A stretch of DNA of 64,000 nucleotides from Marinobacter shengliensis (GTDB taxonomy: Bacteria > Pseudomonadota > Gammaproteobacteria > Pseudomonadales > Oleiphilaceae): assembly GCF_003007715.1 (NCBI RefSeq), contig NZ_PXNO01000027.1, positions 992,001-1,056,000 on the forward strand, written 5' to 3'. This document shows positions 1 through 64,000 of the stretch, in pieces. The first letter of the stretch is position 1. Each line of letters starts with the position of its first letter. The position numbers were made by a program, and so were the translations under genes. The notes beneath the pieces were generated by a model that was not told the DNA's origin, made no database searches, and was given only the letters and a program-made list of their open reading frames with translations.

Positions 1-2536
1 TCCGGCTATAACGGATCACCGTCGGGTTACCCTCGGGATCCTTCTCCGGGGCGTCCATCAGGTAATCGTATTTCGGATCGATTTCCTTCCGGTGTGGCTT
101 GATTTCCATCACCAGCGGTGGGCGGGTTTCCCGGTTTTTTGGAAACTTGCTGGCAGCCAGGAACAGGCCGGAAGCACCATCACGGAGCACATAAGTGTCA
201 TCCACTTTCTGGCACTGAAGCTCCGGCATGGGTACCGGGTCCATTTTGGGCGGGGCCGGCTCGCCGTTCTTGAGTAATTTGCGAGTGTTCTTGCACTCGG
301 TATTGGTGCAACCGAAATACTTGCCAAATCGACCGGTTTTCAGCTGCATTTCCGAGCCACACTTATCGCACTCGAGTGTCGGCCCGTCATAACCCTTGAT
401 GCGGAAACTGCCCTCTTCGACTTCATAGCCAGAACAATCCGGATTATTACCGCAAACGTGCAGCTTGCGTTTCTCATCAATCAGGTAGCTGTCCATGGCA
501 GTACCACACTTCGGGCACCGGCGCTTCTTGCGCAGCAAGCGGGTTTCGCCCTCGCCTTCCACATCCTCATCAGCACTGACCACTTCGTCGCCAGAGACCA
601 GATTGATGGTCGTCTTGCAACGCTCCTTGGGCGGCAATGAGTAACCGGAACAGCCAAGGAACACACCGGTGCTGGCCACGCGAATCTGCATATTACGGCC
701 GCAGCTCGGGCAGGATATGTCTGTCTCTGTCGGGGTGTTGGCACGCATGCCGCCATCAGACTTCTCAGCGCTTTCGAGCTGATTGCGGAACTTGGCGTAG
801 AAATCGTTCAGCACTTTCTTCCACTGAACATCACCCTCTGCAATTTCGTCCAGCTCACCTTCAAGACGAGCCGTAAAATCGTAATCCATCAGGTTCGGGA
901 AGGACTCTGCCAGCCGTTCGGTAACAATTTCACCCATTTTCTCGGCATAGAAACGGCGATTCTGAAGCCGAACGTAGCCACGGTCCTGGATGGTAGAGAT
1001 GATAGAAGCATAGGTGGAAGGCCGGCCAATACCCTGCTTCTCCAGCTCTTTAACCAGGCTGGCTTCGGTATACCTTGGTGAGGGCTTGGTGAAGTGCTGG
1101 GTTGGGTCCAGCTTTTTCAGATCCAGCGACTGGTCCACCTTAATATCGGGCAGAGCCACATCTTCATCTTTCTTGGCAGACTGGGGCGCAGCTTTCAGGA
1201 AGCCGTCAAACTTGACGATACGACCTCGGGTTCGGAGCTCATAATCGCCATTGGCGACCACAATGGACGTACTCAGGAACTCGGCATCCGCCATCTGGCA
1301 AGCAATAAACTGACGCCAGATCAGGTCATAAAGCTTCTCAGCGTCTTTTTCCAGGCCGCTTATATCCGTAGGCCTGCGGGATACGTCAGTAGGACGAATC
1401 GCTTCGTGGGCCTCCTGAGCGCCTTCCTTGCTGCCATACAAACGGGGGCTGTCCGGCAAATAGCGATCTCCGAACTGCTTCTGGATAAATTCACGGCAGC
1501 CCGTTACCGCATCCTGACTCAGGTTGGTGGAGTCAGTACGCATATAGGTGATAAAACCGGCTTCATAAAGGCGCTGGGCCAGCATCATGGTTTTCTTGAC
1601 ACTGAACCCCATGCGATTGCTCGCCGCCTGCTGGAGCGTGGATGTAATAAACGGCGCCGACGGGCGTGAGCGTGTCGGCTTGTCTTCCCGCTTTGAAACC
1701 CTGAAGCCGCCGGATTTCAGGCGATCGACGTGCTCTTTGCTCTGAGCCTCGTTTACCGGGCGATAGGGTTTATCATTGTAACGCGTAACCTCGAACCGCA
1801 CTGGGTCTGCGGAACCATCTGCGGTCAGATCCGCATGCAGCTGCCAGAACTCTTCCGGTACGAATTTCCGGATTTCCCGCTCCCGCTCAACAATCAACCG
1901 AACGGCAACAGACTGCACCCGGCCGGCAGACAGCCCCCGGGCAATCTTTGCCCACAACAGCGGAGACACCATATAACCCACGACACGATCCAGAAACCGG
2001 CGCGCCTGCTGGGCATTTACACGGTTGTTATCGAGGTTTCCAGGGTCTTTGAACGCTTCCTGAATGGCTCGCTTGGTAATTTCATTGAACACCACCCGGC
2101 GATACTTTTCCGGTTCGCCACCAATGGTCTCCTGAAGGTGCCAGGCAATGGCCTCCCCTTCTCTATCCAAATCCGTTGCGAGGTAGATGTGGTCGGCGGA
2201 TTTGGCCAATCGCTTGAGCTCGCTGACAACTTTTTCCTTGCCGGGCAGTATCTCGTAGCGGGCGCTCCAGTCGTCATCAGGGTTTACGCCCATGCGGGCA
2301 ACCAGCTGCTCCCGTGACTTACGCTTCTTGTGCTCGGCTTTTTCTTCCGGGCTCATCTTGCGGGTGGCGGCGGCCTGCTTTGCCCGTTCTTTCGGGTCTG
2401 ACTGGCTGCCACTACCACTGACAGGCAGGTCACGAATGTGGCCAACACTGGACTTAACGATAAAATCCGAGCCCAGGTACTTGTTGATGGTCTTCGCTTT
2501 CGCTGGTGACTCGACAATAACGAGACTTTTACCCAT
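1..2536 (-). CDS. topA: DNA topoisomerase I (partial, C-terminus off the left edge)
   Basis: Type IA topoisomerase that relaxes negative supercoils. The frame is open from ATG 2536 to the window edge, so 845 codons are visible and the C-terminal end is missing. The N-terminus [20 protein letters not shown] is the Toprim signature. The catalytic tyrosine is Y331 in the ITYMRTDS motif. After about residue 600 come three Cys-rich zinc-ribbon repeats (CxxCG...C...C type), as in gammaproteobacterial TopA. The usual length is about 870 residues, so little is missing. It is transcribed alone, leftward, with about 260 bp between it and fadA. Confidence 0.97.
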
Positions 2537-2741
2537 ATCGGAGATCTGTATCCTTGGCGATAATTCGGTTAATAGCTGAACAAACCGCAAACTCGCATAA
2601 AAATCAGGCAACTGGAAAACACAGAGCTGCCATTGTGTATAGGCTCACTGTTTTACAGGGTCAACAATTGCAAGACAACCCATTCTTTGATTTCAGTCAG
2701 CCTTTTTTTCAAATATCAGCAGCAGACACCAGGCCCTGAAA

Positions 2742-2772
2742 CAGGAAGGCCCGGCAAAAGCCGGGCCTCCTG
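2742..2772 (-). terminator. Terminator hairpin after fadA
   Basis: Inverted repeat with arms AGGCCCGGC / GCCGGGCCT around an AAAA loop. It extends by CAGG/CCTG with one bulged base. It lies 29 bp past the fadA stop. The U-tract on the minus strand is weak (TTCCTGTTT), so efficiency is uncertain. Confidence 0.7.
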
Positions 2773-2800
2773 ATGAGCGTTACTGATTCGGATCAACCGA

Positions 2801-6156
<3,356 letters not shown>

Positions 6157-6470
6157 CAACTGATCTCCAGTCTGTGTTTGGAACTGCTGACAACCGGTTG
6201 GCGAAACGCCGAGCCGACTGCCTGTGCAGCGAGATTTCGGTCACTGCCCGATCATTCGATCCAAAAAATTCATACAGTCGTTTGAATCGTGAGAACACAC
6301 GATGAAAAAAAAAGACGCGTTTGTCAATTTGTTTCTTGATGAAACCTGAAGAAAAAAGGGAGTACAGCCTGTAAGAGCCGGAAACTACTTGATTAGCCGG
6401 CAGAGTTACTTTAACTTCGAGATGCGACTTTAGTCCACAATAATAAAACAGTATTACGGAGACTCATCCG
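6157..6470. other. Intergenic region between divergent fadB and the secreted-protein gene
   Basis: This 314 bp stretch has no credible gene. It holds the fadB ribosome-binding site and the palindrome at 6268-6287. Its right part is A/T-rich, with several A-tracts at 6300-6360. It ends in GGAG about 10 bp before the gene at 6471. I see no riboswitch or terminator fold. Confidence 0.6.
6268..6287 (-). promoter_or_regulatory. PsrA-like operator upstream of fadBA
   Basis: On the minus strand the site reads ATTCAAACGACTGTATGAAT, an imperfect palindrome with identical outer arms (ATTCA/TGAAT) and AC/GT inner pairs. The core CAAAC-N4-GTATG differs at one base from the CAAAC-N4-GTTTG form known for PsrA, the TetR-family fatty-acid-responsive repressor of fad genes in pseudomonads. 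Assignment to PsrA is inference; the palindrome itself is plain. Confidence 0.55.
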
Positions 6471-7289
6471 ATGAAAGACGCTCGCCTGCGCATTCAGTCA
6501 CTGCTTGCCGCACTGCTACTACTATCCCTGACCGCGTTTGGTGCCCAGGCACAGGACACCGGCGCAGACTTCCTGTCAGATCTGCACGATTTCCGCATCA
6601 ACAATTATCTTGCCCTGGACTCGTTCTACGCATTCAGCGCCAACGGCGACACGGAAGCCCTCAATCGTATCGTGGGCAGTATCAATGCCTCCAATAATGC
6701 GATGAACGCCGTGATCGCCAGCACCAGTGGCGTTCTGTCGCCACAGCAAGTGGAAGGGCTCAACCAGGACTTTGACCAGTTCAAGGATCTCATGCGCGGG
6801 AACATCAACGAAGTCCGGGATCGCGGCTACCCTGACCTCCGCCTGATGGCCGATCTCGCAAACAAGGCGTCAAGCATGAACGAGCGTGCTACAGAGCTTT
6901 ATGGTGTTGCCCAGGAGAACAGCGGCACCCAGGCTGACGCGCGTATTGAGTCAGCTCGCTCCGCGGCCGTGGTGATGGCGCAAATGATGGCAAGGTACTC
7001 CGCACGCACCCACTCCTCCGTGGCCCAGACATTCCAGGGCGCATCAGATGAAGCATCGCTGGACCAGCAGGCCCTGATGTTTGACAGCTTGCTGGCCCGG
7101 GTACAATCCGGCTCCGCCAGTGCCGAGCTCAAGGCCGCCATTGATGATGTCAGCTCCAAATGGCAGTTCATCCGCAGCTCCTACATCAACTACAACGAAA
7201 ACAACGTCAGCTTCGTCATTGACCGCTATTCCAAAGGGATCATTCGCAGCCTGACCACCACCATCGAAATCCTCGAAAGTAACGCCTGA
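6471..7289 (+). CDS. Unrecognised secreted alpha-helical protein
   Basis: I do not recognise this 272-residue protein. A Sec signal peptide is clear: basic N-terminus (KDARLRIQ), hydrophobic core at about residues 10-23, and likely cleavage after AQA near residue 27. The mature part has no Cys and no transmembrane segment. It reads as amphipathic helices rich in Ala, Ser, Asn and Asp, with SMNERATELYG-like stretches that recall helical-bundle sensor domains, but I find no family motif. GGAG precedes ATG 6471. The gene stands alone, with its own terminator 5 bp after the stop. A periplasmic location is the only firm inference. Confidence 0.85.
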   Translation: MKDARLRIQSLLAALLLLSLTAFGAQAQDTGADFLSDLHDFRINNYLALDSFYAFSANGDTEALNRIVGSINASNNAMNAVIASTSGVLSPQQVEGLNQDFDQFKDLMRGNINEVRDRGYPDLRLMADLANKASSMNERATELYGVAQENSGTQADARIESARSAAVVMAQMMARYSARTHSSVAQTFQGASDEASLDQQALMFDSLLARVQSGSASAELKAAIDDVSSKWQFIRSSYINYNENNVSFVIDRYSKGIIRSLTTTIEILESNA

Positions 7290-7294
7290 TGTGT

Positions 7295-7333
7295 CTTCGG
7301 GCGGACTAACGATCCGCCCGAAGTTTCCCTTCC
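7295..7333 (+). terminator. Rho-independent terminator
   Basis: An 11-bp perfect stem CTTCGGGCGGA / TCCGCCCGAAG with a 7-nt loop, followed by TTTCCCTTCC. It lies directly after the secreted-protein gene and before the stress-protein gene. Confidence 0.85.
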
Positions 7334-7419
7334 TGTTGATGCCCGTCAGAATCCCGCTACACTTTCTCGTATAAACTGTTGATACTGACTATTACCCCAA
7401 TTCGCAAAGGAGTGACTGA

Positions 7420-7851
7420 ATGTCGACCTACAACAAGATGCTGGTTGCCATTGACCTGACAGAAGAAGCCCCGCAGGTTCTGAACAAAGCAAAAGCGATC
7501 TGCGACGCCTATGGTGCCGAGCTTTTTCTCGTCCATGTTGTTGAGCCGGTGGGTTACGCTTACGGTGGTGATATCCCGATGGACCTCACCGAACTTCAGG
7601 ACCAGTTGGACAAAGCCGCCCGCGAGCAGCTGGCGAAGTACGGTGACCAATACGGCGTACCGAAAAGTCACCAGATCGTCACGGTTGGCCGTCCCGAATC
7701 CGAAATCCATCGTCTGGTAAAGGATCAGGGCGTTGATTTGGTGATCGTTGGCAGCCATGGCCGCAAGGGGTTTCAGTTGCTCCTGGGCTCAACTGCCAAC
7801 GGCGTACTGCACGGCACCCAGTGCGATGTTCTGGCCATCCGGATTCACTAA
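7420..7851 (+). CDS. Universal stress protein (UspA family)
   Basis: Small cytoplasmic UspA-fold protein of 143 residues, the usual single-domain length. The N-terminus YNKMLVAIDLTEEA is the first beta strand. The C-terminal ATP-binding type motif G-x2-G-x9-G-S/T reads GSHGRKGFQLLLGSTANGVL, so nucleotide binding is likely. AAAGGAG gives a strong ribosome-binding site before ATG 7420. It is monocistronic. A candidate promoter is TTGATG-N16-TACACT at about 7336-7363. I see no ANR box here, although some Pseudomonas usp genes have one. Exact cellular role unknown. Confidence 0.93.
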   Translation: MSTYNKMLVAIDLTEEAPQVLNKAKAICDAYGAELFLVHVVEPVGYAYGGDIPMDLTELQDQLDKAAREQLAKYGDQYGVPKSHQIVTVGRPESEIHRLVKDQGVDLVIVGSHGRKGFQLLLGSTANGVLHGTQCDVLAIRIH

Positions 7852-7884
7852 GCCACCCCGCCCAAACGCCGATTGAGGCACCAT

Positions 7885-7913
7885 GAAAAGGGAGGCTCAC
7901 GCCTCCCCTTTCA
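7885..7913. terminator. Bidirectional terminator between convergent genes
   Basis: Hairpin GAAAAGGGAGGC / GCCTCCCCTTTC with one mismatch and a TCAC loop that holds the stop codon of the leftward gene at 7897. A/T bases flank both arms. It serves the stress-protein gene on the plus strand and the leftward operon. Confidence 0.7.
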
Positions 7914-8565
7914 TTCTCGCCTGCAGTTTTCTGAGTTGACTCTCCAGTGACACGCTGACACTCGATGCCATGGAGAAGAAATTCAGCAATGCCTTGAGGT
8001 TACTGTCGCCTTTGCACACCGCATGAATCCGTTGCCAAAGCGCCTGATTGACCAATTGAAGCCTCTGATTCCTCTCTACCAGCCCTTTTAGCTCCCAATC
8101 AGCCTGCTCCTGGTTCCGCTGGGCAAACAATTGCTGCAGCAGATAGTAACCGACGCTCCGCATAACGAATTCGTCGCTGTTGGCGAATGGCAGATGATGC
8201 AGCGCCATCGGTTTGAGTTCTGACAGCACCGGGCAGCCACTGGTCGCCATCTTCAGCCCAAGTAACGAACGCAGCGCTTCCTCAAGGGTTGTCTGTTTGG
8301 CGTACGTGCGCCGTTCGTCGGTAACCTCCACGTTTACTTTCTGGTAGGCATCTTCGGCCTGAAACGCCTCAACCACCGGCAGGATTTCAACCGCCGCCGG
8401 GCAGTATTCCACCTCCCCCGCTTTCAGGGGGCAATTTGAGCACTTGCAGTGCTCAAGCCTGACCCAGGAAGGGAATCCCGAGACCGGTGGCACCGCCGGC
8501 TCACCGGTAACCTTGAATTCGATGTTTCGTCCATCATGAAATTTAAAATTATAATTGATATTCAT
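7897..8565 (-). CDS. Unknown cytoplasmic protein with a Cys cluster, coupled to uup
   Basis: I do not recognise this 222-residue protein with certainty; it may belong to one of the DUF families found beside ABC-F genes in marine gammaproteobacteria. It has no signal peptide or membrane segment. Near the N-terminus is a C-x-C-x2-C...C cluster (C40, C42, C45, C55; HCKCSNCPL then EYCPAA) that could bind a metal. The C-terminal half is helical and rich in Gln, Leu and Arg. The start is ATG 8565, overlapping the uup stop as ATGA, so translation is coupled to uup. It is the last gene of the MOSC-uup operon. Confidence 0.8.
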   Translation of the reverse strand: MNINYNFKFHDGRNIEFKVTGEPAVPPVSGFPSWVRLEHCKCSNCPLKAGEVEYCPAAVEILPVVEAFQAEDAYQKVNVEVTDERRTYAKQTTLEEALRSLLGLKMATSGCPVLSELKPMALHHLPFANSDEFVMRSVGYYLLQQLFAQRNQEQADWELKGLVERNQRLQLVNQALWQRIHAVCKGDSNLKALLNFFSMASSVSVSLESQLRKLQARMKGEA

Positions 8566-10508
8566 TGACTCGCCTGTTCTTCCAGCTCCATCCACCGCTC
8601 GATGACCGACTCCAGTCGGGTTTCCGTTTCCGACAACTTTTCAAGAGTGGCTGAGACTTCGTCCGGTGGGCCTGAATAAAAGTCCGGGGCAGAAATGGAT
8701 TCCTGAAGTTCTGCCACCTCACGCTCCAGTGCCTCAATCTTGCCCGGCAACTGTTCCAGTTCCAGTTTAAGCTTGTAACTCAGCTTTGCGGCCTTCGGTT
8801 TTGCCGACTGCGACACAGTCTCTGACACCGGCTGCGTGTTTTTGTCCGAACTGTCGGATTTATCACGCTTGTCCTGCTTGTCGAGGCGACTTCCGGAGGT
8901 CTCCGAAGGAAACCTGCCGCCCTGTCGACGCCAGTCTGTGTACCCTCCAACGTACTCCCGTACCGAACCGGAGCCATCCAGAAAGATGGTATCCGTCACC
9001 ACGTTATCGAGAAATTCCCGATCGTGACTAATGACGATGACTGTGCCGTTAAAGTTCCCTAATTGCTCTTCCAGCAATTCAAGGGTTTCGACATCCAGGT
9101 CATTGGTAGGTTCATCCAACACCAGTATATTGGCCGGCTTACTGAAAAGCTTGGCCAGCAACAAGCGCGCTCGCTCGCCACCGGAGAACACCCGGACCGG
9201 AGAACGGGCACGCTCAGGCGTAAACAGGAATTCTTGGAGATAGCCCAGAACATGCTTGCTCTGGCCGTTGATATCAATGAACTCGCGACCTTCAGCCAGG
9301 TTATCAAGGGCGTTACGGGAAAGGTCCAGCTCGCCCCGGAGCTGATCAAAGTACGCCACCTGCAGGTTGGTCCCCAGGCGGATACTACCCTCGGTAGGCT
9401 CAAGCTCACCCAGCAGCAACCTGACCAGGGTGGTTTTACCGGTACCATTCTCTCCCACCAGACCAATCTTGTCGCCCCGGATCACCGTCAGGTCCATATC
9501 ACGCACAATCTGGTGACCGCCCGGGTATGAGAAGCCAGCCTGTCGTGACTCTGCCACCAGCTTGCCGGATTTCGCCGCCTCTTCCACTGAGAAGTTTGCC
9601 GTGCCTCCTCGCACCCTGCGCTGTCGATGCTCCTCGCGCATGGCCTTCAAAGCCCTCACACGGCCCATGTTCCTGGTGCGGCGGGCCTTGATACCCTGGC
9701 GAATCCAGGCCTCTTCCTGTTTCAGGCGCTTATCGAACAATGCGTTCTGGCGCTCTTCATCTTCCAGCGCCTTCTCCTTCAGCTCGAGATACCGGTCATA
9801 ACTGGCAGCGAAACTGATCAGCTGACCACGGTCAAGTTCGACCACCCGCGTGGCCATGCGCCGTATAAACGCCCGATCATGGCTGACAAACAGCATCGCC
9901 CCACGAAACTGGGTCAAGGCCTCCTCCAGCCAGGCAATAGCGGGCACATCTAGGTGGTTTGTTGGCTCGTCCAGCAACAGGATATCCGGCTCTGCCACCA
10001 ATGCCTTTGCCAGCAAAACCCGGCGTTGCCACCCACCTGAGAGGGTGTTGAGGCGGCGGTCCGGGTCTATGCCATATTGCCCCAGAATGGTGTTCACCTT
10101 TTGATCAAGGCGCCAGCCATCCAATGACTCCAGGCGCTCCTGGACCTTCATCAAACTGTCCATGGAGGCCTCGTCAGCACTTTGGGAGAGCCGATGAAAC
10201 TCCGCCAAGAGTTCGCCGGTTTCCGGAAACGCCGAGGCCACAACATCGTAAGCCGTCCGAGCATCGTCTGCCGGCAGGCTCTGAGGCAATACCGCAAGCA
10301 CCGAGCCCTCCTCAAGCCGGACAACACCCGCATCCGGAGTGACGTCACCACTGACGATTTTCAGTAGCGTTGACTTGCCCTCGCCGTTACGCCCGAGAAG
10401 GCACACTCGCTCCCCGGGATCAATCATCAGGGTTGCCTCATCCAGCAATGGATGCATGCCGAAGGCCAGGGATATTTTTTCCAGTGTTAACAAAGGCACC
10501 TTGATCAA
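8562..10508 (-). CDS. uup: ABC-F ATPase Uup
   Basis: Soluble ABC-F protein of 648 residues with two ATP-binding cassettes and no membrane domain. Family members act on the ribosome or in DNA/replication-related steps. Both cassettes have Walker A (GRNGEGKSTLL, GENGTGKTTLV), signature (LSGGWQRR, FSGGERAR) and Walker B (ILLLDEPTNHLD, ILVLDEPTNDLD). A charged coiled-coil C-terminal domain (about 565-645) is typical of Uup. The listed start is TTG 10508, overlapping the upstream TGA. GTG 10499, with AGGAG 11 bp before it, is an alternative. The downstream gene overlaps its stop. Confidence 0.93.
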   Translation of the reverse strand: MIKVPLLTLEKISLAFGMHPLLDEATLMIDPGERVCLLGRNGEGKSTLLKIVSGDVTPDAGVVRLEEGSVLAVLPQSLPADDARTAYDVVASAFPETGELLAEFHRLSQSADEASMDSLMKVQERLESLDGWRLDQKVNTILGQYGIDPDRRLNTLSGGWQRRVLLAKALVAEPDILLLDEPTNHLDVPAIAWLEEALTQFRGAMLFVSHDRAFIRRMATRVVELDRGQLISFAASYDRYLELKEKALEDEERQNALFDKRLKQEEAWIRQGIKARRTRNMGRVRALKAMREEHRQRRVRGGTANFSVEEAAKSGKLVAESRQAGFSYPGGHQIVRDMDLTVIRGDKIGLVGENGTGKTTLVRLLLGELEPTEGSIRLGTNLQVAYFDQLRGELDLSRNALDNLAEGREFIDINGQSKHVLGYLQEFLFTPERARSPVRVFSGGERARLLLAKLFSKPANILVLDEPTNDLDVETLELLEEQLGNFNGTVIVISHDREFLDNVVTDTIFLDGSGSVREYVGGYTDWRRQGGRFPSETSGSRLDKQDKRDKSDSSDKNTQPVSETVSQSAKPKAAKLSYKLKLELEQLPGKIEALEREVAELQESISAPDFYSGPPDEVSATLEKLSETETRLESVIERWMELEEQASQ

Positions 10509-11302
10509 GACTCCTGTTGGGAAATGTCTACGGCATCGCCGACCGAAAGGCGCCCGCTACCCTGGTGAACGATGTTCTGGCCGAAAATCACACCATCCCC
10601 GGTTTTGCGATAACGGGAGAGCGTTCTGAGGGGCTCGGTATCCGGATCTTTCAGGCCAGTATCCGGGTCTACCGTGGTCATGACGCACCGGGAACAGGGT
10701 TTTGCGACCGCAAACCGGGTTTCACCGACGGTAATACTTTGCCAGCCATCTTCAGACCAGGCCTCAGCCCCTGAAATGACAACGTTCGGCCGGAAACGGC
10801 GCATATCCACGGCATTGGCCAGCCGGCTATTGAGCTCGTCGAGGGAAGCCTGATTGGTTATCAGCAAGGGGAACCCATCGGCAAATCCAACCCGGCGATT
10901 TTCCGGCACCCGCAACGGGTCTACACGACGAAAACTCTCATCGGGCATGTACACAAAACGAAGGGACTGGCCAAGGTAACGACTGATCGCCCCATCGGCC
11001 GGCTCAGGGCCGGTCAAGGCGTCCACGGTATCGCGCCAGACCTTGACCGCCATCCTGCCATTGCCGGGCCTCAGGACAAAGTCCCCCTGCCCCGGAACAC
11101 CGATCTCAACACCCTGAGGCCCTATATGGGTCGAAACGTTTGCCAACAAAGGTAGCTGTCGCTGGGTTATAAACTGCCCCTGATCGCCCACCAGCATCCA
11201 ACGCCGGTCCCCGGCGGGTCCGAATTCATCCAGTTCGAATGACGACACTTCGATGCCAGCCAGGGACTTGACCGGGTATATAAAGAGGGATTGAACGCGC
11301 AT
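10505..11302 (-). CDS. MOSC domain protein with N-terminal beta-barrel (YcbX-like, no ferredoxin domain)
   Basis: Predicted molybdenum-cofactor-binding sulfur-transfer or N-hydroxylated-base reducing protein of 265 residues. The N-terminus VQSLFIYPVKSLAGIEV is the MOSC_N domain. The MOSC domain keeps the cofactor Cys in PCSRCVMTTVDPDTG near residue 210. E. coli YcbX has an extra C-terminal 2Fe-2S domain (about 369 residues) that is absent here, so it would need a separate electron donor. ATG 11302 follows AAGGGTGG. It overlaps uup by 4 bp, so the three genes form an operon. Confidence 0.88.
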   Translation of the reverse strand: MRVQSLFIYPVKSLAGIEVSSFELDEFGPAGDRRWMLVGDQGQFITQRQLPLLANVSTHIGPQGVEIGVPGQGDFVLRPGNGRMAVKVWRDTVDALTGPEPADGAISRYLGQSLRFVYMPDESFRRVDPLRVPENRRVGFADGFPLLITNQASLDELNSRLANAVDMRRFRPNVVISGAEAWSEDGWQSITVGETRFAVAKPCSRCVMTTVDPDTGLKDPDTEPLRTLSRYRKTGDGVIFGQNIVHQGSGRLSVGDAVDISQQES

Positions 11303-11397
11303 GATGACCACCCTTGCAAGTAACAGGTTTGGGATGGAAGTGAGCGAGTATAACCGACGAAACCTTGTCCATGGGGGAGAAATGCGGAACAGGAAAC

Positions 11398-11427
11398 AAA
11401 AAACCCGGCCTTGTGGGCCGGGTTTTT
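11398..11427 (-). terminator. Rho-independent terminator after tRNA-Gly
   Basis: Hairpin AAACCCGGCC / GGGCCGGGTTT with a TTGT loop, flanked by A and T tracts so it can act both ways. It lies 9 bp past the 3' end of tRNA-Gly and about 95 bp upstream of the MOSC gene. Confidence 0.85.
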
Positions 11428-11435
11428 CCTGAATC

Positions 11436-11511
11436 TGGAGCGGGAAACGAGATTCGAACTCGCGACCCCAACCTTGGCAAGGTTGTGCTCTACCAACTGA
11501 GCTATTCCCGC
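11436..11511 (-). tRNA. tRNA-Gly (anticodon GCC)
   Basis: 76 nt on the minus strand with a full cloverleaf. The acceptor is GCGGGAA/TTCCCGC, the D arm TAGCTCAGTTGGTAGAGC, and the anticodon stem CAACC around loop TTGCCAA. The T arm is GCGAGTTCGAACTCG, and CCA is encoded (plus-strand TGG at 11436-11438). Confidence 0.98.
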
Positions 11512-11547
11512 TTGCTGTCAGAGGGCGTTGCCTCTCAACGGCTGCGT

Positions 11548-11575
11548 ATTCTACTGATCAGCGTTCGGCCGTCAA
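11548..11575 (-). promoter_or_regulatory. Promoter of tRNA-Gly
   Basis: On the minus strand, TTGACG (11570-11575), a 16-bp spacer and TAGAAT (11548-11553), about 37 bp before the tRNA 5' end. A near-consensus sigma-70 promoter. Confidence 0.65.
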
Positions 11576-11618
11576 CAATTTTTGTTAAAAATTTGTGATT
11601 ACCCTCAACCGCTCCGTT

Positions 11619-12221
11619 TTACTGACCAAATCGGCGACCGCCCGCCAGATAGTCCTGCTCTGCCTCCGTGGATGTTCGCCCCAGCGCCTTGTTTCGATGG
11701 GGGAAGCGGCCGAATTGCAGCACGATATCCCGGTGATCTACGGCCGACTGCAGGAAGCTACCCAAAAATTCGGCGAGTAAGCCGTCGGCACTGGCAACCA
11801 ACTGCTCATAACATGCCACTGACAAATCCTGGTCCTTCTTGAGCTCAGAATGCTGCATGGGCATATAAAGAAACGCCCGTTGAATGAGCGGCAACTCAAG
11901 ATCCTGCCCGCTATCGATTGCCTGCCTGCTCAAATTGCGGGCCAGCCGATCACTTTCGAACGCCAGGGCACCGCCACGGAAGATGTTACGGGTAAACTGA
12001 TCGAGCAGCAGTATTTCAGCCAATGCGCCTCCCGCTTCATTTCGCCAATGCTCCAAACCCTGCTCAGAGGCGAACAGCACCAGCGAAAGAAAGCGCCTTC
12101 GAATTTCCTGGTCAAACTTCCGATCGGACCGAAACCAACGGTTTCGGTGATCAGCGTCCGGCAGCCCATGCTCATCCAATTTTCCAAACCAGAAATCCAG
12201 AAGCTCTTTCCAATCGAACAT
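11619..12221 (-). CDS. DUF924 family protein
   Basis: Cytoplasmic all-helical protein of 200 residues of the DUF924 family (TPR-like fold, biochemical role unknown). Family hallmarks are the N-terminal LDFWFGKLDEHG, the central LAEILLLDQFTRNIFRG, and YMPMQHSELKKDQD followed by the C-terminal FGRFPHRNKALGR. ATG 12221 opens the frame. It is divergent from the chelatase gene at 12314, with 92 bp between. No partner genes suggest a pathway. Confidence 0.92.
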   Translation of the reverse strand: MFDWKELLDFWFGKLDEHGLPDADHRNRWFRSDRKFDQEIRRRFLSLVLFASEQGLEHWRNEAGGALAEILLLDQFTRNIFRGGALAFESDRLARNLSRQAIDSGQDLELPLIQRAFLYMPMQHSELKKDQDLSVACYEQLVASADGLLAEFLGSFLQSAVDHRDIVLQFGRFPHRNKALGRTSTEAEQDYLAGGRRFGQ

Positions 12222-12313
12222 TTACCGACTCCCTGTTACATTTAAATCAGCGGGTGTACAGGATCTTATTTGATTACGACCGAAGCATTCCATTTGACCA
12301 CCCAGGAGCAACC

Positions 12314-12691
12314 ATGACCCAGCCTCACCGAATCATTCTGCTGGCCCACGGCAGCAGTGACCAACGCTGGTGTGAAACCTTTGAACAACTGGCAGCACCA
12401 ACACTCAAGTCGGTTGAGAACGCCGCCATCGCCTATATGGAGCTGGCCGAACCCTCGCTGGAAACCATCGTGAGCCAGGGCAAAGCCGATGGTACCGAGC
12501 ACTTTACCGTGGTTCCCCTGTTCCTGGCAGCAGGCCGGCACCTGCGCAAAGATGTACCGGCAATGATCGCAGACCTGGAAAGCCAGCATGGTGTCCAGAT
12601 CAAACTGGCGCCGCCCATCGGCCAGAACCCTCAGCTGGGCGATGCCATCCGGGATGTTGTGCTCCAGGAGCTGGAGAATAGCGGTTCCTGA
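12314..12691 (+). CDS. CbiX/SirB-family sirohydrochlorin chelatase
   Basis: Short single-domain chelatase (125 residues), the size of CbiX-small proteins that insert Co or Fe into sirohydrochlorin. Metal-ligand histidines are visible in IILLAHGSSDQRW near the N-terminus and in VVPLFLAAGRHLRKDVP around residue 80. AGGAG lies 5 bp before ATG 12314, so the longer in-frame extension upstream is rejected. The SDR gene follows 28 bp later on the same strand. No other cobalamin or siroheme gene is nearby, so the metal is unknown. Confidence 0.88.
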   Translation: MTQPHRIILLAHGSSDQRWCETFEQLAAPTLKSVENAAIAYMELAEPSLETIVSQGKADGTEHFTVVPLFLAAGRHLRKDVPAMIADLESQHGVQIKLAPPIGQNPQLGDAIRDVVLQELENSGS

Positions 12692-12719
12692 AACCATCAG
12701 CCGACAGGAGGAGATCACC

Positions 12720-13625
12720 ATGGAGAAAAAAATCCTGATTACCGGTGGTACCGGTTTTATCGGCACCATACTCTGCCGCGAGTTGATCAACAAAGGGTAC
12801 GGGCTGACCGTTCTCAGTCGACAACCGGCAGATACGGTTCGGGCACTGTGTGGTCGGGTAGAAGCGACATCAGACCTGAAGCTTCTTGAAGGGCATCAAG
12901 GGTACCATGCCGTCATCAATCTGGCCGGCGAAGGGATCGCCGACAAGCGTTGGACGGCGTCCCGAAAACAGGCTCTGCGGGACAGTCGTATTGGCCTAAC
13001 CCGGACTTTGGTTGATGTATGCAGAAGCTGGCAAAGCCCGCCTGAAGTTTTGGTATCTGGTTCTGCTGTGGGCTACTACGGAAATCAGGGGAATCATCTG
13101 GTAACAGAGGAGACCCACCCACATCCGGAGTTCACCCATGAATTGTGCCGTGACTGGGAACAGGCAGCACTGTCTATGGAAGAACTGGGCACCAGGGTTT
13201 GCCTGTGTCGCACCGGCATTGTGACTGGCAGAGGTGGCGGCTTCCTGCAGAGAATGATCCTGCCTTTCCGGCTTGGCCTTGGCGGTCGCCTCGGCAACGG
13301 GCAACAGTACATGCCTTGGGTGCACAGGGATGATGTGGTTTCAGGGCTTATCTGGATGCTTGAGAACCCCTACGCGAAGGGAGCCTACAACATGGTAAGC
13401 CCCAATCCGGCCACTAACCGGGAGTTCACCAAAACCCTTGGCAAGGTTGTTCATCGGCCCACGGTATTCCCGGCCCCCGCGCCGGTGCTCAAACTGGCAC
13501 TGGGTGAGATGGCAGGGCTGTTACTCACCGGGCAGAAAGCAGTTCCGGCGAAATTGCAGCATGACGGCTTCCGGTTCAAATACGCCGAATTGGAACCAGC
13601 ATTGGCGGACAGCGTGGCGGGGTAA
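12720..13625 (+). CDS. TIGR01777-family NAD(P)-dependent epimerase (YfcH-like SDR)
   Basis: Extended short-chain dehydrogenase/reductase of 301 residues. The N-terminal dinucleotide motif is ITGGTGFIGTILCREL. The family motif NLAGEGIADKRWT lies around residue 70, SGSAVGYYGNQG at about 115-125 and VHRDDVV at about 200. The C-terminal DUF1731 region includes FPAPAPVLKLALGEMAGLLLTGQKAVP. AGGAGG precedes ATG 12720. Family members are oxidoreductases of unknown substrate, sometimes linked to cell-division phenotypes. Confidence 0.9.
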   Translation: MEKKILITGGTGFIGTILCRELINKGYGLTVLSRQPADTVRALCGRVEATSDLKLLEGHQGYHAVINLAGEGIADKRWTASRKQALRDSRIGLTRTLVDVCRSWQSPPEVLVSGSAVGYYGNQGNHLVTEETHPHPEFTHELCRDWEQAALSMEELGTRVCLCRTGIVTGRGGGFLQRMILPFRLGLGGRLGNGQQYMPWVHRDDVVSGLIWMLENPYAKGAYNMVSPNPATNREFTKTLGKVVHRPTVFPAPAPVLKLALGEMAGLLLTGQKAVPAKLQHDGFRFKYAELEPALADSVAG

Positions 13626-13642
13626 TTTTTTCAAAAAAATCG

Positions 13643-13671
13643 TTGACAGGGCAAAAGGCCTTACTTAATAT
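13643..13671 (+). promoter_or_regulatory. Promoter of tRNA-Glu
   Basis: TTGACA (13643-13648), exactly 17 bp, then TAATAT (13666-13671), followed by a GC-rich discriminator (ACGCGCC). A strong sigma-70 promoter of stringent-control type, about 40 bp before tRNA-Glu. Confidence 0.85.
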
Positions 13672-13710
13672 ACGCGCCACCTCGACGAGGCAAGTTGTTG
13701 AAAACGTTGC

Positions 13711-13786
13711 GTCCCCTTCGTCTAGTGGCCTAGGACTCCGCCCTTTCACGGCGGCAACAGGGGTTCGAACCCCCTAGGGGACGCCA
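13711..13786 (+). tRNA. tRNA-Glu (anticodon TTC)
   Basis: 76 nt with acceptor GTCCCCT/AGGGGAC, D arm CGTCTAGTGGCCTAGGACG-like, anticodon stem CCGCC around loop CTTTCAC, T arm GGGGTTCGAACCCC and encoded CCA at 13784-13786. No integrase or repeated 3' end is seen beside it. Confidence 0.98.
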
Positions 13787-13819
13787 ATTTTTTCAATCGG
13801 TTAGGCGATTTCTTGCCGG

Positions 13820-13969
13820 TTAGCCACCCTGCCCTCGATGGTGTCCTTTGTGACCTTTTCCTCCATGGGCTTTCTGGTCTTTCACTACGAAAATCCCAAC
13901 CCCCACAAAAAAGCCAACCATCAGCAACACGGTTGCAATACCCGCGATAACCACTGCATCCATATACAT
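13820..13969 (-). CDS. ccoM: Small membrane protein, probable cbb3 oxidase subunit CcoM
   Basis: A 49-residue gene, easily missed. AGGAG lies 7 bp before ATG 13969. The N-terminus MYMDAVVIAGIATVLLMVGF begins one transmembrane helix (about residues 5-29). It is followed by VVKDQK and a His/Gly-rich tail (HGGKGHKGHHRGQGG). Length and the M-x2-D-x-VV-x-AG-x2-TV pattern match my recollection of CcoM, the extra subunit of cbb3 cytochrome c oxidase in Pseudomonas stutzeri. The ANR/FNR box 68 bp upstream fits a low-oxygen oxidase. The ccoNOQP operon is not in the window. The His-rich tail is not something I recall from Pseudomonas CcoM. Confidence 0.7.
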   Translation of the reverse strand: MYMDAVVIAGIATVLLMVGFFVGVGIFVVKDQKAHGGKGHKGHHRGQGG

Positions 13970-14036
13970 AGCGTTAACTCCTGCTCTATCTGAAACTTGA
14001 TTAAGCTCAGGTTACGCCCGGGCGACCAACCCCGTA

Positions 14037-14050
14037 TTGATCTGTGTCAA
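14037..14050 (-). promoter_or_regulatory. ANR/FNR box upstream of the CcoM-like gene
   Basis: TTGATCTGTGTCAA on the plus strand; the minus-strand reading TTGACACAGATCAA differs at one base from TTGAT-N4-ATCAA. A TAACCT hexamer lies 22 bp downstream toward the gene. That fits a class II FNR-type promoter with the box centred about 41 bp before the start of transcription. Confidence 0.7.
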
Positions 14051-14188
14051 AGGCAACTATCACCTCTTTCATTTCACAAACTGCGAAACACCGCCCGAAT
14101 TATTCCGTTATTTCCTGTATTTGCAGCGCATTCGACATAAACTACTGCTATAGTCGATAACAGGATAAGCACCTACTCTGCGCATCTT

Positions 14189-16645
14189 ATGCCTGATATC
14201 CAATGTGATAGCGAAGTTCACAACATGCCAGAATTCATGCCCCGATTGAGGCGTATTCGCACAGCCTCTCCGCTTTCTTTCAGGCTCCTGGCATGGATCC
14301 TATTGTTCAGTACTGCCTTCACGCTTCTGGCGGCGGGCGTGCAGATCTATTCTGATTACCGTAAAGACCTGTCGCTGATCGAAGAACGGATGGAAGTGAT
14401 TGAATCCGGCTACGCCTCAAGCCTGGCCCGGAGCCTCTGGGCCCTCGATCAGAAATTGCTGCAAACCCAGATGGAAGGCATCCTGAGCCTGCCGGATATT
14501 ACCCACCTTCGGCTTCGAATCGAGCCTGACTCCGAACTCGTCATGGGAGAAATTCCCAGGCAGGCCGATACCCTTGTCCATCGTTTCGAACTCATTCAGC
14601 GCGATGGAAATGAATTCCTGCTTGGGGAACTTGAGATTACCGCCAACCTGGAACGGGTGTATGGCGAACTCCAGCGAAAAGTCGGTGTAATTCTGGCCAC
14701 ACAGTTCCTGATCGTCTTTTTTGTTTCCGTGCTTATACTGTGGATATTCCAGCACCTTGTGACCCGCCACCTCACCGCTATGGCCGACTACACCAAGGAT
14801 CTATCCCTGAAAAACCTGTCCAGGCCCCTGGTGCTGGACCGTCCTGACAGTACAGCCAATGGCAAGGACGAACTGGGCATGGTGACGGACGCCATCAATC
14901 AGATGCGGGAAAGGCTGAATGAGGATGTCGCCCGGCGCGAGCGAGACGCAGCCGACATTCTGAAGTTTTCCAAGGCCATTGATCAAAGCCCCTCTTCGGT
15001 TCTGATCTGTGATCGGCAATGGCGAATCGAGTACGCCAACCGAAAGTTCAGTCAACTTACCGGCCATACTATAGACGACATCATTGGCAAACATCCGTCG
15101 CACCTGATCGAAAACAGTATGGACATTCAGGACGCCCGCCATCTTTGGCAGTCCATCCGGCTGCAGGTACAACGGGTTGGTGTTTGGCAAGGCGAAGTCA
15201 ACAGCGTCCGGCGCAATGGTGAGCGTTACTGGGAGCAGCTGGTGGTCACCCCTATCCGCGATAATAACGGTGACACCACCGGCTACCTCATCCTCGGTGA
15301 AGACATCAGCATCCGTAAGCGCTATGAACAGCAACTGTTGCGCCAGGCCAATTACGACATACTGACCGGCCTACCCAACCGGATGTTGGCCCTGGATCGC
15401 CTTAAGCTGGCACTGGCCCAGGCCCGCCGAGACAATTCCCAGGTGGGGGTCATGTTCCTGGACCTCGACAATTTCAAACACATTAACGACACCCTGGGCC
15501 ACGACGCCGGCGATACCCTGCTGGTGGAGGCCGCCCGTCGTATCTCCAGCTGCCTCAGGGGCACCAGTACCGTTGCCCGCCTGGGTGGGGATGAGTTTCT
15601 GGTTATTCTGCCGGGCCTCACGGGAACTGAGGCCTCATGCCAGGTCGCGGAGAGGATTCTGAAAACCTTTGCCCCCGCCTTTATGCTCAATGGCCAGGAA
15701 GTCTTTGTGACAACCAGTATCGGGATCGCCATCTTCCCTACCGATTCCGATAACAGTGGCACATTGCTCCAGCATGCAGATGCCGCCATGTATCAAGCCA
15801 AGCATAAAGGAAAGAGCTCCTACGCCCAGTTCACGCCGGAAATGACCGAAGTGTCCCATGAGCGGCTTCAGATGGAGTCGCACATGCGCAAGGCGCTGGA
15901 GCTGGGAGAATTCGAGCTGTATTACCAGCCGATAGTGGACACCGCTTCCGGCTCATTGATCGGCGCCGAGGCGCTGCTGCGCTGGAACAATCCGGCCATG
16001 GGCATGGTCATGCCCGACCGCTTCATTCCGCTGGCTGAAGAAACCGGCCTGATCATCCCGATCGGTGAATGGGTTATCGAGGAGGCCTGCAAAGCCGCTG
16101 TCGCCTGGCGAGCCATGACCGGCCTCGAATCCCTTTCGATTGCTGTCAACGTGTCGCCCCGTCAGTTCCGGGACCCCGGCTTTACCGATGCAGTCATGCG
16201 CTCCCTCAACGCCAGCGGGCTGCCACCGGAATGCCTTGAGCTGGAGATTACCGAAAGACTCATTCTTGATAACACCATTGAAACCGCCGACATCCTTCGG
16301 CAACTGGACAGGACCGGCATCCGGCTGTCAGTTGACGACTTCGGAACCGGCTATTCGGCCCTCAGCTATCTGAAGTCGTACCCGTTCGACACACTCAAGA
16401 TCGACAAGTCGTTTATTCAGGATGTGTTGAACGAAAGTGGAGACGCCTCACTCGTGCGCGCTATCATCAACATGGCCCACAGTCTAGGACTGAAAGTCAT
16501 CGCCGAGGGCGTCGAAGAAGAGGGGCAAACCCACTTCCTCAAGAATGAAAACTGCGACTATTCCCAAGGCTACTTCTACAGTCGCCCGATGCCCGAGCAG
16601 GATTTCATCCACTGGCTGGAAACCAATCATCGGGCCAATCTCTGA
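14189..16645 (+). CDS. Membrane PAS-GGDEF-EAL cyclic-di-GMP protein
   Basis: 818-residue inner-membrane signalling protein. Transmembrane helices are at about 31-53 and 165-187, enclosing a periplasmic sensor of about 110 residues. A HAMP-like region (about 188-240) and a PAS domain (about 260-375) follow. The diguanylate cyclase domain has an intact GGDEF at 466-470; the inhibitory site upstream reads RGTS instead of RxxD. The phosphodiesterase domain keeps EAL (594-596), ITERLI, DDFGTGYSAL, LKIDKSFI, EGVEEEGQ and QGYFYSRP, so hydrolysis is likely. The start is uncertain: ATGs at 14189, 14225 and 14237 all lack a strong ribosome-binding site. ackA follows 21 bp later. Confidence 0.93.
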   Translation: MPDIQCDSEVHNMPEFMPRLRRIRTASPLSFRLLAWILLFSTAFTLLAAGVQIYSDYRKDLSLIEERMEVIESGYASSLARSLWALDQKLLQTQMEGILSLPDITHLRLRIEPDSELVMGEIPRQADTLVHRFELIQRDGNEFLLGELEITANLERVYGELQRKVGVILATQFLIVFFVSVLILWIFQHLVTRHLTAMADYTKDLSLKNLSRPLVLDRPDSTANGKDELGMVTDAINQMRERLNEDVARRERDAADILKFSKAIDQSPSSVLICDRQWRIEYANRKFSQLTGHTIDDIIGKHPSHLIENSMDIQDARHLWQSIRLQVQRVGVWQGEVNSVRRNGERYWEQLVVTPIRDNNGDTTGYLILGEDISIRKRYEQQLLRQANYDILTGLPNRMLALDRLKLALAQARRDNSQVGVMFLDLDNFKHINDTLGHDAGDTLLVEAARRISSCLRGTSTVARLGGDEFLVILPGLTGTEASCQVAERILKTFAPAFMLNGQEVFVTTSIGIAIFPTDSDNSGTLLQHADAAMYQAKHKGKSSYAQFTPEMTEVSHERLQMESHMRKALELGEFELYYQPIVDTASGSLIGAEALLRWNNPAMGMVMPDRFIPLAEETGLIIPIGEWVIEEACKAAVAWRAMTGLESLSIAVNVSPRQFRDPGFTDAVMRSLNASGLPPECLELEITERLILDNTIETADILRQLDRTGIRLSVDDFGTGYSALSYLKSYPFDTLKIDKSFIQDVLNESGDASLVRAIINMAHSLGLKVIAEGVEEEGQTHFLKNENCDYSQGYFYSRPMPEQDFIHWLETNHRANL

Positions 16646-16666
16646 ATCATCAAAACGGCACCAAGC

Positions 16667-17854
16667 ATGGACGAAACAATACTTGTCGTGAACTGCGGCA
16701 GTTCCTCTATCAAACTCGCGCTGTTCGACAGCAACCACGAGAAACAAACCTCTGCACTGGCTGAACGGTTGAACAACCCCGACTCGATCGCAAAGATTTC
16801 CGGCGATAGCGTACCGGTGGCCTTACCCGCAAACGCTTCCCACGACCACGCCCTGCAGGCCCTGGTGAACGCTTTCTACGATCGCAACCTGATGAGCCGA
16901 GAGCCTGCCTCCATCGGTCATCGGGTGGTTCATGGTGGCGAGGCCTTTCGGGAGGCAGCACTGATCGACAAAAAGACCATAACGGCCATTGAGGATTGTG
17001 CCTCACTGGCGCCACTTCACAATCCGGTCAACCTGATCGGCATCAACGCCATGCAGCGCCTGTTTCCGGATGTACCGCAAGTGGCGGTTTTCGACACCGC
17101 TTTCCATCAGAGCCTGCCAAAGCGGGCCTTCCTGTATGCCCTGCCTGAACACTATTACCGGGAATGGGGTATCCGGCGCTATGGGTTTCACGGCACCAGC
17201 CATCAATTTATGGCCCATGAGGCATCGCGCCGCCTGGGTAAGACACCGGCGACGACGTCCATCATTTCAGCGCATCTTGGCAACGGCTGCAGCATTACTG
17301 CCATCGATAACGGCATCAGCAAAGATACCAGCATGGGGCTGACACCACTGGAGGGGCTGGTGATGGGCACCCGAAGTGGCGACGTCGACCCGGGGCTGTT
17401 TGACTACCTGGCCGGGCGCGGTATCAGTGCCAGTGAAGCCCATAGGGTTTTGAACCAGGACAGTGGATTACTCGGGCTGTCTGGACAGACCAATGATATG
17501 CGCTCGCTGTGCGAGCTGGCTGACCATGGCCACGAACCTTCACAACTGGCCATCGATGTATTCTGCTTCCGCCTGGCGAAGTACTTCGGGGCCATGATGG
17601 TGTCCCTGAGCCATCTGGATGCCCTGGTGTTCACCGGTGGCATTGGAGAGAACAGTGCGAGAGTCAGAGCCCAGACGATCGAACACCTGAAATTACTGGG
17701 CATTGCTCTCGATCCGGACCTGAACAACCATCACGGCCAGTACAGTGAAGGCCATATTGGTGACGCGGACTCCCGTTTTCCGGTACTGGTCATCCCAACC
17801 AATGAGGAACTGGTGATTGCCAGAGAAGCCAGCCGGCTCGCTAACCTAAACTGA
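16667..17854 (+). CDS. ackA: Acetate kinase
   Basis: Interconverts acetyl phosphate + ADP and acetate + ATP in the Pta-AckA pathway. The protein has 395 residues, normal for the family (about 395-400). Signatures are VVNCGSSSIKLALFD at the N-terminus, IGHRVVHGGE near residue 85, YGFHGTSHQFM near 175, and the phosphate-binding HLGNGCSITAI and FTGGIGENS. pta follows after 27 bp on the same strand, so the two are co-transcribed. Confidence 0.97.
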   Translation: MDETILVVNCGSSSIKLALFDSNHEKQTSALAERLNNPDSIAKISGDSVPVALPANASHDHALQALVNAFYDRNLMSREPASIGHRVVHGGEAFREAALIDKKTITAIEDCASLAPLHNPVNLIGINAMQRLFPDVPQVAVFDTAFHQSLPKRAFLYALPEHYYREWGIRRYGFHGTSHQFMAHEASRRLGKTPATTSIISAHLGNGCSITAIDNGISKDTSMGLTPLEGLVMGTRSGDVDPGLFDYLAGRGISASEAHRVLNQDSGLLGLSGQTNDMRSLCELADHGHEPSQLAIDVFCFRLAKYFGAMMVSLSHLDALVFTGGIGENSARVRAQTIEHLKLLGIALDPDLNNHHGQYSEGHIGDADSRFPVLVIPTNEELVIAREASRLANLN

Positions 17855-17881
17855 CATTCAAGGACGTAACCAGGAACCATT

Positions 17882-20035
17882 ATGGCTAAGAGTCTGTTTA
17901 TTGCCCCGACTTCCCTTGATTCGGGCCTCACTTCCGTATGCCTGGGCCTGCTGAGGGCCCTGGAACGGGAAGGAGTAAGCGTCGGTTTTTACAAGCCTTT
18001 CAGTCAATCGGTGCATCACGGTGAGGCCCGGCACAACGAAGGCAAGGACTCCTCGGTAGAGTTCGTCCGCTCCCGCAGTCACGTGCAGACACCCGACCCT
18101 CTGCCCCTCAAGCAAGCCCAACAGTTACTGAACCACGGCAAGGCGGACTTGCTGCTGGAAACCATTGTCGGGGAGTACCAGAAGGTCGCCAAAGACTTCG
18201 ATGTTGTCATTATCGAGGGACTAGTGCCAGACCGAAGCGAGGCCTACATTGCCCGGCTGAATGTGGAAGTGGCTCGAAACCTGAATTCCGAAGTTATCCT
18301 CGTCAGCACCCCGAGAACCTGCACGGCTTCCGAACTGGACGACGAACTGGATTTCTCCGCCCGGATTTTTACCGCCCCGTCGGACCCTGACGTGATCGGC
18401 GTTATCCTGAACAAGGTTGGTGCCCCGGAAAAAACTGGCATTGCCCTGGACCAGCACCCCGATCACCAGCATGAGGACATCGATTATCAGACCGCCTGCT
18501 CGGTATTCAACACCGGGCGCTTTCGCCTGTTGGGTGAAATCCCCTGGCAACCGCACTTGCTGGCACCCCGTGTTTCCGACGTGGCCCGCGAGCTCGCGGT
18601 ACCGGTGCTCCATGGCGGCCAGATGCACTCCCGGCGGGTACAGCGCGTTTCTGTGTGCGCCCGTACCATCCGGAACATGACCGACATCCTCAAGCCAGGC
18701 ACCTTGCTGGTCACCCCCGGCGACCGGGAAGACATCATCGTGACCACAGCCGTCGCAGCACTCAACGGTGTGCCGCTCGCCGGATTGATGCTCACCGGTG
18801 GCCTGATGCCCGATGACAGGGTAATTGACCTGTGTCGGCGGGCACTCGAAACAGGGCTGCCGGTGCTCAGTTCTTCAACCAATACCTATGAAACCGCCCA
18901 CATGCTTGCCAACCTGTCGGCCACCATTCCCATCGATGACCCCGACCGGATTGAACAGGCCATGGAGTCTGTCGCAACACGAATCGATACCGACTGGTTG
19001 CAGGAACACCTGAAGGTGCAGCGCCAGGGGCGCCTGTCGCCTCCGGCTTTTCGATATCAGTTGTCTGAGCGCTCCCGGGCCGCCAACAAACGCATCGTGC
19101 TGCCTGAAGGTGCGGAACCCAGAACCGTTCAGGCCGCCATCATTTGCCACCAGCGTAAACTTGCCCGCTGTGTTCTGATCGGTGATCCACGAGAAATACA
19201 ATCGGTTGCCAGCTCCCAGGGCGTTGAACTGCCCGAAGACCTTGAGATACTTGACCCCCAGTCAGTCCGTAATCGCTATATCGCGCCCATGGTGGAACTG
19301 CGAAAACACAAAGGGCTAACTGAAGACATGGCGGAAGCCATGCTCGAGGACAACGTGGTACTGGGCACCATGATGGTTGCCATGGATGAAGCCGACGGTC
19401 TGGTGTCAGGGGCCATTCACACCACCGCCAATACCGTTCGACCGGCTCTGCAGCTGATCAAAACCCACGATCACGCCAAAGTGGTTTCATCGGTATTCTT
19501 CATGCTCCTACCCCAACAGGTCCTGGTTTACGGTGACTGCGCCATCAACCCGGACCCGAACGCTGAGGAATTGGCAGATATTGCCATCCAGAGCGCCCAG
19601 TCCGCCGAAGCCTTCGGCATCGAGCCCGTGGTTGCCATGATCAGCTACAGCACCGGGGAATCCGGCACCGGCGCAGATGTGGATAAAGTCAGGGAAGCCA
19701 CTCGCATTGCCAGGGAACGCCGCCCTGATCTGTTGATAGACGGCCCACTGCAGTACGACGCCGCAGCCATCGAAAGTGTCGGCAAGGCCAAGGCACCCGA
19801 CAGCAAGGTGGCCGGCAAGGCAACGGTATTTGTGTTCCCGGATCTCAACACCGGCAATACCACCTACAAGGCGGTTCAGAGAAGTGCCAATGTGGTCAGT
19901 GTTGGCCCGATGTTGCAAGGCCTGAGAAAACCCGTAAACGATCTGTCGCGTGGGGCGCTGGTGGAGGATATTGTTTTCACAATTGCCCTGACGGCGGTTC
20001 AGGCCCGCCAGGTAGAGAGTGCCGGGTTGGCGTAA
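17882..20035 (+). CDS. pta: Phosphate acetyltransferase (long, BioD-like N-terminal form)
   Basis: Makes acetyl phosphate from acetyl-CoA, partner of AckA. At 717 residues it is the long proteobacterial form. It has an N-terminal BioD-like P-loop domain (FIAPTSLDSGLTSVCLGLLR; the usual GKT is replaced by LTS, so nucleotide binding is doubtful). A DRTGG regulatory domain follows at about 215-325. The C-terminal catalytic PTA domain (from about 390) has RIVLPEGAEPRTVQAA, SGAIHTTANTVRPALQ, SYSTGESGTGADVDKV and FPDLNTGNTTYKAVQR. A hairpin encloses its stop codon. Confidence 0.96.
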   Translation: MAKSLFIAPTSLDSGLTSVCLGLLRALEREGVSVGFYKPFSQSVHHGEARHNEGKDSSVEFVRSRSHVQTPDPLPLKQAQQLLNHGKADLLLETIVGEYQKVAKDFDVVIIEGLVPDRSEAYIARLNVEVARNLNSEVILVSTPRTCTASELDDELDFSARIFTAPSDPDVIGVILNKVGAPEKTGIALDQHPDHQHEDIDYQTACSVFNTGRFRLLGEIPWQPHLLAPRVSDVARELAVPVLHGGQMHSRRVQRVSVCARTIRNMTDILKPGTLLVTPGDREDIIVTTAVAALNGVPLAGLMLTGGLMPDDRVIDLCRRALETGLPVLSSSTNTYETAHMLANLSATIPIDDPDRIEQAMESVATRIDTDWLQEHLKVQRQGRLSPPAFRYQLSERSRAANKRIVLPEGAEPRTVQAAIICHQRKLARCVLIGDPREIQSVASSQGVELPEDLEILDPQSVRNRYIAPMVELRKHKGLTEDMAEAMLEDNVVLGTMMVAMDEADGLVSGAIHTTANTVRPALQLIKTHDHAKVVSSVFFMLLPQQVLVYGDCAINPDPNAEELADIAIQSAQSAEAFGIEPVVAMISYSTGESGTGADVDKVREATRIARERRPDLLIDGPLQYDAAAIESVGKAKAPDSKVAGKATVFVFPDLNTGNTTYKAVQRSANVVSVGPMLQGLRKPVNDLSRGALVEDIVFTIALTAVQARQVESAGLA

Positions 20036-20044
20036 CGCCAACCC
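20024..20044 (+). terminator. Hairpin enclosing the pta stop codon
   Basis: Perfect 9-bp stem GGGTTGGCG / CGCCAACCC whose 3-nt loop is the TAA stop codon itself. No U-tract follows, so it may be an mRNA-stabilising or weak terminating hairpin. It lies between the convergent pta and der genes. Confidence 0.5.
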
Positions 20045-20071
20045 GTTACAGAATGGGCGCGGCCCGGCAGA

Positions 20072-21493
20072 TCAGCGCTTGACGCTCTTCTGTCGGGTTT
20101 TGCGCACACGGCGCCCCTTCTTGATGTCGTTGTCTTTCTTCACTTTCTGGCGCGGCGTCAGGCGGTCCACCTTGGTGGCGAAGGGGTTTTCACCAGACCG
20201 GAACTCAAACCGGATGGGCGAGCCCACCACCTTCAGCACCTTGCGGAAGGTATTTTCCAGGTACCGTTTATAAGCACCGGGCAACGAATCCACCTGATTG
20301 CCATGCACCACCACCACCGGCGGGTTAGAACCACCCTGGTGGGCATAGCGCAGCTTGATACGACGACCATGAACCATGGGGGGCTGATGCTGGGCCACGG
20401 CATCCTGCAGGATGGCGGTCAAGCGATTGGTTGGCCATTTGGCCATTGCGGACTCATAACAGGCCTGCACAGACTCGTACATGGTGCCAACACCGGTACC
20501 GTGCAAAGCCGAGATATAATACTTGTCGGCGTAGTCCAGGAAGTCCAGGCGGCGCCCCACCTGCTCTTTCACCTTTTCGCGGTCTTCCGGATCCATGCCA
20601 TCCCATTTGTTAATGGCAATCACCAGGGAGCGGCCCGCATCCAGAACAAAGCCGATCAGGTGCATATCCTGGTCAACGAGCCCTTCCCGGGCATCAATCA
20701 CCAGAATAACCACATGGGCGTCGTCTATGGCCTGAAGGGTTTTGATGATAGAGAACTTCTCCACCACTTCTTTCACGTTCTTCCGGCGCCGCACACCTGC
20801 GGTATCAATGAGCGTGTACTGGTGGCCGTGCCGCTCGTAGGGGATATACACGCTGTCCCGTGTGGTGCCGGGCATATCGTAGACAACGACTCGTTCCTCA
20901 CCCAGCATCCGGTTGACCAGAGTCGATTTGCCTACGTTCGGGCGACCGACCACTCCAATTCGAATACCCGGGTACCGATCAGCCCGGTCCTGCTCTTCAA
21001 CGTCCACCGGCTCAGGCAGCAGAACTTCCAGTAGCGAGCGGATCCCCCGGTTATGGGCAGCCGCAATCGGGAAGGTGGACTCAAAACCCAGGGAGTAAAA
21101 ATCGGCGGAGGCAACATCCGGGTCCTGGCCATCGGTCTTGTTCACCACCAGATGCGCCTGCTTGCCAGAGCGGCGCAGGTGATCTGCAATCATCTCATCA
21201 CCGGCTGTCAGCCCTGCCCTGCCGTCGACCAGAAACAGGACGATATCGGCTTCCTCAACGGCCTGCATGGACTGCCGGGCCATCTCTGCGTCCAGCCCCA
21301 CCTCGTCACCGGTCAAACCACCGGTATCGATGACAATGAACTTCTGCCCCTCGTACTGACCCTCTCCGTATTTCCGGTCACGGGTCAAACCCGGAAAATC
21401 CGCCACCAGCGCGTCGCGGGAACGGGTCATCTGATTGAAAAGAGTGGACTTACCCACGTTCGGGCGTCCTACCAGGGCAATAACTGGGGTCAT
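20072..21493 (-). CDS. der: GTPase Der (EngA), ribosome assembly
   Basis: Essential double-GTPase for 50S maturation, 473 residues. Two tandem G domains each have P-loops ([13 protein letters not shown] at residue 8, [13 protein letters not shown] at about 183), switch DTGG / DTAG and NKTD / NKWD specificity motifs. A C-terminal KH-like domain (about 355-440) and a basic tail ([16 protein letters not shown]) follow. The ATG at 21493 is unambiguous. It is the last gene of the hisS-yfgM-bamB-der run, separated from bamB by a terminator-like hairpin. Confidence 0.98.
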
Positions 21494-21506
21494 AATGTTC
21501 TGCTAT

Positions 21507-21540
21507 ATAAAAAGGTCAAAAGCCCGACTCATGCCGGGCT
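21507..21540 (-). terminator. Terminator hairpin between bamB and der
   Basis: On the minus strand, AGCCCG-N8-CGGGCT followed by TTTTGACCTTTTTT. It starts 16 bp past the bamB stop. It should reduce read-through into der, which may have its own promoter (TATATA just before its ATG). Confidence 0.7.
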
Positions 21541-21556
21541 GATCATGTGAACGGTG

Positions 21557-22720
21557 TTACTTTTTTGGTTTCAGGCTATAGACCGCCATTCGCCCACCGT
21601 TGCCGTAAACCAGCAGGTTACCATCTTCAATCACCTGAACCGGTACGCGGATACCGTCACTGTCGAACTTCAGCTGGCCCTGCAAAGCGCCATCCTCCCG
21701 GGACAGTGCGTGCAGGTAGCCCTCGTAATCCCCGGTGACCACGTAGTCACCACTGGCCACCGGCCGGGTGACCTGGCGCCAGGACAATCGGTCCTGAACC
21801 CAGAGTTCACGGCGGTCGCTGCCCCGATAGGCAATAATGTCGCCGTTCGCCGCCGCCAGGAAGATGCTGCCACCACCGATACTTGGCGAGTAGAAACTTG
21901 AAGCACGGCGGCTCCAGATTTCCTGCCCGGAGCGAATATCAACCAGCGCCAGTTTGCCCTGGTACCCGGCCACCATAATGGCCGATTCCAGGACCAACGG
22001 CTGGCCACCGATATCCACCAGCCGCTCCAGTTCTGTACGGCCCTGTGGTTGCCCGACCTCGTATTGCCAGACCGGCTGGCCAGCATCCGCGGTGAGCGCT
22101 ATAACACGGCCGTTGGCGAAAGAAGCAATCACAATATCGCCGCCCACCAAAGGAGCCGCCGCCGTCCGCATGGACAGCACCGGTACCTGGCCGTCGTATT
22201 GCCAGAGGCGTTCGCCATTAGCAGCATCGAAACCGATAACGCGGCCATCGGTGGTTTGCGCAACCACCAGAGAGCCATTGGACTGGGGCGCAGCAAGACC
22301 TTCGGTCGGTAATGAGGCCCGCCATAACTCCTCGCTGGTTTCCCGTGACAAGGCAACCAGTTCGGCATCGCGGGTGATGTAATACAACTGGTTACCGTCG
22401 CCACCGAAGCCGGCAAATATCCGGTCTTTCGACCGCCGCTGCCAGAGCGCCTTGCCATTCCCGGGCTCCACCGCCACCAGCAGGCCATCGGCAGAGGCTG
22501 CATAGATCACGTCGCCGGCGTACAACGGTGCCAGGTGCAAAAACTGGTCATCATGCCCCTTACCGACTGACATGGTCCAGATACGCTTGAACTCAACACT
22601 GGCATCAATTTCAGGAACCGGCACCGGCTGTTCAAAGGTATCCTTGGTGCTGCAGCCCACGAGCAGCACCACCAAGGATGCCAGAGAAAAACGAACGAAC
22701 CTGTTGCGAGTTACCCGCAT
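21557..22720 (-). CDS. bamB: Outer membrane assembly lipoprotein BamB
   Basis: Beta-propeller lipoprotein of the BAM complex that helps fold outer-membrane proteins. It has 387 residues, the normal length. The signal peptide ends in a lipobox (LVVLLVGCSTKD, lipidated Cys 23). PQQ-like blade repeats run through the rest (e.g. YAASADGLLVAVEPGNGKALWQ, WQYDGQVPVLSMRTAAAPLV). Its ATG overlaps the yfgM TGA by one base, so the two are translationally coupled, as in other gammaproteobacteria. Confidence 0.97.
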   Translation of the reverse strand: MRVTRNRFVRFSLASLVVLLVGCSTKDTFEQPVPVPEIDASVEFKRIWTMSVGKGHDDQFLHLAPLYAGDVIYAASADGLLVAVEPGNGKALWQRRSKDRIFAGFGGDGNQLYYITRDAELVALSRETSEELWRASLPTEGLAAPQSNGSLVVAQTTDGRVIGFDAANGERLWQYDGQVPVLSMRTAAAPLVGGDIVIASFANGRVIALTADAGQPVWQYEVGQPQGRTELERLVDIGGQPLVLESAIMVAGYQGKLALVDIRSGQEIWSRRASSFYSPSIGGGSIFLAAANGDIIAYRGSDRRELWVQDRLSWRQVTRPVASGDYVVTGDYEGYLHALSREDGALQGQLKFDSDGIRVPVQVIEDGNLLVYGNGGRMAVYSLKPKK

Positions 22721-23376
22721 CAGGCCCCCTCCCCAACACCAAGGTCAGAGAGCTTAAGTTCCAGAATACCGCTGCGGCCCTGTTGGTTTTGCTCCCGTGC
22801 CGTGATGTAGGCATCGCGGGCGCCGTCGGTGTCACCTTGTGCGAGCAGGATGTCCCCACGCAATTCTGAGAACACACCAGCAAAGGCGTCGGCATTGGCC
22901 GCACCATCCAGGGTTGCCAGGGCGTCATCGTACCGCTCAGCAGCAAACTGTGCCCGGGCCAGTCGGTTACGCACAACCAGGCTCAGGGCCGGGTAATCCG
23001 CTGCCTTGTCCAGGGCCCAGTTCAATGAGTCAATGGCGGCCTCAGCGTTACCGTCCACCATCATCTGTTGGCGAGCCAGTACCAGGTTGCCATAGATGGC
23101 GTAGGCGCTCTTGCCATAGTCGTTTCGAAGGGTCTCGGCAACAAATGCGACGGTTTCGCTGGCATTCTCGTCGGATTCATCGGCAAAGGCATTGAGCAGA
23201 GTGGCAAACTGGTTAGCCGCTTCCGCACGCTGCTGAGCCTGGTGGTTCTGCCAGGCCTGCCAGCCGAATACGATGGCCAGCGCAGCACCGATACCAATCA
23301 GCAGAGAACTGCCGTTCTTCTTCCACCAGTCCTTGATCGCCTGGATCTGTTCCTCTTCGGTGCGCAACTCAGCCAT
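22720..23376 (-). CDS. yfgM: YfgM-like membrane-anchored TPR protein
   Basis: 218-residue ancillary protein of the Sec translocon in E. coli (partner of PpiD). A short cytoplasmic N-terminus (ELRTEEEQIQAIKDWWKKNG) is followed by one transmembrane helix (about 22-42, SSLLIGIGAALAIVFGWQAW). A periplasmic TPR domain (DUF2133) makes up the rest. CAGGAG gives a strong ribosome-binding site. It sits between hisS and bamB, its conserved place. Confidence 0.93.
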   Translation of the reverse strand: MAELRTEEEQIQAIKDWWKKNGSSLLIGIGAALAIVFGWQAWQNHQAQQRAEAANQFATLLNAFADESDENASETVAFVAETLRNDYGKSAYAIYGNLVLARQQMMVDGNAEAAIDSLNWALDKAADYPALSLVVRNRLARAQFAAERYDDALATLDGAANADAFAGVFSELRGDILLAQGDTDGARDAYITAREQNQQGRSGILELKLSDLGVGEGA

Positions 23377-23418
23377 GTAAACTCCTGTTCATCAATAATG
23401 TTGCTGTTCTTGTGAAAT

Positions 23419-24699
23419 TCATTGTGCAAGCCGGCTGGCGAGCGCCTGGGCCAGTTCACTGCGGGCAATGTCCTGCTGCGGCTCATCGTCGCGCAAGGGC
23501 TTCAGGCCAACATTGCCACTGGCCAGCTCATTCTCCCCCAGGATGACCGCGTAGCGGGCGCCGCTGCGGTCCGCCTTCTTCATCTGGCTCTTGAAGCTGC
23601 CGCCGCCACAGTGAGTGACAACCACACGACCGGGCAACGCGCTGCGAAGTTCTTCCGCAATCGCCATTGCCGGGGCAATAACCTTGTCGCCCACGGCGGT
23701 TACGTATACGTCGGCATGGTTGTTAACGTAATCAGGCACCAATTCCAGGGTTTCGAGCAACAGGATCAGTCGCTCCAGCCCCATAGCAAAGCCCACCGCC
23801 TTCGTTGGTTTGCCACCCAACTGCTCTACCAGGCCATCGTAACGGCCACCAGCACACACGGTGCCTTGTGCACCGAGACTGTCGGTAATCCACTCGAAAA
23901 CGGTTTTGCCATAATAATCCAGACCCCGAACGAGGGCCGGGTTTACGCTGTATTTCACGCCGGCGGCGTCCAACAGCCCCTTCAATTGCTCAAAGTGGGC
24001 CCGGGATTCGTCATCCAGGTAATCGTCCAGGCTTGGCGCCCCATCCAGGATTTTCCGGGTTCCGGCATCCTTGCTGTCCAGAATCCGTAACGGATTCGTG
24101 GTCAACCGGCGCTTACTGTCGTCATCCAGCTGATCCCGGTACTGGTCCAGATAATCAACCAGAGCCTGGCGGTAGACTTTCCGGGCTTCACTGGTGCCAA
24201 TGGAGTTAATCTCAAGGCGCGTATGCCCGGCAAGACCAAGGACCTGCCACAGCCGCGCCGTGAGTATCAGCAACTCGGCGTCTATATCCGGACCATCCAT
24301 GCCAAAACACTCCACGCCAATCTGGTGGAACTGGCGGTAGCGGCCTTTCTGGGGGCGTTCGTGGCGGAACATCGGGCCGGTATACCAAAGCCGGCGGGTC
24401 TGGTTGAACAGCAGGCCATGCTCTTCGGCTGCCCTGACGCAACCGGCTGTGCCTTCCGGGCGAAGGGTCAGGCTGTCGCCATTCCTGTCGTCAAAGGTGT
24501 ACATTTCTTTTTCGACGATGTCAGTGACTTCACCAATTGAGCGCTTGAACAGTTCGGTCTGTTCAACCACCGGCATGCGGATTTCCTGGTATCCGTATTG
24601 CCCAAGTACCTGACGTACCGTTGACTCTACATACTGCCAGACGGGGGTCTGCTCCGGCAGAATATCGTTCATTCCGCGGATTGCCTGAATCTTAGCCAA
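23419..24699 (-). CDS. hisS: Histidyl-tRNA synthetase
   Basis: Class II aminoacyl-tRNA synthetase of 426 residues, normal length. It has [19 protein letters not shown] at the N-terminus, motif 2 ([20 protein letters not shown]), the histidine-specific motifs [15 protein letters not shown] and [14 protein letters not shown], and motif 3 ([14 protein letters not shown]). The start is a TTG at 24699. The protein N-terminus aligns with E. coli HisS only from there, so the TTG is preferred to ATG 24672. A 19-bp A/T-rich gap separates its start from a weak ribosome-binding site. Confidence 0.97.
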
Positions 24700-24743
24700 G
24701 TTAAAACCCTGATACTTTAATGAATGATGTCGAATTGGACGGC

Positions 24744-25862
24744 TCAGTCCGCAGACCGGGCAATCACGGATTCTTCCTGCTGCTGCCGCTCTGCAACTTT
24801 TTCCCGGATGATTCGCTCCAGGTCGTCCGTCAACGTCGCATTGTCCAACTTCTGATTTGGCTTTCCGTCCAGATACAGAAGGTTTTTTGGCGTACCGCCC
24901 GTCAACCCGAGGTCCGCCACCTTGGCTTCTCCAGGACCGTTCACTATGCAGCCAATAATGGCAACGTCCAGGGAGGTATTGACGTCTTCCAGGCGAGCCT
25001 CCAGATCATTCATGGTCTGGATCACATCAAAGTTCTGCCTGGAACAGCTGGGGCAAGCGATGAAGTTGATACCACGGCTGCGCAAACGCAGGCTCTTGAG
25101 AATATCGAAGCCAACCTTGATTTCCTGCACGGGGTCTGCGGCCAGTGATACCCGAATGGTGTCGCCAATACCGTCCATCAGCAACATGCCAAGGCCGATA
25201 GAGGATTTCACTGTGCCCGAACGAAAGCCACCGGCCTCGGTAATACCCAGGTGCAAAGGCTGTACAATCTGGGAGGCAATCTTCCGGTAGGCATCAACGG
25301 TCATAAATACCTCTGACGCCTTCAGGCTAACTTTGAAATCCTGGAAATCGTGTTTATCCAGAATATCGATGTGCCGCATGGCAGACTCTACCAGGGCCTC
25401 TGCGGTAGGCTCACCGTATTTACGCTGCAGGCTCTTTTCAAGAGACCCGGCATTCACGCCAATACGGATCGGGATATTGCCGTCCCGAGCCGCGCTGATG
25501 ACGGCGTTGACGCGATCGTCCCGACCAATGTTACCGGGGTTGATGCGCAAACAGTCAACACCAAGCTCGGCCACTCGCAGGGCAATTTTGTAATCGAAGT
25601 GAATATCGGCAACGAGCGGCAGAGATACACGCTTGCGAATCTGTCCGAACGCTTCAGCGGCCTCCATGGAGGGTACTGAAACACGGACGATATCGGCGCC
25701 GGCCTCCTGCAACGCTGCAATCTGGCCAACAGTCGCCTCTACATCACAGGTGTTTGTGTTGGTCATGCTCTGAACCGCAATCGGTGCATCGCCGCCAACC
25801 GGCACATTGCCCACCATGATCTGGCGGGATTTACGTCTTTTGATCGGGGATTCGTGTTTCAT
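24744..25862 (-). CDS. ispG: 4-hydroxy-3-methylbut-2-enyl diphosphate synthase IspG (GcpE)
   Basis: 4Fe-4S enzyme of the MEP isoprenoid pathway, 372 residues (usual about 372). The N-terminus [20 protein letters not shown] and the TIM-barrel motif [12 protein letters not shown] are typical. The iron-sulfur ligands are in [11 protein letters not shown] near residue 270 and [10 protein letters not shown] near 305. It lies between rodZ and hisS, the conserved gammaproteobacterial order. As an Fe-S enzyme it depends on cluster assembly, which is of interest because the isc locus in this window is reduced. Confidence 0.97.
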
Positions 25863-25895
25863 TTGCTGGAACCAACAGTTATTCGGGCGTTCGGA

Positions 25896-26879
25896 TCAAA
25901 GTTCGAGCGTGAACTCCGACCGGTTGTTCACTACGCGAAAATCACCAATATTCAGGGCTTCACCCTGGAATCGAATGGACTCAACGGCGCTCACAGCACC
26001 AATAACCACAGTCAACGGTGCATCTCCGGTCACATCCAGTTGCTCTCCGCTACGTCGCAAGCCGCTGACCAACCGGCTACCGCCGGCGTCTGTCACCTGT
26101 ACCCAGCAATCTCCTGAAAAGGCAATCTGCAGCCTGGCCTCGGTTGTCGCCGCGGGAGCAAGCAGCTGCTCCTCCTGCAAGGCAGGCTCTGTCGACTGGG
26201 TGACAGCGGGCACCCGATCAGCCGGAAGCTCATCCAGCTCCGCACCGATGGGTTCAGGCTCCAGCGGCTCTGCCGGGGGTACACGTTCACTTTCCAGAAC
26301 CGTCGAGCCTTCTTCAGGTAACGGCTGTTCCGCAGCGCCGAACTCGTCATTCGGCTCGGTCACCGGCTGCACGTCCTGACCATCGGCCGCCGGGCCCTGT
26401 TCCGGCGTCACTGTCTCGGCCGGGGTTTCCGCCTCTGGAGCTGCCTCGCCGTCCTCTCCCTGCTCCGCAAGATATCCTGCGATCAGGTAGGCCACCAACG
26501 CGACGACCAACAGCGCCAAGAGCACTTTTGCAACCTGACGCTTGCGGCGTTTCTTGCGTTCAATGGAAACCAGGGGGCTTGCCTGGTGTTCCTGTTCCCT
26601 TTGCTGGCGAGCCGGCTCCAGCTCCCGATTCAGGTCGGCAATAACCGCGTCTGCGTCCAGCCCCACCTGGCGGGCATAGGCACGCACATACCCTTTTAGG
26701 AAAAGCTCACTGTCTATTTTGCTGTAATCGCCGTTTTCTATAGCCTGAATCACAGACGGCCGGAGATGCTGTTCATCAGCAATGGCTGAGACGCTCAATC
26801 CGAGACGCTCCCGCCCTTGCCGAAGCTGCTTCCCGACAGGCTCCGCCGTCACCTGATCTGGCTCCACGTCACCGGTCAT
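25896..26879 (-). CDS. rodZ: Cytoskeletal protein RodZ
   Basis: Bitopic membrane protein that links MreB to the cell-wall elongation machinery. It has 327 residues from ATG 26879 (a TTG two codons earlier is rejected). The N-terminal helix-turn-helix of Xre type (LRQGRERLGLSVSAIADEQ) is at about 18-80. One transmembrane helix (about 136-158, VLLALLVVALVAYLIAGYL) and a Pro/Glu-rich linker follow. A periplasmic DUF4115 domain (from about 250, LQIAFSGDCWVQVTDAGG) ends it. It overlaps the pilW stop by 11 bp. Confidence 0.95.
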   Translation of the reverse strand: MTGDVEPDQVTAEPVGKQLRQGRERLGLSVSAIADEQHLRPSVIQAIENGDYSKIDSELFLKGYVRAYARQVGLDADAVIADLNRELEPARQQREQEHQASPLVSIERKKRRKRQVAKVLLALLVVALVAYLIAGYLAEQGEDGEAAPEAETPAETVTPEQGPAADGQDVQPVTEPNDEFGAAEQPLPEEGSTVLESERVPPAEPLEPEPIGAELDELPADRVPAVTQSTEPALQEEQLLAPAATTEARLQIAFSGDCWVQVTDAGGSRLVSGLRRSGEQLDVTGDAPLTVVIGAVSAVESIRFQGEALNIGDFRVVNNRSEFTLEL

Positions 26880-27675
26880 TGGCAATCAACACCCTGTATT
26901 GTTGGTATTCCAGAGAATCTGAGTAATCATTTCGGAGCAACATCGCCAGGCTCACTTCCTGATCACGATCATTAAAATGCCGCGCTATCCGAATACCCGT
27001 ATACAGGCTCTCAGCCGAGTGTGACAAGCGGGTATTGCGCTGAATCATGGTTTGGAGACGGCTGTAATAACGCGAGGCCTCGGTAAAATCTCCTTTCTCA
27101 ACCAACACCCTGGACAGGGAAAGCAAGGTTCTTGCTTCACCACGGGTCAACTCCACGGCTCGACGATAGGCTCCCTCAGCGGCGTCCAGGTTGCCAAGCC
27201 GCTCCTCGGTCATGCCCAGATTATAGAATACCGCTCCGCGTTCCCGGTAACCGGTGTCTCGTGAAGCAACACTGAACTGATCCCGGGCTTCGGAAAACCG
27301 TCCGTTACTATATAGAAAAGCACCGTAGTAAACCCGCGCCCGGGAGTAACTGGAATCCTGACTGATGGCGCGTTTGAAGTTACGCTCGGCCAGTTCCGGC
27401 TCGCCCTCAGCGTTATAGACCAAACCCATGGCAGCAAGGGCTTCAGAACTATTCGGAGAGAGTTCCAGGGCACGTTCAAGGTGGTGGCGAGCACGATCAA
27501 GATTGCCCTGACCGATATAGGCCGTGGCCAGCTGTACGTAGTTACTGACCGCTTTGTCGCGGTCCGCTTCCCGGGAAAAGCGACTGTCGGTTGTGGTCAC
27601 ACAACCGGAGAGAACAAGACCGAACAATAGAACAGCCGTTGTAAACAGATGCGAGCCTTGTGCTTTTCCTTTCAC
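26869..27675 (-). CDS. pilW: Type IV pilus biogenesis lipoprotein PilW (PilF in Pseudomonas)
   Basis: Outer-membrane pilotin-type TPR lipoprotein needed for assembly of the PilQ secretin. It has 268 residues. A GTG start at 27675 opens a signal peptide with lipobox LVLSGC. At least five TPR units follow (e.g. AYIGQGNLDRARHHLERAL, SEALAAMGLVYNAEGEPELA). It lies between rlmN and rodZ, as in Pseudomonas. No other pilus gene is in the window. Confidence 0.93.
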   Translation of the reverse strand: MKGKAQGSHLFTTAVLLFGLVLSGCVTTTDSRFSREADRDKAVSNYVQLATAYIGQGNLDRARHHLERALELSPNSSEALAAMGLVYNAEGEPELAERNFKRAISQDSSYSRARVYYGAFLYSNGRFSEARDQFSVASRDTGYRERGAVFYNLGMTEERLGNLDAAEGAYRRAVELTRGEARTLLSLSRVLVEKGDFTEASRYYSRLQTMIQRNTRLSHSAESLYTGIRIARHFNDRDQEVSLAMLLRNDYSDSLEYQQYRVLIANDR

Positions 27676-27711
27676 GAAACACCTTACCTTAGTCGCTTCC
27701 GCGTTGTTAAA

Positions 27712-28821
27712 TCAGGGATTTACCTGCTGTACTGCAATGTATCTCTGGCTCCTGCGAGTTCGGTCCTCCACCCGCCCGACCAATTGCCCACAGGCAGCGT
27801 CTATATCATCACCACGGGTGGTACGAATGGTGGTTACGTATCCGCCCTCGTTGAGTACCGTCTGGAATCGCCGCGTTGCGTTCATGCTGGGCCGTTTGAA
27901 ATCGCTTTCCGGGAACGGGTTGAACGGGATCAGGTTAATCTTGCAAGGCAGGCCTTTCAACAGGGCCACCAGCTCCCGCGCATGTTCCGGTTTATCATTA
28001 ACGCCTTCAATAACCGTATATTCAATGGTGGCCTTACGTTTATCCGGCAACCGAGCCAGATACCGCCGTGTCGCCGCCAGAAGTTCCGCTATGGGATACT
28101 TTTTATTCAATGGAACCAGCGTGTTGCGCAGCTCATCATTGGGTGCGTGGAGCGAGATGGCCAGTGAAACATCGGTAACCTCACCCAACCGGTCCAGGGC
28201 AGGCACCACGCCAGACGTACTCAGGGTCACCCGCCGTTTGGAGATTCCATAGGCCAGATCTTCCATCATCAGGTTCATGGCATCGACGACATTGTCAAAG
28301 TTGAGCAGTGGCTCACCCATGCCCATCATCACCACGTTGGTGATCGGGCGATCAGTGGGATCAAAGGGCATGAAGGCTCTTCGGGCAACCCAGACCTGAC
28401 CGATAATCTCGGCAGCCGTGAGGTTGCGGTTGAAGCCACGCTTGCCGGTGGAACAGAACGTGCAGTCAAGGCTGCAGCCAATCTGCGAAGACACGCACAG
28501 GGTGCCCCTCTCGCCGTCCGGAATCAGTACGGTTTCAACACTGTTGCCGTTATCCATGCGCATCACCCACTTTCGGGTGCCATCTTTGGAGGTTTCGTCA
28601 TAAACCACCTCCGGACCACGAACTTCGGCGATTTCCTTGAGCCGTTCACGCAGTACGCGGCTCATATTGGTCATTTGATCGAAGTCATCAACGCCTCGCT
28701 GATGGATCCACTGCAGCACCTGCTGCGCCCGGAAGCGCTTTTCGCCCAGGGTCTCAAAGAACGCCTCAAGCTTGGCTTTGGGCATCCCCAGGAGATTGAT
28801 TTTTTCGGCAGTGCCAGTCAT
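27712..28821 (-). CDS. rlmN: 23S rRNA m2A2503 / tRNA m2A37 methyltransferase RlmN
   Basis: Radical-SAM enzyme of 369 residues that methylates C2 of adenine in 23S rRNA and some tRNAs. The CxxxCxxC cluster motif reads [20 protein letters not shown] (near residue 110). The GGEP-like motif is [14 protein letters not shown]. The second catalytic Cys is in [13 protein letters not shown] near the C-terminus. It follows ndk in the conserved order. Confidence 0.97.
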
Positions 28822-28846
28822 GCAATAACCTCGATCAGATAACCAA

Positions 28847-28874
28847 TTCAGGGGTGGTTTTCACCACCCCTGAA
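28847..28874 (-). terminator. Stem-loop between ndk and rlmN
   Basis: Perfect 12-bp stem TTCAGGGGTGGT / ACCACCCCTGAA with a 4-nt loop, 9 bp past the ndk stop. No U-tract on the minus strand, so it may be an mRNA-end or attenuating hairpin rather than a full terminator. Confidence 0.5.
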
Positions 28875-28883
28875 CCAACAACA

Positions 28884-29312
28884 TCAACCGCGCGGGCAGA
28901 TCTCGTTGTCATTGAAAAAATACGCCACTTCACGCTCAGCGGAAGCTGCTGAGTCTGAACCGTGAACGGCATTGGCATCAATGGATGATGCAAAGTCGGC
29001 ACGGATAGTGCCGGCCGCCGCTTCTTTCGGGTTGGTAGCACCCATCAGATCGCGGTTCTTGAGGATGGCGCCTTCGCCTTCCAGCACCTGTACAACCACC
29101 GGGCCAGACGTCATGAAAGCAACCAGATCGTTGAAGAACGGGCGCTCTTTGTGCTCGGCGTAGAAACCTTCTGCCTGCTCCTGGGTCAGGTGCATCATCT
29201 TGGCAGCGACGATTTTCAGGTCAGCTTTCTCGAAACGGCTGTAAATTTCGCCGATAACGTTCTTGGCGACCGCGTCGGGCTTGATAATAGAGAGCGTGCG
29301 CTCGTTTGCCAT
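28884..29312 (-). CDS. ndk: Nucleoside diphosphate kinase
   Basis: Transfers the gamma-phosphate from ATP to other nucleoside diphosphates. It has 142 residues, the usual length. The N-terminus [17 protein letters not shown] and the phospho-histidine H117 in the motif NAVHGSDS are intact. In pseudomonads ndk follows iscX at the end of the isc operon. Here it follows iscS directly after 66 bp. Confidence 0.98.
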
Positions 29313-29378
29313 GGTATTTCTCCAGTCAGGTTCATGAAAATTCAGAGGTGCGATTATACGCAGTCCGGGTGCAACTGC

Positions 29379-30527
29379 CTACCGCACGGCACGAAGTCGG
29401 GTAACAACATCAATAATTTGCGAACAGGCAAAATCCATTTCCTGCTCGGTGCTGAACCGGCCAAACGAAAACCGAAGGGCACGGTGCGCCAACTCATCGC
29501 TCAAGCCTATGCCCCGCAACACAAACGAGGGCTCTACAGTCGCTGAGGCGCAGGCGGAACCGGACGATACCGCGAGATTTCGCAGCCCGAGCATTAAAGA
29601 CTCAGCCTCCACACCCTCGAATGACAGATTGACAATACCAGGCACCCGATGTTCCCGACTGCCGTTAAAGTGCACCCCTTCGAGCCCTTCCAGCCCTGTG
29701 AGAAATCGTTCGCGCAGCGATTCAAGCCGGGACAGTTCATCATCAAGCCCCGCGCCGGCCAGCTCAAACGCCCGCCCCATGCCAACAATCTGATGGGTTG
29801 GCAGGGTACCAGAACGCATCCCCCGCTCATGGCCACCGCCATGCATCTGGGCCTGAATACGCACATCGGGAGAACGGCGCACATAAAGCGCTCCCACGCC
29901 CTTCGGGCCATAGACCTTGTGCGCTGACAAAGACAGAAGATCAACGTTCAGCTCGCCCACCACCACCGGGATTTTACCCGCAGCCTGAGCGGCATCAACA
30001 TGCAGCAGGATGCCTCGCTGGCGAAGCTGCTCGCCGATGGCGGCAATATTGGTCACACACCCCAGCTCATTATTCACCATCATCAGGCTGACCAGCACGG
30101 TGTTATCACGCAGGGCGGCTACCACCGCCTGGGGGTCAATCCGGCCGTCAGACTCGGGGCGCAGCCAAGTAACGTCAACACCGTTTTGCTCGAGCCATTT
30201 GCAGGTATCCACAACCGCCTTGTGCTCGATCACCGAGGTTACAATGTGAGGCGATTCGTGGCCGGCAACCGCACCCTTGATGGCCAGGTTGTCGGACTCG
30301 GTAGCGCCGGAGGTCCAGACAATCTCCCTTGGGTCGGCGTGAATCAGGTCAGCGACCTGGCGTCGAGCGTTTTCAACGGCCGCTTCCGCTTGCCACCCGT
30401 ATCCATGGGAACGAGAAGCAGGATTACCAAACACTCCGTCAAGGGTCAGGTAGTTCATCATGTCTGAGGCAACAGACGGATCAACGGGCGTCGTGGCCGC
30501 GTAGTCCAGGTATACGGGCTTTTTCAT
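29379..30527 (-). CDS. iscS: Cysteine desulfurase IscS, lacking the IscU-binding C-terminal tail
   Basis: PLP enzyme that takes sulfur from cysteine for Fe-S clusters and thiolated tRNA. The sequence follows E. coli IscS closely: [18 protein letters not shown], the PLP lysine in [32 protein letters not shown], and the persulfide Cys in [19 protein letters not shown]. From ATG 30527 it has 382 residues, about 20 fewer than the 404 of E. coli. It ends soon after [11 protein letters not shown] and lacks the SPLWEMYKQG...WAHH-type tail. iscU, iscA, hscBA and fdx do not follow. A GTG two codons upstream is an alternative start. Confidence 0.93.
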
Positions 30528-30546
30528 AATCACAGGATGCTGTTTA

Positions 30547-31044
30547 TCAGGCAGTGGCCTGGTCGGTCAGGCGTTGGGTATTAATCGCGTCAGAGTCATC
30601 ATCCGAGTGCTTCCGGTTCTGGCGATCCGCCACCTGACGGATCTCGCGCTTCCGCATCAAATCCCCCAGACTGATTTCACTCAGGAACTGGTGGATCTGA
30701 TCACTCAAATCAGACCATAAATGGTGGGTAAGGCACTTCTCGCCATTCTGGCAATCGCCCTTGTTGCCGCAACGGGTGGTGTCGAGCGATTCACTGACCG
30801 CATCCACCACTTCAGCAACAAACACGTCGTCGGCAGGCCGACTCAGGCGGTAGCCACCGCCCGGACCACGCACACTCTCCACCAGATGCTGGCGACGCAA
30901 ACGCGAGAACAACTGTTCCAGATAAGAGAGGGAAATTTCTTGCCGGGCTGAAATATCCGCAAGACTTACCGGCCCCTGGCTTCCGTGCAGAGCCAGATCA
31001 AGCATCGCCGTCACAGCGTAGCGGCCTTTGGTGGTCAGCTTCAT
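30547..31044 (-). CDS. iscR: Rrf2-family Fe-S regulator IscR
   Basis: Fe-S-sensing transcription factor of 165 residues. The N-terminal winged helix is [19 protein letters not shown]. The 2Fe-2S ligands C92, C98, C104 and H107 sit at exactly the E. coli positions ([18 protein letters not shown]), so cluster sensing should be intact. iscS follows after 19 bp. A matching IscR-type site overlaps its promoter, which points to autoregulation. Confidence 0.96.
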
Positions 31045-31089
31045 ATTCTCAGCCCCAGTGATGGGATTGAATCTCGATTCGCAGGGCTG

Positions 31090-31122
31090 AGTATGAATTG
31101 ACCCACCAAAACAGTCAAGTAT
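31090..31122 (-). promoter_or_regulatory. iscR promoter with type 1 IscR-like site
   Basis: On the minus strand, TTGACT (31113-31118), 17 bp and CATACT (31090-31095). The -35 lies inside ATACTTGACT, a perfect half of the E. coli type 1 IscR site (ATASYYGACT). The other half is poorly kept. The site begins directly at the cysE stop. Confidence 0.65.
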
Positions 31123-31902
31123 TCAACCCCTGCCCTCGTTGTCCGCCTCGTCGCGCACACAGTCAAAGTCTTCTTCATGCAACGGCGGCAGCTCTCCGTT
31201 CTGATATTCACTGTTCACCTTACGGAGTGCTTTGCACATGGTTTCAATTCGATCATCCACCGCATGCATGTGGTCGAGGAGCGAACGCATGGCCCGGGCA
31301 ACCGGGTCTGGCATCTCTTCCGTCACACCATAGGCGTCAAAGCCCATGCGCTCTTCCATCTCCTTGCGCCGCACGTCATCGTCGGAGTGGCGCTTCACAA
31401 TCACCCGGCCCGGAATACCCACCACTGTAGCGCCGGCGGGGACGGCCTTGGTCACCACGGAATTGGAACCAATCTTCGCACCAGGGCCCACTTCGAACGG
31501 CCCAAGAATCTTTGCGCCTGCACCGACAACCACGCCATCACCGATGGTTGGGTGGCGTTTGCCTTTGTTCCAGCTCGTTCCGCCCAGGGTAACGCCCTGA
31601 TAGAGGGTGACGTCATCGCCGATAACCGTGGTTTCCCCGATCACCACGCCCATGCCGTGGTCGATAAAAAACCGCCGACCGATGGTCGCGCCCGGATGAA
31701 TCTCAATGCCAGTGAACCAGCGCGCCAACGTGGAGATGGTCCGCGCCAGCCACTTCAGCCCAAGATTCCAGAGCCAATGGGAAAACCGGTGAAACAGCAA
31801 TGCATGGAGGCCCGGATAATTGGTAAGCACCTCGAAGGTGTTCCGCGCCGCCGGATCCCGGTGAAATACGCTTTTGACATCTTCCCTTAAACGCTCAAAC
31901 AT
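31123..31902 (-). CDS. cysE: Serine O-acetyltransferase CysE
   Basis: Makes O-acetylserine for cysteine synthesis. The start is ATG 31902 ([19 protein letters not shown]), giving 259 residues; an upstream in-frame ATG at 31923 lies inside trmJ and is rejected. The left-handed beta-helix repeats run from about residue 65. The catalytic His is in [18 protein letters not shown], with [20 protein letters not shown] after it. It overlaps the trmJ stop by 8 bp and precedes iscR, the usual trmJ-cysE-iscR order. Confidence 0.96.
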
Positions 31903-32755
31903 GGCCTTTTTCCTGCCCCTCATCCGCAGTATTTTTCTGCTTGTCGCTCCCCGGCAGGGTTCCGGCAGCCTTTTGTACGGATGTCAGAATGCCCCTAAGG
32001 ATATTGATTTCCATCTGGTCAAGACGTGCGCGCTGAAACAGGCGTCGCAGGCGGGTCATCAGTTGCCTGGGGTTGTTACGACGATGGAAATCCACATCCA
32101 CCAACACCTGTTCCAGATGCCCGAAGAAGCCTTCCACCTCCTGCACTTCTGCCGGCGGCACATCCCAGCCACGGTCGCCCGGTCCAACCATGGCCTCAAG
32201 ATTGGGACTCGCCTCACCTTCTTCAAGGCTGCGCAGGTAATGCATGCGCAATTCGTAGCAAACCACCTGCACCGCCATGGCCAGATTCAATGAACTGTAG
32301 TCCGGATTCGACGGAATATGAATGTGGTAGTGGCAACGCTGAAGCTCATCATTGGACAAACCGTGGTTTTCACGCCCGAACACCAGCGCAACCCGACCCT
32401 GCCGGCTATATTCACCCGCCGTCGCCGCCGCCTGGGGTGGAGCAATCACCGGCCAGGGCACCTTCCGGCCGCGGGCACTGGTACCCATCACCAGAACACA
32501 ATCCGCCAGAGCTTCGTCAAGCGTGGCAACCACCTGGGCCCTGTCCAGAACATCTGAGGCACCGGCAGAACGCGCGTAGGAGGCTTCATCCGGGAACGAA
32601 GCCGGGTTAACCAGCCATAAGTTGCCCAGCCCCATGTTTTTCATCGCCCTTGCGACCGCACCAATATTGCCGGAATGCGAAGTTTCAACCAGGACGATCC
32701 TGACCTGATCATTGAACGTGTCAGAACCTTCCTGTGGCAATGCGGGCTTGTGCAT
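31895..32755 (-). CDS. trmJ: tRNA (Cm32/Um32) methyltransferase TrmJ
   Basis: SPOUT-class 2'-O-methyltransferase of 286 residues acting on position 32 of tRNA. The N-terminal [25 protein letters not shown] is the RNA-binding motif. The knot region includes [19 protein letters not shown] and [19 protein letters not shown]. The C-terminus ends in a charged extension ([18 protein letters not shown]) common in the family. It is divergent from the suhB-like gene. Confidence 0.95.
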
Positions 32756-32800
32756 GGTTTTCGGGCCTATGAATTAACAGACGTTAAATATTGGAAGGGA

Positions 32801-32910
32801 ATGATAGCAGAAACCCGGGCCGCCCTGCTCTCCGGAGTTGCCGAAACCCATGGTATCCGTGCATTTGCTGAGCCAAAAAACGTACAAGCACGGGTTGTTT
32901 TTGCTATCAT
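32801..32910. promoter_or_regulatory. Mirror-image extended -10 elements between trmJ and the suhB-like gene
   Basis: ATGATAGCAGAAACCCG at 32801-32817 is repeated in inverted form as CGGGTTGTTTTTGCTATCAT at 32891-32910. Each arm, read outward, gives TGCTATCAT, an extended -10. No good -35 is seen for either. This looks like a symmetric divergent promoter pair. Confidence 0.5.
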
Positions 32911-32934
32911 ACCGGGCCTTCACACACCCGGATA

Positions 32935-33747
32935 ATGAACACTCAGATGCAACCAGCAATTAAAATGGCCCTGCGCGTTGCCCGCCAGGGATCAGATTAC
33001 CTGAAAGCACATTTCGAGCGACAGGAACCCAACGGCAAGGACGAGGCCGAGCGCTACCGCCAGCTCGAACGGGTTGAGAAATCCATTTATGACAACTTCA
33101 CCGAGCAACTGGAAAAGGCATATCGGGATCACACCATCGCACCGATGGGCGAGGCCGACGCCGCTGGCAGCGAGCGCAGCTGGCACATCTTCCCCGTGCT
33201 TGGCCGCGAAAACTTCATTCGTGGTATTCCGGAATTTGCCCTGGCACTGAGCCAGAAAAAGAACAACCGGACAGAAAACCTGTTGCTGGTCAATCCGATC
33301 ACAGGTGAAGAATATTCTGCCAGCCGCGGCCATGGGGCAGCCCTCAACAGCCGCCGTGTGCGCACGTCTGAAATCAAATTACCCGGCAAGGCGGCATTTG
33401 CCACCAACCTGCTGGATCAGGCTCGCAAAGGCGACGACCCGATGATCTGGGGCGAAATGGCCGCAGTGCTGGCGCGTGAGAGCGCCATGTTCCGCACCTC
33501 CGGCTGCGTTGTTCTGGATATTGCCCGCGTTTCTGCAGGCCTTCTGGACGCCGCTGTAATCTTCCGGCCGGAAGCCTCAGACCTGGACCTGGGTGTCACC
33601 CTGGCCATGGAATCCGGCGCACTGACTGGCGATTTCTCCGGCAACCCGTCTGCTGGCAATGCCAAACAGCTGGTTGTGGCCAATCCAAAGCTGTTCCGCG
33701 AAGTGCTCAAGGTATTGCACCCGTTCCGCGGCCGTCTGCCCAGGTAG
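32935..33747 (+). CDS. SuhB-like inositol-monophosphatase-family protein with a degenerate active site
   Basis: 270 residues; fold and length match SuhB (MQPAIKMALRVARQGSDYL, SASRGHGAALNSRRVR, ALTGDFSG). The metal-binding motif DPLDGTTNF is replaced by FPVLGRENF at 86-94, so both aspartates are lost. GEE is GEA at 72-74, and the WDxAAG motif reads SDLDLG. Phosphatase activity is therefore unlikely. E. coli SuhB also acts with NusA in rRNA antitermination, a role that does not need catalysis, so this may be the retained function (inference). The start is ATG 32935 or 32947. The gene is convergent with secF. Confidence 0.88.
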   Translation: MNTQMQPAIKMALRVARQGSDYLKAHFERQEPNGKDEAERYRQLERVEKSIYDNFTEQLEKAYRDHTIAPMGEADAAGSERSWHIFPVLGRENFIRGIPEFALALSQKKNNRTENLLLVNPITGEEYSASRGHGAALNSRRVRTSEIKLPGKAAFATNLLDQARKGDDPMIWGEMAAVLARESAMFRTSGCVVLDIARVSAGLLDAAVIFRPEASDLDLGVTLAMESGALTGDFSGNPSAGNAKQLVVANPKLFREVLKVLHPFRGRLPR

Positions 33748-33758
33748 ACTTCCCGGTA

Positions 33759-33798
33759 CAAAAAAACCGCCACTCCCTCACGGGACTGGCGGTTTTTT
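33759..33798. terminator. Bidirectional terminator between the suhB-like gene and secF
   Basis: Hairpin CCGCCACTCCC / GGGACTGGCGG with one mismatch and a TCAC loop, flanked by A8 on the left and T6 on the right. Works for both convergent units. Confidence 0.9.
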
Positions 33799-33838
33799 CA
33801 TGCCTCGGAAAGCGGGAGGCCCGGGCCTCCCCACCGGA

Positions 33839-34792
33839 TCACATCCGGTTAAGCCACTCGGGCGGCTGCTCTTCTTCGGCTTCTTCACCGGTGCCTTCCT
33901 TCGCCGGTACCATCAGGTCTTCGCGGGTAACACCCATCACCATCAGCATATTGGCAGAGACATAGATGGAGGAGTAGGTACCCACAACCACGCCAATAAT
34001 GAGCGCAAGGGCGAAGTTGTTGATGGCCTCACCACCGAAGAAATACAACGCCAGCAACACCACCAAGGTTGTACCAGAAGTATTGATGGTACGGGTGATG
34101 GTCTGGTGAATGGACTCGTTGATGATATCCCAGGGCTCACCTACCCGCATTTTCCGGAAGTTCTCCCGGATACGGTCCGCCACAACGATGGTATCGTTCA
34201 GCGAGTAACCGATTACCGCCAGCAACGCTGCCAGCACGGTCAGGTCAAACGTCCACTGGAACAGCGCAAACACGCCCAGCACAATAATGACGTCGTGAGC
34301 CAGCGGTATCACAGACGCGATACCGAACTTGAACTGGAAGCGCATGCCCACGTAGATCAGCACCACCGCCAAGGCAATCAACAGCCCGAGACCACTGTCT
34401 TCTTTGAGCTCATCGCCAACCTGAGAACCGACGAACTCGGACCCCACCAACTCGAGCTCGGCGCCGGAGGCAGCCAGCATGCCAGCCACCTCACGGGCTA
34501 ACTGATCGTTCTCAGCTTCCGCCATGCGGATCAGGATGGTGGTATCCGCGCCGAAGTTCTGAACGACGAACTGCTCATAGCCGGCTTCTGCCAGTTGGTC
34601 CCGGATAGCGTCAAGGCTCGGCGCCTCGGCGTACTCCAGCTCTACTGAGGTACCGCCGGTGAAGTCCATGCCAAAGTTCAGGCCGCGAACACCCAACAAA
34701 GCCAGGGAAATCACCACCAGTGTGATCGAAAGCACGGAAGCAATCTTCCGCAACCCCATGAAATCAAATGGTTGTTTCTGTGTATCAGCCAT
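33839..34792 (-). CDS. secF: Protein translocase subunit SecF
   Basis: Inner-membrane partner of SecD that uses the proton gradient to pull secreted proteins through SecYEG. From ATG 34792 (MADTQKQPFDFMGLRK) it has 317 residues, normal for SecF; the longer upstream frame is rejected because it lies inside secD. The first helix is at about 18-38, the motif GMDFTGGTSVELEY at about 44, and five more helices follow, with GYSLNDTIVVADRIRENF and INTSGTTLVVLLALYFFGG. It overlaps the secD stop by 8 bp. Confidence 0.97.
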   Translation of the reverse strand: MADTQKQPFDFMGLRKIASVLSITLVVISLALLGVRGLNFGMDFTGGTSVELEYAEAPSLDAIRDQLAEAGYEQFVVQNFGADTTILIRMAEAENDQLAREVAGMLAASGAELELVGSEFVGSQVGDELKEDSGLGLLIALAVVLIYVGMRFQFKFGIASVIPLAHDVIIVLGVFALFQWTFDLTVLAALLAVIGYSLNDTIVVADRIRENFRKMRVGEPWDIINESIHQTITRTINTSGTTLVVLLALYFFGGEAINNFALALIIGVVVGTYSSIYVSANMLMVMGVTREDLMVPAKEGTGEEAEEEQPPEWLNRM

Positions 34793-36659
34793 TAGCCAGC
34801 TTCCCCCCGATCGACAATTTCTCGACCCTGCGGCCGCCGTAGACAACGTTCACAATGGCGCGACTGACCACCAGGGCACAGAACATCGAGGTCAGGATGC
34901 CGATGCTCAGTGTTACCGCGAACCCTTTGACCGGGCCGGAACCCATGGCAAACAGGATCACAGCGACCAACAGAGTGGTTATGTTGGCATCAAAGATAGA
35001 CACAAAGGCTCGACCATACCCCGCGTTAATCGCACTTTGAGGGGGCGCCCCGGATTTCAGCTCTTCCTTTATTCGCTCAAAGATTAGAACGTTGGCGTCA
35101 ACCGCCATACCCACTGTCAGAACGATACCGGCAATACCTGGCAAGGTAAGCGTGGCAGACAGAATGGACATACAGGCCAGCAGCAACATCAGGTTCAGGG
35201 TCAGCGTGATATTCGCCACTACCCCGAAGCCACGATAGAACACCAACATGTAGATGAGTACCAAGGCGAAACCAAAGGCAACAGAGGTTACACCAGCGTC
35301 GATGTTCTTCTGTCCGAGGCTTGGCCCAATGGTCCGCTCCTGAACAAAGTACATGGGTGCCGCCAGTGCACCTGCCCGCAACAGCAGCGCCAGCTCTGCA
35401 GCTTCCGGTATCGAATCCAGACCAGTAATGCGGAAACTGCTACCCAGCGCTGACTGGACGGTTGCCAGGCTGATCAGCCCCTTTTCCACAATCCGCTTTT
35501 CGACTTCCCGAATCTCACCGTCTACTTCCTGCGCTTCAGTCTCGGTGCGGAACTCGATAAACAGCACCGCCATGCGGCGCCCCACATTATTGCGGGTAGC
35601 GCGGTTCATCAGGTCGCCGCCAACCGAATCCATGGTGATGTTAACCTGCGGCTGACCATTCTCATCGAAGGCCTGCTGGGCATTAGCCACATTATTACCG
35701 GTGGCAATCACGTCCCGCTCGAGGCGAGCTGTTCGCTGGGGGTTGTCACGGAAACCGAACTGCTCGGTTTCTGCTCCCGGGGTATCCTGGCGGGCTTCCA
35801 TCCGGAATTCCAGATTGGCTGTTGCGCCGAGAACCCGCTTGGCCTGGGCGGTATCCTGCACACCTGGCAGCTCAACGATAATACGATCTGCGCCCTGGCG
35901 CTGAACCAGAGGCTCCGCCACGCCGAGTTCGTTGACACGATTACGGATGGTGGTCAGGTTCTGTTCCAGGGCATATTCCTGGATATTCCTCACTTCAGCT
36001 TCAGAGAGGGTCAGTGCCAACAGGAATTCGCCTTCCCGGGTGCTTTCATTGAGCAGAAACTCATTGTACTGCCGACGAATCAGATCAAAGGCTGCACTGC
36101 GAGACTCAGAATCCCGGAAGCTAAGAACAATCTCCCGGTTGCCTTCAACATCTCCACCCCGATAGCGAATACGCTCATCCCGAAGTTCTCTTTTGATCTG
36201 CCCGGAAAACGCCTCCAGACGCTGGCTGACAGCCGTGTCCATGTCTACTTCCAGCAGGAAGTGAACACCACCTCGCAGGTCAAGGCCGAGCTTCATCGGG
36301 CCTGCACCGAGGCTACGCAGCCAACCAGGAGTTGAGGGAGCCATGTTCAGAGCCACCAGGTAATCGTTACCAAGGGCGGCCTGCACTGCCGGGCGAGCCC
36401 GCAACTGCGCGTCGGAACTGTTCAGGCGAATCAGGGCATTGCGGTCTTCAAGAGAACTTTCCTTGACTTCGATCCCGCGGCTTTCAAGGGCGCCGAGGGC
36501 ACGGTCCAGCACACGCTGGTCTACCTCGGTGCTGCCCCGGGCGCCGGTAACCTGTATGGCAAAATCATCGGGAAAGAAATTCGGTAACGCGTAAATGAAC
36601 CCGATGACCAGTGCGAACACTATGATCAGGTTCTTCCAGAGAGGATACTTGTTCAGCAT
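34785..36659 (-). CDS. secD: Protein translocase subunit SecD
   Basis: RND-type component of the Sec translocon, 624 residues (family about 615-625). One N-terminal helix (about 7-25) is followed by a large periplasmic P1 domain (to about 440) and five C-terminal helices. The motif LGLDLRGGVHFLLEVD near residue 125 and GMAVDANVLIFERIKEEL near 520 are the SecD signatures. It sits in the yajC-secD-secF operon with 93 bp after yajC. Confidence 0.97.
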   Translation of the reverse strand: MLNKYPLWKNLIIVFALVIGFIYALPNFFPDDFAIQVTGARGSTEVDQRVLDRALGALESRGIEVKESSLEDRNALIRLNSSDAQLRARPAVQAALGNDYLVALNMAPSTPGWLRSLGAGPMKLGLDLRGGVHFLLEVDMDTAVSQRLEAFSGQIKRELRDERIRYRGGDVEGNREIVLSFRDSESRSAAFDLIRRQYNEFLLNESTREGEFLLALTLSEAEVRNIQEYALEQNLTTIRNRVNELGVAEPLVQRQGADRIIVELPGVQDTAQAKRVLGATANLEFRMEARQDTPGAETEQFGFRDNPQRTARLERDVIATGNNVANAQQAFDENGQPQVNITMDSVGGDLMNRATRNNVGRRMAVLFIEFRTETEAQEVDGEIREVEKRIVEKGLISLATVQSALGSSFRITGLDSIPEAAELALLLRAGALAAPMYFVQERTIGPSLGQKNIDAGVTSVAFGFALVLIYMLVFYRGFGVVANITLTLNLMLLLACMSILSATLTLPGIAGIVLTVGMAVDANVLIFERIKEELKSGAPPQSAINAGYGRAFVSIFDANITTLLVAVILFAMGSGPVKGFAVTLSIGILTSMFCALVVSRAIVNVVYGGRRVEKLSIGGKLANG

Positions 36660-36752
36660 GAGAATCCTTCGAGCCAGCTATGGCGCCGGCCTTGGTGTTT
36701 CAGCAAGTCAACACAAAACGGGCGACCATAGGCCGCCCTGCGCACAACTGGC

Positions 36753-37115
36753 TCAGATATCTTTCAGTGTGCCCTTGGGCAGCGCCGCGGCCACCGCCAC
36801 TTTCTGAATCTTGATCTCGACGTTATCAGACACTTCCAGCACGATGAAGTCGTCAGACACCTTGGTGATGCGGCCGGCAACGCCACCGGAAGTCACCACT
36901 TCGTCGCCCTTGTTCAGGCCGGACATCAGCGCTTTATGCTCCTTGGCACGCTTGGACTGCGGGCGCCAGATCAGGAAGTAGAAAATCAGGATAAAGCCGG
37001 CGAAGAAGATGATCTGACCCATCACGCTCATGCCCTGGGCACCGGCATCCTGCGCCATGGCAAGTGCAGGCATCAGAGACAGCAGACCAACGATGAGCAG
37101 TTTGATTGATTTCAT
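36753..37115 (-). CDS. yajC: Preprotein translocase subunit YajC
   Basis: Small membrane protein that associates with SecDF. It has 120 residues. The N-terminal hydrophobic segment looks like a signal peptide (LLIVGLLSLMPALAMAQ). A main transmembrane helix (about 33-51, MGQIIFFAGFILIFYFLIWRP) and the cytoplasmic YajC motif PQSKRAKEHKALMSGLNKGDEVVTSGG follow. It lies 42 bp after tgt in the queA-tgt-yajC-secDF order. Confidence 0.96.
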   Translation of the reverse strand: MKSIKLLIVGLLSLMPALAMAQDAGAQGMSVMGQIIFFAGFILIFYFLIWRPQSKRAKEHKALMSGLNKGDEVVTSGGVAGRITKVSDDFIVLEVSDNVEIKIQKVAVAAALPKGTLKDI

Positions 37116-37157
37116 TCAGGTTCTCCGTTTATTGACTGATATTGAGGTAAAAATTGC

Positions 37158-39379
<2,222 letters not shown>

Positions 39380-39419
39380 GGGCCGGCTATTCACGATGCC
39401 GCAGGTTGCGGCCAATAAG

Positions 39420-39506
39420 TGGTAGCGGCGGGCGGACTCGAACCGCCACGGGTTTTACCCCAACGGATTTTGAATCCGTCGTGTCTACCAATTTCACCAC
39501 GCCGCC
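39420..39506 (-). tRNA. tRNA-Leu (anticodon CAA)
   Basis: 87-nt class II tRNA on the minus strand. The D arm is GTGGTGAAATTGGTAGACAC and the anticodon stem ACGGA encloses loop TTCAAAA. A long variable arm (TGGGGTAAAACCCG), T arm GCGGTTCGAGTCCGC and encoded CCA (39420-39422) follow. The acceptor pairs GGCGGCG with CGCCGCT. Confidence 0.97.
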
Positions 39507-39522
39507 ATCGGAGAGTGGGAGG

Positions 39523-39550
39523 ATTATACTGAGCCTGAATCTGAAAGCAA
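39523..39550 (-). promoter_or_regulatory. Promoter of tRNA-Leu
   Basis: On the minus strand, TTGCTT (39545-39550), a 16-bp spacer and a perfect TATAAT (39523-39528), 16 bp before the tRNA 5' end. It starts 38 bp after the flgL stop. Confidence 0.7.
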
Positions 39551-39588
39551 CCGGGCGGGGAGTAAAAATCTCCTACCGCCTCAGCCAA

Positions 39589-40836
39589 TTACAGACGATC
39601 AAACAAAGAGAGCCTGGAGATCTGCGCAAACGACTGCTGGGCGGCCTGTAACACAAAGCTCTGGAAGCTCAGGTTACTGATGGCCTCGGCATAATCCACG
39701 TCTTGCAACTGTGAACGTATTTCCTTGGTGTACAGCCTCGAATCCTCCAGAAATGACGAAGTGGATTCGATGGCATTCAACCGGCCACCCAGTTCAGTTT
39801 GCTTGAGAATGATGGACTCCTGGCCGTTGTCCAGGTTAGTCAACGATTCCGCAATGAGCGCATCGTACTCGGCGCTGGATTTTGGTGTCGCCTTGTCGAT
39901 GCTGTCCAGACCAGCGATCAGTTTCTCGATGGTGCCGAAGATGGACTGCTTGTCGCTGATACCCAGTGTAAATTCGTCACCATCGGCGGCATCGTTAACG
40001 GTCATACGCAGACCAGCGACCACAAACTCCTCACCAGGCACCGCCGGCGAGGGTTGTGTCGTCAAAATCGTGCCTGTACGCGGATCCTCCACTTCGATAT
40101 TCAGATTGCCGCCACCAACATCAATCACCCTCACCGTCAGGTCATCGGGAACCGCCGGGCTGAACGCGTCTTTCAGGTCTTTCGGTGCAATCAGCTCCAA
40201 CCCGGACACATAACCCTGGGCAGCAACACCGGTGCCCGTGCCGTCATCCGAACCAGTAACAGAAACCGCCGCTGGCACGTTCACAAAAATACCCTTGCCA
40301 TGGTCGCTGATCGGAACTGTCACGCCGTCATCTATTTCGAGTACCCGCTGGCCCTCATCACCCTGATATTTCCAGGCGCCAAAGTCGTCCTTGGCGAATG
40401 CCGGGGTACTGCCCTGAAAGCCGCTGAAAATGTATTCACCGGAGGCATCCCGGGTGTTGGCAATGTTCGCCAGCTGGCCCAGCCGCTCTTTCAGCTCTGC
40501 TGAAATGGATTGGCGATCGTTGGCAGATAACGAGCCGCTACCCGCCTGAACGGTCAGTTCCCGAACCCGCTGGATGATATCCACCGCGCTGGACAGGGTG
40601 CTCTCCTCCTGCTTGATGCGGTTGTCGGCGAGGTTGGCGTTGCGCTCGTAGGTCTCAATGCGCTTGACCTCCTGATTGAGCTTCAGAATGCGCGCCGCAG
40701 CCACTGGATCATCGGACGGCCGGTTGACCTTTTTGCCAGTGGAAATCTGCTCCTGGGTTTTCACCAGGTTGCTGTTCACGTCCTGCATCCGGCTGATGCC
40801 GCCAGAGAAAATCTGCTGAGATGAAATCCGGATCAT
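39589..40836 (-). CDS. flgL: Flagellar hook-filament junction protein FlgL (HAP3)
   Basis: 415-residue secreted junction protein joining the hook to the flagellin filament. The N-terminus MIRISSQQIFSGGISRMQDV and the heptad-rich LVKTQEQISTGKKVNRPSDDPVAAARIL are flagellin-like. The C-terminus YAEAISNLSFQSFVLQAAQQSF is the matching D0 coiled coil. There is no signal peptide, as expected for export through the flagellar system. It is the last gene of the operon, 16 bp after flgK. Confidence 0.96.
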   Translation of the reverse strand: MIRISSQQIFSGGISRMQDVNSNLVKTQEQISTGKKVNRPSDDPVAAARILKLNQEVKRIETYERNANLADNRIKQEESTLSSAVDIIQRVRELTVQAGSGSLSANDRQSISAELKERLGQLANIANTRDASGEYIFSGFQGSTPAFAKDDFGAWKYQGDEGQRVLEIDDGVTVPISDHGKGIFVNVPAAVSVTGSDDGTGTGVAAQGYVSGLELIAPKDLKDAFSPAVPDDLTVRVIDVGGGNLNIEVEDPRTGTILTTQPSPAVPGEEFVVAGLRMTVNDAADGDEFTLGISDKQSIFGTIEKLIAGLDSIDKATPKSSAEYDALIAESLTNLDNGQESIILKQTELGGRLNAIESTSSFLEDSRLYTKEIRSQLQDVDYAEAISNLSFQSFVLQAAQQSFAQISRLSLFDRL

Positions 40837-40852
40837 TTTCGTTTACCTCGCC

Positions 40853-42883
40853 TTACCGGAAGCTCTGCAACAAGGTGTTGAACAGATCCTGCGCTACAGA
40901 CATAACCTGTGCCGACGCGTTATAGGCCGCCTGATACTGAATCAGCTTGCCGGCTTCCTCATCCAGGTTCACGCCGGAGATCGATTCACGTTGGTTATTG
41001 GATTGCTCCAGTAACGTTTTGCCAGCCTCTTTATCAAGCTGGCTCTGGCGTGTTTTGACGCCGATATCCTCGACCAGGCCCGCATAGCCCTCGGTGAAGC
41101 TTTGCCGGCCACCGTTCAACGTATTGGCGGTACCCAAGGCAGCCAGCAGCTCAGCATTTCGGTTGTCGGAGATGCCATTGCTGTTATAGCCAATGGTGAA
41201 CACATCACCGTCTGCCGGCTCGCCGGTCATTTCGAACTGGTAGCCCTGATAGAGGTCGCCGGCGGTCGGATCGTTACTGAAAATGGTGTTGATCCGCTGC
41301 GGATCATAGGCCAGGTTCGCAGGATTCAACGGGTCACCATTACCATCAAATATGGTGTAGGTAACGTCGGTGCCATCATTGCTGAATCGTATCTCCAATG
41401 GCCCGTTCGCCAGCTCGCCCCGGGTTTCAAACCCCGGCAACAGGGCATTGGTGTTCGGGTTGCGAACGTTCAGCATGTTGCCCTGATTGATCTTGGCTGT
41501 CCCGAGGTTGGCGTCATCCGCGCTAGCCCGGATCGGGCTGGCGAACGCCAGATCTTCTTCCCGCAGAACGTTCAGCTTAATATTCTCAGCGGCATTTCGA
41601 CTCGGCTGGATCAGGTACTTGTCGCCCGCATTGAACTGCCCGCCTTCCACCCGGATATTAAAACCGGGCATGGAAATCTCGGACTGTACCGGGTCTGGCA
41701 GTCGGCCCTGGTTGACGGTTTTGCCAGTGGCGGAATCGATCAGCTCGAAGTTGCGGCCGTCGCCACTGAACTGCAATGTCCAGGTGCCCGCTGGTAAAAG
41801 GCTGCTATCGGTAATCTCAACCGCCAGCTGGCCATTTTTGGGATCTGCATTGTTAGCGTTGGGCACAACTCTACTGCGCTGAAGCCCGATGTCGTTAACA
41901 TCCGTAAAGAAGTTACCGCCCAGATCACCCTCAAGATCCATCCCGATTTCATGCTGATGGTTGATGGACGCTGAAATCGCAACGGCCAACCGACCCAACT
42001 CATCAAACGCGGGTTTCAGGGCCTCCTGGTCAAACCGGCGCAGGCCGCCGAGTTTGCCGCCATTGATCTGCTCATCCACCTGCAGGGTGCGGCCACTGGT
42101 GGTCAGGGTGAACTCCAGGCGGGTGGGGTCTTCTGCACTGGTCCGGGTGGCAAACTCGGAGGCATTGGCGCCGGTTACCAGCGACAAGCCATTAGCCAGT
42201 GACACATTCACCTGGCTACCCTCTGTCTGGGTAACCCGAATGCCCACCAGTTCCGACAACTCCTTGAGCTTCTGATCCCGCTTGTCCATCAGCTCCAGGG
42301 GCATCTTGCCCTGGGCCAGGCCCGGAGACTCAGAAATAGCCAGGTTCAGATCGGCGATGCTCTTGAGCAGGGAATTGGCGTCTTTCACGCCCTGCTGCAT
42401 CTGGGTTTTAACCGATTCCCGTTGCTGGATAAATTCCTGGTTGAGCGCCTGGAAGCGATTCACCACCTGCTGGGCCTCACTAAGCACCAGCTGGCGTTGA
42501 GGCAGTGAAGCCGGGTCTTCCGCTGCATTCTGCAGGGCCGCGAAGAAATTGTTCAGGGCGTTGTTCAACCCTGTGCTTTCGCCCCCCAGCAGGTTATCCA
42601 GCCGGGTCAGCTCAGCGTTCAGGGCGTTCTGCTCCCCGAACAGCGTGCTGTCTTCCCGCAACTGCTGGGTCAGGTACTCATCCGCCAGCCGGCGAATGTT
42701 TGAAATGGACACCCCGCTGCCAATGGTACCGGCACCCGTACGCCGCCCTTCCTGGGTATCGAATTGCACTTCCTGCCGGCTGTAACCCGGAGTGTTTGCA
42801 TTGGTGATGTTATTGGCGGTGGTGTTCAGCGCTGTCTGATGACTGAGCACCCCGGTCAAACCGATTCCGATCAACCCTGCCAT
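40853..42883 (-). CDS. flgK: Flagellar hook-associated protein FlgK (HAP1)
   Basis: 676-residue hook-filament junction protein, within the 550-690 range of the family. The N-terminal rod motif LIGIGLTGVLSHQTALNTTANNITNANTPGYSRQ and the C-terminal LDEEAGKLIQYQAAYNASAQVM are diagnostic. The centre is variable beta-rich sequence. It lies 6 bp after flgJ in the flg operon. Confidence 0.97.
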   Translation of the reverse strand: MAGLIGIGLTGVLSHQTALNTTANNITNANTPGYSRQEVQFDTQEGRRTGAGTIGSGVSISNIRRLADEYLTQQLREDSTLFGEQNALNAELTRLDNLLGGESTGLNNALNNFFAALQNAAEDPASLPQRQLVLSEAQQVVNRFQALNQEFIQQRESVKTQMQQGVKDANSLLKSIADLNLAISESPGLAQGKMPLELMDKRDQKLKELSELVGIRVTQTEGSQVNVSLANGLSLVTGANASEFATRTSAEDPTRLEFTLTTSGRTLQVDEQINGGKLGGLRRFDQEALKPAFDELGRLAVAISASINHQHEIGMDLEGDLGGNFFTDVNDIGLQRSRVVPNANNADPKNGQLAVEITDSSLLPAGTWTLQFSGDGRNFELIDSATGKTVNQGRLPDPVQSEISMPGFNIRVEGGQFNAGDKYLIQPSRNAAENIKLNVLREEDLAFASPIRASADDANLGTAKINQGNMLNVRNPNTNALLPGFETRGELANGPLEIRFSNDGTDVTYTIFDGNGDPLNPANLAYDPQRINTIFSNDPTAGDLYQGYQFEMTGEPADGDVFTIGYNSNGISDNRNAELLAALGTANTLNGGRQSFTEGYAGLVEDIGVKTRQSQLDKEAGKTLLEQSNNQRESISGVNLDEEAGKLIQYQAAYNASAQVMSVAQDLFNTLLQSFR

Positions 42884-42889
42884 GATGCT

Positions 42890-43885
42890 TTACTCCCTCG
42901 GCACGTCGCTGTTCATGGACAGCGTCATCAGAGAATCCCTGTTCATAATCCGGCGAATCTTGGAACCATACTCCGGATCAGTTGCATAGCCGGCTTCCTG
43001 AAGTTTGTCTGCAAAGACTTCAGGCTGATCGGCTGACGACAGCACATCCCGGTACCGGGGGTTGCTGTTAAGGAAATCCACGTAATCCCTGAAGCTCGCC
43101 TCGTAATCCGGGTAGGCCCGGAAATCGGCGCGCTCCTTCATGGGTACTCCCCCACGAAACTCGGTGGTGGTAATGGTCACGGCGTCACCACCCCAGCGGG
43201 TATCGGCCTTGATACCGAACAGGTTGAAACTGGGCTGGTCGCCATCCCCTTTGATCATGTGGCGCCCCCAGCCGGTTTCCAGTGCCGCCTGTGCCACCAT
43301 CAACCTGGGGTCGATGCCGCTTTCTTTACCGATGCGCTCGGCAAATGGCATCAACTCGGCCACGAAGTGCTCCGGTGATTCAAAGGTCAATGGTAACTCT
43401 GCCGCCGTCGCGGTTTGCTCGGGCTGCTTCTGTTCGGCCGCCTGAGTCATTTCATCGATGGCCTTCAGCTGCTCCGGCAAGTTGCGGGATATCGCCGGCA
43501 CACTGCGGTCATAGTCCGCCAGGGTGGCCTTGTGCCCCGCCAGCCGCTCGCCATTACTGGCCATGCCGGGTACATCGCGGCTCAGCTGCCTGACCAGCGC
43601 CTCCGCAAGACCTGTTCCACTGCCGCCAGACATGCTCAAACTGACCTGGCTGTCGAACATGTCCCGGTAGAACTCTGACTCGTTGCTGTTGAGGTAATTA
43701 CCCTCGGCAAAGGCCTCCCCGGCCTTACGCATGGATTTCAGCATCTCCGCCAGAAACAGACTTTCAAACTGGCGCGCCACCTGCTCAAGGGCTGCCTGTT
43801 TATCCGATCTCGCCTGGGCCTTCAGGGCATTCAGCCCACTGAAGTCGGTATAGATCTCGGCCTGTTTTACGCGATAGTCCTGCAT
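42890..43885 (-). CDS. flgJ: Flagellar rod-capping peptidoglycan hydrolase FlgJ
   Basis: 331-residue dual-domain protein. The N-terminal rod-cap domain (about 30-105) has QVARQFESLFLAEMLKSMR. The C-terminal glucosaminidase domain (from about 170) has ESGIDPRLMVAQAALETGWG, with the catalytic Glu at E203. The NLFGIKAD...W and YPDYEASFRDYVDFL motifs are conserved. It cuts cell-wall glycan so the rod can pass. It lies 8 bp after flgI. Confidence 0.96.
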   Translation of the reverse strand: MQDYRVKQAEIYTDFSGLNALKAQARSDKQAALEQVARQFESLFLAEMLKSMRKAGEAFAEGNYLNSNESEFYRDMFDSQVSLSMSGGSGTGLAEALVRQLSRDVPGMASNGERLAGHKATLADYDRSVPAISRNLPEQLKAIDEMTQAAEQKQPEQTATAAELPLTFESPEHFVAELMPFAERIGKESGIDPRLMVAQAALETGWGRHMIKGDGDQPSFNLFGIKADTRWGGDAVTITTTEFRGGVPMKERADFRAYPDYEASFRDYVDFLNSNPRYRDVLSSADQPEVFADKLQEAGYATDPEYGSKIRRIMNRDSLMTLSMNSDVPRE

Positions 43886-43893
43886 GGCTACAC

Positions 43894-44988
43894 CTAGATC
43901 ACGATCAGCTCGGCACGCAGAGCGCCGGCCGTTTTCAGAGCTTCAAGCACCGCCATGACATCCCCGGGTGCTGCTCCCACCTGGTTAACGGCCTGAACGA
44001 TCTCGTTAAGGGTGGTCGCCGGGCCAAACTGGAACATTCTCGCCGGGTCTTCAGTCACTGCTATCTGGGTGTTTTGCTGCAACGCAGTGTCACCCTGGGC
44101 AAACGGATTGGGCTGCACCACCTCCGGGTTTTCCTGAATGGTCACCGTCAGGTTGCCGTGGGTGACCGCCGCCGGGCTGACCCGCACGTTCTGGCCAACC
44201 ACTATGGTGCCGGTGCGGCTGTTGATCACCACCCTGGCGGCTTCTTCAGCCGGCTCCACTTCGATGTTCTCAAGAATCGACAGGAAGCTGACCCGCTGGG
44301 ATGGGTCGCGGGGAGCCCGCACGGAAATGGCTGTCGCATCGTGGGCATAGGCCATATCCGGCCCCAGCGTATCGTTAATGGCTTCCACTACCCGCCGAGC
44401 GGTGGTGAAGTCGGCCCGCATCAGGTTGAAGGTGATGGTGTCACCCCGGGTAAACGGAGACTCGACTTCCCGCTCGATGGTGGCACCGTTGGGAATCCGG
44501 CCAACACTGGGCACGTTCACGGTAATCCGGGAACCGTCCTGCCCCTGGGCGCCGAAACCGCCTACCACAAGACTGCCCTGGGCCATGGCATAGACTTGGC
44601 CATCAGCGCCTTTGAGCGGTGTCATCAGAAGTGTGCCGCCTCGCAGGCTGTCTGCGTTACCAATGGAAGATACCGTAATATCCAGCTCCTGGCCGGACTT
44701 GGCGAATGGAGGCAGTGTGGCACTCACGGTGACCGCGGCGACGTTTTGCAGGTTCGGGTTAACGCCATCCGGCAGAGTGATGCCGAACTGATTCATCATG
44801 TTGCGGAAGGTCTGGTTGGTGAACGGCGCTTTATCACCGGTACCATCCAGGCCCACCACCAGGCCGTAACCGATCAGCTGGTTGTTACGAACACCTTTTA
44901 CCTTGGCCAGATCCTTCAGGCGGTCAGCCATCACCGGCGAGGCACACACCGCCAGCAACGCGAACACGGCAATCATTCTGCGCATCAT
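43894..44988 (-). CDS. flgI: Flagellar P-ring protein FlgI
   Basis: Periplasmic ring protein of 364 residues. The start is ATG 44988, forming an ATGA overlap with the flgH stop; a GTG at 45000 is possible but lies further inside flgH. The signal peptide ([17 protein letters not shown]) is cleaved before [21 protein letters not shown], the usual mature N-terminus. [18 protein letters not shown] and the C-terminal [26 protein letters not shown] are family signatures. Confidence 0.97.
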
Positions 44989-45686
44989 AGCGGCCACCAC
45001 TCACTGTTGAAGAACCGCGCCAGCCAGCCCATCTGGTTAGCCTGGTCGAAATCACCGGTGCCGCCATAGGCAAAGCGGGCATCCGCTACCCGGTTGGAGG
45101 CCACGGTGTTATCCGGCTTGATATCCTGCGGCCGCACCATACCGGTCAGGCGTATGTACTCGTCGCCGTTGGTCAGCGACAGCCACTTTTCACCACGAAC
45201 GCGCAGGACACCGTTGGGCAGAACTTCCGTGACGGTAACGGTGATGCTGCCGGCCAGGCTGTTGCTCTGGTCCGCCTCTGCAGAACCGTTGAAGTCCCGC
45301 TCAAAGTTCGCCCTGGCATTCAGGCCAATGTTGGCCTTACCAAAGATGCTCGGCTCCGGAATGTTCAGCTCCTGGTCTTTGGTGATACTGGTTTCGGCGC
45401 TCTTGCTGGCACGGGTTGATTCCTGCAGGGTCACAGTCAACACATCACCGATGTTCAGGGCCTTGGTATCGCCGTACAGGTTGTAGTTACGGGCCGGCTG
45501 GAAAATGGCGCCGGAGTCCGGGTCACGCTGCATCATGGCCTGGGCGCGCACCGGTGCGTATGCCGGGTCGTCTGGCAGTGCCCGTGGGCGACTCATGGCG
45601 GTGCAGCCCTGCAGAACAATCAGCACACCCACCAGTGCCAGGGTGGCGAACCGTTCTTTCTTGAAGGTGTGATGAATGATGTTCAT
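44985..45686 (-). CDS. flgH: Flagellar L-ring lipoprotein FlgH
   Basis: Outer-membrane ring protein, 233 residues (usual about 230). The signal peptide ends in lipobox VLQGCTAM (Cys near residue 28). [26 protein letters not shown] and [23 protein letters not shown] are signatures. It lies 3 bp after flgG and overlaps flgI. Confidence 0.97.
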
Positions 45687-45689
45687 AAC

Positions 45690-46478
45690 TTACCCGATGT
45701 TATTGGTAATGAACTGGAGCATCTGATCGGTGGTCGAGACCACCTTGGAGTTCATCTCATAGGCCCGTTGGGTGGTGATCATATTGACCAGTTCTTCCAC
45801 CACTTCGACGTTGGATGACTCAATGGTGCCCTGCTCGATATTTCCCAGACCGGCCAGGCCAGGCTCACCCTCTGCCGGATCGCCACTGGCGTTGGTTTCC
45901 TTGAACAGGTTGTTGCCGATGGCCTGCAAGCCCTGGGGGTTGATGAAGTCCACCAGGGTGATCTGGCCAAGGTTGATTGGCGCAGCCTGGTCATCGGTCA
46001 CCACAGTGACGGTGCCATCCTTACCAATCGTGATGTTGGTCGCGTCTTCCGGCACGTTGATGTTGGGTTCCAGCGGGTAGCCATCCGGCGTTACCACATC
46101 ACCGTCGGCATTCAACTGGAACTGACCATCCCGGGTATAGGCAATCTGGCCATCCGGCAGCTCAATCTGGAAGAAGCCCCGGCCATTCACGGCCAGGTCC
46201 AGCGGCTGATCGGTAATCTGCAGGTTGCCCTGGCTGAACTGCTTGGCAGTGCCAACCACCCTCACCCCGGTACCCAGTTGCAGGCCAGATGGAAGCTCGG
46301 TGTTCTCAGTGCTCAGACCACCCGGCTGCCGGTTGATCTGGTACAGGAGATCCTGGAATACCGCCCGGTCACGCTTGAAGCCGGTGGTGTTCACGTTTGC
46401 CAGGTTGTTTGAGATGGTGGACATGTTGGTGTCCTGTGCGCTCAACCCGGTTTTGCTGACCCAAAGTGCTGGATGCAT
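45690..46478 (-). CDS. flgG: Flagellar distal rod protein FlgG
   Basis: 262-residue distal rod subunit, the conserved length. The N-terminus HPALWVSKTGLSAQDTNMST followed by ISNNLANVNTTGFKRDRAVFQ and the C-terminal VELVNMITTQRAYEMNSKVV are the paired rod helices. IKVVGTAKQFSQGNLQ-like sequence is the D1 core. A short stem-loop (AGCGGC/GCCGCT at about 46506-46525) lies in the 78-bp gap to flgF. Confidence 0.97.
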   Translation of the reverse strand: MHPALWVSKTGLSAQDTNMSTISNNLANVNTTGFKRDRAVFQDLLYQINRQPGGLSTENTELPSGLQLGTGVRVVGTAKQFSQGNLQITDQPLDLAVNGRGFFQIELPDGQIAYTRDGQFQLNADGDVVTPDGYPLEPNINVPEDATNITIGKDGTVTVVTDDQAAPINLGQITLVDFINPQGLQAIGNNLFKETNASGDPAEGEPGLAGLGNIEQGTIESSNVEVVEELVNMITTQRAYEMNSKVVSTTDQMLQFITNNIG

Positions 46479-46556
46479 TGCTCTACTCCTTACCCGCCGG
46501 CTGCAGCGGCGATTCTTTGCCGCTTGTGGCCAGTGGATGATCTGATCTCAGTGTTA

Positions 46557-47309
46557 TCAAAGGTTCTGCAACAGTCGTGCCGCAGCCTCGGAATTCTCGT
46601 TGGCAGTCGACATGACCTTCACCTGCATCTCGTACTGACGGGATAACTGCAGATTGGCAATCATTTCTTCCACAGCATTAACGTTCGAACTTTCCAAAAA
46701 ACCAGTGGCGACGCGCATAGCGGCATCCGGCGGCTCCGGGCCATCGAGGGCCTGGTCCGGCTTACGGCGGATGAATCCATCCAGCCCCTTCTCGAGGGCA
46801 TTGCCGGGCGGGTTCACCAGTTTCAGGCGGTCCACTTCAACCAGCTGATCCGGCGGGCCACCCACGGGCACAATAGAGATGGTGCCGTCTGCCCCTACCT
46901 GCAGGTTGTCAAAGGGCGGCAGGGCCACGGGACCACCATTGCCCAGCACCAGCTCACCGCTGGCGAGGCGAACCAGGCCGTTTACATCCACCTGGAGGCT
47001 GCCGCTGCGGGTAAACACCTCTTCACCCAGATCGTTCTGCACTGCCAGCCAGCCATCGCCCTCTACGGCAACGTCCAGCTTGCGACCGGTGTCCATCAGG
47101 GCGCCGGCAGAGAGATCGGTGCCGGGGCGCTCGGTCATGGCGTAGGCGCGGGTGGGGTGGTGTTCACCAAAGACAGGCATACTGCGGGCCTGGGCAAAAT
47201 CCTTTTTGAAACCGGTGGTGTTCACGTTTGCCAGGTTATTGGCATGGGCACGCTGGGCCAGCATGTTCTGCTTGGCGCCAGACATTCCAATATAAAGGGC
47301 TTTGTCCAT
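46557..47309 (-). CDS. flgF: Flagellar proximal rod protein FlgF
   Basis: 250-residue proximal rod subunit from ATG 47309 (MDKALYIGMSGAKQNMLAQ), with GGCAGGAG as ribosome-binding site; the longer upstream frame is rejected. ANNLANVNTTGFKKDFAQAR at the N-terminus and EEMIANLQLSRQYEMQVKVM at the C-terminus are the rod helices. It follows flgE by 73 bp with no sigma-54 site, so it is probably read from the flgB promoter. Confidence 0.96.
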   Translation of the reverse strand: MDKALYIGMSGAKQNMLAQRAHANNLANVNTTGFKKDFAQARSMPVFGEHHPTRAYAMTERPGTDLSAGALMDTGRKLDVAVEGDGWLAVQNDLGEEVFTRSGSLQVDVNGLVRLASGELVLGNGGPVALPPFDNLQVGADGTISIVPVGGPPDQLVEVDRLKLVNPPGNALEKGLDGFIRRKPDQALDGPEPPDAAMRVATGFLESSNVNAVEEMIANLQLSRQYEMQVKVMSTANENSEAAARLLQNL

Positions 47310-47382
47310 GGGCAAACTCCTGCCGGAATTTTGACTGTTTCCAGTCATCCTGCAGGAGTCATGCCATGTTTATGGAAGGGCG

Positions 47383-49284
47383 TTACCGGAGGTTGATGAT
47401 GGTCTGGGTGACCGCATCGGAGGTTTCAATGGTCTTGGCGTTAGCCTGGTAATTGCGCTGGGCAATGATCAGGTTGACCAGCTCTGCGGAGAGGTCCACA
47501 TTGGACTCTTCCACCGAGCTTGCCTTAATGGAACCCAGGGTACCGGTATCCGGTGCGCCGATAATCGGCTGGCCAGACTCAAAGGTTTCCACCCAGGTGG
47601 TCTCACCCACCGGTGACAGCCCATTGGTGTTGTTGAACGATGCCAACGCCACCTGCCCCAATGATTTGGATTGCCCGTTGGTATATCGGGCAAAGATCAC
47701 ACCCTGGTCAGACACGTCCAGGCCAGACAAACGGCCGGTGCTGTAGCCGTTCTGGCGCTGGTCGTTGACACCGAAATTGGCGCCGTACTGGGTGGTGTTC
47801 CCGAGGTCCACCACGAAGGCAGAGGTTGTTGGCGGCTCGGGAATAGGCGTAACAACCTCTTCACCCGGCAATGGTGGGCCATCGGCACCATTCGGCTCGC
47901 CGTTCGGGTCTTTCGGAATCCAGTCGGTAACCACAATTTCACCGTTCGGGTCACCGTTGATGGACTGCAACGTGCCATCTTCGTTGAAGCGTGCCGTGTA
48001 CGGAGAGGTGTCTGTACCGGCCACCAGCTCACCATCAATCTGCAAATAAACCGACCACTCACTGACACCCACGCCGTTACCAGGCGAAGGATTCTTGACG
48101 AAGAACTGGGTCAATTCGTGGGAATTACCCAGACTGTCAAAGATGGTGGTTGAGGTGGCGTGGTTGTAGGTTCTCTGATCCAGGGGATTGAAGGAATTGG
48201 TAATCCGCAGGTCGCCACCGGCAAAGGCATCGGCAATCTCGCTGCTCGCGCCAGCTGGAAGAATATCCTGAACCGTGCGATCAGACTGAATATTCACATC
48301 GCCCTGGAATACCTCAAGCGCCTGGTTTACCCCGGCATCGGTGCTGGCGAAACTGATACCCACATTAGAACCACGGTTATCAATAATCCGGATATCGCTT
48401 CCACCATCAACCAGGGAGGCAGACAGGCTTGTGGCGCTAGAGGCGTTGATGGCGTCTACCAGCCCCTGCAATGAACTGACCCCGCTGAGTGAGATAGGCA
48501 CATTCTGGCCATCCAGCTCTATCCGGAATTCAGTATCGCCGGCCGCTAATGCATCTTCCAGATCAGTAATCGAGAATTCCTGACCAAGGGTGACCGCCGT
48601 GGTGGCAGAGGCCGACAACCCGCGCTGCTGATTGATGATGCCCGCGGCGTCTCTCGCGGTGGAACCAGCAGGAATGGTGATGTCCGGCGAGTTGGTGCCG
48701 TCCGAGTAGGCGACACGGAACACATCGTCTACAGTCAGATCACCCATGGAGACCGTTTGGAAGTCCACCACCCGGCTTTCCAGCACAGATTGCCGGGAGT
48801 CCAGGTTCAGATCGGATCGCAGATTGGTGGTACGGCGCGGAGCCAGGTTGTCAGTTTCAATCTGCAGATCACCCCGAATACCAGACAGGTTGCCGTCGTC
48901 ATCCGCGGTAAAACCCTGAACCCGCATGTTCTGGTTATTGGTCACAAAACCGTCTTTATCGATTCCAAACTGGCCAGCCCGAGAGTAGCGAATCTCGCCA
49001 TTGTTATTCAGGATAAAGAAACCATCACCACTGATAGCCATGTCCAGGCCATTATCGGTAAAGCTGATGTTGCCCTGGCCAAAGGACTGCTTGACGTCCT
49101 GAACGCGCACACCATCACCGATCGGGTTAGTGCCGCCACTCAGAAAGCCGCTGGCGTACAAATCACCGAACTGTACCTTGCTGCCTTTGAAGCCCACCGT
49201 GCTGGCGTTGGCAATGTTGTTGCCGGTGACATCCAGATCGACCGAAGCTGCCCGAAGGCCGCTCAAACCTGTGTTAAATGCCAT
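47383..49284 (-). CDS. flgE: Flagellar hook protein FlgE (long form)
   Basis: Hook subunit of 633 residues, clearly longer than the enteric (about 402) and Pseudomonas (about 460) forms. The terminal rod-family helices are intact: AFNTGLSGLRAASVDLDVTG with NNIANASTVGFKGSKVQFGD, and VNLIIAQRNYQANAKTIETS. The extra length is in the middle (about residues 170-330), where repeats of DITIPAGSTARDAAGIINQQ type recall the hook/flagellin insert domains of other marine bacteria. No frameshift is seen. Confidence 0.96.
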   Translation of the reverse strand: MAFNTGLSGLRAASVDLDVTGNNIANASTVGFKGSKVQFGDLYASGFLSGGTNPIGDGVRVQDVKQSFGQGNISFTDNGLDMAISGDGFFILNNNGEIRYSRAGQFGIDKDGFVTNNQNMRVQGFTADDDGNLSGIRGDLQIETDNLAPRRTTNLRSDLNLDSRQSVLESRVVDFQTVSMGDLTVDDVFRVAYSDGTNSPDITIPAGSTARDAAGIINQQRGLSASATTAVTLGQEFSITDLEDALAAGDTEFRIELDGQNVPISLSGVSSLQGLVDAINASSATSLSASLVDGGSDIRIIDNRGSNVGISFASTDAGVNQALEVFQGDVNIQSDRTVQDILPAGASSEIADAFAGGDLRITNSFNPLDQRTYNHATSTTIFDSLGNSHELTQFFVKNPSPGNGVGVSEWSVYLQIDGELVAGTDTSPYTARFNEDGTLQSINGDPNGEIVVTDWIPKDPNGEPNGADGPPLPGEEVVTPIPEPPTTSAFVVDLGNTTQYGANFGVNDQRQNGYSTGRLSGLDVSDQGVIFARYTNGQSKSLGQVALASFNNTNGLSPVGETTWVETFESGQPIIGAPDTGTLGSIKASSVEESNVDLSAELVNLIIAQRNYQANAKTIETSDAVTQTIINLR

Positions 49285-49312
49285 GACTTATACCTCCTGG
49301 TCTGACACCGGA

Positions 49313-49990
49313 TCAGTTAATTTGTTTGACGTCGGACAGGGCAATGGAACCCATACCGGCAAGATTGAGGGTAATGGAACCGCCCTTACCCAGGGACACA
49401 CTGTCCACATTGGCGCTAACCATGGTGCCGAGCTGTTCAGGACCGGACGGATAAGAGCCCTGCGCGACAATCTGGTACGGTCCAGGCGGCAAAGGATTGC
49501 CGTTGCCGTCCTCGCCATCCCAACGGAACGACACCACACCGGCCTGGCTACTGCCCATATCAATCTGGCGAACCAGCTCACCACTCTGGTTCATTACCGA
49601 CAAGCGCAGCCCACCGGTAGATGCTGGCACTTCGATGGTTCCGGTAATCTCGCCATCATTACCCAAAATTCCCACATTGGAAGGAGCAAGAACGGTCTTG
49701 CCAACCATTGCAGACGCCTGCAGCGCCTGGCTGGAACGGAACTGTCCGGCCACATCCTCAACGGTACTCGACAGGTTCTGCATTTCTTCCAGAGAGCTGA
49801 ACTGCGCCAGCTGAGCGATGAAATCACCGTTGTCCTGAGGGTCAAGCGGGTTCTGGTTCTTCAACTGGGCAAGCATCAGCTCCATGAAAGCATCTTTGCC
49901 AAGTTCGCTGCCGCCACGGGCTTTGTCGTCCTGCTTGATCTGATACTGGCTCAGTACGTCTGAGGCCGATGCGGAATTCACTGCACTCAT
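49313..49990 (-). CDS. flgD: Flagellar hook capping protein FlgD
   Basis: Scaffold for hook assembly, 225 residues. The N-terminus has GSELGKDAFMELMLAQLKNQ followed by NPLDPQDNGDFIAQLAQFSS, the family signature. The FlgD Ig-like domain (about 110-195) has SFRWDGEDGNGNPLPPGPYQ. It lies 17 bp after flgC. Confidence 0.97.
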   Translation of the reverse strand: MSAVNSASASDVLSQYQIKQDDKARGGSELGKDAFMELMLAQLKNQNPLDPQDNGDFIAQLAQFSSLEEMQNLSSTVEDVAGQFRSSQALQASAMVGKTVLAPSNVGILGNDGEITGTIEVPASTGGLRLSVMNQSGELVRQIDMGSSQAGVVSFRWDGEDGNGNPLPPGPYQIVAQGSYPSGPEQLGTMVSANVDSVSLGKGGSITLNLAGMGSIALSDVKQIN

Positions 49991-50007
49991 GACTCACTCC
50001 TCACTAT

Positions 50008-50460
50008 TTACTGCTGACCCAGCGTCAGGATTCGTTGCATCATGGACTTGGCAGTGTTCATGACGTCCACATTCATCTGGAAGCTGCGGGAGGAAGACAT
50101 CATGTCTGCCATTTCCTCAACCACATTCACATTCGGGTAGAACACGTAACCGTCTTCATTGGCAGCGGGATGGTTGGGCTCGTAGCGCATCTGCAACTCT
50201 GCATCGCTCTCCAGGATTCCCTCAACCCGTACACCGGCACCGGGGCCGTCGTCCAGGCTGGTGCCGAAGCCCTGCTGTTGATCCGGGTTCAGCATGGCCT
50301 GCTGAATGGCGGCGAAGACTGGTTTGCGTGCCCTGTAAGCATTCTCGGTGCTGGAACTGGCAGTCTCGGCGTTCGCAATGTTGGAAGCCGTGGTATTCAG
50401 CCGCAGGGATTGTGCGGTCATGCCGGAACCGGCGATGTCAAAAATGTTGCCCAGTGACAT
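50008..50460 (-). CDS. flgC: Flagellar proximal rod protein FlgC
   Basis: 150-residue rod subunit. FDIAGSGMTAQSLRLNTTAS then NIANAETASSSTENAYRARK, and the C-terminal VNVVEEMADMMSSSRSFQMNVDV, are diagnostic. It lies 32 bp after flgB. Confidence 0.97.
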   Translation of the reverse strand: MSLGNIFDIAGSGMTAQSLRLNTTASNIANAETASSSTENAYRARKPVFAAIQQAMLNPDQQQGFGTSLDDGPGAGVRVEGILESDAELQMRYEPNHPAANEDGYVFYPNVNVVEEMADMMSSSRSFQMNVDVMNTAKSMMQRILTLGQQ

Positions 50461-50492
50461 GGCAATCTCCTCAAATCGTAAATGACTGCGGC

Positions 50493-50891
50493 TTACTCAC
50501 CCTTCAGGGCTTTGGTCAATCCGGAAAACTTGCTGCTCAGAAACTGGAAGCTGGCCTGATAGTCCATGGCATTGCGCATGAAGCGGCTCTGCTCTTCCTG
50601 GGCATCCACGGTATTACCATCGACAGACGGCTGGTGCGGATTGCGGTAAAGCAACTCGCCGTCACTGCCGGGGCTGGAGGTGTCCATGTGGCCTTGGTGA
50701 GTGGTCGCCATTTGCAGACCACTGACCGACTCCTGGGCTTTCTGCATCATCGCCCTGAAATCGATATCCCGTGCCTTGTAGCCCGGGGTATCGGCATTGG
50801 CCAGGTTGTTGGCGAGTACTTCCGCACGCTGCACCCGGGCCTGAAGTGCGTGCTCGTGAATACCCAATGCCTTATCAAATGTAATTGCCAT
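50493..50891 (-). CDS. flgB: Flagellar proximal rod protein FlgB
   Basis: 132-residue rod subunit from ATG 50891 (MAITFDKALGIHEHALQ); the open frame continues upstream but lacks the family sequence. AEVLANNLANADTPGYKARD and the C-terminal FMRNAMDYQASFQFLSSKFS are signatures. It is the first gene of the flgBCDEFGHIJKL operon, with a sigma-54 promoter 74 bp upstream. Confidence 0.97.
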   Translation of the reverse strand: MAITFDKALGIHEHALQARVQRAEVLANNLANADTPGYKARDIDFRAMMQKAQESVSGLQMATTHQGHMDTSSPGSDGELLYRNPHQPSVDGNTVDAQEEQSRFMRNAMDYQASFQFLSSKFSGLTKALKGE

Positions 50892-50964
50892 GACTGCCTC
50901 CGGAATTCTGCACCGGCACCGCTTGAACGGCGGCTTGCCGGATTTGCGTTCTGGAAGAGTCAAA

Positions 50965-50979
50965 GCAAAGGTGGTGCCA
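50965..50979 (-). promoter_or_regulatory. Sigma-54 promoter of the flg operon
   Basis: Minus strand TGGCAC-CACCT-TTGC, a perfect -24/-12 match, placed so that transcription starts about 60 bp before the flgB ATG. RpoN with a FleQ/FleR-type activator controls this operon in Pseudomonas; the activator here is inferred. Confidence 0.88.
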
Positions 50980-51125
50980 GTTTTCGAGAGTGCTTGGGCG
51001 CCAGGGCTTCTGGAGGGATGCGATCAGATTTTGAGCGGCAACGGAGAAGGGTTCAGAGCAAAGGCGGCAAACCATTTCCCTTGGCGGTTAAACGGATTGC
51101 CGCTATCAAAACATCAGCGGGAAGC

Positions 51126-51701
51126 TCACCAACTTTCCTGGCGCCCGGGCCCACGCCAGACCTTTACAAAATCCCCGGTAGCCGGGCGTGGCACTGAAGG
51201 TTTCTCAACCGACACCGTACCGGTATACAGGAAGCCGACGACCGTTTCCCCGGGCTCTAAACCCAACCCTTCAAGCACATCGGGATGGTAGGCCACCCCC
51301 CCGGTACGCCACATCACGCCAAAACCAGCATCCTGCAGGGCAAGGCCGAGAAAGCTCATGCCCGATGCGGCAGACATAAGCTGTTCGACCTCCGGCACTT
51401 TCGGGTGGGATTTGGGCGTTGCGATTCCTACGATCACCATCGGTGCCCGCAGCGGCGCCCGCCGGGCTTTCTCGATTTCCTGCTCACTGGCGCTATCAGG
51501 ACATGCCTTGGCGAACAGGTCTCCCAGGGCCTGCCGGGCATCCCCTTCCACCACAAGATAGCGCCATGGCCTCAGTAAGGCATGGTCCGGTGCCCTGGCG
51601 GCACACTGAAGGGCCACATCAACTATACTCCGCGGCGGTGCCGGGTCTTCTAATCGTGGTTCGGATGCTCTTTCGAGTAAAAATCGGGTTACAGACGTCA
51701 T
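51126..51701 (-). CDS. Nitroreductase family protein (YdjA-like)
   Basis: FMN-dependent NAD(P)H oxidoreductase-fold protein of 191 residues, close in length to E. coli YdjA (183). The FMN-binding N-terminus is CAARAPDHALLRPWRYLVVEG, with APMVIVGIATPKSHPKVPEVEQ and LALQDAGFGVMWRTG further on. The C-terminal GLEPGETVVGFLYTGT is typical. Substrate unknown. It points toward the flg operon, 146 bp before the sigma-54 site, but is not obviously part of it. Confidence 0.9.
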   Translation of the reverse strand: MTSVTRFLLERASEPRLEDPAPPRSIVDVALQCAARAPDHALLRPWRYLVVEGDARQALGDLFAKACPDSASEQEIEKARRAPLRAPMVIVGIATPKSHPKVPEVEQLMSAASGMSFLGLALQDAGFGVMWRTGGVAYHPDVLEGLGLEPGETVVGFLYTGTVSVEKPSVPRPATGDFVKVWRGPGRQESW

Positions 51702-51731
51702 ACTGGCTCACAGTCAAGATGGCTGTATCTG

Positions 51732-51746
51732 TTGCCCTAAGGGCAA
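51732..51746. promoter_or_regulatory. Perfect 7-1-7 palindrome upstream of the nitroreductase gene
   Basis: TTGCCCTAAGGGCAA, 31-45 bp before the nitroreductase ATG. Its position fits an operator over the core promoter. I do not recognise the cognate regulator. Confidence 0.45.
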
Positions 51747-51923
51747 AGATGCCTCAGCGAATTGTGGGTTATACGTAATACTGTTAACCTTTAGTAGTAA
51801 CTACACATAGAAAAATAACCACCAACAACGATAACGTGTTCGGCGGCATACAATGAGTGACCAACAAGCTTTTCGCAACTGCAGGGCCCTGTATTCCTGC
51901 CACCGGGAAGACTCGGTTCTGAC

Positions 51924-53363
51924 ATGATGAGCGCACAGGCCGATTTGCGCAATGTCGCCAGCAGCGCGGGTAAACTCGCTTCCGCGGACATCCACGACCA
52001 CACCGTGGCCATTCCGCCCATGCCGGATTATAACGGCCGAATCATCGCCTACACCGCAACGGCCGCGATTATTGTCGCCGGAATCCTCCAGGGCGTGTTT
52101 CAGCAATGGTTGCTGTGGTTTGTGGCCGGCGCACTTACTTGGCCGCACATCGCCCATTTGCTGACCAGGCGTACGTTTCTTCGCCGCTCACCACGAATCC
52201 GGCAGAAGATGCTGTTTCTCGACTGCGTTATTGGTGGCACCTTCATCGGACTTATCGGCCTGATTGCCATTCCCTCGGTGTCCATATTGTTAATGCTGAT
52301 GTTCAGTTGCCTGATTGTGGGCGGTATCCGCCAGTGGCTGTTCGGCACCGTACTCATGCTCGCCTCACTTGCGGCGTCTGCAGCTACCTTTGGCGTTGCC
52401 GACAGCCTGCAATCGCCACTGCTGACCAGCATCCTGGCCCTGGCCTCTACCGGCGTCTATATCTGCGTAACCGCCTACTACTCCCACCAGCAGGCCCGCA
52501 CGCTACTGCTGGCAAAAACCCAGATCCAGAACCAGCGCGAACAGTCCATCGCACTCTCCCACAAGCTATCCAAATACCTGTCCCCGCAGGTCTGGCAATC
52601 CATTTTTACCGGCGAGCGTGACGTTCGCCTGGAAACCCAGCGCAAAAAACTGGCCGTGTTCTTCTCCGACATCAAGGGCTTCACCGAACTGTCTGAAGAA
52701 ATGGAACCCGAAGCCCTGACCGAACTGCTCAATCACTACTTCAATGAAATGTCAGAAGTCGCTCTCCGATACGGCGGCACCATCGATAAATTCGTTGGCG
52801 ATTCCATCATGATCTTCTTTGGCGACCCGACCAGCCGCGGCCAGCGAGAAGATGCTTTCGCCTGTGTGTCGATGGCTATCGATATGCGCAAGCATATGAA
52901 GATCATGCGCCAGAAATGGCGGAGCCAGGGCATCAAAACCCCGCTTGAGATCCGTATGGGTATCAGCACCGGGTACACCACGGTGGGTAACTTTGGCGCC
53001 GAAAACCGGATGGACTACACCATTATCGGCAAGGAGGTGAACCTGGCCAGCCGGCTGGAAAGCCTCGCAGAACCTGGCGAGATTCTGGTGTCCTACGAGA
53101 CCTTCTCTCTGATCAAAGATCGCATTATGTGCCGGGACAAAGGCGAGATCACCGTGAAGGGCTTCGGCAAGCCGGTGCCCATTTACGAGGTGGTGGACTT
53201 CCGCCGGGACATGGGTCCGAACCGCAGCTTCCTGGAGCATGAACACAGCGGCTTTGCCATGTACCTGGACTCCGACAAGATCACCGAAAGGGAACGCAGA
53301 GACGTACTCGCCGCCCTGGAAGACGCAGCCGACCGGCTGCGTCAGGAAGACGACGCCGACTAA
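51924..53363 (+). CDS. cyaB: Class III adenylate cyclase CyaB with MASE2 membrane sensor
   Basis: Makes cAMP from ATP. The 479-residue protein has an N-terminal MASE2 domain of about five or six helices (about 35-195) and a cytoplasmic catalytic domain (about 235-420). Metal-binding aspartates are in VFFSDIKGFTELSEEM and GDSIMIFFGDP; NFGAENRMDYTIIGKEVNLA carries the adenine-binding and transition-state residues. The sequence follows P. aeruginosa CyaB closely, including CRDKGEITVKGFGKPVPIYEV. In Pseudomonas, CyaB feeds Vfr-cAMP virulence and pilus control. ATG 51924 or 51927 is the start. Its stop abuts the queF stop tail to tail. Confidence 0.94.
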   Translation: MMSAQADLRNVASSAGKLASADIHDHTVAIPPMPDYNGRIIAYTATAAIIVAGILQGVFQQWLLWFVAGALTWPHIAHLLTRRTFLRRSPRIRQKMLFLDCVIGGTFIGLIGLIAIPSVSILLMLMFSCLIVGGIRQWLFGTVLMLASLAASAATFGVADSLQSPLLTSILALASTGVYICVTAYYSHQQARTLLLAKTQIQNQREQSIALSHKLSKYLSPQVWQSIFTGERDVRLETQRKKLAVFFSDIKGFTELSEEMEPEALTELLNHYFNEMSEVALRYGGTIDKFVGDSIMIFFGDPTSRGQREDAFACVSMAIDMRKHMKIMRQKWRSQGIKTPLEIRMGISTGYTTVGNFGAENRMDYTIIGKEVNLASRLESLAEPGEILVSYETFSLIKDRIMCRDKGEITVKGFGKPVPIYEVVDFRRDMGPNRSFLEHEHSGFAMYLDSDKITERERRDVLAALEDAADRLRQEDDAD

Positions 53364-54182
53364 CTACTGCCGGACCAACCTCGGTCCGGCATCACCCTCT
53401 GCACGGGTACTGCGCCACGGGTTGATATCCAGCCCTCCACGCCGCGTGTACCGGGCGCAAACCATCAATTCCGTTGGCTGGCACCGGGCCATCAAATCCG
53501 TAAACACGGTTTCCACACAGTGCTCATGGAAATCCTGCTTCTGGCGGAAACTGACCACGTAACGCAGCAAACCCGCACGGTCTATCTTCGGGCCGGTATA
53601 TCGAACGAACACGCTGGCCCAGTCAGGCTGACCAGTGACCGGGCAATTGCTTTTCAGCAGGTGGGAACACAGCTGCTCGCTGACCACTTCCTCACCAGCG
53701 CTGAGTGAATCCGCCGAGTATTCGTAAACCACATCGTCTACCGGCTCGTCATCAATCAGCTCATAGCCCTGCGGCCGACCTTCCGCAGGCGCGGATTCGT
53801 CGACACTGAACAGCCGCACAGTCACGGCGGCACCACAGGCACTGGACAGGTCTGCGGTAATGGTCTCAGCAACCTGATCCGCCGATGAGAACACCGCCTG
53901 GTTCAGGGAATTCAGGTAGAGCTTCAGGGATTTACTTTCGATAATCGACGGCGACGCCGCCGGAAAACGGATCTCCCCCCAGGCAACTGCTGGCACGCCG
54001 CCCGGGCGCAACCAGGATATCTCCCACGCCTGCCAGAGGTCCTCACCAAACCATGGCCAGCGGCCATCCTCCAGCCCGATACGGCGGCGGTTTTCCTCAC
54101 GGGCAACCGGGAACAACAGGGACGGATCGTACTGATCCGGATAGTCGCTGGACTTACCCAGCGGCGCATTGTGCAAAGCCAT
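53364..54182 (-). CDS. queF: NADPH-dependent 7-cyano-7-deazaguanine reductase QueF (long form)
   Basis: Reduces preQ0 to preQ1 in queuosine synthesis. The 272-residue length marks the two-domain (YqcD) form. The catalytic Cys is in LLKSNCPVTGQPDWASVFVRY near residue 180. The C-terminal VETVFTDLMARCQPTELMVCARYTRRGGLDINPW is diagnostic. The product is used by Tgt and QueA, whose genes lie 14-16 kb to the left. It is monocistronic, 19 bp after yadH. Confidence 0.96.
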   Translation of the reverse strand: MALHNAPLGKSSDYPDQYDPSLLFPVAREENRRRIGLEDGRWPWFGEDLWQAWEISWLRPGGVPAVAWGEIRFPAASPSIIESKSLKLYLNSLNQAVFSSADQVAETITADLSSACGAAVTVRLFSVDESAPAEGRPQGYELIDDEPVDDVVYEYSADSLSAGEEVVSEQLCSHLLKSNCPVTGQPDWASVFVRYTGPKIDRAGLLRYVVSFRQKQDFHEHCVETVFTDLMARCQPTELMVCARYTRRGGLDINPWRSTRAEGDAGPRLVRQ

Positions 54183-54200
54183 AGTTTTTCCTGAAACCTG

Positions 54201-54974
54201 TCAGTGGCGGATACCCTTGCCCCGGGCAAGCATACGCAGTGCAATGGTCGCCAAAAGGACAATGAAAACCAGAATCATACCAAGGGAGACAAACGGATTA
54301 ACGTCTGAAACACCCAGTATGCCGAAGCGGAAACCATTCACCATATAGAGTATAGGGTTGGCCATCGACACGCCCTGCCAGAACCCCGGCAACATATCGA
54401 TGCTGTAGAACACCCCACCAAGGTATGTCAGTGGTGTCAGCACAAACGTGGGCACAATGGAAATATCATCAAACTTGGTGGCCAGCATGGCATTAATGAA
54501 GCCCCCCAGGGAAAACAACGCCGATGTCAGGAATACCGTCATTACCACCATGGGCAGGCTGTGAATCGATAACCGGGTAAAAGCAAGAGACAGCAAGGTA
54601 ACCACCAGGCCAATACTCAGCCCCCGGGCCATACCGCCCGCCACGTAACCGGCCAGGATAGTCCAGTTGGGAACCGGCGACACCAGAAGCTCCTCAATGC
54701 TGCGCTGAAACTTCATGGAAAAAAACGATGACACCACGTTGGCGTAGGAGTTGGTGATCACCGCCATCATGATCAGCCCCGGCACAATGAACTGCATATA
54801 GTCAAACCCACCCATTTCACCAATGCGCGAGCCGATCAGGTTGCCGAAGATAATAAAATACAGCGTCATGGTGACCGCAGGCGGCAACAGAGTCTGGGGC
54901 CATATCCGGGTAAACCGGCGAATCTCTCGAAGTACAATGGTACAGAATGCGGTCCACAAAGCATGCAAGGTCAC
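54201..54974 (-). CDS. yadH: ABC-2 type exporter permease (YadH-like)
   Basis: Six-helix inner-membrane permease of 257 residues (E. coli YadH has 256). FYIIFGNLIGSRIGEMGGFDYMQFIVPGLIMM-type sequence, LLVSPVPNWTILAGYVAGGM and the ABC2 signature PLTYLGGVFYSIDMLPGFWQ are present. It starts with GTG 54974, overlapping the yadG TGA, so the two are coupled. Substrate unknown. Confidence 0.93.
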   Translation of the reverse strand: MTLHALWTAFCTIVLREIRRFTRIWPQTLLPPAVTMTLYFIIFGNLIGSRIGEMGGFDYMQFIVPGLIMMAVITNSYANVVSSFFSMKFQRSIEELLVSPVPNWTILAGYVAGGMARGLSIGLVVTLLSLAFTRLSIHSLPMVVMTVFLTSALFSLGGFINAMLATKFDDISIVPTFVLTPLTYLGGVFYSIDMLPGFWQGVSMANPILYMVNGFRFGILGVSDVNPFVSLGMILVFIVLLATIALRMLARGKGIRH

Positions 54975-55921
54975 GCCGTCACCTCCGCCTGCCGGTTGGT
55001 CTCACGGGCGTTATCTTCCACCATGCGCACGAACAGCTCTTCCAGCCGGTTGGCTTTGGTGCGCATGCTGATTACCTTGATGCCCTGCTTTTCCAGCTCA
55101 ACAAAGAGGGCGTTCAGGCCCTGCCCTTTGGCCACCTCGGCCTCCAGTGCCCCGTCGTCGTTGAGTTCGCAATGAAAGCCTTCGAGCTCCGGGGCGGCAT
55201 CAACGGGCTGCTCGAGATCCAGCACGAATGTTTCCACACTCAGCTGTTTAAGCAGCTCGCGCTTGCTGGTGTGCCGGATAATCTCCCCGTGGTCAATGAT
55301 CGCAATATTGCGGCAAAGCGCCTCGGCTTCTTCAAGATAATGAGTGGTCAGAATGATCGTGGTGCCCTGGCGGTTCATCTCTTCCAGGAACTGCCACATA
55401 GAACGGCGCAGCTCGATATCAACGCCGGCGGTGGGCTCATCGAGAATCAGCAGGCGTGGTTCATGCACCAGCGCACGGGCAATCATCAGCCGCCGCTTCA
55501 TACCGCCAGACAGCATCCGCGACGGGGTGTCGCGCTTGTCCCACAAGCCCAGTTTCCGGAGGTACTTCTCCGCCGAGATCCTGGCCTGCTTGAGTGGAAT
55601 GCCGTAGTAACCGGCCTGAGTTGTGACTATGTCGAAGACCTTTTCAAACTGGTTGAAATTGAACTCCTGTGGCACCACTCCAAGGTTCAGCTTCGCGGCG
55701 GACAGTTCGGTATCGATGTCATGGCCGAACACCTTCACCCGCCCACCGGATTTGTTCACCAACGAAGACACAATGCCCAGGGTGGTGGATTTTCCAGCAC
55801 CATTCGGGCCCAGAAGTGCGAAAAAATCGCCTTCCTGTACCTGAAGATCAATCCCCTTAAGCGCCTGAAAGCCACTGCTGTAGCTTTTGACCAGCCCTTC
55901 AATTTCCAATGCGTAGGTCAT
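54971..55921 (-). CDS. yadG: ABC transporter ATPase (YadG-like)
   Basis: 316-residue ATPase partner of the adjacent permease. The start is ATG 55921 (MTYALEIEGLVKSYSSGFQ); an upstream open stretch is not protein-like. Walker A GPNGAGKSTTLGIV, signature MLSGGMKRRLMIARAL, Walker B LLILDEPTAGVD and the H-loop TTHYLEEAE are all intact. A C-terminal DUF4162-like domain (about 220-305) follows. Close to E. coli YadG (308 residues). Confidence 0.94.
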   Translation of the reverse strand: MTYALEIEGLVKSYSSGFQALKGIDLQVQEGDFFALLGPNGAGKSTTLGIVSSLVNKSGGRVKVFGHDIDTELSAAKLNLGVVPQEFNFNQFEKVFDIVTTQAGYYGIPLKQARISAEKYLRKLGLWDKRDTPSRMLSGGMKRRLMIARALVHEPRLLILDEPTAGVDIELRRSMWQFLEEMNRQGTTIILTTHYLEEAEALCRNIAIIDHGEIIRHTSKRELLKQLSVETFVLDLEQPVDAAPELEGFHCELNDDGALEAEVAKGQGLNALFVELEKQGIKVISMRTKANRLEELFVRMVEDNARETNRQAEVTA

Positions 55922-56175
55922 AACCAAACCGTTATCTGGGAGGAACGTGTGCCGAAACCGGCAAATAGGTAGAGAGCTAGGTGATTGTGGCGATCTGACG
56001 AAAATCAAGGGGGGTGAGCACAACCAGGCAGACCACCGGCAAACGCAGAAACTGCGACAGGTTTCCCGATATACCTCTGCCGCCCTCCCTATAATGCTGT
56101 TACAACAACTTACAAAAAGCCTGACACCCGGCACCGGATGCGCCAGGCCAACGCGAAGGGATTGTACGACACACT

Positions 56176-57294
56176 ATGAGATTCGTTCACCTCACCCGCC
56201 TGCTCTTACATTTTTCCGCTGCGTTTGTTCTGGCAGGTTGCCTGGACAGCGGTGGCAGTTCCGGCTCAGACGACACCAGTACCGGGCGTGTGCACTTTCT
56301 GGGGGTTAGTGGTCTCGATTACCAAACCGCCAGCCAGACCGGCACAACCGATGATCAGGGCCGGTTCCGTTACTATCCCGGCGAAACCCTGTCGTTCAAC
56401 GTTGGCAATCTGCCCATTGTCTCTGACGTTCCGGCACGGGAATACGTAACCTTTCTCGAATTTCTGCCAGAGACCCGGGACGCCCTCAACACCCCCGGCG
56501 TAAATGACGAGGAACTTCGGGATCACACCATCAGCGAACAACAGCAGCTCAACAACATCACCCTGCTGAACATGACGCGGTTTCTGATGGCCCTGAACTG
56601 GACAGAGAATGTACCTGAAGGCTCAGGCATTGATATACGCACAAGAGTCATCGACCAGTTAAACGCCGCCCTGGACAACCCGGACCTGCCCAACGCCCTG
56701 AATTTTAACGTCAACCAGGCGGAGTTCACCGCAGAAGACTCACCCGCCAATCAACTACTGGCGCAGATCTGCTTCTACCCGGAGGACGACGAGCTTTGCT
56801 CCGCCCCACCCACAGACGACGACATCAACAACGCACCGCCACGGCCGGAAAACGACGACGACATTGATCCGGATACCGACTACCGGGAAGACCTGGAAAA
56901 CCTGCGCAACCGGATTCTCCAGGCCGTACGGACCCTGGAAGATGCAGACAACGAACGGGCCAGAACCTATCTACGCCGGGAGCTGAATGCCATCACCCGG
57001 GATATCGGGCGCCGCTATTACCTGGCAGACCATAAAGCCAACCATGCCGCCAGCGACACCGAAATCAAGACGGTTGCCATCCGCAAGATCGGTGGGGAGC
57101 CAGAACTAGCTCAGTTGGAGGCAATCAGCAAACGGGAGCAGGATGTCGTTGTCCACTCCTGGAGCTGGCAAGACGCAGACGTAGACTACTTTGTGGCCGG
57201 GCCCAGCGGCGGAGAATCGGAACTGCTTATCAACTTCAGACCAGGCAACACCTACCGCTGGGTACGCAAACAATTGCGGGTTGTTATCGATTGA
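56176..57294 (+). CDS. Unrecognised lipoprotein
   Basis: I do not recognise this 372-residue protein. The signal peptide ends in a lipobox (FVLAGCLDSGG, Cys 22), followed by a Gly/Ser/Asp linker. Asp at +2 is the E. coli inner-membrane retention signal; whether that holds here is unknown. RVHFLGVSGLDYQTASQTGTTD then GRFRYYPGETLSFNVGNL resembles a small carboxypeptidase-regulatory-like beta domain. An acidic region with many Asp (about 213-240) and a helical, charged C-terminal half follow. A TATAAT at 56090-56095 may be its -10. Its last 11 bp overlap the 3' end of the HD-GYP gene. Confidence 0.85.
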   Translation: MRFVHLTRLLLHFSAAFVLAGCLDSGGSSGSDDTSTGRVHFLGVSGLDYQTASQTGTTDDQGRFRYYPGETLSFNVGNLPIVSDVPAREYVTFLEFLPETRDALNTPGVNDEELRDHTISEQQQLNNITLLNMTRFLMALNWTENVPEGSGIDIRTRVIDQLNAALDNPDLPNALNFNVNQAEFTAEDSPANQLLAQICFYPEDDELCSAPPTDDDINNAPPRPENDDDIDPDTDYREDLENLRNRILQAVRTLEDADNERARTYLRRELNAITRDIGRRYYLADHKANHAASDTEIKTVAIRKIGGEPELAQLEAISKREQDVVVHSWSWQDADVDYFVAGPSGGESELLINFRPGNTYRWVRKQLRVVID

Positions 57295-58591
57295 TCAGAC
57301 TGTTCAGCGACCACCGGAATTCGCCACCGGTAACATCGTAAAGGGCTGGGTCCAATCCCTCTGTTCCGTGGGGCAGGCAGTCCCTTACAGTCACCGCTTC
57401 AGAGGCCGGACGAGATTGGTTGAATTTCGCCAGATCAATAATCCTGGCGGTTTTCAGGGGCTGGCAATCCGGGCCTTGCATCACCATCACCCGGGGCCAT
57501 AGACGACGCTCTGGCGAGTGGGAAACCACAACACCCCGCTGGCCGTCGGACAGCTCCACCAGTGAACCGGTCGGGTAGATACCAATGGCCTGAATAAAGG
57601 CCTCAACCAGGTCCTCCTGGAATTCGATATTGCGCATGTCGTACAGCAGGGAAACCGCTTTAGCGGGGGTCAAGGGCTGCTGATCATCACGGGGTGCCGT
57701 CATCGATTCAAAAAACTCAGCGATGCCAGCCACCTTGGCCAGCAGCGGAATACGGTCGCCACGGATCCCCTGCGGGAAACCGGAACCGTTGTGACGTTCC
57801 CGATGCCCCTGCACCACACTCATCACCGCACGTGACAAGCCGGCGTGTTCAAGCAGTTTCACGCCCCGGGTAACGTAGCTACGATACTCCGCGTATTCTT
57901 CCGGCCCGAGTTGATGCTCGCGCATCAGCAGGTCTTTCGGCAGCTCGGTCTTGCCCACCTGAGACAGCAAACAACCGGTGCCAAGATGGTTCAGCAGGCC
58001 CTCATTCAGACCAAGCTGACGACCACAGACCAATGCCCAAACGGCGGTATTGATCGCATGGCGATAGATGTAATCGTCATACTGACGGGTGCGGCTCAGC
58101 CACAACAACGCATCCGGCTGGCGGGCAACACTTGCCACCATTTTACGGGCCACCTCAGCAGCCGGCCGAAGATCCGGCATCTGGCCAGATTGGGCTGTCG
58201 CGAATGTCTCCTTAAGCGCTTTCTCAGCATCCGCCAGCAAGCGGCGGGAAACCTTTACTTCTCTCTTGAGCGTGGTGGCGGTCTGGTAGATGACTGGCTC
58301 ACGAATACTCAACGGAGCCAGTTGCAGCTCCTCCCGGCCGTTGGTACGGCTGGTGGACGCCTTACGGAAGGATTTTCCGGTCTCTTTACTCAGGGCGGCA
58401 GAATCCCGGCTCTCAGCCACATCGACCATCACCCACTTACAGTGGGAAACCAGCGCCCGAATGTCGTTCTGGGAGCGGATATAGAAGCCCTGAATGGGGA
58501 ATGGGGTCTGATGCCACGGCCGATCCAGGTCAGACACGAACATGCCGACCTCCAGATCATGAACCGCGATTTTCTTCTGCTGGACTCCCAC
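57284..58591 (-). CDS. DUF3391 and degenerate HD-GYP domain protein
   Basis: 435 residues, starting at GTG 58591. The N-terminal DUF3391 domain (about 5-60, KIAVHDLEVGMFVSDLDRPW) is typical of HD-GYP proteins. The HD-GYP region (about 165-375) keeps H178 and overall shape, but HD is S210-Q211 (LLSQVGK) and HHER-DG is HRERHNG at 263-269. GYP is GFP at 271-273, and the late Asp is lost (AEFFES). Cyclic-di-GMP hydrolysis is thus unlikely; it may bind the nucleotide or partner proteins. It is convergent with the lipoprotein gene. Confidence 0.9.
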   Translation of the reverse strand: MGVQQKKIAVHDLEVGMFVSDLDRPWHQTPFPIQGFYIRSQNDIRALVSHCKWVMVDVAESRDSAALSKETGKSFRKASTSRTNGREELQLAPLSIREPVIYQTATTLKREVKVSRRLLADAEKALKETFATAQSGQMPDLRPAAEVARKMVASVARQPDALLWLSRTRQYDDYIYRHAINTAVWALVCGRQLGLNEGLLNHLGTGCLLSQVGKTELPKDLLMREHQLGPEEYAEYRSYVTRGVKLLEHAGLSRAVMSVVQGHRERHNGSGFPQGIRGDRIPLLAKVAGIAEFFESMTAPRDDQQPLTPAKAVSLLYDMRNIEFQEDLVEAFIQAIGIYPTGSLVELSDGQRGVVVSHSPERRLWPRVMVMQGPDCQPLKTARIIDLAKFNQSRPASEAVTVRDCLPHGTEGLDPALYDVTGGEFRWSLNSLINR

Positions 58592-58768
58592 CGCACACCT
58601 CAGAAAACTGGATTATTGGATATCAACCAGTTTGCCACTCTGGTTAAAAGACACCATTACAGTTTGGTATCCAAACACCACAGAAAGGAAACAAGGAGTA
58701 ACGCAAGTTATCAAACCGCAACGAAATGTAGCATCGTGAACGGCATCACAGGCTGAATGCCACACTCG

Positions 58769-59365
58769 TCAGTCTTCTGTGCACTCACTTTCGTTGAACG
58801 ATGGCAGGCGGGCGCTGAGCGTGCCCCTGGGAACTTTTCTGGCGTGAACGATATAAGTAACCGGCGACGGACGCAGATAATCCATGTTTACCTCATCATC
58901 ACCCCGCTTAACCACTACCGATTCCGGCCGGCAGCTTACCAACAGGCCGAAACTCGATCCGACATCAGCGACTCCCTGCAGGTTTGTTCCCTGCTCAACC
59001 GCGACACATACGTCCTTGCCCGTAGCCGGCTGGCCAGTGGCTGCGATTCGGTCTTTCCCAGGCTCACCACAGGCCCTGATACCCTCGCCACAGGCGCCGC
59101 TGTCACTGTGGTTCTGGTCAGTGATACGCCACACCCTTTCGCTGCACTGGGTTTCCAGCCGGATAGGCGTCGCCTTGTTGTTGGCCAGCCACCAGCCGGG
59201 GTATTCGGCACTTTGCCAGGACACCCTCACCTGGCGGGTTTCGCCTGCGGAGGTCTCGGCCGGGAACATCGCATAGTGTGTGTAGTAACTGGCGCAGCCG
59301 TTCAACACAAGCAATGAACACAACACCGCCACTAACCCGGAACGCCCTGAAAAAGCGAAAGTCAT
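58769..59365 (-). CDS. Unrecognised lipoprotein
   Basis: I do not recognise this 198-residue protein. The signal peptide ends in lipobox LVLNGCASYY (Cys 24). The mature part has five more Cys (QCSERVW, GACGEGIRACGEPG, DVCVAVE, VSCRPES and a C-terminal SECTED), suggesting disulfides in the periplasm. RQVRVSWQSAEYPGWWLANN looks beta-rich. It lies between the PilZ gene (73 bp) and the HD-GYP gene (177 bp) on the same strand. Confidence 0.82.
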   Translation of the reverse strand: MTFAFSGRSGLVAVLCSLLVLNGCASYYTHYAMFPAETSAGETRQVRVSWQSAEYPGWWLANNKATPIRLETQCSERVWRITDQNHSDSGACGEGIRACGEPGKDRIAATGQPATGKDVCVAVEQGTNLQGVADVGSSFGLLVSCRPESVVVKRGDDEVNMDYLRPSPVTYIVHARKVPRGTLSARLPSFNESECTED

Positions 59366-59438
59366 CAGTAAAGCCGTCCTTTCAAAACTCAGACTCGAAG
59401 GCTTCCATTATCGGGATTGGGCGGGGACATTCCACGGA

Positions 59439-59717
59439 CTATTCATCATTCTGGTCAAACTGCAGGCCAAAACCGTCGTTGGTCTGCCGCACCACCACCA
59501 TATCGAGTGTAGGTGCCGGCACCGGCAAACCCTGCACCTGCACGGTTACCTTATCGCCTAACTGCGGCGCAAAAGGCTCGTCGTTGAGTACGATGAATAC
59601 GCCTCCGTCCGAGATATCCCGGGTTGAAAACACGAATTCACCAAACTGTTCGTGTACCACCTTAACTTTCGCACTCAAAGCGGTGCGGCTGTGCACTCTG
59701 CGATCATTGTCTACCAT
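59439..59717 (-). CDS. PilZ domain protein
   Basis: Small single-domain cyclic-di-GMP receptor of 92 residues from ATG 59717 (MVDNDRRVHSRTALSAKVKV). Both binding motifs are intact: RxxxR (RVHSR) at the N-terminus and DxSxxG (DISDGG) about 30 residues later. A longer frame exists upstream, but it runs through a TATAAA-rich promoter-like stretch and lacks PilZ sequence. It is divergent from fbpA. Confidence 0.88.
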   Translation of the reverse strand: MVDNDRRVHSRTALSAKVKVVHEQFGEFVFSTRDISDGGVFIVLNDEPFAPQLGDKVTVQVQGLPVPAPTLDMVVVRQTNDGFGLQFDQNDE

Positions 59718-59751
59718 ACCCCGGGACCCTGTTTTTGGCCTGTTTTTTATA

Positions 59752-59770
59752 GTGTTATCAAGCATAACAC
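59752..59770. promoter_or_regulatory. Inverted repeat between the PilZ gene and fbpA
   Basis: GTGTTAT-CAAGC-ATAACAC, a perfect 7-bp inverted repeat. On the minus strand it lies just upstream of TATAAA, the probable -10 of the PilZ gene. It could be an operator or a small hairpin; I cannot tell which. Confidence 0.35.
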
Positions 59771-59800
59771 CATTTTTACACAAATATCCCTCCGGCGTTA

Positions 59801-59837
59801 TTGACTCAAACCGTGATAGCAATGAGAATAGTTGTCG
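59801..59837 (+). promoter_or_regulatory. fbpA promoter with a Fur-box-like site
   Basis: TTGACT (59801-59806), 17 bp, GAGAAT (59824-59829). Overlapping the -10 is TGAGAAT-A-GTTGTCG (59823-59837). It matches the 7-1-7 Fur pattern TGATAAT-N-ATTATCA at 6 of 7 and 4 of 7 positions. Repression by Fur with iron is the expected control. Confidence 0.65.
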
Positions 59838-59896
59838 TTTTTAACTGCCTGTGAGTTTATCTATCAGGTGAGCCAGACAAAAGGAAGGAAAACACT

Positions 59897-60910
59897 ATGC
59901 GAATGAAACTAGCAGCCGCTGTTGCCATCGCCCTGACCGCCACACCGATGGCTGCCACCGCCGATGGCGAAGTAAACATCTATTCCTACCGCCAGGCTTA
60001 TCTGCTGGAGCCGCTGTTGAATGCCTTTACCGATGAAACCGGCATCAAGACCAACGTTGTCTTCGCCAAGCAGGGTCTGGCAGAACGTCTGGAACGTGAA
60101 GGCCGTAACAGCCCGGCCGACGTGGTTATGACGGTCGATATCTCCCGCATCAACGAGCTGGTTGAAAAAAACCTGGTCGCGGAAGTAGACAGCGACACCG
60201 TTAACAAAAACATTCCGGAAAACCTGCGTCACCCGGACGGCAAGTGGTTTGCCCTGACCACCCGTGGCCGCCTGATCTTCACCTCCAAAGACCGGGTTGA
60301 AGAAGGCGAGATCAGCACCTACGAAGACCTGACCGATGCAAAATGGAAAGGTCGTATCTGCACCCGTAGCGGCAAGCACCCGTACAACGTAGCGCTGGTG
60401 TCTTCCATGATCGCCCATCATGGCGAAGAAAAGGCTCAGGAGTGGCTCCAGGGCGTTAAAGACAACCTGGCACGCAAGCCCCAGGGCGGTGATCGTGACC
60501 AGATCAGAGCTATTGCCGAAGGCGTGTGCGACCTTGCCCTGGGTAACAGCTATTACTACGGCAACATGCTGATGGACGAAAACCAGCGCCCGACCGCCGA
60601 GCAGGTCAACCTGGTGTTCCCGAACGCTAACGATCGTGGCACTCACGTGAACATCAGTGGTATTTCTCTGACCCAGAGCGCGCCCAACAAGGACAACGCC
60701 ATCAAGCTGATCGAGTTCCTGTCCTCACCGAGCGCACAGCGCATCTACGCCGAGGCCAACTCTGAGTACCCGGCAAACCCGGAAGTCAAGCCAACCGGCA
60801 TGGTTGCTGAGTGGGGCGAAATGAACCCGGACACCCTGTCGCTGCAGGAAATCGCCAACAACCGCAACTCAGCCGTTCGCCTGATTGATCGCGTCGACTA
60901 CGACGGCTAA
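59897..60910 (+). CDS. fbpA: Periplasmic Fe(3+)-binding protein of an iron ABC transporter
   Basis: 337-residue ferric-ion binding protein (FbpA/FutA class). Signal peptide at 1-22 (LAAAVAIALTATPMAATA), mature start near DGEVNIYSYRQAYLLEPLL. The iron-binding tyrosine cluster is in LALGNSYYYGNM (Y219-Y221). RSGKHPYNVALVSSMIAHHG is the anion-site region. AAGGAAGG precedes the ATG. A terminator lies between it and the permease gene, which would give more binding protein than permease. Confidence 0.95.
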   Translation: MRMKLAAAVAIALTATPMAATADGEVNIYSYRQAYLLEPLLNAFTDETGIKTNVVFAKQGLAERLEREGRNSPADVVMTVDISRINELVEKNLVAEVDSDTVNKNIPENLRHPDGKWFALTTRGRLIFTSKDRVEEGEISTYEDLTDAKWKGRICTRSGKHPYNVALVSSMIAHHGEEKAQEWLQGVKDNLARKPQGGDRDQIRAIAEGVCDLALGNSYYYGNMLMDENQRPTAEQVNLVFPNANDRGTHVNISGISLTQSAPNKDNAIKLIEFLSSPSAQRIYAEANSEYPANPEVKPTGMVAEWGEMNPDTLSLQEIANNRNSAVRLIDRVDYDG

Positions 60911-60941
60911 CCAATTGGCGCCGACATCAGGCGCCTATCAG

Positions 60942-60975
60942 AAAGGGTACCAACAGCACGTTGGTACCCTTTTTA
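60942..60975 (+). terminator. Terminator/attenuator between fbpA and fbpB
   Basis: 13-bp perfect stem AAAGGGTACCAAC / GTTGGTACCCTTT with a 5-nt loop and TTTTT after it. A smaller GGCGCC...GGCGCC hairpin precedes it (60917-60935). It probably lets part of the transcripts through to the permease. Confidence 0.88.
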
Positions 60976-61077
60976 GTGTCTGTTTAAGAGACAGAAATGA
61001 CCCCCGTCATTGCAGTGAGCCCCCTCAGTATCTAAAATCGCAATTCTTCTCATCACCACTTCCATAACGGGACAAGC

Positions 61078-62766
61078 ATGACCGAGGTCGTTTCCAGTGC
61101 CAATCCGGGGCTTTCGCAACCACTTCTGGCCAAACGCACCTCGAAACGATGGATGATCAGTGCCCTGATCACCACGGCCATTGTCGCTTTACCGGTCTTC
61201 TCTGTGCTTTACCTGGCCTTGTTCCCTGATGAGAACATCTGGCCACACCTGATGGAAACCACCCTGCCCCGCTACCTCACAACCACCATCAAACTGATGA
61301 TTGGCGTGGGCATTCTCACATTGATCATCGGGCTTTCCACCGCCTGGGCGGTCACCATGTGCGAGTTCCCGGGGCGAAAATTCTTCGAGTGGGCCCTGCT
61401 GCTGCCCTTTGCGGTGCCGGCCTACGTGATTGCCTACGTTTATACCAGCCTGCTCGACTACGCGGGGCCGGTCCAGAAAGCCCTACGGGAATGGTTTGGC
61501 TGGCAAAGCGCCGCAGACTACTGGTTCCCGGAAATTCGCAGCCTGGAAGGGGCGGTCCTGATGATCGGCCTGGTGCTGTACCCTTACGTTTACCTATTGG
61601 GCCGCGCTGCCTTCATGGAGCAATCGCCGTCGCTGTTTGCGGTCAGCCGCAGCCTTGGCCATTCGGCCATCAGTACGTTTTTCCGGGTGGTATTGCCCAT
61701 CGCCCGGCCCGCCATCGCGGTAGGCTTGTCACTGGTACTGATGGAAACCCTGAACGACTTCGGCACCGTCGACTTCTTTGCCGTACAAACCCTCACCCTG
61801 GGCCTGTTCGATACCTGGATGAACCTGGGCAACCTGGGCGGAGCGGCCCAGATCGCCACCACCATGCTTATGTTCGTGGTGATCCTGGTGACACTGGAAC
61901 GCTACTCTCGCCGGCGCCAGCAACAATTTGCCGCCCGCGATAACCGCGACCCCATCCACCGCTTTACCATGTCTTTTCCGCGGCAGATGATTTGCCTGGC
62001 CGTATGCGCCGTCCCACTGGTATTCGGGTTCATCATTCCGGGCGCCACCCTTGGCTACTACGCCTGGGAATACTTTGATGAAAGCTGGAACCCGAACTTC
62101 ATTCGCAACACCTTTAACAGCCTGTTCCTGTCTGGTACCGCAGCGCTGACCACCCTGCTGATTGGTGTTACCCTCGCCTACAGCCGCCGGCTGCACAATA
62201 CCCGGGGCATGCAGGTGCTGATGCGCCTTTCCAGCCTGGGTTACGCCATGCCCGGCGCGGTGCTTGCGGTTGGGGTCATTATTCCTTTGGCCGGTTTCGA
62301 CAACTGGTTCGATGGCCTGATGCGGGATTACTTTGGCTTCAGCACCGGCCTGCTGCTGAGCGGCACTGCGTTTGCCCTGGTGTTTGCCTACACGGTTCGC
62401 TTTTTGGCGGTTTCCGCTGGCAGTGTGGAAAGCGCCCTGCAAAAAATCACACCCAGCATGGACATGGCCTCGCGCTCACTGGGCCACACACCCGGTAAAA
62501 CCCTGGTGAAGGTGCACCTGCCCATGCTCAGGGGCACCCTGGTGACAGCGGCCCTGGTGGTGTTTGTAGACTGCATGAAGGAACTGCCCGCCACCCTGAT
62601 ACTGCGTCCATTCAACTACGAAACCCTGGCCACCTACGTGTACCAGTTTGCTTCCGATGAGCAGCTGTACCACAGTGCACTGCCCTCCCTGATCATCGTG
62701 CTGGCGGGCATCATTCCGATCATTCTGATGAGCCGGTCAATTTCCAACTCCAGAACCATGACCTGA
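61078..62766 (+). CDS. fbpB: Iron ABC transporter permease (two fused permease domains)
   Basis: 562-residue inner-membrane permease with about 12 helices: two BPD_transp_1 domains in tandem (about 70-280 and 360-555), as in FbpB/SfuB. Each has an EAA loop: SRSLGHSAISTFFRVVLPIA and SRSLGHTPGKTLVKVHLPML. The iron-transport assignment comes from its neighbour fbpA. No ATPase gene follows; a strong terminator and a convergent acyl-CoA ligase come next. Confidence 0.94.
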   Translation: MTEVVSSANPGLSQPLLAKRTSKRWMISALITTAIVALPVFSVLYLALFPDENIWPHLMETTLPRYLTTTIKLMIGVGILTLIIGLSTAWAVTMCEFPGRKFFEWALLLPFAVPAYVIAYVYTSLLDYAGPVQKALREWFGWQSAADYWFPEIRSLEGAVLMIGLVLYPYVYLLGRAAFMEQSPSLFAVSRSLGHSAISTFFRVVLPIARPAIAVGLSLVLMETLNDFGTVDFFAVQTLTLGLFDTWMNLGNLGGAAQIATTMLMFVVILVTLERYSRRRQQQFAARDNRDPIHRFTMSFPRQMICLAVCAVPLVFGFIIPGATLGYYAWEYFDESWNPNFIRNTFNSLFLSGTAALTTLLIGVTLAYSRRLHNTRGMQVLMRLSSLGYAMPGAVLAVGVIIPLAGFDNWFDGLMRDYFGFSTGLLLSGTAFALVFAYTVRFLAVSAGSVESALQKITPSMDMASRSLGHTPGKTLVKVHLPMLRGTLVTAALVVFVDCMKELPATLILRPFNYETLATYVYQFASDEQLYHSALPSLIIVLAGIIPIILMSRSISNSRTMT

Positions 62767-62793
62767 TTTCCGCTGACTCAGAACCTGGCCCAT

Positions 62794-62832
62794 AAACAGA
62801 AAGGCCCGGCAAATTGCCGGGCCTTTCTGTTT
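62794..62832. terminator. Strong bidirectional terminator
   Basis: 17-bp perfect stem AAACAGAAAGGCCCGGC / GCCGGGCCTTTCTGTTT with a 5-nt loop, between the convergent fbpB and acyl-CoA ligase genes. Its core repeats that of the fadA terminator at 2747-2768. Confidence 0.93.
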
Positions 62833-62853
62833 TCTGCGTTGTGCCTACTGCGA

Positions 62854-64000
62854 TTACTGCCAGATGACCGGCTGCTTCTTCGCGTACCAGCTATCCACTT
62901 TCTCCTGGTAGGCGTCTTCAACCACGTTACGCTTGAGCTTCAGCGTCGGGGTCAGGAAGCTGTTCTCGATGGACCACTCATCGCTGACCACAGTAATGAA
63001 CGCCAGTTGCTCGTGGGGATCAACGGTTTTGTTCACGTCTTTGATCAGCTGAGTGAAGCTCTCTTCAATTTCCTTGCGGAAGCTTTCATCGGCCATCTTC
63101 GGGCGAATCTCCTCACCCAGCAGCACCAGGGCATGGGGCTGGGTCTGGTTGGCACCAGACACACACACCATTTCAATGGCGTCATGGGACATCAGACGAT
63201 TCTCAATCGGCGCAGGGGCAATGTACTTGCCCTTGCTGGTCTTGAAGATCTCCTTGATGCGGCCCGTCAGCTTCAGGCGGCCCATCTCATCGATCTCGCC
63301 CTTGTCGCCGGTCTTCAGGAAGCCATCCTCGGTAAAGGTTTCCTTGGTTTTCTCTTCGTCCTTGTAGTAACCCATCATGGTGGCCGGGCTCTTCACCAAC
63401 ACTTCGCCCTGCTCGCTGATTTTCACCTCAACACCCGGCAGCGCCTCGCCCACGTAACCGGTACGGGTACGGCCCGGCTTGTTCATGTGCGAATAGGCAA
63501 AGTTCTCAGACATGCCGTAGCCTTCCAGCAGCTCCAGGCCCAGGTTGCGGTACCAGTCCAGCACATCGTTGGACAGCGGCGCGGAGCCGGAGCCAGCCAG
63601 CTTGACCTTGTCCAGGCCAAGGCCTTTGAGGACTTTCTTCTTGATCAGCTTGTTGACCAGCGGAATCTTCAGCAACCGCTCGAGCTTCTGCTTGGGCACC
63701 TTCTGCAGCACACCGTGCTGGAACTTCACCCACAGGCGCGGCACAGACAGGAACAGCGTCGGCTGCGCCCGCTGCAAATCCTGGACAAAGGTATCCAAAG
63801 ACTCGGCAAAGTACAGATGGAAACCGGCATACAAGGAACCCAGCTCTACAAAGGTGCGCTCAAATACGTGGGCCAGAGGCAGGTAAGACAGCATCCGCTC
63901 CTCAGGGCCAACGCCCAGAGTCTGGATACCGCCTGCAGCAGCGAAGGCCATGTTCTGGAAGCTGAGCATCACGCCTTTCGGGCGGCCGGTACTGCCAGAG
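62854..64000 (-). CDS. Long-chain fatty-acid-CoA ligase (partial, N-terminus off the right edge)
   Basis: AMP-forming ligase that activates fatty acids to acyl-CoA. The frame is open to the window edge, where SGSTGRPKGVMLSF is the ATP/AMP-binding motif, so the N-terminal third is missing. YLPLAHVFERTFVELGSLYAGF, GYGMSENFA, TGDKGEIDEMGRLKLTGRIKE and LTPTLKLKRNVVEDAY follow in family order, as in the COG1022 (FAA1-like) group. It would supply substrate for FadB/FadA. Stop at 62854, just past the shared terminator. Confidence 0.93.
   Translation of the reverse strand, partial: SGSTGRPKGVMLSFQNMAFAAAGGIQTLGVGPEERMLSYLPLAHVFERTFVELGSLYAGFHLYFAESLDTFVQDLQRAQPTLFLSVPRLWVKFQHGVLQKVPKQKLERLLKIPLVNKLIKKKVLKGLGLDKVKLAGSGSAPLSNDVLDWYRNLGLELLEGYGMSENFAYSHMNKPGRTRTGYVGEALPGVEVKISEQGEVLVKSPATMMGYYKDEEKTKETFTEDGFLKTGDKGEIDEMGRLKLTGRIKEIFKTSKGKYIAPAPIENRLMSHDAIEMVCVSGANQTQPHALVLLGEEIRPKMADESFRKEIEESFTQLIKDVNKTVDPHEQLAFITVVSDEWSIENSFLTPTLKLKRNVVEDAYQEKVDSWYAKKQPVIWQ

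Follow-up and report, generated by a model that had tools for sequence, protein, structure and literature searches.

The usual annotation of SuhB is inositol monophosphatase (IMPase), though the protein's role in Escherichia coli needs no catalysis. The available passages of two papers state that the IMPase activity is dispensable for the complementation of E. coli suhB (PMC6614801, PMC4807359), which backs the view of the sequence-only reading of the present locus that this role is independent of catalysis. In another passage of the first paper, mutations of K251 and L254 abolish the binding of SuhB to NusA AR2, and the SuhB-NusA contacts named there are K251, L254 and K108 only. An R184A variant is discussed in connection with dimerisation, and variants that failed to bind polymerase, which the passage leaves unnamed, also failed in complementation (PMC6614801). 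The conserved motif-6 aspartate is a metal ligand, as stated in the accessible part of PMC5516325. The Nus complex also regulates suhB itself by means of a boxA in the suhB leader; the accessible section of PMC5725501 gives the boxA consensus as GYTCTTTAANA and reports that 34 of 55 genera have a putative boxA close to suhB, with the site 82 bp away in one genus.

The DNA analysed here, called the window, is a 64-kb stretch of the Marinobacter shengliensis genome. It contains a suhB-like open reading frame of 270 amino acids at 32935-33747 on the plus strand, surrounded by the following features.

Nucleotides 32947 to 33747, plus strand: suhB-like coding sequence with the probable start MQP, 266 amino acids (the longest open reading frame begins at 32935).
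Nucleotides 31895 to 32755, minus strand: trmJ, the divergent neighbour, used as a synteny marker (NCBIfam 311.7 bits, cut-off 280).
Nucleotides 33839 to 34846, minus strand: secF, the convergent neighbour (NCBIfam 310.2 bits, cut-off 160).
Nucleotides 33761 to 33798, no strand assigned: hairpin between suhB and the convergent secF (-24.3 kcal/mol, z -8.17), flanked by A and T runs.

The open reading frame was thus read correctly from sequence alone, but a start at 32947 is more likely than one at 32935, because relatives begin at an aligned M-x-P and because the open reading frames of two genomes of the genus (G104 and G144) are open from MQP, even though their family-search matches contain an in-frame TAG. 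Proline occupies E. coli position 3 in all 36 genus representatives of the alignment of degenerate SuhBs described below. The secDF/trmJ neighbourhood was recognised correctly as well, trmJ, secF and secD all being confirmed by NCBIfam. The hairpin is probably a bidirectional terminator; its stem has an internal mismatch, and the consensus scan listed no terminator at 33761-33798.

Inositol_P is the sole Pfam match of the encoded protein at E of 1 or lower (60.2 bits, cut-off 27). The top NCBIfam match, PRK10757, scores 100.7 bits, below the equivalog cut-off of 332. This cut-off is not diagnostic for SuhB, because few genomes pass it, 7 of 194 in the order and 59 of 232 in the class. By NCBIfam the protein is neither the histidinol phosphatase HisN (52.1 bits, cut-off 275.15) nor CysQ (21 bits, cut-off 228.8). 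By sequence as well as by fold, the solved structures closest to the window protein are those of SuhB from Pseudomonas aeruginosa and then, among others, SuhB from E. coli, which are 31-32% and 25-27% identical to the window protein, respectively. The predicted model (pLDDT 85.2, pTM 0.86) superimposes on P. aeruginosa SuhB (8wip) with a Z score of 32.0 and 2.5 Å over 266 residues, on E. coli SuhB in the rrn antitermination complex (6tqn) with Z 31.4 and on E. coli SuhB with NusA AR2 (6ib8) with Z 31.1. The model therefore bears out, together with the Inositol_P match, the claim that the length and the predicted fold of both SuhBs are kept. The best explanation of the gene is that it is the suhB orthologue of the M. 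shengliensis genome.

The catalytic residues of inositol monophosphatase are E67, D84, D87, T89 and D212 (E. coli numbering, used throughout). Three segments of the window protein correspond to them.

Nucleotides 33148 to 33156, plus strand: GEA replacing GEE (E. coli E67-E68), an ambiguous alignment.
Nucleotides 33190 to 33216, plus strand: FPVLGRENF replacing DPLDGTTNF, with D84 changed to F, D87 to L and T89 to R.
Nucleotides 33577 to 33594, plus strand: SDLDLG replacing WDxAAG, with W211 lost and D212 formally retained.

In the MAFFT alignment the five catalytic positions of the window protein are a gap, F, L, R and D. The sequence-only reading had described the phosphatase active site as lost. 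This stands for the DPxDGT motif, in which D84, D87 and T89 are clearly replaced, but not all of the catalytic residues are gone. GEA is present as described, while the loss of E67 depends on the alignment: MAFFT places a gap there, and on visual inspection the glutamate of GEA could match. Similarly, SDLDLG is present and W211 has disappeared, but D212 is formally kept as a D of SDLDLG. Compared to the SuhBs of P. aeruginosa and E. coli, the replaced residues are D84, D87, T89, W211 and R184. The last belongs to an R183-R184 pair that is invariant in 32 canonical sequences; in the window protein R183 is retained and R184 is T.

An error or quirk of a single genome is ruled out by searches of the family and the order. 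All 151 family genomes gave a match, 150 of them at E 3.3e-36 or better; the match at only 5.8e-8 in the remaining genome, which is 68% complete, is probably a paralogue. The loci read in the family were the window's own copy, the 29 nearest, three further members of the genus and 17 that represent 13 of the family's 15 remaining genera. A relative with a functional motif at this locus, which would have weakened the sequence-only reading, was not found among these 50: DPxDGT is absent in 49, and the 50th (L034, genome G118 of the window's genus) is frame-shifted and its readable part begins past the motif.

That frame shift, which splits suhB and leaves a fragment of 178 amino acids but may be an assembly error, is the kind of damage expected if the gene were decaying under relaxed selection. 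Such decay is scarcely credible, given the near-universal strong matches in the family and the ratios of dN to dS. These were calculated by the Nei-Gojobori method with our own script from 33 rows of the window's genus, one of them a fragment. In three dS bins (23, 64 and 166 pairs), the third with dS near saturation, the median dN/dS was 0.008, 0.024 and 0.066 for suhB, 0.027, 0.037 and 0.072 for trmJ, and 0.022, 0.041 and 0.071 for secF. The values for suhB are equal to or below those for its two neighbours, showing that the gene is under purifying selection and is not decaying. Pseudogene decay is thereby ruled out for the genus, unless the window's own strain differs.

The order was searched with a SuhB model, and 192 of its 194 genomes, representing 47 families, matched. 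A strong match (E below 1e-70) occurs in at least one genome of 36 families. The 11 families without one are f1, to which the window belongs, f6, f7, f15, f26, f36, f37, f38 and f44, as well as f3 and f12, for each of which the search contained a single incomplete genome. Matches are also weak in genus g93 of family f39 and, elsewhere, in a few poor assemblies. Beyond f1, degenerate SuhBs were read in f6, f7, f26, f36, f37, f38, f44 and f39.g93. The canonical motif was read in 32 rows from 17 families only, picked largely by best score. The alignment across relatives proposed by the sequence-only reading thus finds SuhB canonical in the 17 families read and degenerate in eight families that form a group. 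A wider contig scan, uninformative on frequency since it was confined to the 80 best of at least 587 relatives, most of them Pseudomonas, found carriers in Balneatrix alpica, Pokkaliibacter, Motiliproteus and Amphritea; among the same best 80 of at least 587, the Pseudomonas SuhBs had the canonical motif in three of three examined.

The neighbourhood is as widely kept. All 56 degenerate loci with long flanks (20 + 36) have trmJ in the opposite orientation within the fetched stretch. The canonical relative L153 has the same neighbours as the window gene, including trmJ, and the canonical relative L152 has secF and secD, with trmJ absent from its stretch.

Conservation of individual residues was assessed in an alignment of 86 degenerate rows, 32 canonical rows and E. 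coli SuhB, with L034 excluded. The window sequence and L004 are the same gene and are both counted among the 86. D84, D87 and D212 served as the criterion for a canonical row; E67 and T89 are nevertheless invariant in all 32. The full set of five catalytic residues is kept in none of the 86 degenerate rows, and what replaces it is specific to the family. This variation bears on whether the protein might still be an enzyme with an altered metal or substrate, its remodelled site acting on another phosphate ester with the help of D212 and perhaps E67. Position 212 is indeed D or E in 69 of the 86 degenerate rows, two of the four acids (E67, D84, D87, D212) are kept in five, and L253, of Motiliproteus sp. 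SC1-56, retains both D84 and D87. However, a new conserved chemistry would not be expected to leave replacements that differ from family to family, the five-residue set is wholly absent, and the once invariant positions K34, T41, D44 and W211 have likewise become some of the least conserved, making an altered enzyme very unlikely. L253 lacks E67, T89 and D212, and L118 and L120 keep only E67 and D87 of the five; judged by their residues, these three proteins are possible intermediate stages of catalytic loss.

The residues facing NusA have a different fate. The equivalents of the two NusA AR2 contacts and an upstream arginine pair lie at the following positions.

Nucleotides 33697 to 33708, plus strand: R255 and L258, equivalents of E. 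coli K251 and L254, a conservative replacement.
Nucleotides 33355 to 33363, plus strand: R141-V142-R143, containing the equivalents of E. coli R139 and R141; the arginine pair is present in every degenerate row (86 of 86) and every canonical row (32 of 32).

Position 251 is K or R in all 86 degenerate rows and position 254 is I, L, V or M in 83, the other three having S or A; exactly K and L are found in 22. The NusA-contact positions are hence kept, as the sequence-only reading required of a surviving Nus factor. The third named contact, K108, is conserved in neither the degenerate nor the canonical set. When all 267 columns are ranked by entropy in 36 genus representatives, K251 is 12th (tied at zero) and L254 44th, whereas D212 is 109th, D84 233rd and T89 264th. 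A similar contrast appears when the 107 columns with group invariance across the 32 canonical rows are ranked by conservation in the degenerate representatives. Here R139, R141 and K251 are 5th, 7th and 10th (ties at zero entropy), E222 and G224 are also at the top, and L254 is 33rd. D212 is 71st, E67 89th, D87 92nd, D84 99th, R184 100th and T89 107th, the last place; K34, T41, D44 and W211 are likewise near the bottom. R184 itself is invariant in 32 of 32 canonical rows and lost in 86 of 86 degenerate rows. The columns R139, R141, E222, G224 and K251 are candidates for a transcription surface, and R139 and R141 in particular are candidate RNA or polymerase contacts, to judge from their conservation.

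The genome encodes two other proteins of the Inositol_P fold at other places, in agreement with the earlier suggestion to look for a second catalytic IMPase. Both have intact catalytic residues: L001 is IMPase-like and has E and R at positions 251 and 254, and L002 is CysQ, with A and a gap. Replacement of SuhB by another protein was rejected, since both of the other Inositol_P proteins found in the genome are without the NusA-contact pair. As a control, 22 other IMPase-like proteins were taken from 20 genomes with degenerate SuhB and from the window's genome; their C-terminal alignment is less certain. The full catalytic set is present in 20 of the 22. The pair of K or R with I, L, V or M is present in none (singly, K or R at 251 in three and I, L, V or M at 254 in four), and R139 and R141 occur together in only one.

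The setting of E. coli and P. aeruginosa SuhB is shared by the window's genome in its rRNA boxA sites, its NusA with two C-terminal repeats, the NusA-AR2 contact positions and R139/R141. Of the 35 degenerate-SuhB genomes searched, 33 have a NusA with two C-terminal repeats and the two f39.g93 genomes have one repeat each; all 30 genomes with strong SuhB matches gave two or more repeat matches, the second being below the cut-off in G188. The four M. shengliensis rRNA operons found all have the boxA CGCTCTTTAAAA about 130 nt before 16S. The two rRNA leaders examined contain a boxB-like stem and a boxC-like GTGTGGGC, these box names being assigned by eye, and three of the four 16S contigs have further exact boxA sites at the expected location of the 16S-23S spacer. 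Exact GYTCTTTAANA occurs 23 times in this genome, compared to eight occurrences of the reversed pattern used as a control. Outside the rRNA operons, no Nus gene was recognised downstream of an exact boxA in the genome.

Upstream of suhB, an exact boxA was found within 100 nt of 12 of 85 degenerate genes (the 86 rows without the window duplicate), where the remainder of the loci predicts 0.014. Up to one mismatch, there are 23 of 85 in the same 100 nt, with 0.42 expected and none in antisense. The 12 exact sites, all in three families, are not independent: they lie 24-37 nt upstream in six of six f36 rows and one of four f38 rows, and 80-87 nt upstream in five of five f26 rows. Among canonical genes an exact boxA precedes one of 32 (0.015 expected) and a boxA with up to one mismatch 12 of 32 (0.15 expected). 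Unlike the boxA-regulated suhB of the E. coli type, the window gene has no boxA that could be found in front of it, and exact boxA is absent in all 50 rows of the window's family, three of which have a single-mismatch site within 100 nt. The loss of R184 and the missing boxA at the window gene argue against a fully E. coli-like mechanism.

These same two observations, with the change of K251 to R, are what would be expected if the protein had left the Nus complex in the window's family and become a neofunctionalised pseudoenzyme, whose remodelled pocket binds another partner, for example as a ligand sensor or scaffold. The pocket motif FP[VIL]LGR[ED]NF is fixed in 33 of 33 intact rows of the genus, yet the pocket differs between families. 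Such a departure is nonetheless quite unlikely. The NusA-contact positions and the arginine pair are retained in the very rows that lack boxA, and the two other Inositol_P proteins found in the genome are without the NusA pair.

The loss of the motif, the purifying selection, the conservation of the contact residues and the boxA sites are jointly explained if SuhB has been retained as a Nus factor without phosphatase activity. This natural separation of the two functions, proposed by the sequence-only reading for the single gene, is the probable explanation on the residues and their conservation, and it appears to apply to a whole clade. The absence of phosphatase activity, the binding of NusA and the role in antitermination are all inferred. 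The inositol-monophosphatase chemistry would be gone and the protein kept as a structural Nus factor. SuhB would bind both the rRNA leader (boxB-boxA-boxC) and the acidic repeat at the C terminus of NusA, and would help to seat NusB/S10, supporting antitermination and rRNA folding. After the loss, the empty active site would have drifted family by family, while the NusA-facing residues and the arginine pair stayed fixed.

This situation resembles that of the IMPase-dead laboratory mutants of E. coli SuhB, in which catalysis is likewise dispensable for the cellular role. In contrast to those mutants, the loss in the window's clade is natural, old and common to whole families. No report of a natural catalytically dead SuhB was found in the literature searched, which included few subscription journals and no supplements. 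Independence of catalysis in E. coli was already known; as far as these searches show, what is new is the large natural clade with an apparently dead SuhB. A clade without the active site in which NusA contacts, purifying selection and, in some families, boxA are kept is evolutionary evidence that selection maintains the Nus role. It also offers a ready set of separation-of-function proteins. The label 'inositol monophosphatase' at the suhB locus is likely wrong in the degenerate families.

The history of the loss was examined in a tree of 36 degenerate and 21 canonical SuhBs, calculated with a mixture model after removal of the active-site columns and rooted on E. coli. Thirty-five of the 36 degenerate genus representatives form one clade (99/100) nested in the canonical SuhB of the order; f39.g93 is separate, on a very long branch. 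One old loss of catalysis, probably in an ancestor shared by eight or more of the order's families, is the simplest reading, and the SuhB clade is consistent with it. Alternatively, the single clade is a product of long-branch attraction and catalysis was lost two to three times, which would change the history but not the function. A NusA tree of 59 genomes speaks for this, because it needs three changes: f36 and f44 are apart and one f5 genome, which has a strong canonical-type SuhB match, is inside the group. The lost residues also vary by family, and degenerate SuhBs exist beyond the clade too. However, the SuhB clade was recovered without the active-site columns and under a mixture model, and in an AU test the NusA data do not reject a single clade (p-AU 0.298). 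Two to three losses are consequently a serious but less favoured possibility. A bolder scheme, rather unlikely as a whole, would be an ancient clade-wide conversion to a pure transcription factor, with one loss of catalysis in a common ancestor of eight or more families, further losses in several other lineages, and the pocket reused in each family for a new contact in the antitermination complex (RNA, S4 or RNA polymerase).

The class was sampled by a search of 232 genomes, from which 12 with weak best matches were chosen by eye, together with G252 of f39.g93, and their best loci read. Five of the 13 are degenerate SuhB-like proteins (L221, L222, L224, L225 and L226) and the other eight have catalytic motifs. 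Because these five lie outside the clade, the loss of catalysis seems to be recurrent. The NusA pair is retained in three of them (K/L, K/L and R/V) and lost in two (S/I and P/Q). trmJ is nearby in four of the five, four of the five are in genomes of 1.1-1.8 Mb, and L222 has a stop within the matched frame.

Two side observations concern families of the order. In f15, which has small genomes, the best match in both loci read (L149 and L151) is an IMPase with the catalytic motif and without trmJ nearby, and SuhB proper may therefore have been lost there; in both genomes NusA nevertheless retains its two C-terminal repeats. In f39.g93, the SuhB-like protein found near trmJ (L226, L150) is highly divergent, which coincides in both genomes with a single NusA C-terminal repeat match.
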